Assembly: GCA_023379825.1 (NCBI GenBank)
Contig: JAMCPQ010000049.1
Coordinates: 1 to 37,451, forward strand
Origin: Thermoplasmatota archaeon
GTDB taxonomy: Archaea; Thermoplasmatota; Thermoplasmata; Thermoplasmatales; Thermoplasmataceae
Direction of reading: 5' to 3'
Length of the DNA stretch: 37,451 nt
Shown here: piece after piece, positions 1 to 37,451 of the stretch
How positions within the stretch are numbered: the stretch's first letter is position 1
Layout of the letters: every line of letters starts with the position of its first letter
Program-made: the position numbers and the translations under genes
The notes under the pieces: model-generated
What the model was told of the DNA's origin: nothing
Seen by the model: the letters and a program-made list of their open reading frames with translations, nothing else
Database searches by the model: none

Positions 1-905
1 GCTCCAAGTATTGGTATGATGCTGACCCCAAATTCTTCCTGTCTCCTCAAAAGCCAGGCAAGCGAGAGCTGAGATGTGGTTACCTGCATATCTTTTGCAA
101 GTTCTGACAGAATTCTGACATGATTTGTGCTGGACTCTATTTTCTTCTCAAAGCCTTCAGTGTAGCCCGCCCTGCTGTCATTAGGTACACCTTTGAGATA
201 TTTCCCGGTGAGAATTCCCTCTGCAAGGGGGACATATGCCAGAATGGCCAGTTTGTTTTCCCTGGCTATCCTCAGGTTTGATCCTTCCAGTTCCCTCTCC
301 AGAATGTTGTAAGGTTCCTGCAAGGAAACAAATGTCTCCCATCCATTCTTTAATGCAATATCAAGCATTTCTGATGTTGCTTCAGGTGGATGATTACTCA
401 CCCCAAGGTAATGGACAAGCCCATTGTGAACAAGGTCATTCAGGATATCCATTGTTTCTGCGGCTTTAGTATTCGGATCCTGCCAGTGAATCTGATAAAG
501 ATCCACATAGTCAAGCTGCAGTCTTGAAAGACTCTGCCTTATCTGCCACGATATATGTTTCCTGGAAAGCCCGCCTCCGTTTGGAAAGGATGCGACCTCA
601 GCTCTGACTTTAGTGGCAATAACCAGTGATTCCCTTTCATAGCCATTGATGAATTTCCCAAGAATTCTTTCAGCATTACCTGAATGGTCGGGATGAAGAT
701 GGGTTTCACTTATTGTCCCGTGGTATGTGTTCGCGGTGTCGAAGAAATTTATTCCAAGGTCAAGGGCTTTTTTGAATATTCTGTTTGACTTATCCTCATC
801 AACATAGAATATGCCCTGTTCATCTTTTTGCCTGGATGGAGGGAGATGCCAGGTACCCAGTGCAAACTGGGAGACCTGCATACCGCCGATAAACCTGTAT
901 TTCAT
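1..905 (-). CDS. Aldo/keto reductase, C-terminus cut by window edge
   Basis: This frame is absent from the ORF track because its stop lies outside the window. Reading the minus strand from the ATG at 905 gives an uninterrupted frame of about 301 codons to base 1. It begins MKYRFIGGMQVSQFALGTW. Aldo/keto reductase hallmarks are visible: FDTANTYH near residue 55 (catalytic Asp and Tyr), IATKV (catalytic Lys) and LYQIHWQDP (catalytic His), then the LGVSNHP loop. Family members are (beta/alpha)8-barrel NAD(P)H-dependent carbonyl reductases of about 320-340 residues, so only a few tens of residues are missing. The substrate cannot be told from sequence. A TATA-like agttttatc (minus strand) 22-30 bases upstream of the ATG suggests a leaderless transcript. 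The AKR family call is firm; the specificity is unknown. Confidence 0.9.
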   Translation of the reverse strand, partial: MKYRFIGGMQVSQFALGTWHLPPSRQKDEQGIFYVDEDKSNRIFKKALDLGINFFDTANTYHGTISETHLHPDHSGNAERILGKFINGYERESLVIATKVRAEVASFPNGGGLSRKHISWQIRQSLSRLQLDYVDLYQIHWQDPNTKAAETMDILNDLVHNGLVHYLGVSNHPPEATSEMLDIALKNGWETFVSLQEPYNILERELEGSNLRIARENKLAILAYVPLAEGILTGKYLKGVPNDSRAGYTEGFEKKIESSTNHVRILSELAKDMQVTTSQLSLAWLLRRQEEFGVSIIPILG

Positions 906-1060
906 ATTTTGAGATAGGGGTTGCAGTGATAAAACTTACTGGCAACCTCAGTTTCTCATTTTTTCAATCATGAATCATATTTAGGTTCTATCATTTCATA
1001 GAAGGCAGCGTCCTTATCTCTTCGTTTCAGCAGATCCCGGAAATCTAAGTCGGGTCAGGG

Positions 1061-1666
1061 TTAAATTTTTGGTATCCCTATGAGGATAACGTTATACCGG
1101 TCCTCACTCTCATCCTGCTTCTCTTCAAGTTCTCCTTCGGTGTAGATTTCTTCAAAAATTTCCCTGATCCTTGCAACCATCTTTTCATAGGTGCTTCTGG
1201 AAAGCCATGAATTTGAGAACAGAACCTGATCGAAGAATTTAGAATTGAATTGCTTAGTAAACTCTTCATCGGACTTCATTTCTATCTCTCTCGCCATAAT
1301 TTTCAATCTAAGAATTTCGCTGTTAATTCCGGAAATAAGATATTCCCTTAGTTCTTCAGGAGATTTCCTGTTCAACAGATCTTCCTGCTGTTTCACAGAG
1401 AACCCTTCGAGAAGCTGCGTATTGGGGTAGTAGTACTTTTCAACATAGTTCTTCTTCACCCTTGTTTCAGGTTCTCTCAGGATTCCATCCTCAACCATCT
1501 CCTTTAAGTTCTGATAGAGGTTGGAGCGGGAGGTACCTATAATTTTGGACATCTGGGTAGCGGTCATCTTTCCGTTCTGTAGCAGAACTATGATTATAGA
1601 CAGCTTGGTCTGGTTCCTGAATGAATCTATCAGACGCTTTCTTCCTTCCTCTGTCTCTTCATCCAT
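1061..1666 (-). CDS. Winged-helix transcriptional regulator (ArsR/MarR-like)
   Basis: A 201-residue protein. Residues about 15-80 form a winged helix-turn-helix: LSIIIVLLQNGKMTATQMSKIIG is followed by the recognition helix TSRSNLYQNLKEMVEDG and a wing containing ILREPETRVKKNYVEKYYYPN. The rest is charged and helical, probably for dimerisation or ligand sensing, with no metal-binding cysteines. It is divergent from an MFS exporter, with only 51 bp between the start codons. That layout is typical of a local repressor of an efflux gene. The shared spacer carries an inverted repeat centred on a palindromic TATA element, which would be a natural operator. The HTH call is solid; control of the neighbouring transporter is inferred, and the ligand is unknown. 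Confidence 0.8.
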   Translation of the reverse strand: MDEETEEGRKRLIDSFRNQTKLSIIIVLLQNGKMTATQMSKIIGTSRSNLYQNLKEMVEDGILREPETRVKKNYVEKYYYPNTQLLEGFSVKQQEDLLNRKSPEELREYLISGINSEILRLKIMAREIEMKSDEEFTKQFNSKFFDQVLFSNSWLSRSTYEKMVARIREIFEEIYTEGELEEKQDESEDRYNVILIGIPKI

Positions 1667-1686
1667 CCTATAGAAATTTATATATC

Positions 1687-1708
1687 ACTTATAAGATTAC
1701 GTATAAGT
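1687..1708. promoter_or_regulatory. Divergent promoter/operator with palindromic TATA box
   Basis: The 51-bp spacer holds a perfect 7-bp inverted repeat, ACTTATA - 8 bp - TATAAGT. Its left arm contains the self-complementary octamer CTTATAAG at 1688-1695. That octamer is centred about 26-27 bp from both start codons (1666 minus, 1718 plus). This is the expected TATA position for leaderless archaeal genes in either direction. The inverted repeat covers the octamer, so a bound regulator could block both promoters. The repeat and the spacings are read directly; function is inferred. Confidence 0.5.
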
Positions 1709-1717
1709 AATTTAGAT

Positions 1718-2965
1718 ATGTATAAAGAAAAAGAACATGTAGGCTCAAAGAAAGTTCATCTCAGTAAAAGTTTCTACCTTCTGGTTTCTTCCGGTTCGCT
1801 CTCACGTGCCGGCACCACTGCATTTTCAATTTCAATATTATGGATCACCCTTGCGCTGACAAATTCCGCTCTTATAGCCGGGCTGGCAGATGGTCTGTTC
1901 ACATTTCCCCTTATTTTCAGTTTCTACTTTGGGGCCATAATAGACAGGAGTGAAAGGAAAAAGGACATAATGGTAGGATCAACCCTGCTCAGGGCGGGAG
2001 CAGTTCTTCTGATATTCATTGCAGTACTTATTCATGTTTTTGTATTGATTATTTTGCTGATCTATTTTTGTGTAATAATTACAGGAACCATGTCCGATAT
2101 ACAGAACTCGGTCAGATCAGTGTGGACCAAGTCTTTTCTAAATGAGGGGCAGTATCAGAGGGGTACTTCTCTCATGAATGGCTCAATTTCTCTTGCTGAA
2201 GGAGTTGGATACGCCATCTCTGGGATACTGCTTTACCTGGGCTACATGTATGCAGTAATTCTTCTTGCCTCTATTTCACTTATTTCTCTCGTACCTGTTA
2301 TTCTGTTGAAGGAGAAGAAACAGGAAACAGATAAAACATCAGAAAGGAGTGTCAGGAAGGACATGTTTGAAGGGATAGCTTTCATCAGAAAAAACAGAAG
2401 CCTGAGACAGCTCATAATAATAATGATCTTTGCGAATTTTGTAATAGCAATGGTTGGAATAGGGTTCACATTCACAGTGGAGGAGGTTTTCAGGATCCCG
2501 GCATTCTATCTAAGTCTCATTTTTATAGCCCTTTCAGTGGGAATAGCTGGGGGTTCAATACCCGGAAGCCTGATAAGAGGGACACTCGGCCCTGTTATCG
2601 TTCCGCTCCTTGCATTCGCCGGTGTTCTGTTCATTTCCATTGGCTATGTGAATGAAGTTTTGGTATTCGCAGCTATGGTTTTTGGAATAGGGTTCTCCAT
2701 TGGTATAATCAATTCTGTTGCAGAAACAGTGTTCATCAGGAAAGTTCCCTCCGGAATGATGGCAAGGATAAGTGGTGCTGTGAATACATTTGCACTATCT
2801 GCAACATTCCTATCCGGAACTATGGCGGGAGTAATCATTGAATTTTTCACTATCAGGTCTCTATTCCTGATAATCGGTACTGCAACAATATTTGCAGGAA
2901 TCCTGATAATATTCATGAAGGACTTTTACAGAGAAAGGATTGATCATGCCACAAATGTAAATTAA
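1718..2965 (+). CDS. MFS efflux transporter
   Basis: A 415-residue integral membrane protein with about 12 hydrophobic segments in two halves, separated by a charged cytoplasmic loop near residues 195-220 (KEKKQETDKTSERSVRKD). The loop after the second helix reads GAIIDRSERKK, a variant of the MFS motif A. The N-terminal segment SGSLSRAGTTAFSISILWITLAL resembles the MFS_3 / macrolide and enterobactin exporter type rather than sugar porters. The likely role is proton-coupled export of a small hydrophobic compound. It is divergent from a winged-helix regulator that probably controls it. The ATG at 1718 has no Shine-Dalgarno site but a well-placed TATA element, so a leaderless start is likely. 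The substrate is unknown. Confidence 0.85.
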   Translation: MYKEKEHVGSKKVHLSKSFYLLVSSGSLSRAGTTAFSISILWITLALTNSALIAGLADGLFTFPLIFSFYFGAIIDRSERKKDIMVGSTLLRAGAVLLIFIAVLIHVFVLIILLIYFCVIITGTMSDIQNSVRSVWTKSFLNEGQYQRGTSLMNGSISLAEGVGYAISGILLYLGYMYAVILLASISLISLVPVILLKEKKQETDKTSERSVRKDMFEGIAFIRKNRSLRQLIIIMIFANFVIAMVGIGFTFTVEEVFRIPAFYLSLIFIALSVGIAGGSIPGSLIRGTLGPVIVPLLAFAGVLFISIGYVNEVLVFAAMVFGIGFSIGIINSVAETVFIRKVPSGMMARISGAVNTFALSATFLSGTMAGVIIEFFTIRSLFLIIGTATIFAGILIIFMKDFYRERIDHATNVN

Positions 2966-3208
2966 TTGAGGAATCAATATCAGGAAAGTTTCATTGCTCA
3001 AAGCCTTTAGCGACGCCATTCCAGCATCTAACGGCTTCCTTAAGTATTTGTAACATCCAATCGGGAATACAGGGAAATTAATATTAAGGTTCCACCCTCA
3101 GAGTGCCATACAAAGATTAAAGAAATGCACCATCAGTTGTTGCCAAGGACACTTGAGTGACAAAAAGAGGCATGGCAAACAAATTATGTGAGGTGATAAT
3201 CAGGGTCC

Positions 3209-4510
3209 GTGAAAATTGCTGGTATGGACGGTAAACAGTGGACAAGAATTATTGCAGCATGGTCAGGCTGGTTGATGGATGGCTATGTCTCCATTTCCTA
3301 TGCACTTGTAGCTGCAACCATTGCTCCTATCATCTTTGGGCCAACTAAGTATGCCCTTGTTGCGACATTCCTCGGATTTGCGGTTACATCCCTATCCCGT
3401 GTCCTTGGGTCTCTGTTCTTCGGAAATTTCCTCGGTGACAGGCTTGGAAGAAGGAAAATGCTCACTGTTACTGTGTTTGGATTTTCAATCTTCGGTTTCA
3501 GCATAGGTTTTGTACCGACATATTCTCAGGTAGGGTTCCTGGCCCCTGTTATTATGTATCTCCTCCTTTTCTTTGTGGGCTTCTTTGCAGGTGCTGAATA
3601 TGGCGGTGGTGCAGCTCTTGCATCAGAAAGCGCACCTCCCTCAAAGAGGAATTTTGTCGGTGCCTTTGTTCAGAGCGGCTTCGGAGTCGGTTACTTCATA
3701 GTGTCTCTTGTATATTCCCTGATGAGCCTTCATTTTGGCCAGAGCCTTTTCAATTCCACAGACTGGAGATATCTATTCTTCAGTGCAATAATTCCGGGAA
3801 TGATCTCTCTTGCAACACGGTTTGGTTCTCTTGATTCAACAGTCTTTACAGAAATGTCAGCTAAAAGGGAAATATCAAAGCATCCAATTCTAGATCTGTT
3901 CAGGGAATCACCCAGAGCACTGATCTTTGCCATATTTATTACCTCCGGGATTCTGTACATAAATTCCGGCACTCTGTCATATTATCCTACAGTAATGCAC
4001 GAATACCTGAAGCTGAATGACTCCTCAATAGGATATTTCATAGCTCTGATAAACCTAATTTCCCTGTTTGGGGTCTGGATAGGTGGCCTTATTTCCCTGA
4101 AGTTCCAGGCCAGAAAGTTGTCCATGTTCTTCTATTCACTGATTTTTGCAATATTCTTCTACCCACTGCTTCTTCTGGGATATTCGCAAAACGGGACATA
4201 TATAATTCTGGGCTTCGGTTTCCAGGCATTCCTTGAGGCCATAATTTTTGCGTCCCTTCCAACATTTCTGGCAGAAACTTTCAGCAAGAAATTCAGGTCA
4301 ACTGCTGTTGGTTTCTCCTACAATATGGGGGCAGTTATTGGCGGTTTCGCTCCGACCATAATATCAGTGTTTGAAATCACATCGTTCTCAACAGTTCCAT
4401 GGGCACTGAATCTGCTTGCCGGATCTGCTATTTTACTCTTTGGAGTATTCATGTCGAGGGAAACATGGAATCCATCCACTAACAAGACTACAGATGCAAT
4501 AACGCAGTAA
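3209..4510 (+). CDS. MFS metabolite/sugar-type proton symporter
   Basis: A 433-residue carrier with about 12 membrane segments. GDRLGRRKM after the second helix is a classic MFS motif A. The segment GAEYGGGAALASESAPPSKRNFVGAFVQSGFGVGYF matches the sugar-porter, sialate- and metabolite:H+ symporter group, so uptake of a carboxylate or sugar is more likely than drug export. The start is GTG with GAGGTGAT 11 bases upstream, a good Shine-Dalgarno site; an ATG five codons further in is an alternative. The 243-bp gap before it shows no convincing ORF, only an AT-rich aattaatatta near 3080 that could serve as a distal TATA element. The substrate cannot be assigned from sequence. Confidence 0.85.
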   Translation: MKIAGMDGKQWTRIIAAWSGWLMDGYVSISYALVAATIAPIIFGPTKYALVATFLGFAVTSLSRVLGSLFFGNFLGDRLGRRKMLTVTVFGFSIFGFSIGFVPTYSQVGFLAPVIMYLLLFFVGFFAGAEYGGGAALASESAPPSKRNFVGAFVQSGFGVGYFIVSLVYSLMSLHFGQSLFNSTDWRYLFFSAIIPGMISLATRFGSLDSTVFTEMSAKREISKHPILDLFRESPRALIFAIFITSGILYINSGTLSYYPTVMHEYLKLNDSSIGYFIALINLISLFGVWIGGLISLKFQARKLSMFFYSLIFAIFFYPLLLLGYSQNGTYIILGFGFQAFLEAIIFASLPTFLAETFSKKFRSTAVGFSYNMGAVIGGFAPTIISVFEITSFSTVPWALNLLAGSAILLFGVFMSRETWNPSTNKTTDAITQ

Positions 4511-4549
4511 ATCTGATAAATATGAGGCAGGGAAAACCTGCCAGATTTA
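4508..4549 (+). terminator. Nested stem-loop between MFS and osmC genes
   Basis: GGCAGG-GAAAA-CCTGCC is a perfect 6-bp GC-rich stem (4526-4542). It is enclosed by a second pairing, TAAATCT (4508-4514) with AGATTTA (4543-4549), leaving an 11-nt bulge on the 5' side. It starts at the MFS stop codon. It may end or stabilise that transcript. The AT-rich right arm (tttaatta, about 25 bp before the next ATG) may also act as the osmC TATA box. No long T-run follows, so a terminator role is tentative. Confidence 0.4.
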
Positions 4550-4573
4550 ATTACTTTCCCGCCATTTACTCCC

Positions 4574-5089
4574 ATGGCAGAAGAGAATCTTAACAACGTC
4601 AATCTGAAACTGCTGAAAGATACAGAGGTAAAGGCCAGGGCAAATGGGAACTCTTTCCCGACCAAAAAAGTCATTACCGGTCATCTAACACTTAAAGGAA
4701 GCCCTGAGTTTGAGGCAACTGTAGCATCCAATCTCTCAAATTTCACTTTACAGGCGGACGAACCACCTGCCCTTGGAGGATCAGGAGTGAATCCAACACC
4801 TCTGACATACCTTCTGTTCGGCCTGGTTTCATGTTTCACAACCTCCCTTGCAAACCAGTGTGCAATTGCGGGTTTGAAGCTGAATAATCTGGAAGTTACC
4901 GGGACGATGAACTATGATCTGGGGCCGGTTGTTACTGAAGCGGACACTCCTATCGTAAAGGATGTCACCCTTTCTGTGAAGTCTGACAGGGACCTCACTG
5001 AGATGATTAAAAAGGCAAGGAGACACTGCCCATCTCTGTTTGCCATTGAAAACCCCATCAGGACTACAATCGTCCAGGAAAAATCCTGA
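4574..5089 (+). CDS. OsmC/Ohr-family thiol peroxidase-like protein
   Basis: A 171-residue protein of the OsmC fold. It shows the family pattern PPALGGSGVNPTPLTYLLFGLVSCFTTSLANQCA (residues about 62-95), with the first reactive cysteine in LVSCF. The second conserved cysteine lies in RRHCPSLFAIENP (residues about 148-160). This Cys pair reduces organic hydroperoxides in OsmC and Ohr, although some OsmC-like proteins have other roles. It is soluble with no signal peptide, and the length is a little above the usual 140 residues because of an N-terminal extension. It is preceded by an AT-rich TATA-like block and is likely leaderless. The stop abuts the stop of the convergent cystathionine synthase gene with no spacer. 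Confidence 0.85.
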   Translation: MAEENLNNVNLKLLKDTEVKARANGNSFPTKKVITGHLTLKGSPEFEATVASNLSNFTLQADEPPALGGSGVNPTPLTYLLFGLVSCFTTSLANQCAIAGLKLNNLEVTGTMNYDLGPVVTEADTPIVKDVTLSVKSDRDLTEMIKKARRHCPSLFAIENPIRTTIVQEKS

Positions 5090-6202
5090 TCAGCGAACCA
5101 TCCTCAGGATATCCTCAAGTATTGTATCCGGATTTTCCGTACCCACAGAGAGCCTGAAGAAATTCTCATCCACCCCTATTTCCCGGAGTTCCTCTCTTCC
5201 AAGCGACCTGTGTGACATCGTCTTTGGATGTGAAATAACAGTATTTACTGAGCCCAGGGTGTTCGCCGGTTCTATATACCTCAGCTTTTTCATCAATTCA
5301 AATGGATTCTCAGCACCTTTTCTCACCCTGAAGGAAAGTACAGGTCCATACCCGCTCAACTGATGCGAAGCGATAAGGTGGTCTGGATGCCCATCAAGTC
5401 CGGGATATATAACTTCATCAAAAACATTCAACTCAGAAAGCTTTTTTGCCAGATAGAATGCGTTTTCATTTCCCTTATTGATTCTCAGTTCAAGTGTCTT
5501 GATTCCTCTGATAGCCAGGAAAGCTGTATTTGGGTCAAGATTTGTACCGAGCGTTCTTCTGAAGTTATCAATTATTGTAATTAATTCGTTCCTGCCGCTT
5601 ATAGATCCAGCTATGATATCATTATGTCCACCTATGAATTTTGAGAGGCTGTGCAGCGACAGATCCGCTCCAAGTTCCAGAGGCTTGAGATTAATTGGGG
5701 TGGCAAAGGTTGAATCCACAATCAATATGCCTCCCTTTTCATGGACAGAATCCGAAATTCTCTCTATATCATAAACCCTGAGTGAAGGATTGGATATGGC
5801 CTCAAGAAATACCACCGTTCCTTCTTTCAGAGATTTCAGTATGTTTTCAGTGCCTGTACCCGAGGTTGTGACTTCCACGCCCCATTCCCGAAGAAACCCG
5901 GTTGCCAGGTTTCTTGTCCTGGCAAAAAGGTCAAGTGGAAGTAAGAGTCTTGAACCAGGCTTCAGCAGTGATAAAAGGGAGGTTGAAATTGCACCCATAC
6001 CTGAAGAAAAGCATGTCGTGGATTCAGCTCCCTCCAGCTCAGAGATTATTCTGGAAAGTTCCTCTACCGTGGGGTTATTTTCTCTTCCGTATCTGTATCT
6101 GTCTCCCTCAGGAAGCTTGAAGGCACTGGTCTGATAGATTGGAAATGTCAGGCTGTACCTAGGGGGATCAACTGTTTCCTTTACTTTCATTTCATTGCTC
6201 AA
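5090..6202 (-). CDS. metB: Cystathionine gamma-synthase-like PLP enzyme
   Basis: A 370-residue Cys/Met-metabolism PLP enzyme. The substrate entry region YRYGRENNPTVEELSRIISELEGAE is followed by the cofactor segment CFSSGMGA, then LIVDSTFATPINLKPLELGADLSLHSLSKFIGGHND. The Lys in SLSKF should form the Schiff base. The C-terminal signature FFRLSVGTEN is also present. The family makes or cleaves cystathionine; exact activity (synthase, gamma-lyase or sulfhydrylase) is not decided by sequence alone. It overlaps the upstream homoserine kinase gene by 11 bp, which favours a synthase using the kinase product. The TTG start at 6202 has AAGGTG six bases upstream; an ATG four codons later (6190) is an alternative with a poorly placed site. 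Confidence 0.8.
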   Translation of the reverse strand: MSNEMKVKETVDPPRYSLTFPIYQTSAFKLPEGDRYRYGRENNPTVEELSRIISELEGAESTTCFSSGMGAISTSLLSLLKPGSRLLLPLDLFARTRNLATGFLREWGVEVTTSGTGTENILKSLKEGTVVFLEAISNPSLRVYDIERISDSVHEKGGILIVDSTFATPINLKPLELGADLSLHSLSKFIGGHNDIIAGSISGRNELITIIDNFRRTLGTNLDPNTAFLAIRGIKTLELRINKGNENAFYLAKKLSELNVFDEVIYPGLDGHPDHLIASHQLSGYGPVLSFRVRKGAENPFELMKKLRYIEPANTLGSVNTVISHPKTMSHRSLGREELREIGVDENFFRLSVGTENPDTILEDILRMVR

Positions 6203-7115
6203 TTCTTACACCTTCGCTCTCCTTTACCTCTTTAACTTCACACAATATTCCAAGGGTTTGAAACCTTTCTTTAATGCTTTTCCGGACTTTTTCAATGTGA
6301 TCATCAGTACACACAAAAAACATGGCCGGGCCTGCTCCAGAAATACAGGCCCCCAGAGCACCTTTATCAAGTGCATCACTCCTGACTGCATTGTAATATT
6401 GAAGAAGTCTTGCTCTCTCAGGTTCGAAGATAAAGTCATTCATTCCAAGAGTTATCAATTCGCCATCTCCTGACTGAAGTCCGGATATAAGAAAAGCAAG
6501 GGATGAAGAATTCATCACATGGCTCTTCCTAGTTACAATGTCAGGAATTATCCTCCTCATAGTTTCTGTCTTTAAAGGTATGTCCTGGACAAGGGGCAAT
6601 GCTATCAAGAATCTGAGATCAGGATGAATCTTAACCCTTTTAGCATTTATCTTTCCGTCTGATCTCACTATGACAAGCCCGCCAAGAAGGGATGCGGACA
6701 CATTATCATAATGAATTCCTTCAGTTGAAGCGGATTCACCATGTCCGCTTAAGGCTATCTTTTCCTCTGCGGACAGTTCAAGATCATAAATGGAATTCAG
6801 AGCTTCCAACGTCGCTGCAGAAGAAGATCCACTTCCTCCAAGACCTGAGGATATGGGAATTCCCTTGTTAATCTCAATAGAAATGCTGTCAGATATATCA
6901 TATCTATTAAGAAATTCAAGAGCAACCCTTCCTGCAGAGTTTTGCTCCGGAATTGCTGGAGTACTTTCAGAAATTATTCTTATCTTACTTTCATGATCTT
7001 TTGAAACTTGCACAGTCACTCTGTCGAATCCAAAATCATGGCACAGGGCCAGTGAATCAAACCCCGGACCCATATTAGCAGAGGAGGAATATGCTATTGC
7101 TGTTGTTTTCTTCAA
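6192..7115 (-). CDS. thrB: Homoserine kinase (GHMP family)
   Basis: A 307-residue GHMP kinase. The N-terminus AYSSSANMGPGFDSLALCHDF fits homoserine kinase ThrB (family pattern PATSANLGPGFDxLGxAL). The phosphate-binding loop is KGIPISSGLGGSGSSSAATLEALN (residues about 85-108). The C-terminal motif GACISGAGPAMFFV is the third GHMP motif. It phosphorylates L-homoserine with ATP to O-phosphohomoserine, the branch point to threonine. The start is TTG; the next in-frame ATG lies inside the conserved SANMGPGF motif, so it cannot be the start. It is the first gene of a two-gene unit with the cystathionine-synthase-like gene. An AT-rich promoter region of uncertain exact position precedes it. Confidence 0.9.
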   Translation of the reverse strand: MKKTTAIAYSSSANMGPGFDSLALCHDFGFDRVTVQVSKDHESKIRIISESTPAIPEQNSAGRVALEFLNRYDISDSISIEINKGIPISSGLGGSGSSSAATLEALNSIYDLELSAEEKIALSGHGESASTEGIHYDNVSASLLGGLVIVRSDGKINAKRVKIHPDLRFLIALPLVQDIPLKTETMRRIIPDIVTRKSHVMNSSSLAFLISGLQSGDGELITLGMNDFIFEPERARLLQYYNAVRSDALDKGALGACISGAGPAMFFVCTDDHIEKVRKSIKERFQTLGILCEVKEVKESEGVRIEQ

Positions 7116-7198
7116 TGTTCTGTAATTATATTACTGTATTACTTGATTATTGATTATAATATTACTCGGGATGATATAATGTCTGTAAAAAATTGTAA

Positions 7199-7285
7199 TT
7201 AATCGTATCCGCAGCCGCACTGAACAGCCTCTTCCTGAGACTCGTGCTCAGCACCGCACATCTTGCAGTGGTGGTTTCCTTCCAT
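7199..7285 (-). CDS. 28-residue zinc-knuckle microprotein
   Basis: Too short for the ORF track. The minus strand encodes MEGNHHCKMCGAEHESQEEA followed by VQCGCGYD and TAA. The pattern CxxC - 12 residues - CxC, with extra His residues, is a plausible single zinc site. Expression signals are unusually complete for so small an ORF: GAGGTGA about nine bases before the ATG, and a good TATA box (tttataaata on the minus strand, 7318-7327) roughly 33-42 bp upstream. It sits alone between thrB and guaA, all on the minus strand. Tiny zinc-ribbon proteins are common in archaea, but I cannot name this one. Translation and zinc binding are inferred. Confidence 0.65.
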   Translation of the reverse strand: MEGNHHCKMCGAEHESQEEAVQCGCGYD

Positions 7286-7317
7286 GCTTTCTTTCACCTC
7301 TTAATGCTAATTATTCT

Positions 7318-7327
7318 CACTATTTAT
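7318..7327 (-). promoter_or_regulatory. TATA box of the microprotein gene
   Basis: Minus-strand tttataaata. Transcription starting about 25 bp downstream, near 7295-7300, would give a short leader that includes the GAGGTGA ribosome site. Confidence 0.5.
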
Positions 7328-7510
7328 AAAGCTTACGAATCTGTGTATCGTCGATTATCGAAATAATGTGCAAAGAAGCAGTGAATTATTGGATTTTCCT
7401 CAATATTCGGTAATTGTCTATTTATTCTGAAAAACAGGTGAAATGTATTAAAATATTGTTCTGAATTTTCAGGGAAAATTATGAATATGTTCTGTAAAAT
7501 ATGGCATTTT

Positions 7511-8077
7511 CTATGTTCGACATATTTTAAGAAAGTTTTCGAACATCTCCGTCCCATATTGTGTGTTCTGAACTTCAGGGTGGAACTGCACTCCATATAT
7601 GGGTTTGGAATTATGCTGGAAAGCCTGAATTTTACAAGTTTTTGAGGATCCAAACACGGTGAAACAATCCGGGAGCTCTTTAACTTCGTCATTATGGTTC
7701 TCCCAGGCGATTATTCTGTCACCAATACCATCGATGAGAGGTGATCTTCCGGAGAAAGATATTTCGGCTTTACCAAATTCTGGATGGACGCCAGGTCCAA
7801 CCTTCCCACCAAAGTTCAGGGCTATAAACTGGGCACCCACACATATCCCAAAAACTGGAAAATTATGATCCTCAATGTATGACTTCACATTACCCAGCTT
7901 GGGAAGTTCAGAAACTATACTTGGGGCGCCTCCTGAAAGGACAATTCCATCAGCGTTATTCAATGATTCTGAGGGGGAGGTATTTGGAATTATGGAAACC
8001 TCAACACCCAGATCCCTGAGAACTCTGTATTCACGGTGGGTCCACTGCCCGCCGTTGTCAATAACATATATCTGCAT
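7511..8077 (-). CDS. guaAA: GMP synthase, glutaminase subunit
   Basis: A class I glutamine amidotransferase domain of 188 residues from the chosen start MQIYVIDNGGQWTHREYR. The nucleophile elbow is FGICVGAQ (Cys near 77), and the His-Glu pair is in VQFHPEV near residue 167. The domain hydrolyses glutamine and passes ammonia to a separate ATP-pyrophosphatase subunit, not present here, which aminates XMP to GMP. Archaea commonly split GuaA in this way. The ORF track begins nine codons earlier, inside the TFB gene. The internal ATG at 8077 lies four bases after the TFB stop and matches the family N-terminus, so translation is probably coupled to TFB. The GuaA subunit call is strong; the symbol follows archaeal usage. 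Confidence 0.88.
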   Translation of the reverse strand: MQIYVIDNGGQWTHREYRVLRDLGVEVSIIPNTSPSESLNNADGIVLSGGAPSIVSELPKLGNVKSYIEDHNFPVFGICVGAQFIALNFGGKVGPGVHPEFGKAEISFSGRSPLIDGIGDRIIAWENHNDEVKELPDCFTVFGSSKTCKIQAFQHNSKPIYGVQFHPEVQNTQYGTEMFENFLKICRT

Positions 8078-8081
8078 GTAT

Positions 8082-9011
8082 CTATTCCATTCCAGGAATA
8101 CCAAGGGATTTGCTTATCTCCTTATATCTGTTCCTTATTGTTACCTCAGTCACACCGGACACTCTGGCAATCTCTTTCTGAGTCCTTGGTTTTCCAACCA
8201 TAACTGATGCGATATATATGGAGGCAGCTGCTACTCCTGTGGGGCCTTTTCCAGAGGAAATGCCTAGTTCAATTGATTTTCGTACAATGTCTTCACTCAC
8301 GATAATGGCCTGCTTATCCAGATCCAGCTTGCTACAGAACTGAGCAACATATGAATAGGGAGTAGTGGGTTTTAGATTGAGGCTGAGCTCCTTTGCAAGA
8401 TGCCTGTAGGCTTTTCCTATCTTTTTCTTGTTGACTTCAGAGGCTTTTGATATTTCATCCAGGGTCCTTGGTAGATTAACCATTCTGCAAGCCGCATAGA
8501 TGGATGCACATACTATGCTTTCAATGCTTCTCCCTCTGATCAGATTCTTTTCAACTGCTCTTCTGTATATAAGTGCCGCAGTTTCCTTAATATCCTTCGG
8601 GATACCAAGTTTTGCTCCGTTATCGTTCAGCATCTGCAATGCCAGAGAAAGGTTTCTCTCCGCTGCATTGCTTACACGAATCCTCTGATGCCATTTTCTC
8701 ACTCTATAAATCTGTGCCCTGTTCTTGTGTGGGATACGCTTACCATAATAATCCTTATTTGACCATGAAATCTCAGTTGCCAGACCTTTATCATGGCTCA
8801 AAAACGTCATTGGAGAACCAGTCCTTGCCCTTCTATCATCCTGCTCAGAATCAAAGGCACGCCACTCAGGTCCCTGGTCAATAAAAGAATCCTCCAGGAC
8901 CATTCCACAGTCGTTACAAATCAATTCCCCCCTTTCATAATCCCTAATCAAATGTTCTGAGCTGCACTCAGGGCATTTTTTGGTAATGTCATGATCAATA
9001 TTCGGAGCCAT
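8082..9011 (-). CDS. tfb: Transcription initiation factor TFB (paralogue 1)
   Basis: A 309-residue archaeal TFIIB. The N-terminal zinc ribbon has Cys13, Cys16, Cys32 and Cys35 (CPEC...CNDC), followed by the B-reader/linker segment [23 protein letters not shown]. Two cyclin-like repeats follow (about 105-200 and 205-300), ending in the BRE-contacting helix-turn-helix [23 protein letters not shown]. It bridges TBP-TATA and RNA polymerase. It is co-oriented with guaA (4-nt gap) and divergent from a second TFB preceded by gar1. Linker and recognition helix are nearly the same in both paralogues, so promoter preference is probably similar; differences lie in the cyclin repeats. A GGTGT ribosome site lies just before the ATG. 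Confidence 0.97.
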
Positions 9012-9300
9012 TATTACACCTATTAGTTTTAAGTACCCACATCTTTATCTCTATTAAATCTTTTCGGAAAAAACTTCCCTATCCTTGAGAGGTTCTATTT
9101 TCAACACACCATATTAAGTCCTATGGAAAGAGATTTCACGTCCCTGAGTTATGCTTGACTCTGATGCAATTCAGTTCCTTGAAACCAGTGTGACCCCTGT
9201 AAAAATACTTTATACAAATTGATAAATAGTCTAATTTCCCATCTCATGTATAATTAAAAAAATCATGGAGTCGAGAAACAATCGATCAGGAGAACACGAG

Positions 9301-9354
9301 ATGAATGGTATTCGTTCCACATATCAACCCATGTCAACATTAGTAAACCCATAG
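9301..9354 (+). CDS. Possible 17-residue leader peptide
   Basis: ATG to TAG encodes MNGIRSTYQPMSTLVNP. A TCAGGAG-like ribosome site ends nine bases upstream, and a TATA-like tataattaaa lies about 50 bp upstream. A perfect 9-bp inverted repeat spans the stop codon, which is reminiscent of a leader-peptide arrangement. An 18-codon frame arises easily by chance, so this is listed as a candidate only. Confidence 0.2.
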   Translation: MNGIRSTYQPMSTLVNP

Positions 9355-9364
9355 ATTTACTAAT
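9339..9364. repeat. Perfect 9-bp inverted repeat upstream of gar1
   Basis: ATTAGTAAA - cccataga - TTTACTAAT. As RNA it is a 9-bp hairpin with an 8-nt loop; as DNA it is a two-fold site. It is 111 bp upstream of the gar1 start and spans the stop of the tiny ORF. Confidence 0.5.
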
Positions 9365-9380
9365 TCCACAATCACTCATA

Positions 9381-9402
9381 TGGTATTCAAACAGGAATAC
9401 CA
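9381..9402. repeat. Perfect 8-bp inverted repeat TGGTATTC, third copy nearby
   Basis: TGGTATTC - aaacag - GAATACCA. The same octamer, within the identical nonamer ATGGTATTC, occurs again at 9305-9313 in direct orientation, 75 bp upstream. Three copies of an octamer within 100 bp of a TFB/gar1 promoter suggest a regulator site or RNA structure. The sequence identity is read directly; function is unknown. Confidence 0.5.
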
Positions 9403-9447
9403 ATGTTTTAATATAGTGATAATTTGAATTAAGACTTTTGCGTTAAA

Positions 9448-9455
9448 TTTATATA
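9448..9455 (+). promoter_or_regulatory. TATA box of the gar1-tfb unit
   Basis: tttatata lies 20-27 bp before the gar1 ATG, the spacing expected for a leaderless archaeal transcript. No Shine-Dalgarno site precedes gar1, which agrees with that. Confidence 0.6.
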
Positions 9456-9474
9456 GTTTACTCTGATATATGAT

Positions 9475-9699
9475 ATGATGAAAGTTCCCGCAAGAATAAC
9501 GCAGAGACTTGACAATCAGGTAATAGTTAAAATGGAGGGCTGCCCGAAGCTGAAGTCCAGAGTACTGGACAGCACAGGCAGGAACATTGGAAAACTCATA
9601 AGAATATTTGGGCCGGTTAAATCACCCTATGGTCTTGTTGCAGTTAACACTCAGATTGAAGACGGGAACGATCTGTTCATCGAATATAAGGAGGTGTAA
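9475..9699 (+). CDS. gar1: H/ACA RNP component Gar1
   Basis: A 74-residue small beta-barrel protein. [23 protein letters not shown] is the Gar1/Naf1 core signature (family pattern G.IdEIFGPV..PY..V). Gar1 binds Cbf5 in H/ACA ribonucleoproteins and stimulates guide-RNA-directed pseudouridylation of rRNA. Length matches archaeal Gar1, which lacks the eukaryotic glycine/arginine-rich tails. Two adjacent ATG codons start the frame; the second (9478) is equally possible. It is two bases ahead of a TFB gene, and its last codons carry the TFB Shine-Dalgarno site. Gar1 next to TFB is a pairing I recall as recurrent in archaeal genomes. Confidence 0.9.
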
Positions 9700-9701
9700 T
9701 A

Positions 9702-10664
9702 ATGTCTGGTGAAATTGAGAAGAATGAAAAGAAGAAGGATATAGAAGAGATAGATAAGTGCCCGGAATGCGGTTCCACACAGTTAGTAAGAGACTACGAG
9801 AGGGGTGAGCTGATATGCAACAACTGCGGCCTTGTAATCGATGACAGTTTCATAGATCAGGGTCCCGAATGGAGAGCATTCGACTCAGAGCAGTCAGAAT
9901 CAAGAGCCAGAACAGGATCCCCAATGACTTTCACCATTCATGATAAGGGATTATCCACCGATATTTCCTGGAAGAACAAGGACTCGTATGGAAAATCTAT
10001 TCCTACAAGAAACAGAGCACAGCTCTACAGATTAAGGAAGTGGCAGAAGAGAATCAAGGTATCCAACGCTGCGGAAAGAAATCTGTCCCAGGCTCTTCAG
10101 GAGCTTGAGAGAATGGCTTCAAATCTAAGCATCCCAAACGATGTAAGGGAGACTGCTGCAGTCATATACAGAAAGGCTGTCAAACAGAACATGATCAGGG
10201 GAAGGAGTATCGAGGGAGTTGTCGCAGGATCCATATACGCAGCCTGCAGAATCACCAATGTACCCAGAACTCTTGATGAGATTGCATCCGTTACCAGAGT
10301 CAAGAAGAAGGAGATTGGCAGAACCTACAGAATAATGAGCAGGTTCCTCAAACTGAACATTATGCCATCAAAACCTGATGACTATGTGAACAGGTTCTGC
10401 AGCAAACTCAAACTGTCTATGGAGGCAAGGAAGAGGGCCACAGAGATACTTAAGATGGCTCAGGAGCATGACCTCACATCGGGAAAGGGTCCAACAGGTG
10501 TAGCTGCTGCAGCAATATATATAGCATCTCTGCTCACAGAGGAGAGAAGAACTCAGAGATCAGTTGCAGAAGTGGCAGGAGTAACAGAAGTTACTATCAG
10601 AAACAGATACAAGGAACTTACTGAGAAACTATCACTGAAGATGGAGGGGGAACCTCCACTATAA
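9702..10664 (+). CDS. tfb: Transcription initiation factor TFB (paralogue 2)
   Basis: A 320-residue TFIIB with an acidic/basic N-terminal tail before the zinc ribbon (Cys20, Cys23, Cys39, Cys42). The conserved [13 protein letters not shown] linker and two cyclin repeats follow. The final [26 protein letters not shown] should contact the BRE. Within the gar1 end, GGAGGTG precedes the ATG at optimal spacing, so translation is coupled to gar1. Compared with paralogue 1, the linker through residue about 120 is highly similar, while the helices of both repeats differ more. This suggests an old duplication kept for separate roles. Its 3' end overlaps the convergent pcc1 gene by 6 bp and contains a stem followed by a T8 run. 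Confidence 0.97.
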
Positions 10665-10683
10665 TTCCCTCATCATTTTTTTT
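10642..10683 (+). terminator. Stem plus T8 run at the end of TFB-2
   Basis: TGGAGG-GGGAA-CCTCCA forms a perfect 6-bp stem inside the last TFB codons, followed 17 bases later by eight consecutive T. Oligo-T tracts end transcription in archaea. The T run lies inside the 3' end of the convergent pcc1 gene. Confidence 0.5.
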
Positions 10684-10880
10684 GAAATCTCATAACATCT
10701 AAGAATATCCTCTGAAATGCTGTAAATTGAGGAAATTTTGAGGTTTTCAACGTTAACAGTCATCGCTCCATTATCCACTGAAACTTTTATGTCGCTGTTA
10801 TTGTCGGGATCAAGTGAAGATGCTGCATTCTTCAATATTTCAGGTTCATCATTTATAATTATTTTTAGAGAAACGCTCAC
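10659..10880 (-). CDS. pcc1: KEOPS subunit Pcc1-like protein
   Basis: A 73-residue protein. It has the short alpha/beta layout of archaeal Pcc1: [27 protein letters not shown], then a beta-strand stretch [40 protein letters not shown]. The SLDPDN segment and the long C-terminal helix match the CTAG/Pcc1 family. Pcc1 is the dimerisation subunit of KEOPS, which makes t6A at position 37 of ANN-decoding tRNAs. The start is GTG with no Shine-Dalgarno site; an AT-rich block centred 26 bp upstream suggests a leaderless transcript. It is convergent with TFB-2 and divergent from tRNA-Leu. Assignment is from pattern only, as the protein is short. Confidence 0.7.
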
Positions 10881-10900
10881 GTCCTGAATATAGGAAAGTG

Positions 10901-10913
10901 AAATAAATTAATT
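10901..10913. promoter_or_regulatory. Shared AT box between pcc1 and tRNA-Leu
   Basis: aaataaattaatt is centred about 25 bp upstream of both the pcc1 GTG (minus) and the first base of tRNA-Leu (plus). One near-palindromic AT block may serve as TATA box in both directions. Confidence 0.45.
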
Positions 10914-10930
10914 CCCAATCAGGTCAGGAA

Positions 10931-11015
10931 GCTGAGGTTGCCGAGCCAGGTTAAAGGCGACAGACTCAAGATCTGTTTCCGAAGGGATCCGCCGGTTCGA
11001 ATCCGGCCCTCAGCA
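10931..11015 (+). tRNA. tRNA-Leu (CAA anticodon)
   Basis: The full cloverleaf folds by eye. Acceptor GCTGAGG pairs with CCTCAGC, and the D-stem GCC pairs with GGC. The anticodon arm is ACAGA-CTCAAGA-TCTGT, giving anticodon CAA. A long variable arm marks type II, and the T-arm is GCCGG-TTCGAAT-CCGGC. The discriminator is A, as expected for leucine. No intron is present and the 3' CCA is not encoded. A T-rich tract follows. Confidence 0.96.
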
Positions 11016-11030
11016 TATTTCTATTTTTCC
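11016..11030 (+). terminator. T-rich tract after tRNA-Leu
   Basis: Directly after the discriminator base the sequence is tatttctatttttcc, containing T3 and T5 runs. This is a typical archaeal oligo-T stop for a tRNA transcript. Confidence 0.5.
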
Positions 11031-11119
11031 TTTCAACATAAATCAATACAGAATTCATTGACAGGATATTGCTGTTAAATTAAGAGAAATATGGGCTATA
11101 TGAACAGGATGGCATGAAT

Positions 11120-12697
11120 CTAGGGACTTGGGACTTCTATTATGCAGACCCTGTCTGATTTCAGAGATTCCATCAGAGCCTTTCTAAAGTCCTCCGGACC
11201 CTCACATCTGAAGTAATTTGCATTGAAGCTGTGTGCCAGCAATTTGAAATCAGGGTTGGTGAAAGATATGTATTCTGGCTTGTAACCTGAGTCCTCCTGT
11301 TTCTGCTTGATAAGTCCATAGGACCCATTGTTCAGAACAACAATCGTGAATGCCAGTTTCAATCTGGAAGCTGTTTCCAGTTCCTGCAAATTCATAAGGA
11401 AGCCGCCGTCACCAGTAACTGATACAACGTTATCATCTGGCCTTAGCAGCTTGGCTGATACTGCGGCAGGAAGAGAACCACCCATGGAGGCAAAACCATT
11501 GTAGATGATGGTCCTGTTAGGGGTTGACGGATGATACCATCGTGCCACCCAAACCTTGTGTATTCCCACATCTGAGATGAGGGTACTGTCAGGAGGCAGA
11601 TCATCTGTAAGAACCTTCATAATTCCCCTGGGTATCCTGTGCACTGCATCGCTGCTGTTGTTCAGCTCTGCAAGCCTTTTCTCTCTTATACCGTCATGTA
11701 TTGAAGTATCTGATCTGCGCTTGACAAGGCTGGTGAGCCTGCCAACTGTAACAGAAATGTCCCCTACAAGGTCTATTTCAACTGGAAAGTGTTCATCAGT
11801 CTCTGCGGCAGACGTATGAATGTTAATGATTTTCCTCTTTGAATCAGAATTCCAGGTAATGGGATCATATTCCACCAGATCGAATCCGATAGCAATCACA
11901 AGGTCAGCTGCATGCAGAGGCCTCATTCCTGGAGGGTATGGTTTTCCACCTACAACAAAAAGATTCCGAGGATGTTTGAATGGTATGACCCCCTTTGCCA
12001 TGAATGTAGAAACAACCGGAATGTTGCATGTGTCCACAAATCTGCTGACGGAATCCCACGCCTTTGATCTGATGACACCGTTTCCAACCAGTATTATTGG
12101 CCTTAAGGAAGCATTGATAATTTTCGCAGACTCTTCAATTTGCTTTCCAACTGATTCATAGACAACCTTTTCAGGGATGTAAAGCGGCGAAAGTTCTCCC
12201 ATCTCTTCCCTTGCGACATCTTCAGGAAGCTGAATATGAGATGCACCCGGCTGTTCAGAAGTTGATGCCTGAAAGGCTTTTCTTATGATTTCCGGGATTG
12301 CCTCCGATACGATCACGGCTGCATTGTATTTTGTTATACCTGAAAAAAGCTTCAGAGTATCTATGTTCTGATGTGATTCCTTGTGCAACCTGTCTCTCGA
12401 TGCCTGTCCTGTGATAGCCACTACAGGTACCTTATCGAGATGAGCGTTGGCTACACCGGTTACAAGGTTTGTTGCACCAGGGCCAAGGGTTGAAAGGCAT
12501 ACTCCAGGCTTTCCGGTAAGCCTTCCATAGGTGTCAGCCATAAAAGCAGCACCCTGTTCATGTCTGCAAAGTATGAATCTTATGCTGGACCTTGAAATAG
12601 AATCAACCAGGTCAATGTTTTCCTCTCCAGGTATACCAAAAATGAACTGAACTCCCTCATTTTCAAGGCATTTAACAAAAAGGTCACTGGCTCTCAT
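11120..12697 (-). CDS. AlsS-like acetolactate synthase (TPP enzyme)
   Basis: A 525-residue ThDP enzyme of the acetohydroxyacid synthase superfamily. The N-terminal domain has FGIPGEENIDLVD and the catalytic Glu in CRHEQGAAFMADTYGR, then TLGPGATNLVTGVANAHLDKVPVVAITGQ. The segment ESHQNIDTLKLFSGITKYN resembles catabolic, FAD-independent AlsS rather than biosynthetic IlvB, which has an AFQE-type segment there. The ThDP/Mg motif GDGGFLMNLQELETASRLKLAFTIVVLNNGSYG lies near residue 430. It should condense two pyruvates to acetolactate, although a decarboxylase or carboligase with another substrate cannot be excluded. No regulatory small subunit or acetolactate decarboxylase is adjacent. It lies downstream of an aldehyde dehydrogenase and a P450 gene and has its own TATA-like ttttatt. 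Confidence 0.75.
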   Translation of the reverse strand: MRASDLFVKCLENEGVQFIFGIPGEENIDLVDSISRSSIRFILCRHEQGAAFMADTYGRLTGKPGVCLSTLGPGATNLVTGVANAHLDKVPVVAITGQASRDRLHKESHQNIDTLKLFSGITKYNAAVIVSEAIPEIIRKAFQASTSEQPGASHIQLPEDVAREEMGELSPLYIPEKVVYESVGKQIEESAKIINASLRPIILVGNGVIRSKAWDSVSRFVDTCNIPVVSTFMAKGVIPFKHPRNLFVVGGKPYPPGMRPLHAADLVIAIGFDLVEYDPITWNSDSKRKIINIHTSAAETDEHFPVEIDLVGDISVTVGRLTSLVKRRSDTSIHDGIREKRLAELNNSSDAVHRIPRGIMKVLTDDLPPDSTLISDVGIHKVWVARWYHPSTPNRTIIYNGFASMGGSLPAAVSAKLLRPDDNVVSVTGDGGFLMNLQELETASRLKLAFTIVVLNNGSYGLIKQKQEDSGYKPEYISFTNPDFKLLAHSFNANYFRCEGPEDFRKALMESLKSDRVCIIEVPSP

Positions 12698-12759
12698 ATC
12701 ATCACAATGCTATTGCTCAAAAGAATAAAAGTGTTGCAGAAATGTAAGAAAATTAAGGG

Positions 12760-14085
12760 TCAAGGATTTCTCTGTGACCAGACAGTTTTAACATTGGTGA
12801 ATTCCAGCATTCCGTATCTTGAGAGTTCCCTTCCATAGCCGCTCTTTTTGACTCCTCCAAATGGGAGTCTGGGATCTGACGCTACTATGTGGTTCACAAA
12901 AACCATTCCTGCTTTTATTTCCGGAATCAGTCTGGCAGCCTCCTCAGGATCTCCCCATATGGAGGAGCCCAGACCAAATGGAGTCTCGTTTGCAATTCTG
13001 ACGCACTCATCATCGTTTCTGAATTTCTTCAATATGGCGACAGGGCCAAACACCTCCTCGGTATATTTTTCCTCTGTTACTGCCAGAGTAGGAGGTACAA
13101 TGGCACCCTCATGGTTTCCGATTTCACTAACTTTGCCGATTGTGGACAGTTCTTTTATCTGCTTCCTCACGGTTTCGGCCTGCTCTGCCGAGGAAAGAGG
13201 GCCAAGAAAAGTTGAATCAGAAAGCTGGTCTCCCGTCCTGACTTTGCTGAATTCTTCAGACATCGCCTCATAGAACTGGTCAAAAATATCTTCGTGAACC
13301 AGAAAACGCTTTGAAGCGATGCAGCTCTGCCCGTTGTTCTGCAATCTCCCAAAGGCTGCATTTTTTGCTGTTTTTTCAATGTCTGCACTTTTGAGCACTA
13401 TAAAAGGATCTGAACCTCCAAGTTCAAGTACAGCTTTCTTAAGATTCTTTCCTGACTCCTGTGCAATCTGGGATCCAGCACCGGTGGAGCCTGTGAAGGA
13501 TACACCATCGGAGTACCTGATGGCTTCAAGCGATGATGCTCCTCTTGCCACTATTGTTCTGAAAATATCGGTCTCTGCTATCTCCTCGATCTTTTTAGCA
13601 GTGCCTGTCACAATGGATGCGTGTTTCAGAATGATCCCGTTACCAGCTGCCATTGCAGGAATCGCTGCTCTCATGGCCTGCCAGAGCGGATAATTCCATG
13701 GCATGATAAGAAAAACTGTTCCAAGGGGCTCAAAGCGGACATAACTCCTGTCAGCTTCAGTCTTTACGGGTTCGTCAGCAAGGAATTTCTTTGCATTGTC
13801 CACTGCATAATCAACGAGCCTGATGGTTTTGTTTATTTCTGCTCTGGACTGTGTTATGGACTTACCCATTTCAGAAGACATGAGTTTTGCGAGATCTTCC
13901 AGGTTTCTTTCCAGGGAAGGTTTGAGGCTTTTCTTCAGGTAGTTTAATCTTTCATCCACATCCTTTCCCCAGTCTTTCTGGGCAATGGAGACTGAATTGA
14001 ACTTTTCCTTTATCTGTTCTGTGGAATCCTCCTCGAACTCCGCCAATTTTTCCCCGGAATAGGGATTTACTGTTCTGACTGACAT
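12760..14085 (-). CDS. NAD(P)-dependent aldehyde dehydrogenase
   Basis: A 441-residue ALDH-superfamily enzyme, somewhat short because the N-terminal arm is reduced (starts SVRTVNPYSGEKLAEF). Motifs in order: MPWNYPLWQAMRAAIPAMAAGN with catalytic Asn, SFTGSTGAGSQIA for cofactor binding, general base Glu in AVLELGGSDPF, nucleophile Cys in NNGQSCIASKR, and EEVFGPV. The closest recognisable type is the short succinate-semialdehyde dehydrogenase (YneI) group. Because the window also encodes glucose dehydrogenase- and KDG aldolase-like enzymes, a glyceraldehyde dehydrogenase role in the non-phosphorylative Entner-Doudoroff route is a reasonable alternative. A TATA-like ctttatcc lies 23-31 bp upstream of the ATG, so it is probably transcribed on its own. 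Confidence 0.85.
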   Translation of the reverse strand: MSVRTVNPYSGEKLAEFEEDSTEQIKEKFNSVSIAQKDWGKDVDERLNYLKKSLKPSLERNLEDLAKLMSSEMGKSITQSRAEINKTIRLVDYAVDNAKKFLADEPVKTEADRSYVRFEPLGTVFLIMPWNYPLWQAMRAAIPAMAAGNGIILKHASIVTGTAKKIEEIAETDIFRTIVARGASSLEAIRYSDGVSFTGSTGAGSQIAQESGKNLKKAVLELGGSDPFIVLKSADIEKTAKNAAFGRLQNNGQSCIASKRFLVHEDIFDQFYEAMSEEFSKVRTGDQLSDSTFLGPLSSAEQAETVRKQIKELSTIGKVSEIGNHEGAIVPPTLAVTEEKYTEEVFGPVAILKKFRNDDECVRIANETPFGLGSSIWGDPEEAARLIPEIKAGMVFVNHIVASDPRLPFGGVKKSGYGRELSRYGMLEFTNVKTVWSQRNP

Positions 14086-14143
14086 AAAATCATATTGGTA
14101 TATCGGATAAAGATGTTTTGAATTGTATCTCAGATCTGTTAAT

Positions 14144-15292
14144 TCAGTTCTCCTTCTGAACCATCAATTTTCTGTATCCATACATTATATCGCTGTCCAG
14201 CCTGTCATCTGGGGAGGGCTTGATTACCCTGAGATTTCCATATCTTGCAGTTACTGTTTCCAGTGCAACTTTCGCTTCAAGGCGCGCTAGAGGTGCGCCA
14301 AGGCAGAAGTGCACGCCTTCTCCGAACGCAATATGACGGTTCTCTTTCCGATCCGGGATGAACTTTTCGGGCTCACTGAATATTTCCTCGTCCCTGTTTG
14401 CAGATCCAAGGAAGACGCTGACAAAATCTCCCCTGCCGATTTCAACGCCACCTATTGAGTAGTTCTCCTTTGCAACTCTTCTGGTAGATTGCACCGGAGA
14501 ACGGTATCTCAGGGATTCCTCTACTGTACTCTGAATCAGATATGGCTTTTCTTTGAGTAACTGGAATGTCCCGGGGTATTCTGAGAGTGTCAGTATGGAA
14601 TTTCCGATGAGGTTAGTGGTAGTTTCGTTCCCTGCTGCCAGTAGAAGTATTGAGAACCCTGTTATCTCCTGTTTTGTGAGTCTTTCTCCATCGACCTCTG
14701 ATTCTATGAGCAGACTGATAAGGTCATCACCAAGACTGTGCTTTCTCTCTTCTATCAGTTTTCCAAAATAATCAGACATCTCCTTCTGGAGGGCCATATC
14801 AACACCCATGCGTCCAAGATTCATAGCAAGTTTATCCGACCATTCCTTGAATCTTGTCATGTTCTCCTCAGGAACCCCCAGAATCCTGGATATTACAAGA
14901 ACAGGTAATGGATAGGAAAGTGAGGACACCAGGTCAAACACAGTATTCTTTTGCTGATCCAGCAGTCCTTCCGATATCTTCCTTATCTCCCCTTCGTAAC
15001 TCTGTATTCTTCTGGGTGTGAACGCCCTGTTCACAAGGTTCCTCATTTTTGTATGCTTCGGGGGGTCAAGTATGAGGATGCTGGGTGCAGCCATCATGTT
15101 CAACTGCGCCGCAACCTCCTTATCCATGAAATCTCTGAACTGGGATGAAAAAACTCTGAAATTTCCAAGAACCTCCTTGCAGTCATCATATCTGAACAGG
15201 AACACACTGTTACCATCTTTCACAACCGGTGCTTTGTTTCTCATCTCTCTGTACCATTCGAAGGGCTCATCACGATAATCTGGAATCTGCAT
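14144..15292 (-). CDS. Cytochrome P450
   Basis: A 382-residue soluble P450, the compact size of thermophilic archaeal CYP119 and CYP231. The I-helix oxygen-binding motif is LLAAGNETTTN, the K-helix ExxR is in EESLRYRSPVQSTRR, and the haem-binding loop is HIAFGEGVHFCLGAPLAR with the proximal Cys. There is no N-terminal membrane anchor. No ferredoxin or reductase gene adjoins it, so the electron donor is elsewhere. It is divergent from an MFS carrier and followed on the same strand by aldehyde dehydrogenase and AlsS-like genes. A TATA-like tttaattaaatatg about 25 bp before the ATG points to a leaderless transcript. The natural substrate is unknown. Confidence 0.95.
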   Translation of the reverse strand: MQIPDYRDEPFEWYREMRNKAPVVKDGNSVFLFRYDDCKEVLGNFRVFSSQFRDFMDKEVAAQLNMMAAPSILILDPPKHTKMRNLVNRAFTPRRIQSYEGEIRKISEGLLDQQKNTVFDLVSSLSYPLPVLVISRILGVPEENMTRFKEWSDKLAMNLGRMGVDMALQKEMSDYFGKLIEERKHSLGDDLISLLIESEVDGERLTKQEITGFSILLLAAGNETTTNLIGNSILTLSEYPGTFQLLKEKPYLIQSTVEESLRYRSPVQSTRRVAKENYSIGGVEIGRGDFVSVFLGSANRDEEIFSEPEKFIPDRKENRHIAFGEGVHFCLGAPLARLEAKVALETVTARYGNLRVIKPSPDDRLDSDIMYGYRKLMVQKEN

Positions 15293-15388
15293 TGTTTAGA
15301 ATTTCACACGCATATTTAATTAAATCAGGTCTGTATAAGAAATCCCATCTGATCCCTTTCTTTAAAATGCCAGGTACAATCACCCGAC

Positions 15389-16570
15389 GTGAGGAATGTA
15401 CTTTACATTTCGTCATATTCAATGCTCAGGGGACTGGGCTTTTCAACACTTTACGTTTACAGTGCGGTATACATAACTTCTGTTCTCGGAGGTTCATTCC
15501 TGTTTGATGGGATTATTTTTGCAGTGGGAGGTTCTCTGGCTGCAGTGGGCCAGTATTATGGAGGTTCTATATCTGACAGGATTGGGTACAGTATTACAAT
15601 AAAAATATCACTCGCTCTCTCGCTGATGGTGATGATTCTGCTGAGCTTTGATTCAATGGCCAGCCACAGTCTCTACTCCTTTTCAGCATTATTTATGGGC
15701 CTTCTGGTAGCCAACTCGCTGCAATCTCCCTCATCAAATGCGCTTCTATCATCTTCAACAGATGCAAAGCTCAGGGGCTTCTCCATTCTGAGGGTGGCTA
15801 ACAATCTGGGATGGGGAGTTGGACCTGCAATCGGGGGCTTTCTGATCAGTTTTGGAAAGTTTCACACGCTCTTTGTATATGCTATGATTCTTGTGGGCGC
15901 CAGCCTTATTGTCTCTCTCCTTCTCTCAGATCCTGAAAAAAAGCCACTGCTAAAGACTGGATTCAGGACTGATAACCGGCTTCTTATTCTGCTATCTCTT
16001 GCATCCTTGATGGTATTCATAGTACAGTCACAGGAGACAGTAACCCTCTCCAATTTTGTAAGGCTCATCAGGGATTTCCCATATTACTATCTTGGCATAA
16101 TTTACATGACAAATGGCCTGTTTGTGATTGTCTCTCAGGCACCGGTATACAGGCTTATCAGAAAAATAGGCAACTACTACTCCTTTGGGATTGGTTCAAT
16201 AATATACTCTGCTGGATTTTTCTCATACGCCGCTGATCCATCTCTCTTCTGGATGGTGGTATCAACTATCGTGCTGACTGTTGGAGAGGATTTTGCCTTT
16301 CCAACCGGACTAACAATAGTCTCGGAGATTTCAAGACCGGAGAGGATCGGGAAAAATATGGGTATCTACAACTCATTCCTTCAGTTCGGAAGAGCGGTAG
16401 GTCCCATAATTTCAGGTTTAGCTTTTACAATAACACTTAATCCATATCTTCTCTGGTCCATAACTTCATTCTGGGGTGTGGCCGGTGCAATAATGTTTTT
16501 CATAGTTTTCAGGGGAGGTATCCGGAATCCGTTCCAGGATTCCACTCCTCAGGTCATTTCAGGTAAATAA
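15389..16570 (+). CDS. MFS transporter
   Basis: A 393-residue carrier with about 12 membrane segments. The first cytoplasmic loop reads GGSISDRIGYS, a motif A variant, and the middle loop SDPEKKPLLKTGFRTDN separates the two halves. The segment GNALLSSSTDAKLRGFSILRVANNLGWGVGPAIGGFL-like region resembles multidrug or arabinose-efflux type MFS proteins. It starts at GTG, with tttaaaatg 21-28 bp upstream serving as possible TATA box and no ribosome site. It is divergent from the P450 gene; transport of the P450 substrate or product is a guess from position only. Confidence 0.8.
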   Translation: MRNVLYISSYSMLRGLGFSTLYVYSAVYITSVLGGSFLFDGIIFAVGGSLAAVGQYYGGSISDRIGYSITIKISLALSLMVMILLSFDSMASHSLYSFSALFMGLLVANSLQSPSSNALLSSSTDAKLRGFSILRVANNLGWGVGPAIGGFLISFGKFHTLFVYAMILVGASLIVSLLLSDPEKKPLLKTGFRTDNRLLILLSLASLMVFIVQSQETVTLSNFVRLIRDFPYYYLGIIYMTNGLFVIVSQAPVYRLIRKIGNYYSFGIGSIIYSAGFFSYAADPSLFWMVVSTIVLTVGEDFAFPTGLTIVSEISRPERIGKNMGIYNSFLQFGRAVGPIISGLAFTITLNPYLLWSITSFWGVAGAIMFFIVFRGGIRNPFQDSTPQVISGK

Positions 16571-16722
16571 ATTAGTCAGGCAAAATATTTTCAGCACCCT
16601 GTGCATGTAAACAATACCATCATGTGTCAGGACTTGAGAAAGCACTGCATGAATCGGTTGAAAAACACCAAAATCAGTCAGTCCGGCTCATCTTATCCTC
16701 CTGGATATGGAGAAGATAGAAA

Positions 16723-17016
16723 ATGACAGACCATATGCCAAGATTCCTCGGGAAATACACATACAGGGAGAACAAGGGATGGAAACTTGTACGTGACATA
16801 TGGTTGGAGATCGCAAGCATAGATGATCTGGAGAGAGTTAAGGATATTGCCAGAAGAGATGGATCTGAATTGCAGTTCTTCATGAGAAGAAATCCCAGGG
16901 TATTGAAGAAAAGACAGGATGGGAATAGAACATGGGTGGAGGAGGTACTGGACGAAGTCAGTGAAGGATACATAATCTCTGAAATTTCGTCAGGTAACTC
17001 CTCCGTTGAAAGATAG
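16723..17016 (+). CDS. Small basic protein of unknown function
   Basis: A 97-residue protein that I do not recognise. It has an aromatic and basic N-terminal part (PRFLGKYTYRENKGWKLVRDIWLEI), an amphipathic helix (SIDDLERVKDIARR), a strand-like FFMRRNPRVLKKR, and an acidic C-terminus (VEEVLDEVSEGYIISEIS). There is no membrane segment and no cysteine. GGAG lies about ten bases before the ATG; a second ATG four codons in is possible. The opposite-strand 116-residue ORF over the same bases looks like a shadow. It is convergent with the unknown gene at 17026, their stops nine bases apart. Confidence 0.6.
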   Translation: MTDHMPRFLGKYTYRENKGWKLVRDIWLEIASIDDLERVKDIARRDGSELQFFMRRNPRVLKKRQDGNRTWVEEVLDEVSEGYIISEISSGNSSVER

Positions 17017-17025
17017 ACAGGCAAA

Positions 17026-17955
17026 TCAGTGAATGCTCACTGTTTTAGAGAACCAGTCCTCAGCCAGAGACGATCCACTTCTGATTTTCCCCTCCCTGAT
17101 CTCCCTGACATCATTTGCCGAAATCCTTTCAGGTATCTTTGACTCTATCAAAGGAATTCCAAGCTGAATGAGCCTTTCCGCCTTCTCAGGTGTAAAATAT
17201 GGCTTTCTGATTTCCCTGTTCTTCCTGACCTCCATCTGGTAAAGAACAGTTTTCAGAAGCCTTGAGTCCTCAAAGTCCCTGTAACGGCTGTCTTCCTGCA
17301 GTTCACCAAATGATCTCTGCAGTATTTCAGTGAGCGATGTAAGTGGGGGTAACGCATCAAATTCCATACCCATGGGGGTGTAAAGGTATCTTATCCTGGA
17401 GAATCTGGATAAGGGGTTTTCAGGAAACAGGAAGATACATGTTCTTCCCGGGAGGAACTGAAACTCCTTCCGGAGTATTTCGGAGCTTATTGTCATGGAT
17501 CCTTCAACATTACCCATGAGATGAGCCGGCATGAAATCATCCGGAATCATCACTGTATTTTTAAGGAAAAAAAGCGCATCCTCCATCTTTACCGGTACGT
17601 TGTTCTTAACCTGTTCTTCACGTGTGTACAGAAATATGGTGAGATTCATCAGATTCTTAATTGAGATGATCTGTGGTAGTTCCGCTTTCTGAACCGTTTT
17701 ATCAATTCCATCACCCTTCAGGAATATGCGTCTTTGAGAGGATATCTCCTCCTCTTCCAGTCTGAGATTGTTGTGCCTTGATACAAAATCTCTAAGGTAT
17801 TCCATAGTAACTCCGGCGTTATAAGTTATATTTCCGGCTTCCCATGGAAGAAGCCAGAATTCCTCTCCCTCTAGTGATTTGAATTTCTCCCTGTATTCCT
17901 TCAAAGTGGAAGTATTACTGAGATACCACAGAATAGAGCCTAGCTGTTCCTCCAT
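17026..17955 (-). CDS. Protein of unknown function
   Basis: A 309-residue soluble protein without recognisable motifs, membrane segments or signal peptide. It is rich in charged residues, has one cysteine, and seems mixed alpha/beta, with the most regular stretch ISIKNLMNLTIFLYTREEQVK near the middle and the strand-like ISSEILRKEFQFLPGRTCIFLFPENP later. The C-terminal part (YFTPEKAERLIQLGIPLIESKIPERISANDVREIREGK) looks helical. The minus-strand tattatata lies 16-25 bp upstream of the ATG, so the gene is likely leaderless. It is divergent from the unknown gene at 18121. No function proposed. Confidence 0.65.
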   Translation of the reverse strand: MEEQLGSILWYLSNTSTLKEYREKFKSLEGEEFWLLPWEAGNITYNAGVTMEYLRDFVSRHNNLRLEEEEISSQRRIFLKGDGIDKTVQKAELPQIISIKNLMNLTIFLYTREEQVKNNVPVKMEDALFFLKNTVMIPDDFMPAHLMGNVEGSMTISSEILRKEFQFLPGRTCIFLFPENPLSRFSRIRYLYTPMGMEFDALPPLTSLTEILQRSFGELQEDSRYRDFEDSRLLKTVLYQMEVRKNREIRKPYFTPEKAERLIQLGIPLIESKIPERISANDVREIREGKIRSGSSLAEDWFSKTVSIH

Positions 17956-18120
17956 GATTATGATAGCTGTTCAGTATATAATAGGATTATACATTTTCCC
18001 GAACTGCATCCATCTCTCTGATGTTTTTCACTTTGAACTTTTCTTTGTAAAAAGGGAATGTCAGGGTACCTACTGAATAAGGTTATATACGGGCATTATG
18101 TTAAGTTGATAGGTATTGAC

Positions 18121-18723
18121 ATGGTAGGGGATCGTTTCAACTATTATATGAAATTAATTATGAACTCCCCGCTTGCTGATCTGGCTCTCCTGAGTGAACA
18201 GTTTGAGAACGACAGTTCCATATCAGAGGCAGAGGCACAGGAGCTTGAAAGGCTGGTGGAGAAACACCTCCTTATGGGCAACAGGGACAAGGTCAGAGTA
18301 GTAAACAGCAAAACGGGAACTGAGGAATTCCCACGGAGGTATCACATTGATGATTTTGGAAACAGTTCTACATTCCTTGGAACAGAGTCATACTTCGGCA
18401 TCACCTGGCTTGTTTATGCGCCCAAGCCAAATTTCCTTAATTCACCCACCAAGAAGTGGTACTACAACGAGAAAATTAGTGACATTCTGAGCGAGCTTCT
18501 CATAGATGTTGTCCCTGGCAAATTCAAGGATTATTTCCATTTTCCCCCTTGGATAATGGGCACAGTCTATGCTCCAGGCACAGTTTTCATGCCCACTAAC
18601 GAGATCATATCGCTGGCCGTCACCAGATCAGTTATTCCGGACTGGGACTATCTTGTTTCTAAAGGTATCCCCAAACAGCTGGTGGACCTCATAAGGACTG
18701 AAAATACTGGGCCACCACACTGA
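18121..18723 (+). CDS. Protein of unknown function
   Basis: About 200 residues from the chosen start MVGDRFNYYMKLIMNSPLAD. The ORF track starts 21 codons earlier at 18058, but a TATA-like ggttatata (about 18080-18088) lies inside that extension, so the later ATG fits better. Visible features: an acidic helix (SSISEAEAQELERLVEKHLL), then an aromatic- and proline-rich half with FGITWLVYAPKPNFLNSP, KWYYNEKISDILSELLIDVVPG and DYFHFPPWIMGTVYAPGTVFMPTNE. No known domain, membrane helix or metal motif was recognised. The three unknown genes in 16.7-18.7 kb could be a set, but orientation does not support one operon. Confidence 0.6.
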   Translation: MVGDRFNYYMKLIMNSPLADLALLSEQFENDSSISEAEAQELERLVEKHLLMGNRDKVRVVNSKTGTEEFPRRYHIDDFGNSSTFLGTESYFGITWLVYAPKPNFLNSPTKKWYYNEKISDILSELLIDVVPGKFKDYFHFPPWIMGTVYAPGTVFMPTNEIISLAVTRSVIPDWDYLVSKGIPKQLVDLIRTENTGPPH

Positions 18724-18755
18724 CTCCCGGTTTCCATTGCAAACAATTATTTGAT

Positions 18756-20039
18756 TTAAATGAAATATAGGGATAGAAGAGTTAGCGTGAGAACCGGAAA
18801 TGCGATTGTGAACCCAACTTTCATGTAATATCCGTAGCCTATCTTTATCCCGTTCTTTCGGTCAAGTGTATGAAGCCAGAGCAATGTTGCCAGAGATCCA
18901 ATGGGGGTAAATTTGGGGCCTATGTCATTTCCAATCACGTTTGTGTATATCAGGTAAGAGCCGTTGTGGATCCCGGAAATAGAAAGTGCACCTAACATTA
19001 CCGAAGGCATATTGTTCATACTGGAAGCCAGCAATGCAAAGAAATATCCGGAAAAAAGATCAGGTAATGGACCAGGTAGAGAAGTGATGTGTGCAAGCAG
19101 AGTGGCCATCAGTGCCGTAAGTCCGTTAAGGCCAAGCCCGTAGACAACAAGATACATCCCGAAGGAGAAAATTACAATCTGCCAGGGGGCTTCCCTGAAA
19201 ATTTTTGCTGTATCCACATCTTTTCCTGATCTTGCTACCAGCATCATGAATGCTGCGACGGCTACAGATATGAATGCAATGGGAACATTATAAATTCCGC
19301 CAATTGAGTAAAGCAGTATAAGAATTATTATAACAGGGAGAGTCATTTTTGCAATTGTCTCCGATATGATTGCATCCCGGGGATTTCCCAGATTATCTGT
19401 GGAATATGATGTTATGATGTTCTTCCTGTAATACAGATAGAGTATGGAAAGGGAACTGAGGACAGAAACAACATCGGGCAATATCATCACACCTGCATAA
19501 CCCAGAAATGATATGTGAAAGTACGTCGTGCTAACAATGTTAACGAGATTGCTCACCGGAAGAGGTAGAGACGCAGAATCAGCTATGAAGCCAGTGGCCA
19601 TTATGAAAGGAAGAATGTACTTTCTTTCCACATTCATGTTGACAAGTATTTCATAAACGATTGGTGTAAGAATAAGGGCAGTTCCGTCATTGGCAAATAT
19701 TGCAGAGATACATGAACCCAGGATAATTATGAACATGAATAGCAGATTACCATTTCCGTTCGCGAATTTTGAAATTTTCAGTGCAGCGTATCTGAAAACA
19801 CCCGCTTCATCCAGAACAAGTGATATCAGAATGATGGCAATGAATGTGAATGTCGCATTCCAGACTATATCCCAAACTGCTATGACGCTGGAGAAGTTAA
19901 TAAGACCAAGACCGTAGCTGGCCGCCGCCCCAATCAGTGCAGAGTACCCGATCCCAATATTTTTGGGCTTTTTTATCACAAGTAAAAGGGTAATGGCAAA
20001 AATGGCAATCGAAATGAAGAAATTGTAAGAGAGAGTCAT
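18756..20039 (-). CDS. arsB: ArsB-type arsenite efflux permease
   Basis: A 427-residue membrane protein of the ArsB/NhaD (ion transporter) superfamily, with around 10-12 hydrophobic segments. The motif CISAIFANDGTALILTPIVYEIL near residue 110 matches the conserved ArsB segment with the essential Asp. The matching segment MNNMPSVMLGALSISG occurs in the second half. It would export As(III) or Sb(III) from the cytoplasm. The call is strengthened by an ArsR with a CxC arsenite site in the divergent unit and by a shared operator sequence. No ArsA ATPase is present, so export would be driven by membrane potential. The operator-like site at 20080-20095 overlaps its likely TATA region. Confidence 0.85.
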   Translation of the reverse strand: MTLSYNFFISIAIFAITLLLVIKKPKNIGIGYSALIGAAASYGLGLINFSSVIAVWDIVWNATFTFIAIILISLVLDEAGVFRYAALKISKFANGNGNLLFMFIIILGSCISAIFANDGTALILTPIVYEILVNMNVERKYILPFIMATGFIADSASLPLPVSNLVNIVSTTYFHISFLGYAGVMILPDVVSVLSSLSILYLYYRKNIITSYSTDNLGNPRDAIISETIAKMTLPVIIILILLYSIGGIYNVPIAFISVAVAAFMMLVARSGKDVDTAKIFREAPWQIVIFSFGMYLVVYGLGLNGLTALMATLLAHITSLPGPLPDLFSGYFFALLASSMNNMPSVMLGALSISGIHNGSYLIYTNVIGNDIGPKFTPIGSLATLLWLHTLDRKNGIKIGYGYYMKVGFTIAFPVLTLTLLSLYFI

Positions 20040-20079
20040 CAGACTGGCCTTTTGAGGAAATGTGATTGTATCACAGTAT

Positions 20080-20095
20080 ATTAAAATATACTAAT
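20080..20095. promoter_or_regulatory. Operator-like site 1 (arsB side)
   Basis: ATTAAAATATACTAAT is 14/16 identical to the site at 20155-20170, 75 bp away. It also lies in a perfect palindrome GTATATT-AA-AATATAC. On the minus strand its tatatttta part is well placed to be the arsB TATA region, so a bound repressor would block arsB. The likely ligand-responsive protein is the ArsR encoded at 21168. Confidence 0.6.
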
Positions 20096-20152
20096 ATAAA
20101 CTCCAAATCACTCAATTAATTCACTGAATGAAAGCAGGTATATTCATTAAGT

Positions 20153-20172
20153 ACATTAGCATATACTAATGT
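20153..20172. promoter_or_regulatory. Operator-like site 2 over the dsrE start codon
   Basis: ACATTAGCATATACTAATGT is a 20-bp palindrome with one mismatched pair, and it includes the ATG of the dsrE-like gene. Its core ATTAGCATATACTAAT matches site 1 at 14 of 16 positions. The probable TATA box (gtatatt, around 20138-20145) is just upstream. Binding here would block a leaderless start directly. Confidence 0.65.
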
Positions 20173-20537
20173 TAAAAATGACTGGGAAAATAGCAATTGT
20201 TATTAATTCTGGACTGGACCAGAGACTCAAAGTCCTGTCAGGATTACATGTCGCAAAGAGAATATTTGATGCAAGAGAGGAAAACGGGATAGAGAAAGTG
20301 GAGGTATTTCTTTTCGCAGGGGGAGTGAAAGCTCTTGAACCAGGTCAGGATAATAAGGATGTGGAGGAGGCAATACAGGTGCTCAGAAATGAAGGAATAA
20401 CTCTGGAGGCATGCCTGAACCAGGTCAGATCCCTGAATATTAAGGAGACATTTTCCAGATACGGTATAGACCTGGAGTTTGCCAGAGATGCCTTCTCCCG
20501 GTATGCGGTAGAAGGTTACACTGTCATATCATTCTGA
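20169..20537 (+). CDS. DsrE-family protein in ars locus
   Basis: A 122-residue protein with the DsrE/DsrF-like alpha/beta fold. The strand KIAIVINSGLDQRLKVLSGLHVAKRIFDARE is followed by VEVFLFAGGVKALEPG, and the single Cys82 lies in EGITLEACLNQVRSL, where family members carry a persulfide-binding cysteine. DsrE-type proteins relay sulfur in tetrathionate, sulfite or thiouridine pathways. In front of an FmdE-like gene and arsR it may handle sulfur or thiols connected with arsenic, but that is inference. The ATG at 20169 lies inside an operator-like palindrome and the gene is probably leaderless; an internal ATG at codon 4 is an alternative. Confidence 0.7.
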   Translation: MLKMTGKIAIVINSGLDQRLKVLSGLHVAKRIFDAREENGIEKVEVFLFAGGVKALEPGQDNKDVEEAIQVLRNEGITLEACLNQVRSLNIKETFSRYGIDLEFARDAFSRYAVEGYTVISF

Positions 20538-20554
20538 AATTGTGGGGCTGTAAT

Positions 20555-21166
20555 ATGGATCAGGTCAATTTGCCGGTATTTCATGTCAGGGATACCGAAT
20601 CCAGCCATGGAAGATATTCTGATGATATCAAAGAAATCTCCTTCAGTGATCTTGTCAAGTTCCATGGGCACGCATGCGACGGTCTTTACAGGGGCGTATA
20701 CGCATTGTCAGCCGCCTTCAAAGTACTTTTTCCGGATAGGATAATAGACCGTACTGACATAAGGGCATTATCCAGGAATAGCCCTTGCCTTGGGGATGCT
20801 GTTTCCTATCTGACAGGTGCCAGGGTCAGGTTTGGAACTCAGGATGTATTGAACAGGTCAGGTGTGTGGTATATGCTTCAGAGAATCTCTACTCTGGATT
20901 CTGTAGAGGTGACAGAGGATCCGGATTTCTTTCCTTCTGAGATCTCGGATACGGAAACATCTCTTCCAGGATATGGCGGGAAAGAACTTTCTGTGATGCT
21001 TGATAAACTGAAGGAGATGCAGAACAGGTGGATAGAGGAAACCTTTCTGAGGACAAAACCTGAAGAACATTATTACGCAAGGAAAATTGAATTCAAATGG
21101 AACGAAGTACCGTACAGCAATAAAGGAATCAGAACTGATATATTATTCAAGGATGTATTAAGGTAA
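20555..21166 (+). CDS. FmdE-family protein in ars locus
   Basis: About 203 residues. It carries the FmdE core: DLVKFHGHACDGLYRGVYAL (His37, His39, Cys41) and ALSRNSPCLGDAVSYLTGARVRFG (Cys78). Both match the conserved FHGHxCPG and CxxDA/ltG elements of the FmdE domain. The usual Pro after the first Cys is Asp here, and the C-terminal zinc ribbon found in many FmdE proteins is missing, replaced by a charged tail. FmdE is named after methanogen formylmethanofuran dehydrogenase operons, but the domain also occurs in non-methanogens with unknown roles. The ATG at 20555 follows a G-rich site (gtggggctg); the ORF track start at 20540 is possible. It sits between dsrE- and arsR-type genes, one base from arsR. 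Confidence 0.75.
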   Translation: MDQVNLPVFHVRDTESSHGRYSDDIKEISFSDLVKFHGHACDGLYRGVYALSAAFKVLFPDRIIDRTDIRALSRNSPCLGDAVSYLTGARVRFGTQDVLNRSGVWYMLQRISTLDSVEVTEDPDFFPSEISDTETSLPGYGGKELSVMLDKLKEMQNRWIEETFLRTKPEEHYYARKIEFKWNEVPYSNKGIRTDILFKDVLR

Positions 21167-21167
21167 T

Positions 21168-21515
21168 ATGATAAGATCGGAGCCTCAATACCCAATATCC
21201 AGGATAGCGGAAATCTTCAAGGTTCTGGGTGATCAGAACAGACTGCACATTCTATCACTCATCAGCAATCAGGAGCTGTGTGTTTGTGAGATCACATCTA
21301 TAATCGGTATGTCACAGTCAAACGCGTCGCAGCATCTTGCTAAACTCAGGTCAGCAGGTCTTGTCAAAGAGAGAAGAAGTGCCCAGTGGATTTATTATTC
21401 TCTGAATCAGGAGGCACTTCCACTGATCAAAGAGGTTCTAAAGATGCTCCCGGATGTTTCTCATGAGCTGGAAAGATTGAAGACTCAACCTGACCGGCCT
21501 AAATGTGATACCTGA
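21168..21515 (+). CDS. arsR: ArsR-family arsenite-responsive repressor
   Basis: A 115-residue ArsR/SmtB winged helix. The DNA-binding helix region contains ELCVCEITSIIGMSQSNASQHLAKLRSAGLVKERR. Cys38 and Cys40 in ELCVCEI reproduce the arsenite site of classical ArsR (ELCVCDL). A further Cys113 near the C-terminus could be a third thiol. It should bind DNA when metalloid-free and release on As(III) or Sb(III). It is the last gene of the dsrE-fmdE-arsR unit (one base after the FmdE stop), so it would autoregulate. The paired operator-like sites between arsB and dsrE are its natural targets. The following gene is convergent. Confidence 0.9.
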   Translation: MIRSEPQYPISRIAEIFKVLGDQNRLHILSLISNQELCVCEITSIIGMSQSNASQHLAKLRSAGLVKERRSAQWIYYSLNQEALPLIKEVLKMLPDVSHELERLKTQPDRPKCDT

Positions 21516-21574
21516 AGTGAAGAGTGAAGAAATATAATTTATTCAGACTCTTCCGTCAAAGGTATTCCGGTAAC

Positions 21575-22396
21575 TTATCCGCCATGTTTGAAGGCCGGAT
21601 AGAGAAGCATGCCCCCGTCTACCACAAGAGTTGTTCCTGTGATGTAGGAAGCCATTTCACTGACCAGGAAAGTTACTGCCTCTGCAATATCACTGGTTTC
21701 TCCCATCCTTGGCATAGCTATCTTTGTCAGGAGGTCTCTGTAAGTATCAGGATTGCCCCAGACATCCTTGTTAATAGGTGTTTTAATGGCACCGGGAGCT
21801 ACAGACACAACTCTGATTCCTGATTCGGAAACCTCCTGAGCAAGGGTCTTTGTAAACATTGAAAGTCCAGCCTTGGCACTGCAGTAAGCTGTATATCCGG
21901 ACCATGGTAGAAATTCATGAACTGAAGTTACATTAATTATTACACCATGCCCGGATTTTTTCATCCTCTTGACTGCCTCTCTTGAGCAGTAATAAGGTCC
22001 CATCAGGTTTATTCCAATTACCTTTTCCCATTCGTCAGAGTCATCATCTCCACAAATCTGACGTTTCCCGTCTATTCCTGCGTTGTTTACTAGAATGTCA
22101 ACAAGTCCAAGTTTATCATCGATGTTCCTGAAAATATTCAACACATCGTTTCTGTTTGATACATCTCCACCGAACACAGCAGCTTTTCCTCCATTATTGT
22201 TGATTTCAGTGGCTAACTGCTCGGCTTGCTGTTTTTCAGAATGATAATGGATTGCCACAGTTGCTCCAGCCTTGGCAAGATATTTTGCTATCTCCATTCC
22301 GAGACCCGAGCTTGAACCAGTGACCAGGGCTATCCTCCCTTTCAGACTTATTTTTAATCCTGTGCCGTAAGATAAATTACTGTTCTCGTCAGCCAT
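21575..22396 (-). CDS. SDR, glucose 1-dehydrogenase-like
   Basis: A 273-residue short-chain dehydrogenase. The cofactor motif is VTGSSSGLGMEIA, then NNAG, and the catalytic pair is YCSAK after the conserved Ser in NVTSVHEFLPW. The segment VAPGAIKTPINKD and the C-terminus TGTTLVVDGGMLLYPAFKHGG closely resemble Bacillus glucose 1-dehydrogenase, which ends LYPSFQ... . It would oxidise D-glucose (or galactose) to the lactone with NAD(P)+. An N-terminal extension of about 17 residues precedes the Rossmann fold. It is divergent from a KDG-aldolase gene, which strengthens a sugar-oxidation role. Thermoplasma uses a zinc-dependent MDR glucose dehydrogenase, so this SDR would be an alternative enzyme. 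Confidence 0.75.
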   Translation of the reverse strand: MADENSNLSYGTGLKISLKGRIALVTGSSSGLGMEIAKYLAKAGATVAIHYHSEKQQAEQLATEINNNGGKAAVFGGDVSNRNDVLNIFRNIDDKLGLVDILVNNAGIDGKRQICGDDDSDEWEKVIGINLMGPYYCSREAVKRMKKSGHGVIINVTSVHEFLPWSGYTAYCSAKAGLSMFTKTLAQEVSESGIRVVSVAPGAIKTPINKDVWGNPDTYRDLLTKIAMPRMGETSDIAEAVTFLVSEMASYITGTTLVVDGGMLLYPAFKHGG

Positions 22397-22451
22397 TTAA
22401 TTATATTGTATCATTCAACATAAGTTTACCTCATGTATTAATGGATAAGAT

Positions 22452-22553
22452 ATGAAGAATCTGGAGGGTTATGTGTCAAAGGACTCTCCCATCTTCAATC
22501 CTGTAAATAACTGGACGGGTCAGTCGTATAACTTCATAGTGAAACCTTCCTGA
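22452..22553 (+). CDS. Possible 33-residue protein or gene remnant
   Basis: ATG to TGA encodes MKNLEGYVSKDSPIFNPVNN followed by WTGQSYNFIVKPS. It lies in the 203-bp spacer between the SDR and KDG aldolase genes. The composition looks protein-like, but there is no clear ribosome site and no recognised family. It could be a microprotein, a decayed gene end or chance. Confidence 0.2.
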   Translation: MKNLEGYVSKDSPIFNPVNNWTGQSYNFIVKPS

Positions 22554-22573
22554 GTGCAGGATTATGATATTGT

Positions 22574-22581
22574 TTTATATC
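22574..22581 (+). promoter_or_regulatory. TATA box of the KDG aldolase gene
   Basis: tttatatc lies 19-26 bp before the ATG at 22600, the leaderless spacing. It is inside the first codons of the ORF-track version that starts at 22564, which argues against that upstream start. Confidence 0.6.
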
Positions 22582-22599
22582 TTGAATCGATGTGTTATT

Positions 22600-23484
22600 A
22601 TGAAATATGATGGAATTGTTACTCCTATGATAACACCATTCAAAAAGAATGGTGAAATTGATCTGGAGGCCACTGATCTTCTCATTGAAAGGATTAAAGG
22701 TTACGGTAGCAGCGGGCTGTTTCCCTTAGGAAGTACCGGGCTATTTTCGTTTCTCCAGAAAGAGGAACGAGACAGGTTCCTGAGGTATGTTATAGATAAT
22801 GCACATGGTCTTCCTGTTCTGGCTGGAGTCGGCTCATCTTCAACACAGGAGGCAATTTTTTATGGAAAGAAGGCTCTGGATTACGGAGCAAGTGCTCTTG
22901 TTCTGATGCCAACATATTACATAACACCAGGACAGGATGAGATAAAGGACCACTACTCCCGGTTTTTCGAATCAGTCAGTGGAGATACCTTTGTTTACAA
23001 CATCCCTCAGTTGACCCAGGCATGGATACAGCCTGAGACCGCAAAATGGCTTGTATCACAGCACTCTCAGATAGTCGGATTGAAGGAAAGTTCCGGGGAC
23101 ATGCGATATTTCTCCAAACTCATGGATCTCAAGGAGGGTGATTTTTCAATTTTCCAGGGTCAGGATGATCTTCTGATACCATCCCTGAGCCTTGGGGCAA
23201 GTGGCGGTGTCTGTGGAGTGACTAATTTTTCAGATGCGGTGGTAAGGGCATACAGAGCCTACAGAGAAGGGTCTCACGAAAAGGCAATGGAAATCCAGCT
23301 TAAGGAGATAAACCCCATAATACATGCTCTTCAAAAGGCAACATTCCCGTCACTGTATTATGACATGTTTTACAGGATAAATGAGATTGAAGGAGGCTTC
23401 AGGTCACCAATGGTACGTCCCTCAAGAGATCTTTCTGAGTTGGCGGAAAGGACAATTTCTCACGTTTCCCCTGAGAAAATATAA
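22600..23484 (+). CDS. kdgA: 2-keto-3-deoxygluconate aldolase (DHDPS/NAL family)
   Basis: A 294-residue class I aldolase from the start MKYDGIVTPMITPFKKNG. GSTGLFSFLQKEER is the substrate carboxylate loop, the Tyr in FVYNIPQ is the proton relay, and Lys in IVGLKESSGD forms the Schiff base. In the archaeal N-acetylneuraminate lyase superfamily this layout is typical of KDG/KDPG aldolase of Sulfolobus, Picrophilus and Thermoplasma, which splits KDG to pyruvate and glyceraldehyde. Dihydrodipicolinate synthase is a less likely alternative, because no lysine genes are nearby and a glucose-dehydrogenase-like gene is divergent. The ORF-track start adds 12 residues upstream of the TATA box and is rejected. 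Its stop overlaps the promoter of the ribosomal operon. Confidence 0.8.
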   Translation: MKYDGIVTPMITPFKKNGEIDLEATDLLIERIKGYGSSGLFPLGSTGLFSFLQKEERDRFLRYVIDNAHGLPVLAGVGSSSTQEAIFYGKKALDYGASALVLMPTYYITPGQDEIKDHYSRFFESVSGDTFVYNIPQLTQAWIQPETAKWLVSQHSQIVGLKESSGDMRYFSKLMDLKEGDFSIFQGQDDLLIPSLSLGASGGVCGVTNFSDAVVRAYRAYREGSHEKAMEIQLKEINPIIHALQKATFPSLYYDMFYRINEIEGGFRSPMVRPSRDLSELAERTISHVSPEKI

Positions 23485-23487
23485 ATA
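23476..23487 (+). promoter_or_regulatory. Promoter of the L7Ae-aIF5B operon
   Basis: aaaatataaata is a strong TATA box overlapping the stop codon of the aldolase gene. Transcription from about 23510 would give a short leader containing the strong ribosome site AAGGAGGT six bases before the L7Ae ATG. The leader includes CCTT-aagtg-AAGG, a small hairpin involving part of that site. Confidence 0.6.
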
Positions 23488-23531
23488 GGCTCTTGCCCTT
23501 ATGAAATGCCTTAAGTGAAGGAGGTTCCAAA

Positions 23532-23900
23532 ATGGATAAAAACAGTTATGTGAAATTTGAGACTCCCGAATCAGTAGAAAAGAAATTGTTGGATCTTGTA
23601 GAGAATTCTTTCAGAAGTGGAAAGATAAAAAAGGGAACCAATGAGGTTATAAAGTCTATTGAGAGAGGAGAGAGCAAGATCGTAGTTATAGCAGAGGATG
23701 TTTCACCACCAGAGGTCGTGTATTATCTTCCTACACTGTGTGATGACAGAAAGGTTCCATATGCATATGTGAAGAAGAAGAGCGATCTCGGTGCAAAGGT
23801 AGGTATTGGTTCCGCAGCATCCATATCTGTAGTAGATTACGGCAAGAGTGAAGAGATATACAAGCAGATAATTTCTGAACTTTCAGAAGTTAAGAAATAA
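23532..23900 (+). CDS. rpl7ae: Ribosomal protein L7Ae
   Basis: A 122-residue archaeal L7Ae. KIKKGTNEVIKSIERGESKIVVIAEDVSPPEVVYYLPTLCDDRKVPYAYVKKKSDLGAKVG is the kink-turn RNA-binding core (GTNEVTK motif and the AEDxxP loop). It binds kink-turns in 23S rRNA, in C/D and H/ACA guide RNPs and in archaeal RNase P RNA. It thus links functionally with Gar1 in this window. It is the first gene of a five-gene operon with a very strong Shine-Dalgarno site. Length and sequence are standard. Confidence 0.98.
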   Translation: MDKNSYVKFETPESVEKKLLDLVENSFRSGKIKKGTNEVIKSIERGESKIVVIAEDVSPPEVVYYLPTLCDDRKVPYAYVKKKSDLGAKVGIGSAASISVVDYGKSEEIYKQIISELSEVKK

Positions 23901-23910
23901 GGTGTGATTG

Positions 23911-24120
23911 ATGGCTGAAGAAGCAACTCCTGCAGAAGTTGTAGAACTTATGGGGAGAACCGGCATGAGTGGGGAGGCAACTACCGTAAAGGTAAGGGTT
24001 CTCTCCGGCAGGGACCAGGGAAGGATCATAGCCCGTAACGTGATGGGCCCTGTCAGGGTTGGCGACATCCTTATGCTCAGGGAAACAGCAAGAGAGGCAA
24101 GAAAACTCTCAATAAGGTGA
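23911..24120 (+). CDS. rps28e: Ribosomal protein S28e
   Basis: A 69-residue small-subunit protein. [60 protein letters not shown] is a textbook S28e, including the RNVxGPVRxGDILxLxETxREAR end. The track starts one codon early at a TTG; the ATG at 23911 with upstream AAGGTGTGA is the evident start. It is ten bases after L7Ae, within the operon. Confidence 0.98.
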
Positions 24121-24125
24121 GTTAA

Positions 24126-24338
24126 TTGGCAGTAAACAAAAATTGCCACTTCTGTGGCTCAATTATTGAACCCGGTACAGGTTTTCTCTTCGTGAGAAGG
24201 GATGGAGCCCTGCTGAATTTCTGCTCAAGGAAATGTGAGCGGAATATGATAGAGCTTGGGAGAGTACCCAGGAAGACACGCTGGACTAATGAGTACCACA
24301 ACCTGAAGTCTATGAAGAAACAGACTTCCAAGAACTAG
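24126..24338 (+). CDS. rpl24e: Ribosomal protein L24e
   Basis: A 70-residue zinc ribosomal protein. [35 protein letters not shown] shows the CxxC...CxxxC zinc site of L24e. The start is TTG ([10 protein letters not shown]), preceded by AAGGTGA overlapping the S28e stop; no upstream ATG is available in frame. It is followed by ndk eight bases later. Confidence 0.96.
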
Positions 24339-24346
24339 GTGACTTC

Positions 24347-24793
24347 ATGGAGAAAACACTGATACTGCTGAAACCCGATGCAGTCAAGAGAAGACTCTCG
24401 GGGGAAATATTTTCGCGCTTCGAGAAGAAGGGCCTTAAGATTGTGGGCCTGAAGCTGATGCGTCTTTCAAAGGCTCAGGCTGAGAGGCATTATTCCGTTC
24501 ATAAGGGAAAACCCTTCTTCAACGGTCTGGTTGAATACATCACATCAGGTCCGATTGTTGCAGCTGTACTCGAGGGTGAAAACAGCATATCCATAACAAG
24601 AACCCTGAGCGGCGCAACTGACGGTTCCAAGGCTGCACCAGGCACAATCAGGGGCGATTATTCCATGGGTATTGAGAAAAACATCATTCATGCATCAGAT
24701 TCCAGTGAATCTTTCGAACATGAGTTTCCAATATTCTTCAGCAAGGAAGAAGTTCAAGAATACAACTGTGGCGACGAGGAGAATATATTTTGA
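24347..24793 (+). CDS. ndk: Nucleoside diphosphate kinase
   Basis: A 148-residue Ndk. The N-terminal KTLILLKPDAVKRRLSGEI and the active-site segment GTIRGDYSMGIEKNIIHASDS, with the phosphorylated His, are diagnostic. The ATDGSKAAPGTIRGDY region corresponds to the family's T(N/D)P..A.PGTIRGD. It transfers the gamma-phosphate among NTPs and NDPs, supplying GTP for the adjacent GTPase aIF5B. AGGTGA precedes the ATG. The length is typical. Confidence 0.97.
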   Translation: MEKTLILLKPDAVKRRLSGEIFSRFEKKGLKIVGLKLMRLSKAQAERHYSVHKGKPFFNGLVEYITSGPIVAAVLEGENSISITRTLSGATDGSKAAPGTIRGDYSMGIEKNIIHASDSSESFEHEFPIFFSKEEVQEYNCGDEENIF

Positions 24794-26548
24794 TTGGAAA
24801 TGTCAGCAGATACACTGAGGCAGCCCATAGTTTGTGTTCTGGGTCACGTGGACCATGGAAAAACATCTCTTCTTGATTCTATAAGAAGCACCACAGTTGC
24901 CAAAAAAGAGGTAGGTGGAATAACCCAGAGGATTGGGGCCACCGATGTAGATATTTCTGAGATAGAAAAGAGAGCTAATCTCTCCGGGAAAAAATCACCC
25001 TTCAAGATACCCGGTCTTCTCTTCATTGACACACCCGGGCATGTTGCATTCTCCAATATGAGGGCCAGAGGGGGAGCTCTGGCAGATATGGCCATTCTTG
25101 TTGTTGATATCAATGAAGGATTCAAGCCACAGACAATAGAGTCCATAAATATACTGAAAAAATTCAAGACTCCATTCATAGTTGCTGCAAACAAGATAGA
25201 TCTTGTCCCATTCTTCAGACCCGTAAGGAATACCTCATTTGTTGAGGCAATGAAGGGACAGAGGCAGGAGTATACAGACGAACTTGAGAAAAGGCTATAT
25301 GATCTGGTTTACAAATTCTATGAATATGGCCTCACAACGGAAAGATATGACAGAATCACCGATTTCGCCAAGACGGTTGCAATAGTCCCAGTAAGTGCAA
25401 AACTTGAAATAGGAATCCAGGACGTTCTTGTCATGCTAGCAGGTCTTTCCCAGCGCTATCTTGCTCAGGATATAAAATTTCAGGATACTCCTGGGAGGGG
25501 CACCATTATAGAGCTGAAGACGGAGGGTTCCATCGGTATAACACTGGACACGGTCCTCTATCAGGGGAAGCTGAAAAAGGGGGACATGATCGCCATAAAC
25601 ACAACCTCCGGGCCAGCACTCACAAAGGTGAAAGCTCTGCTGGTCAATTCCAGGACAAAGTCAGGAAAGATAGTAGAAAGGAATTCTGTAAATTCAGCGG
25701 CCGGTATCAGGGTACTGATCTCGGATAAACTTGATGTTGTTTCAGGTTCCCCGCTTATAGTTGTTCAGGGTGATCCCCAGGAAGCATTTCAGGAGATTTC
25801 CAGAGAATCCTCTGTGAATATCAAACTTTCAGAGCATGGTCTTACAATCAAGGCAGATGCCCTTGGTTCACTTGAAGCACTTGCTTATGAACTCATAGAC
25901 AAAGGATTCACAATAAGATCTGCTTCTGTTGGAAGCATAACCAGAAGGGATGTAATAGATGTTTCCACATTGAATGATCCGCTGGACAGGCTTATTGTAG
26001 GATTCAACGTCCAGATAACACAGGACGCCAGGGATGAGAGTTTCTCCTCGGATATAGGAATACTGTCAGGCGATGTCATATATTCGCTTGTTGAGGAATC
26101 CCTTGAGTGGTACAGAAAGAGAAAGGATCAGCTGAATGAGGAGAGAAAACAGTCCACATCAATTCCCGCTAAGATCATGATCATGCCAGAATATGTGTTC
26201 AGGACAACTAAGCCTGTAATTGCGGGAGTTAAGATATTCTCGGGCAGAATCAAGGTTGGTGACACACTGATCCGGGCTGACGGCCGTTATGGAGGCACGA
26301 TAAAAAGCATCAGGGATGGTGAGGTATCAAAGCAGTTTGCCGATGCACCTGCTGAAGTTGCTGTATCAATAGAAGGAGTCACACTGAACAGACAGATAAA
26401 TCCATCAGAACCCCTTTACGTTGATATTCCTGAATCGGTAGTCAAAATTCTAAGAGAAAACCGCCTTGATGACCAGACCATGGAAACACTTGAGGAAATT
26501 ATACGGATAAAGAGAAAGGAGAATATCTTCTGGGGAACAAGGACCTAA
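24794..26548 (+). CDS. infB: Translation initiation factor aIF5B
   Basis: A 584-residue GTPase. G1 is GHVDHGKTSLLD, G3 is DTPGHVAF, G4 is ANKIDLV, and G5 lies in VPVSAKLEIGI. Domain II (about 225-330), a central alpha/beta domain III, and a C-terminal barrel (PEYVFRTTKPVIAGVKIFSGRIKVGD) follow, as in archaeal aIF5B without the eukaryotic N-terminal extension. It promotes subunit joining with initiator tRNA. The start may be the TTG at 24794, directly after the ndk stop with GAGGAG 12 bases upstream, or the ATG two codons later. The 3' end overlaps the convergent exchanger gene by 4 bp. Confidence 0.97.
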   Translation: MEMSADTLRQPIVCVLGHVDHGKTSLLDSIRSTTVAKKEVGGITQRIGATDVDISEIEKRANLSGKKSPFKIPGLLFIDTPGHVAFSNMRARGGALADMAILVVDINEGFKPQTIESINILKKFKTPFIVAANKIDLVPFFRPVRNTSFVEAMKGQRQEYTDELEKRLYDLVYKFYEYGLTTERYDRITDFAKTVAIVPVSAKLEIGIQDVLVMLAGLSQRYLAQDIKFQDTPGRGTIIELKTEGSIGITLDTVLYQGKLKKGDMIAINTTSGPALTKVKALLVNSRTKSGKIVERNSVNSAAGIRVLISDKLDVVSGSPLIVVQGDPQEAFQEISRESSVNIKLSEHGLTIKADALGSLEALAYELIDKGFTIRSASVGSITRRDVIDVSTLNDPLDRLIVGFNVQITQDARDESFSSDIGILSGDVIYSLVEESLEWYRKRKDQLNEERKQSTSIPAKIMIMPEYVFRTTKPVIAGVKIFSGRIKVGDTLIRADGRYGGTIKSIRDGEVSKQFADAPAEVAVSIEGVTLNRQINPSEPLYVDIPESVVKILRENRLDDQTMETLEEIIRIKRKENIFWGTRT

Positions 26549-27507
26549 TAGATCAGATAGGTTGCTATAGCAATAATGGCCGCAAGCATCAGGCTGTAAA
26601 ATCTCCTCATCCTCACACCGGTCAGGAATATCAGCATTACTGAGGCCAGTATCATGAGCAACATGGCCTGCAGTCCGGGACGGAAATATATCCTTGTAAG
26701 GAGCATGGATATGGCCAGAAGAAAAGCTCCTTTGTAGATTGTTGATCCGATCACAACCCCCATTGCAGCCTGCCCGTCTATCTTCCTGATGCTTGTTATG
26801 AACATGGTGATTTCGGGAAGTGAACCTGCAATGCCTGTAATTATGAATCCGGATGCAAATGAGCTGATTCCGGAAATTGCAGATAGGCTGTCTGTATATA
26901 TAACCAGGGCATTTGAAGAGAGGGAAAGAACCACTACTGAAAATATCATTGTGAGAATGCTGAAGTCCCGATGTTCATCCTCTTCATTCTGTGAATGCGA
27001 GTTACCGGTGAAAACATAGAACAGAAACACCAGAATCAGAAACGGAGCAAAGATGAGTGTGTAACTCTGAGGAAGAAATGCAAGCGGAACAATAAGACAA
27101 CTTGCAAGGAGTATCAGCAATGCCCCTCCTGTATGCTTTCTCAGAGCCCCTGTCACTGCAACTGGTATCAGAATAATGAGTATTACAAGAGTGAGTATGT
27201 TTGAACCCTCTATGGTACCGAAGCTTATTCCTCCAAACCCTCTCAGAGATGAGTCCAGTACAACAGCAATCTCGTCAAGGACTGCTCCAGTTGCCAGTAT
27301 GAATTTCCCCATTGATGCATTGCTGATCCTGAATCTTGAAGATACAGCTCTTGCCTGATCAACAAAGGAATCGCTGGAAAGTACCAGCGCCAATATGGAT
27401 ACTGCATCAATAGCAATTATCTCAAAAAAATCAGAAAGAATCCTGAATATTGAAAAATAGACAAGTATTGCAGTGAGAATGAGAAGAGCAGGAAGAGTTC
27501 TTCTCAA
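26545..27507 (-). CDS. CaCA-type cation exchanger-like membrane protein
   Basis: A 320-residue membrane protein with around ten hydrophobic segments, arranged as two halves around a hydrophilic loop GNSHSQNEEDEHRD. The second half carries the alpha-repeat SGFIITGIAGSLPEITMFITSIRKIDGQAAMGVVIGSTIYKG, a good match to the Ca2+/cation antiporter repeat. The first-half counterpart LATGAVLDEIAVVLDSSLRGFGGISFGTIEGSNIL is more divergent: the usual SLPEL becomes VLDEI. An Na+/Ca2+ or H+/cation exchange function is likely, but ion choice is uncertain. The start is TTG with AAAGGTG about eight bases upstream. It follows speD by ten bases, so the two are probably co-transcribed. Confidence 0.75.
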   Translation of the reverse strand: MRRTLPALLILTAILVYFSIFRILSDFFEIIAIDAVSILALVLSSDSFVDQARAVSSRFRISNASMGKFILATGAVLDEIAVVLDSSLRGFGGISFGTIEGSNILTLVILIILIPVAVTGALRKHTGGALLILLASCLIVPLAFLPQSYTLIFAPFLILVFLFYVFTGNSHSQNEEDEHRDFSILTMIFSVVVLSLSSNALVIYTDSLSAISGISSFASGFIITGIAGSLPEITMFITSIRKIDGQAAMGVVIGSTIYKGAFLLAISMLLTRIYFRPGLQAMLLMILASVMLIFLTGVRMRRFYSLMLAAIIAIATYLIY

Positions 27508-27517
27508 TATGGCACCT

Positions 27518-27916
27518 TTACTGGATTATAAGGTGCTCCGGTTTCTCCACCTTTACCTCTTCAGTTACAGAGGTCCCCCTTCTCAGCCTCTTGCAATCTA
27601 TCTTATCTGGACTCAGGTGTTCCACAAGGTAGTCAAATGCTGTCTCTGCACCTTTCGGATCACCACAGGTATAGACATCAAGGGTTACAAGCCCGTACTC
27701 CGGCCAGGTATGAAATGACAGATGTGACTCTGCCAGTAAAACAACACCGCTTGCACCCGCTGGCTGGAACTGATAATAGTCGGACGATATTCTGGTTAGG
27801 TTGCCAGCCCTGACAGCATCCTCAATAATCGGATATATGCTGTCCGCCTTTGAAATTATGTCCGGATCCACGCCATACAGATCTGCCAAAATCTGAAACC
27901 CTACGGCCACTGCCAT
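27518..27916 (-). CDS. speD: S-adenosylmethionine decarboxylase proenzyme
   Basis: A 132-residue class 1B SpeD from the start MAVAVGFQILADLYGV. Self-cleavage would occur before Ser64 in LLAESHLSFHTWPE, making the pyruvoyl cofactor; His69 and Cys84 (DVYTCG) are the processing and proton-donor residues. It makes decarboxylated SAM for spermidine synthesis. The track start is a GTG six codons earlier; the ATG at 27916 has two candidate ribosome sites (GAGGTG and GGAGG), while the GTG has none. A TATA region tatttaaata lies near 27969-27978. It heads a unit with the CaCA-type exchanger. Confidence 0.93.
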   Translation of the reverse strand: MAVAVGFQILADLYGVDPDIISKADSIYPIIEDAVRAGNLTRISSDYYQFQPAGASGVVLLAESHLSFHTWPEYGLVTLDVYTCGDPKGAETAFDYLVEHLSPDKIDCKRLRRGTSVTEEVKVEKPEHLIIQ

Positions 27917-28060
27917 CTTCCTCCATATTTGCACCTCAAAGTTGACGATCAGTCGTATTAAAATGTTGTATTTAAATATTTATTATCTAAGTCAGTTTTT
28001 ACTTATATCTACACATCTGGATAATTATGGAAAATTCAATTGTGCGATATAAATATCTAT

Positions 28061-28090
28061 TACAAAATACTTATATTATTATATTTTGTA
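28061..28090. repeat. Perfect 9-bp inverted repeat upstream of speD
   Basis: TACAAAATA - 12 bp - TATTTTGTA. A related TACAAAT follows at 28094-28100. It lies just after the stop of the winged-helix gene and about 145 bp upstream of speD. It could be an operator or a 3'-end hairpin. The whole spacer 27935-28092 is very AT-rich. Confidence 0.4.
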
Positions 28091-28092
28091 GT

Positions 28093-28854
28093 CTACAAAT
28101 ATTTAATTTGCAGGTTTATTTCAGGATATCTGGTCTCCATTTCCTTGATCAGGCTGAGGGCAAAATGGAACCTTCTGCTGGAGATCACCAATAAAACCCT
28201 CAAACCTCTGGAAGCTGCCTCAAAGCTTCCTTCGAGGGAAGCAAATTCGATTCTCGGGACATGACCGGATGACCTTACAAGATGATACGCATGTTCTCCT
28301 GAAACTGCAAGAATGCGCTTCTCTGATATGGCCTTTGCAACCTCCTCCCTGAAAGGTTGGGATTCGTTGAATGATGGGGATACTGGAACAACAAATATGA
28401 GAACGTCACCTATGTTGACATCTATCTTCTCCTTTACCTGACCAATTCCAACTATGCTGTCCCTGGGCGCATCCCATACAGCAATTCCGGAGTAATGCCC
28501 ATCTGCCTTCCGTGCATGGAGGTATCCATCCATCATGTACAGCTGAGCTTTCTCATTTTTTGAAAAGTCATCATCAGCAATTGCCTCCCATGTGTTTACG
28601 GTGTCAAGCCTGCTGAGGTTAGAGGCTACAAAATCACGTAGATTTGTAAGATAGGTCTCAACAAAGGAGAAACCATCCTTTGTAACATGGCCATTCTGAT
28701 CAAGAAGCCCTCTTTTTTCAAGCTGCCTTATGTTGTATTGAACTCCCTGCAGGGTAATGCCAACCTCCCTTGATATTGCTGCCGGCCTCTCTTCTCCCTG
28801 CAGTATCCGGAGCATTATCATCAACTGGGTGAGCGTTCCCTGATCAGGCACCAT
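28093..28854 (-). CDS. Winged-helix regulator with large C-terminal domain
   Basis: A 253-residue protein. Residues 5-60 are a winged helix: TLTQLMIMLRILQGEERPAAISREVGITLQGVQYNIRQLEKRGLLDQNGHVTKDG. The C-terminal 180 residues hold a mixed domain with GHYSGIAVWDAPRDSIVGIGQVKEKIDVNIGDVLIFVVP and, later, GLRVLLVISSRRFHFALSLIKEMETRYPEI. This matches a family of archaeal regulators I recognise by architecture, but I cannot name the ligand. A minus-strand cttaatatcag about 25 bp before the ATG suggests a leaderless transcript. It is upstream of and co-oriented with speD, and divergent from lipB, so either could be a target. Confidence 0.75.
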   Translation of the reverse strand: MVPDQGTLTQLMIMLRILQGEERPAAISREVGITLQGVQYNIRQLEKRGLLDQNGHVTKDGFSFVETYLTNLRDFVASNLSRLDTVNTWEAIADDDFSKNEKAQLYMMDGYLHARKADGHYSGIAVWDAPRDSIVGIGQVKEKIDVNIGDVLIFVVPVSPSFNESQPFREEVAKAISEKRILAVSGEHAYHLVRSSGHVPRIEFASLEGSFEAASRGLRVLLVISSRRFHFALSLIKEMETRYPEINLQIKYL

Positions 28855-28929
28855 GGGACGGAAATAGGGGTCCCTGATATTAAGTGTTTTTCATAAACTT
28901 TGAAATTCAAGTACTGCATTGGATGGATC

Positions 28930-29658
28930 ATGACAAAGGTCTCTGGTACAGTTTCAGCTCAAGGTGTTCTGATTGATGATACTGCATTCATATCTCCGTA
29001 TCTCAGCACTCTGAAAATACAGAGAATATTAAATGATAGAAGAAACAGAGGGGAAACAGGTGATGTGATAATGCTGCTCCAGCATCCTCCAACCTACACC
29101 ACTGGCATTCATGACAATCCACCGGAGTATCCATATCTTGATGAGAAGCCAGTCAGACTGGAGCGGGGTGGATCTGTAACTTATCACGGCCCTGGCCAGC
29201 TTGTAATGTATTTCATAATAAACCTCAGGGACAGTGGAATCAATGTTCTTCAGCTCATTGAGAAAATTCAATCCTCCATGTCGGATGCCCTTAAAAATTA
29301 CGGTATATTATCTGAAGGCAGGCTCGGAAAGGAGACGGGGCTCTGGCTGTCAAACGGTAAGAAAATAGCTTCAATAGGTCTGGCGGTGAAAGGGTTCTCC
29401 ACCCTCCATGGTGCAGCTGTTAACATTAGCAATGACATGTCTCCGTTCTCAAAAATAAGACCATGCGGATTTGACCATGATATAATGACCAGCCTGAGTC
29501 TTGAAAAAGGTAGAGAGGTGGACTTCAGTGAATTTGTTGAAATCCAGAAAAATATTCTGCTGGAAAAATTCCGGATAGGAGAGACAAAAAAATTTCATGG
29601 AGAAAGAGAGCTCATGAAATATCTGAATGTGCAATTGTCTGAGACTGCTCCCTCATGA
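28930..29658 (+). CDS. lipB: Octanoyltransferase LipB
   Basis: A 242-residue LipB. Motifs: LLQHPPTYTTGIHD, RGGSVTYHGPGQLVMYFIINL, the catalytic Lys in NGKKIASIGLAVK, and the acyl-carrying Cys in SKIRPCGF. It transfers octanoyl groups from an acyl carrier to lipoyl domains of 2-oxoacid dehydrogenase or glycine-cleavage proteins. The ATG at 28930 is preferred over the track's TTG ten codons earlier, since ggatgg lies just upstream and the family N-terminus fits. No lipoyl synthase gene is nearby. Its last 47 bp overlap the convergent P5C dehydrogenase gene. Confidence 0.92.
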   Translation: MTKVSGTVSAQGVLIDDTAFISPYLSTLKIQRILNDRRNRGETGDVIMLLQHPPTYTTGIHDNPPEYPYLDEKPVRLERGGSVTYHGPGQLVMYFIINLRDSGINVLQLIEKIQSSMSDALKNYGILSEGRLGKETGLWLSNGKKIASIGLAVKGFSTLHGAAVNISNDMSPFSKIRPCGFDHDIMTSLSLEKGREVDFSEFVEIQKNILLEKFRIGETKKFHGERELMKYLNVQLSETAPS

Positions 29659-31174
29659 ACTGCTGCAGATAGTAGTATGATCCTGTTCCCTTTCCGCTTA
29701 TTCCGCTCAGCTTCCATCCAACGAAGGGTTGTGAACCAACCACGGCTCCTGTGCTTGCCCCTCTTGTCCTGTTCGCGTATATGACTCCTGCCTCTACGTT
29801 GTCAAAGTAATACTCCATCTCTTTCTGGCTGTTTGTGAATATTCCTCCCGTGAGACCGTATTCTGATCTGTTTATGTGTTCCACAGCTTCTTCCACGCTG
29901 TTTACTTTGAGCACTGCAAGAACGGGGAGGAACAGTTCCTCTCTCACCACATGGGAATCAGGCTTTGCATCGGCAATGAGTGTTGCCTCAACATAGAATC
30001 CCGGCTGATCCAGTGCTTTTCCACCAGCAACGATTTTTCCAGCTTCTGCAAATTTAGGGGCTAGGCTTTTGAACTTTTCAAACGCTTCCCTGTTTACAAC
30101 TGGGTTGAGAAAAGCCTCCCTCTTCCTCGGGTCTTCCGGCTTCAGATTTTTTACCTTTTCTGTCAGCTTCTTCACGAACTCATCATAGACATCCCTGTGA
30201 ACATATGCCAGTGAGGTAGCACTGCACTTTTGCCCTGAATATCCATATGCGCCACGGAAAACACCCTCTACTGCGTCATCAAGCCTGCAGTTGTTCGAAA
30301 CGATAACCGCATCCTTTCCGCCCATTTCGGTGATCACTGGCTTAGGCCTCTTCGACTGCGCATTCCTGTAAATTCCCATTCCAACCTCTCTGGAACCTGT
30401 GAAGACAACTCCTCCTATGTCATCGTGCTCTGTTATCATTTTCCCTACAACAGAGCCCTTTCCTGCAACAAATGCAAGAGCCTCCTTAGGAACACCTGCA
30501 TCATATAGCATCTTCACGGTGAGATAGGTACTGATTGGAATATCTCCGGATGCCTTCAGGATAACTCCATTTCCTGTAACAAGCGGACCGGCGGTCATTC
30601 CTACAGTTATGGCAAAGAAATTGAAAGGTGGTATCACTGCAAAGACACCATAGGGCTTCATAACACTGAAGCTCTCCTCATTGTCATAACCCTTTCCTGT
30701 CAGTCTCTCATATCCATTGTTCTGTATGAGGTCAAGGGCATAGTATCTGAGAAAATCTATTCCCTCATCCACATCTGCCATTGCTTCAGTCCTGTTTTTC
30801 CCATTTTCATATGCAAGCAGCGCTGATATGAGGAACTTCTTTTCACTGAGAAGATCAGCCGCCTTGAGCATTATGGATGCTCTTCTCCTGTAGCCATAAT
30901 GGTACCATTTCCTGTAATTTGCCTTCAACATAGAAATGGCCTTACCGACACTTTCAGCTGATGCAGCCTGAAATGTGCCTATTTCCTTTCCATCAATTGG
31001 AGAAATATCCTTCAGCTTCTCATTTTCCATTACCTCATTGCCGATAATGTTGGGATATTCCTTATGCAGAAAGGACTCTGCTTCTTTGAGTGCCTTCTCA
31101 TAAAGATCATGAAATTCCTTCTCTTTTCCTGCCTTTGTCATTCTGACGTATGTCAGTTCATTTTCGAAGGTCAT
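29612..31174 (-). CDS. 1-pyrroline-5-carboxylate dehydrogenase
   Basis: A 520-residue ALDH of the P5CDH class. Catalytic Glu lies in PVITEMGGKDAVIV and the nucleophile Cys in GAYGYSGQKCSATS. The C-terminal region IYANRTRGASTGAVVGSQPFVGWKLSGISGKGTGSYYYLQQFMREQS is diagnostic for P5C dehydrogenase. It oxidises glutamate-5-semialdehyde to glutamate with NAD+, the second step of proline (or ornithine) catabolism. No proline dehydrogenase gene is adjacent. A TATA-like attttatct centred 27 bp before the ATG gives it a leaderless promoter of its own, 29 bp after an SDR gene on the same strand. Confidence 0.93.
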   Translation of the reverse strand: MTFENELTYVRMTKAGKEKEFHDLYEKALKEAESFLHKEYPNIIGNEVMENEKLKDISPIDGKEIGTFQAASAESVGKAISMLKANYRKWYHYGYRRRASIMLKAADLLSEKKFLISALLAYENGKNRTEAMADVDEGIDFLRYYALDLIQNNGYERLTGKGYDNEESFSVMKPYGVFAVIPPFNFFAITVGMTAGPLVTGNGVILKASGDIPISTYLTVKMLYDAGVPKEALAFVAGKGSVVGKMITEHDDIGGVVFTGSREVGMGIYRNAQSKRPKPVITEMGGKDAVIVSNNCRLDDAVEGVFRGAYGYSGQKCSATSLAYVHRDVYDEFVKKLTEKVKNLKPEDPRKREAFLNPVVNREAFEKFKSLAPKFAEAGKIVAGGKALDQPGFYVEATLIADAKPDSHVVREELFLPVLAVLKVNSVEEAVEHINRSEYGLTGGIFTNSQKEMEYYFDNVEAGVIYANRTRGASTGAVVGSQPFVGWKLSGISGKGTGSYYYLQQFMREQSQTIAHSDIS

Positions 31175-31203
31175 GATTCTTTATGGAAGGATCATAGATA
31201 AAA

Positions 31204-31938
31204 TTACTTGGTAAGTGTATTTAAACCCCTGTCAACGTTAATGCACTGACCGTTTATACCCAGGGACATTTCGCTTGCAAGGAACGCATTTACCATTGCA
31301 ACCTCTATGGGTTCAAGACTTGTGCTCTCAGAGAATTTTGTGAAGTTAAACGGAAAGACCTTGTAGTAAGTGTCCTCCTTCCCCACTGATCCTGGAAGCA
31401 CCCCGTTTACCCTAATATTGTATTTCCTGAGTGTTTCGGCTGTTTTCCTGACAAGCTCCGGTACCGCGGCCTTTGAGATATTGTATGAGAGGTCATTGCC
31501 TGGCATAATATGTGGTGATGCCCCCACAATGACAAAGGAGCCTCCATTCTTCTTCATAGGTTCAGAAAACGACTCAATGATTCGAAGATGGCTCAGAAGA
31601 TTTGTCTGGAGCATAGACATGAAGAAGGAGTCATCAGGGAATTCCTTTCCGGAGCTTTCCCACTTTCCAACATTTGATATCACGGTGTCTATCTGACCAT
31701 AGTGTTTCAGTATGGCATCCCTGACAGCACTGATCTGATCAGGTTTTGAAAGGTCCGCCTTGAAAGCTTTGATCGTCGAGGATTCAACAAGGCCAAACAT
31801 ACTGCCGGATCTTGATACTATTGCAACCTTAGCGCCGAAATTGATCATCATCCTCACACTTGCCATGCCCTGTCCGGGGCCCACCCCAAGAACAACAGCA
31901 ACCTTTCCTGCCAGTGAATCTCTTATTATGTCAACCAT
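31204..31938 (-). CDS. Atypical SDR-family oxidoreductase
   Basis: A 244-residue short-chain dehydrogenase. The dinucleotide motif is GVGPGQGMAS in place of the usual TGxxxGxG, and NNAG is replaced by SNVG. The catalytic pair is retained as SYNISKAAV, with VNGVLPGSV and INGQCINVDRG at the C-terminus typical of the fold. The substrate is unknown, and the altered cofactor loop could change cofactor preference. It lies upstream of P5C dehydrogenase on the same strand and is divergent from the pirin gene with 113 bp between. Confidence 0.8.
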   Translation of the reverse strand: MVDIIRDSLAGKVAVVLGVGPGQGMASVRMMINFGAKVAIVSRSGSMFGLVESSTIKAFKADLSKPDQISAVRDAILKHYGQIDTVISNVGKWESSGKEFPDDSFFMSMLQTNLLSHLRIIESFSEPMKKNGGSFVIVGASPHIMPGNDLSYNISKAAVPELVRKTAETLRKYNIRVNGVLPGSVGKEDTYYKVFPFNFTKFSESTSLEPIEVAMVNAFLASEMSLGINGQCINVDRGLNTLTK

Positions 31939-32051
31939 ATTCCATAATCCCTAACATGCTATTAAGTTAAACCCGGCACCCTTCGTGATTATAGTTCTTA
32001 AAGTTTTGCAAACATATTTGTGTATTGAAGTAATATACAACTGGTGGTCTT

Positions 32052-32978
32052 ATGTCAGATAGTATTAAATTAAAGGAGGTACAGGCAGTTTTCAGAGGCA
32101 CTGAAACCATGGATGGAGCCGGGGTAAGGCTTCGAAGAATTTTTGGCGGATATTCCACCGCATCAATAACAGATCCTTTCCTTCTTCTGGATCATTTCGG
32201 TTCCAACAAAAAGGAGGAATATATCCGGGGATTTCCATGGCACCCTCACAGGGGTATTGAAACCATCACATATCTTCTTGACGGGAAAGTTGAACATGAG
32301 GACAGTGAGGGAAACAGGGGAACCATATATCCGAATGATCTTCAGTGGATGTCCTCCGGAAGCGGTATATACCACCAGGAGATGCCAAAACCCATAGACA
32401 TGGCAGATCCAAGAGAGGCAATCCTTTCCACAGGGATGCCAGATTCTTCAGTGGGTTTACAGCTCTGGCTTAATATACCTGCTCAGAAGAAGATGAATAA
32501 ACCAGCTTACAGAGACATTAAGGGCCGGACTGTGGGATCAATAGACAATGGAGAAGGTGCCAGGATCAAGCTGATTGCAGGCAGATACGGCAAAGAGGAG
32601 TCGGAGTTCAAGGGAGATCCAGGGATTGATCCTCATTATATGGACATAATACTGGAGCCGAAATCTGAGTTCAGCTACACCGTCCCAGTAGGATACAATT
32701 CTCTTCTTTACCTGATGACAGGGTCAGTGACTGTTATTCCTCAGAAAACAAATTTCACAATGGGAGAGGCCATAGTTTTCGGAATGGATGGAAACACCGT
32801 GAAACTTGTGTCAGGTGAATCAGGGGCCAGATTTATATTCCTTGCAGGCAGACCTTTAAGGGAACCTGTTCACTGGTATGGGCCCATAGTAATGAATTCG
32901 CAGGAACAGTTAAACGAGGCATTCAGAGACCTGCAGAACGGGACATTCATCAGGGACAGGGAGCCCCTATTTCTATGA
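32052..32978 (+). CDS. Pirin-family cupin protein
   Basis: A 308-residue bicupin of the pirin family. FPWHPHRGIETITYLLDGKVEHEDSEGNRG and SSGSGIYHQEM supply the metal ligands His64, His66, His108 and Glu110. The second cupin domain (about 190-290) is degenerate, as in other pirins. Pirins bind Fe and some act as quercetinases or as redox-sensitive regulators; the role here is not known. GGTGGT lies a few bases before the ATG, with a TATA-like gtaatatac further upstream. The convergent small membrane protein gene ends six bases after its stop. Confidence 0.9.
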   Translation: MSDSIKLKEVQAVFRGTETMDGAGVRLRRIFGGYSTASITDPFLLLDHFGSNKKEEYIRGFPWHPHRGIETITYLLDGKVEHEDSEGNRGTIYPNDLQWMSSGSGIYHQEMPKPIDMADPREAILSTGMPDSSVGLQLWLNIPAQKKMNKPAYRDIKGRTVGSIDNGEGARIKLIAGRYGKEESEFKGDPGIDPHYMDIILEPKSEFSYTVPVGYNSLLYLMTGSVTVIPQKTNFTMGEAIVFGMDGNTVKLVSGESGARFIFLAGRPLREPVHWYGPIVMNSQEQLNEAFRDLQNGTFIRDREPLFL

Positions 32979-32983
32979 CGCAA

Positions 32984-33382
32984 TCAGACAGGGTTATTGG
33001 GCAGGGAGGCCCTTACTCTGTTCTTCTTCCATGATGCTGCCATAAGCCCTCCCAGAAAGCATAGCACGAAGCCGATGGTGAATCCGCCCTCTGTGCCTAT
33101 CCAGCTAAGCAGGGAAAAAACCACAATTATGACACCAAATATTCTGGTCCATCTGGTTCCGAACATCACTATGATGCTTGAGGCGGTCAGAACCGATCCC
33201 CAGACTGCTCCCAGAAAAAGGGCAATGTGCTCTGCGGAGGTTATTCCTGTAAGGGTACCGGATATGATTATGCTTCTCACACCAACATATAGTATGAGAA
33301 GGCTACCCAGAAGTGAAACTATTCCGGAATCTATAGGAGAATCTTTAAAACTGAACCTTGACACAGAGGGTAATTTCCTCAA
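32984..33382 (-). CDS. Small membrane protein, about four helices
   Basis: A 132-residue protein with around four hydrophobic segments (IVSLLGSLLILYVGV, IALFLGAVWGSVLTASSIIVMF, IFGVIIVVFSLLSWIG and FTIGFVLCFLGGLMAA) and a basic C-terminal tail (WKKNRVRASLPNNP). There is no signal peptide and no catalytic motif; I do not recognise the family. It lies downstream of the archaellin gene on the same strand, but a strong hairpin separates them, so co-expression is doubtful. Confidence 0.65.
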   Translation of the reverse strand: MRKLPSVSRFSFKDSPIDSGIVSLLGSLLILYVGVRSIIISGTLTGITSAEHIALFLGAVWGSVLTASSIIVMFGTRWTRIFGVIIVVFSLLSWIGTEGGFTIGFVLCFLGGLMAASWKKNRVRASLPNNPV

Positions 33383-33428
33383 ATTAATTAATGTTCTCCG
33401 TTTATCTGATAGGATAAAAGGTGAGGTT

Positions 33429-33451
33429 TGGCCCCGCCATCACCGGGGCCA
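33429..33451 (-). terminator. GC-rich hairpin after the archaellin gene
   Basis: TGGCCCCG - 7 nt - CGGGGCCA is a perfect 8-bp stem, starting nine bases past the archaellin stop on the minus strand. It is by far the most GC-rich element in any spacer here. It probably stabilises or ends the archaellin transcript; no long T-run follows (aaacctcacctttta). Confidence 0.6.
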
Positions 33452-33459
33452 TGAGGTGT

Positions 33460-34185
33460 CTAGTTCTGCAGCGTGACAACACTTGAGGTGAAGGCGATCG
33501 GTGCCGTGAAGTCTATCTGTGAAGTAGCTCCGACTTCAGGGGTGATCTGCCCTGACACCTGCATGTTCTGGGTTATATTGCTACCGAAGGTGTTGGTAAC
33601 ATTGAGGACTATTGCAGCCTCGTCACCGGCCGATATGACCGGGTATTTTGCTGTCAGTGAAGATGTGGGGTCAATCAGAGAAAGAACACCGAAGTTCGTC
33701 GGGTTGTTCTTCTTTGCGCTCATGTTTGCAAATACAGGGTCACTGAACAGGTTCTTTGTACCTGTTTTGGAAAGGTTGCTGAACAGTGAGCTGTTGTAAA
33801 CCAGCAGTGCAGTTGCACCATTTATGGAAAGAGTAAGACTGGTGTTAGCCAGGTCAATGGCGTTTCCTCCGGCATTATCCTGCAGCATTATTGCCACATA
33901 TTCCACTCCCCCGCTCTCAGGTGGATTTCCAAGATCAAATCCGTAAATGGAGTTTATGATAAGTCCTGTGGATACCTGGTTCGTTGTGGTTGTTCCAGTC
34001 GCATCGGCCCTCTGCTGCAGTATTCCGGCCGTATGTATGAGAACAGATGCAGCCACTGCTGCTACAAGTACCAGTGCAATGAAAATGATCAGGACACCTA
34101 TTCCGCTCTCGGCTTTCTCATCCTCATTGAACTTGAACTGCCTGCTGATATTCTTGAACAGATACCTCAAACCTTTCATCATCAT
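33460..34185 (-). CDS. arlB: Archaellin (archaeal flagellin)
   Basis: A 241-residue major filament protein from the ATG at 34185. It has a class III (prepilin-like) signal: a basic leader ending NEDEKAE, then [34 protein letters not shown], the conserved archaellin core helix. The peptidase ArlK/FlaK would cut near KAE/SGIG. The rest is a beta-rich outer domain with at least six N-x-S/T sequons (NTS, NSS, NLS, NMS, NVT, NIT), indicating N-glycosylation. AAGGTG lies nine bases before the ATG; the track's GTG start is part of that ribosome site and is rejected. No other arl genes are in the window. Confidence 0.93.
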
Positions 34186-34240
34186 GATAGTTAACACCTT
34201 ATGCAGTTCTGTAACTGTTTATGTATATCACTATGTCTGT

Positions 34241-34248
34241 ATATAAAA
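34241..34248 (-). promoter_or_regulatory. TATA box of the archaellin gene
   Basis: Minus-strand ttttatat lies in aaggtttttatatacag. Transcription starting about 25 bp downstream gives a leader of roughly 30 nt carrying the AAGGTG ribosome site. This fits a highly expressed, leadered gene. Confidence 0.55.
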
Positions 34249-34404
34249 ACCTTAACGCTGGGAACGAATTAATTTCGCATTTCGCAGCACAGTCATGGTT
34301 TGCTCTACATACATAACTAAAGGCTTCCGGTATGCATCATTTAATATGGTATTTCCAGCAAAAAAAGGATATGTTCCAGGTAAGGTATTGAACTTCTGAT
34401 GTGA

Positions 34405-35271
34405 ATGCTAAGCACAGATGACAAGAGATTCATAGTGAAAAGTGTGGAGAATGGTTACAAGATAAGCGACCTGGCAAGGATGTTCAACGTAACGCCAAGA
34501 CGGGTACAGCAGATACTGAAGGAGGACACATCCGATCAGTCAATGAGGCGCAAGACGGTGAATCTGTCCAGGGAGGAGATGGAGAACATAGAAAATCTGT
34601 GGACAAACTACAAGATCGGTTCCAGGACCATATACTACCTGATGAAGAACCAGGGAAAACAGGTCTCCTATTACCAGATTTACAATTTCATGAGAAACAG
34701 GAACATGATAAAGAGCAAGGACTCCAGGATAAGAGGAGAAACAGAGCAGCAGATAGAATCTCCCCTTTCAACAGTTTATATGGACTATCACCAGACAAGC
34801 ACTGAGTCACCATATGCAGTTGTCTGTGTTGATATGAGCACAAAGAAAATCCTCTCTATAGTGGAATCCAGGAAAATCACAAAGGAAGTAATGGAGCAGG
34901 TTGCTGATAATGTGTTCAAGTTCTCCACGGAGAAGGGCCTGTCAGTCAAGAAACTGTATCTGAGAAACGGAATTCTGAGCATACTTTATGGTGCAACAGA
35001 TCTGAAATACCATATGAAAAGGAAGGGTTTCGACGAGGTAGAGCAGGACAAGCATGGAAACAGGGTTCACCTTGCCCTATCAAGACTGTGGCAGAACTAT
35101 GACAGGTTCAGATGGAACACAGACAGCCCCGAGAAGTTCATGTACTGGTATAACCAGAGGCCGATAATAAACAGAAAGGAGAATCGAGTTACAACGCCAA
35201 ATGAGTTGATGGATGAGATGATAAATACAACCAACACAGTCATATCTCACGGTTCAGGAATATTCAGCTGA
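34405..35271 (+). CDS. Integrase-fold protein lacking DDE catalytic acids
   Basis: A 288-residue protein. Residues about 5-40 are a helix-turn-helix (YKISDLARMFNVTPRRVQQILKE), with a second helical DNA-binding region to about 100. Residues 120-270 follow the rve integrase core: STVYMDYHQTS (first acid Asp127), YAVVCVDMSTKKILSIV, LYLRNGILS where a xSDNG motif is expected, GNRVHLALSRLWQNY where NxRVExFxxxLK is expected, and the end YNQRPIINRKENRVTTPNELM. Spacing is exactly D-60-x-35-x, but the second and third positions are Arg187 and His222. It therefore looks catalytically dead. No terminal inverted repeats were found. It is likely a domesticated transposase acting as a DNA-binding protein, next to the archaellin gene. 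Confidence 0.75.
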   Translation: MLSTDDKRFIVKSVENGYKISDLARMFNVTPRRVQQILKEDTSDQSMRRKTVNLSREEMENIENLWTNYKIGSRTIYYLMKNQGKQVSYYQIYNFMRNRNMIKSKDSRIRGETEQQIESPLSTVYMDYHQTSTESPYAVVCVDMSTKKILSIVESRKITKEVMEQVADNVFKFSTEKGLSVKKLYLRNGILSILYGATDLKYHMKRKGFDEVEQDKHGNRVHLALSRLWQNYDRFRWNTDSPEKFMYWYNQRPIINRKENRVTTPNELMDEMINTTNTVISHGSGIFS

Positions 35272-35413
35272 TCCTTTAAGAGAAGACATCTGAAGGCATT
35301 CACATACCCAAATTCTTCTTTTTTCCAGGTTTCAGATTGGAAAGCAGCTCTGATTTTCAGCACTGTCTTTAATGGCTTTCCCTTATAGACGATGGTTTTG
35401 CCGGGAGTATCAT

Positions 35414-36595
35414 TCATGAGGTATGAACCAGTCCGGTTTTCCAGTATCTCACCACCAGGACTGCAGTAAAACAGGCGGAAATAACTCCCAGGATTATGAA
35501 ATCTATGTGAAAACCAATGGTCGAACTTATGTATCCAAATATGACCGGGACTATCATGAACAGGATGTTATTGTAAGCCATGAAATAGGAATTTGCAGCA
35601 TTCCTTTCCGATACATCTGTTCCCCTTGCAATGATCATGGTGGTAACGGGGAAGATGCTTCCATGAGGTATACCAAGAAGAACCATAATAACCAGGAACA
35701 GCACAAAACTTGGCATAAACGGAACCAGTATCAGGGAAAGTGCAGTCAGAACAGCAGAAATGACAAGTGGTGGAAAGAGGTTTCCAAGTGGCCTGATTGC
35801 TATAGTAAGACGTGTCAGGAAAGAGGAGGAAAAGAATACTATGAATGCTGAATATGCCAGACCACTGGAAATCCCGTAGTTCTGCTGTGCATAGATTACA
35901 AGAAAAGCCGTTATTGCAGCAAAGGGGATGTTATAGATACTTATGGAAATAAGGGCTGAATGTAGCGATTTATTTTTCAGTGTACCTCGTCCGCCAAGTT
36001 CCCCACCTCCTGACGGGAACCTCACAAAAGGGGCCACAGCGGTGGCAAGAAGTGACAGAGGGAGAAAAGCAATGAAAAGAAGCCTGTAGCCAATAACTGG
36101 AAGGAGATAGGTTTCAATGGAAGGACCGATAACAAGGCTTAGGCTGAGGCTCACAGAATATATTGCGAGAAGCCTCATCTGGGCCCTGTGGTCCCCCTGT
36201 ATGGAGGCGGATGTAATAAGATTTGGAAAGACGATTCCAAATGCAACGCCAGAGAATGCTGCTATTGCCCATATTGTATAGCCACCGGAAAGTGACAGAA
36301 AGATGAGGGCTGCATCCATCCCTATGACAGAGAGCACAAATGCCCTTCTTCTGGCAACACTCCTTAACCTGGGGTTCACCAGTGATGTTGAAATGAAGGT
36401 GGTAGCATAGGTCAAGGCAGTTATCTCTCCAACTGAAACGTTAGAGAAATGGAAGAAAAGTTTTGAAAAAGTAGGGATAGTTGTTACGATCATATTATTC
36501 GTGGATCTCAGGGTGATAGTTATTGCCACTATGGTAAGGACTGAGAATATGAATGAAAACCGACGGGAAAAGACATCACTTTGTTCTGAGTTCAT
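35414..36595 (-). CDS. MFS transporter
   Basis: A 393-residue carrier with about 12 hydrophobic segments and a central loop FPSGGGELGGRGTLKNK. The loop after the second helix (NPRLRSVARRRAFVLS) is basic but lacks a canonical motif A. The general pattern suggests an efflux-type MFS; the substrate is unknown. The minus-strand aattatttttaagg about 40-55 bp upstream may be its promoter. It lies downstream of the esterase on the same strand with 109 bp between. The 142-bp gap to the integrase-like gene holds only a T-rich stretch (ttcttcttttttcc), a possible terminator for the plus strand. Confidence 0.8.
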   Translation of the reverse strand: MNSEQSDVFSRRFSFIFSVLTIVAITITLRSTNNMIVTTIPTFSKLFFHFSNVSVGEITALTYATTFISTSLVNPRLRSVARRRAFVLSVIGMDAALIFLSLSGGYTIWAIAAFSGVAFGIVFPNLITSASIQGDHRAQMRLLAIYSVSLSLSLVIGPSIETYLLPVIGYRLLFIAFLPLSLLATAVAPFVRFPSGGGELGGRGTLKNKSLHSALISISIYNIPFAAITAFLVIYAQQNYGISSGLAYSAFIVFFSSSFLTRLTIAIRPLGNLFPPLVISAVLTALSLILVPFMPSFVLFLVIMVLLGIPHGSIFPVTTMIIARGTDVSERNAANSYFMAYNNILFMIVPVIFGYISSTIGFHIDFIILGVISACFTAVLVVRYWKTGLVHTS

Positions 36596-36704
36596 CCTAG
36601 GTCCTGTGCTTTCAGATAATCACTGCAACCCTTAAAAATAATTTTAAAATTAAGACAGGAAATTGAAAATACATTGTATCAACGGTTTCCCTTCCCGTGT
36701 CAAT

Positions 36705-37451
36705 TCATGCTGTTGAGAGACCTCTGACCAGAAGAGGGATCGAATCCTCATACAGGTATTCTATACCAAAATGTCCCTCATCGTATACCATCAACCGGTT
36801 CTGAATTCCCAGTTTATCCATGGATCTGCTCAACGCTCTTATACCGATATTTATGGAAAATTCATCCCTGGACCCGCATTGAAGAATAATTGTCTTTCCC
36901 TTCAGAGATTCTGCATACTCCAGGACATTTCTCACCGGGTCCAGTTTTTTCCATTTTTCCCATATTTCATCACGTATCAGTCCTGTATCGGGTTCAAAAG
37001 GAAGATCGATGTTCATGTCATTTCCGGGCTTTGGGGAATAAAAGGCGGACATCGCTATGATGTTCATAGCATCCATCTCTTTATGGGTATGTGTAGGTCT
37101 CGTTCTGAACTCCTTAAGGAAAGATGAAATTCCGTACTTCGAAACCATTTCGATTGCAGAAGGGAAATCCCTGAGGTAGCAATATTCGAAGGCAGAGTCC
37201 CCTGAAACATCAATGAACCCATCAAATATATCCGGGTTTCTGGCTACAAGGGAATACGAGCCGAATCCCCCTGAGGATTTGCCAAACAGTCCGATTTTTC
37301 TTTTTCCGTATTGCTCCCTGATTTTCTCCACCACCTCTGTTGCAATAAAGTTCTCGTAATTACCCACGGCGGAGGAATTGAGGTACTGATTTCCTCCAAA
37401 AGAGGTCATGGTGTCCGGTAGAACTACAGAGAATGAACAATCAGGATTCTT
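36705..37451 (-). CDS. Alpha/beta-hydrolase (esterase D-like), N-terminus cut
   Basis: The frame continues past the track's ATG at 37409 to the window edge, with KNPDCSFSVVLPDTMTSFGGNQ, so the gene starts outside. It has 248 visible residues. The nucleophile elbow is GLFGKSSGGFGS (Ser in GxSxG), an acid lies in QCGSRDEF, and the catalytic His in YDEGHFG. VVLPDTMTSFGGNQYLNSSAVGNYENFIATEVVEKIREQY matches the putative-esterase family (esterase D, S-formylglutathione hydrolase, mycolyltransferase fold). It would cleave a small ester; the substrate is unknown. It is soluble in the visible part; a signal peptide cannot be judged. Confidence 0.8.
   Translation of the reverse strand, partial: KNPDCSFSVVLPDTMTSFGGNQYLNSSAVGNYENFIATEVVEKIREQYGKRKIGLFGKSSGGFGSYSLVARNPDIFDGFIDVSGDSAFEYCYLRDFPSAIEMVSKYGISSFLKEFRTRPTHTHKEMDAMNIIAMSAFYSPKPGNDMNIDLPFEPDTGLIRDEIWEKWKKLDPVRNVLEYAESLKGKTIILQCGSRDEFSINIGIRALSRSMDKLGIQNRLMVYDEGHFGIEYLYEDSIPLLVRGLSTA

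What the first reader, a model, noticed from the sequence alone, without database searches (positions are those of the whole stretch)
34405..35271. Domesticated integrase with two of three DDE residues replaced at exact positions
The D-60-x-35-x spacing of the integrase core is preserved, but the second acid is Arg187 (YLRNG for xSDNG) and the third is His222 (GNRVHLAL for xxRVExF). The frame is intact, an HTH is retained, and no terminal repeats are visible. Exact spacing with lost catalysis suggests selection for DNA binding rather than decay. It adjoins the archaellin gene, divergently, so it might regulate motility.
Basis: partly seen in the sequence, partly recalled or inferred. Interest (0 to 1): 0.6.

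Follow-up and report, generated by a model that had tools for sequence, protein, structure and literature searches.

The report
Dead integrase paired with archaellin gene
In swimming Thermoplasma-type archaea, a transposon enzyme that has lost its cutting site has been kept for a very long time beside one gene for the swimming filament, and it most likely works as a DNA-binding switch for that gene.

Summary
ORF 34405-35271 is a distant relative of IS481 integrases. Its first catalytic Asp (D127) is kept, and the second is Arg187 in all 16 family members aligned. One correction: the third catalytic column is Ser226, not His222. Eight relatives with an intact catalytic site have E at the S226 column and N at the H222 column. 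The gene is single copy, under strong purifying selection, and has no conserved terminal repeats.
It is tied to the archaellum: of 35 near-complete genomes of the archaeal family, 14 have both integrase and archaellin and 21 have neither. At every intact locus it is divergent to a second archaellin gene (arlB2).
Two promoter results are new. The integrase promoter has the architecture of the main arl operon promoter: ACCTACAY boxes on a 12-bp pitch before an A-rich BRE, the EarA signature. The arlB2 promoter instead carries a conserved inverted repeat (CGAAA-TTTCG) 18-19 bp from its TATA box, found exactly only here in six genomes searched.
Best reading: an exapted, catalytically dead integrase, expressed with the arl operon, acting as a transcription factor (probably activator) of arlB2. 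DNA binding is inferred, not shown.

The parts
34405..35271 (+). Catalytically dead IS481-like integrase, 288 aa, single copy
   Evidence: intact frame; one copy in own genome; NCBIfam IS481 E=7.5e-10, below cut-off; Foldseek IstA/retroviral integrase; conserved in 24 of 77 family genomes
34405..34707 (+). N-terminal tandem HTH region (residues 1-101); lower dN than the core in most close pairs
   Evidence: HTH_28/HTH_23 at 7-39 and HTH_21 at 57-101, sub-threshold but recurrent (HTH_23 in 14 of 14 members, HTH_21 in 7); dN by region
34762..35160 (+). RNase H-like integrase core (residues 120-252)
   Evidence: alignment to catalytically intact relatives; predicted strands and helices in the integrase order
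34783..34785 (+). D127, first catalytic Asp, retained
   Evidence: D in 16/16 family and 8/8 intact relatives
34963..34965 (+). R187 at the second catalytic Asp column
   Evidence: R in 16/16 family, D in 8/8 intact relatives
35080..35082 (+). S226 at the third catalytic Glu column (corrects H222)
   Evidence: S in 16/16 family, E in 8/8 intact relatives
35068..35070 (+). H222, invariant in the family but not the catalytic column; Asn in intact relatives
33460..34197 (-). Second archaellin gene (arlB2), divergent partner
   Evidence: PF01917 E=1e-35; NCBIfam flagellin 1.8e-66; adjacent at every intact integrase locus
32984..33382 (-). DUF6114 small membrane protein following arlB2, conserved third gene
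   Evidence: PF19609 E=1.5e-10; cluster cl3 in nearly all relatives
34254..34278 (.). Conserved inverted-repeat element AACGCTGGGAACGAATTAATTTCGC, proposed operator of arlB2
   Evidence: footprint in 17 loci, 18-19 bp from the arlB2 TATA box, exact form found only here in six genomes
34240..34246 (-). arlB2 TATA box (TATATAA in + reading)
   Evidence: TAT(A/T)TAA in all 17 aligned intergenic regions
34305..34316 (+). EarA-type box(es) CTACATACATAA of the integrase promoter
   Evidence: genome-wide pattern hit; promoter model trained on arl operon promoters
34358..34366 (+). A-rich BRE (GCAAAAAAA) of the integrase promoter
   Evidence: conserved in 17 loci; same as arl operon promoters

Best explanation
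An IS481-like integrase was captured in an ancestor of this Thermoplasmatales family, lost two of its three catalytic residues (D to R187, E to S226), and became a host DNA-binding regulator of the archaellum. Mechanism: an arl-type activator (EarA, or something reading the same ACCTACAY boxes and weak A-rich BRE) turns on the main arl operon and the integrase gene together. The integrase protein, through its N-terminal HTHs and its inert RNase H-fold core, then binds the CGAAA-TTTCG inverted repeat just upstream of the BRE/TATA of the divergent arlB2 gene and sets, most likely activates, expression of this second archaellin. Shown: homology, loss of the acids, single copy, purifying selection, co-occurrence, synteny, shared promoter architecture, conserved repeat. 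Inferred: DNA binding, that the repeat is its site, the sign of regulation, and the identity of the upstream activator.
For: Catalytic columns D/R/S invariant in 16/16 family members against D/D/E in 8/8 relatives. Integrase fold. dN/dS 0.01-0.06 for close orthologous pairs with dS 0.24-1.6. In 35 near-complete genomes of the family, 14 have both integrase and archaellin, 21 neither, none discordant; 9 of 19 genera. Of the five incomplete genomes with an archaellin but no full integrase, four lack the arlB2 locus and in one the integrase is cut by the contig end. Divergent integrase/arlB2 pair at all intact loci. Integrase distances track ArlI (r=0.92), i.e. vertical descent. A promoter model built only from arl operon promoters ranks arlB1 and integrase genes as the top 24 of 497 genes. 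In arl promoters 25 of 28 TACA words share one 12-bp phase. Element at fixed position upstream of the arlB2 TATA in all 17 loci; its long form is found exactly only at this locus in six genomes.
Against: No DNA-binding or expression data. The AlphaFold model is of modest confidence (mean pLDDT 63) and HTH matches are below Pfam cut-offs. The inverted repeat varies in spacing and its T. volcanium-type form is imperfect. arl-bearing genomes of a sister family (f5) lack both the integrase and the TACA arrays, so the integrase could instead be the protein that reads the TACA arrays. A genome of T. acidophilum size has an in-frame stop in this gene.
Confidence: 0.66

Rival explanations
1. The dead integrase is the master archaellum activator of this family: it, not an EarA, binds the 12-bp phased ACCTACAY arrays at the arl operon and at its own promoter.
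For: The arrays and the integrase are both present in this family and both absent in the arl-bearing genomes of sister family f5 that were examined; arrays occur only at the arl operon and at the integrase gene among 497 genes scored.
Against: The same motif, A(C/G)(C/G)TACA(T/C) near a BRE with 7-8 adenines, is the described EarA signature in Thermococcales and Methanococcus (PMC10665913, PMC5512572). An HTH 'transcriptional activator of archaellum' is reported for the related E-plasma (PMC10354927), though its identity was not checked here.
Confidence: 0.17
2. The protein represses arlB2 (archaellin switching) rather than activating it.
For: Phage-encoded dead TnpB proteins (TldR) next to flagellin genes repress the host flagellin (PMC13418256); divergent regulators are often repressors.
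Against: The element lies upstream of the BRE/TATA (18-19 bp away), the usual archaeal activator position (stated in PMC5512572), not over the TATA or start site.
Confidence: 0.2
3. A decaying or recently inserted transposon that happens to lie beside archaellin.
For: IS481 ancestry; in-frame stop in one genome.
Against: Invariant replaced residues, dN/dS near 0.03, 9 genera, conserved synteny, single copy, no conserved terminal repeats, shared arl promoter.
Confidence: 0.01
4. An archaellum-linked non-regulatory role, such as chromosome architecture or DNA handling at the arl loci.
For: Core residues such as R187, H222 and S226 are as invariant as the HTH region, more than a DNA anchor alone would need.
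Against: A conserved element next to the arlB2 promoter and promoter sharing with arl point to regulation.
Confidence: 0.1

Closest known systems
IS481 family transposase (NCBIfam NF033577)
   Same: HTHs at the N-terminus, RNase H-like core, WYN-RP tail; E=7.5e-10 for this protein, 2e-37 and 6.5e-49 for two catalytically intact relatives
   Different: Two of three acids replaced, single copy, no terminal repeats, far below the family cut-off (38.8 vs 224 bits)
TldR, TnpB-derived nuclease-dead repressors beside flagellin genes (PMC13418256)
   Same: A dead mobile-element enzyme genetically tied to a flagellar filament gene
   Different: TldR is RNA-guided, RuvC-based and phage-borne; this is a DDE-type integrase, chromosomal and archaeal, with no guide RNA evident
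EarA, euryarchaeal archaellum regulator A (PMC10665913, PMC5512572)
   Same: HTH regulator logic, archaellum promoter, weak A-rich BRE; the integrase gene itself carries EarA-type boxes
   Different: EarA is a winged-HTH protein and activates the arl operon; this protein has an integrase core and sits at arlB2
ArnR/ArnR1 of Sulfolobus (PMC4307647)
   Same: Regulator acting on one archaellin promoter and not on the motor operon; inverted repeats essential in that promoter
CsmR of Haloferax (PMC13286277)
   Same: Lineage-specific archaellum regulator encoded next to archaellin genes and co-occurring with them
   Different: 13-kDa winged helix protein, not transposon derived

Membership tests
IS481 transposase (active mobile element) | Catalytic D, D, E triad | tested here: not met
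   D127 kept; R187 and S226 at the other two columns, 16/16
IS481 transposase (active mobile element) | Score above the curated family cut-off | tested here: not met
   38.8 bits against 224
IS481 transposase (active mobile element) | Terminal inverted repeats flanking the gene | tested here: not met
   one 10-bp flanking pair, not conserved in the sister genome
IS481 transposase (active mobile element) | More than one copy, or variable position | tested here: not met
   single copy; same neighbour in all relatives
IS481-derived fold (homology) | HTH plus retroviral-integrase-type core | tested here: met
Domesticated transposase | Purifying selection, vertical descent, conserved locus | tested here: met
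   dN/dS 0.01-0.06; r=0.92 with ArlI distances; synteny
Transcription factor | Sequence-specific DNA binding at a target promoter | not testable with these tools
   candidate operator only
EarA regulon member (the integrase gene) | EarA-type boxes before an A-rich BRE | tested here: met
EarA regulon member (the integrase gene) | An EarA protein present in the same genomes | not tested
   no EarA reference sequence or profile was at hand; none evident beside the arl operon

The most novel reading that the evidence does not exclude
A DDE-type integrase, catalytically dead, was exapted once as a dedicated regulator of the second archaellin in a two-step archaellum cascade (EarA-type activator to integrase to arlB2): an archaeal counterpart, from a different transposon class, of the dead TnpB proteins that control bacterial flagellin.
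Probability: 0.5. Interest if true: 0.8.

Novelty: new variant of a known kind. Interest (0 to 1): 0.66.

Why it matters
In the papers searched here no archaellum regulator of the Thermoplasmatales is characterised. This gives a concrete candidate in cultured organisms (Thermoplasma), with a defined target site and testable predictions. It would be a clear case of a DDE integrase turned into a prokaryotic transcription factor. Together with TldR it would show that swimming-filament genes have recruited dead transposon enzymes more than once, in both prokaryotic domains.

Tried and rejected
His222 as third catalytic residue: rejected by alignment to eight intact relatives. Recent insertion: rejected (single copy, synteny, selection). 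The 10-bp flanking inverted repeat as a terminal repeat: rejected (right arm absent in the sister genome; left arm overlaps the start codon). Sequence search against PDB: no meaningful hit. Plasmid collection: no match. rve Pfam model in the own genome: no hit, so no rve-type element was found there. Short form of the repeat searched genome-wide in the other genomes: too degenerate at 3 mismatches to list a regulon, though exact hits in genus g17 fall only at this locus. Looking for EarA near the arl operon: no obvious candidate. HTH residue 34 (V or I) varies together with the two forms of the repeat, but this is confounded with phylogeny and is not used as evidence.

Full report
What is there. 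The ORF at 34405-35271 encodes 288 aa, intact, and occurs once in its genome. Pfam gives only sub-threshold HTH matches. NCBIfam gives IS481 transposase at 7.5e-10, well under the cut-off. An AlphaFold model from six orthologs (mean pLDDT 63) finds IstA of IS21 (2e-9) and retroviral integrases as best structural matches. So the integrase ancestry holds by sequence and by fold.

Catalytic residues. A profile search in 400 genomes of the class found distant relatives (E down to 2.4e-27). Two of them tested here score as IS481 at 2e-37 and 6.5e-49. Aligning eight of these with 16 family members gives: D127 = D in all; R187 = D in all eight relatives; S226 = E in all eight; H222 = N in all eight. 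The anchor around the third column is strong (ERLW-EYDRHRW against SRLWQNYDRFRW). D127, D143, R187, H222 and S226 are invariant in the family down to 45% identity, which speaks for a maintained new role and against decay.

Selection and descent. Nei-Gojobori dN/dS is 0.014 (own genus, dS 1.5), 0.027 (dS 0.24), 0.012 (dS 1.2) and 0.045 (dS 0.96). It is low in both the HTH region and the integrase core (the script stopped on one pair with zero dS after these were printed, and high-dS pairs are near saturation). Integrase distances follow ArlI distances (r=0.92).

Link to the archaellum. In the 77 genomes of the family, 24 carry the gene and 29 an archaellin-family gene. In the 35 genomes at least 90% complete the two sets are identical (14 with both, 21 with neither; 9 of 19 genera). 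The five extra archaellin genomes are incomplete. Four of them have only arl operon genes and no arlB2 locus. In the fifth (G374) the integrase is cut off by the contig end. Thermoplasmatales lineages such as Picrophilus-Ferroplasma-Acidiplasma are reported to have lost archaella (PMC10354927), so the gene appears to be lost with them. Everywhere it is divergent to a second archaellin, arlB2, followed in nearly all genomes by a DUF6114 membrane protein. The main operon (arlB1 and arl motor genes) lies elsewhere in the genome.

Promoters. Upstream of arlB1 in 13 genomes there are ACCTACAY-type boxes. 25 of 28 TACA words lie in a single phase of a 12-bp period ending in (G/A)CAAAAAA. This is the described EarA signature: A(C/G)(C/G)TACA(T/C) and a BRE with 7-8 adenines (PMC10665913, PMC5512572). 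A model built from these promoters alone, scored on 497 genes of the fetched loci, put arlB1 and integrase genes in the top 24 places; no other gene reached them, and four further integrase genes scored lower but within the top 1% of background or close to it. The background is neighbouring genes, not whole genomes. A strict genome-wide pattern gave mostly arl and integrase promoter hits in arl-bearing genomes. arlB2 itself mostly does not score. Instead it has a conserved inverted repeat 18-19 bp from its TATA box in the 17 loci. The long form of the repeat, searched in eight genomes, has an exact match once in each of six, only here; the other two returned no match at this locus with that pattern.

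How it most likely works. The integrase is co-expressed with the arl operon through EarA-type control and acts on arlB2 through the repeat. The position upstream of the BRE favours activation. The upstream protein is not proven: arl-bearing genomes of sister family f5 lack both the integrase and the arrays, so the integrase could itself read the arrays. Both readings make it an archaellum regulator.

Known relatives in function. ArnR acts on one archaellin promoter with inverted repeats (PMC4307647); CsmR co-occurs with archaellins (PMC13286277); TldR is a dead transposon nuclease tied to flagellin (PMC13418256). No paper was found that describes this gene. That is a statement about the library searched, not proof of novelty.

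Identity of genomes. The sister genome G001 corresponds to Thermoplasmatales archaeon UBA447.

Noticed in passing
G134:C1:1460126-1460938 (L083): In a genome of the size of T. acidophilum the integrase frame is broken by an in-frame TAG after about codon 165, while the rest of the frame stays readable; truncated HTH protein, error, or loss in a laboratory strain.
   Followed up: partly
arl operon promoters, L068-L080: ACCTACAY boxes sit on a strict 12-bp pitch upstream of an A-rich BRE, at 25, 37, 49, 61 or 73 bp from it; suggests tandem binding of an activator.
   Followed up: yes
window 32984-33382: A DUF6114 membrane protein gene follows arlB2 in nearly all relatives and may be an unrecognised archaellum-associated protein.
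   Followed up: partly
window 8082-9011 (-) and 9702-10664 (+): Two transcription factor B paralogs lie about 700 bp apart, divergently oriented.
   Followed up: no
L085-L092 (sister family f5): Archaellin genes of the sister family have no TACA arrays or A-rich BRE and no integrase, so archaellum control seems to differ between sister families.
   Followed up: partly
G007:C4:57849-58700 (L016-L018): Integrase and archaellin both appear frameshifted in this 50%-complete assembly, probably sequencing errors.
   Followed up: partly
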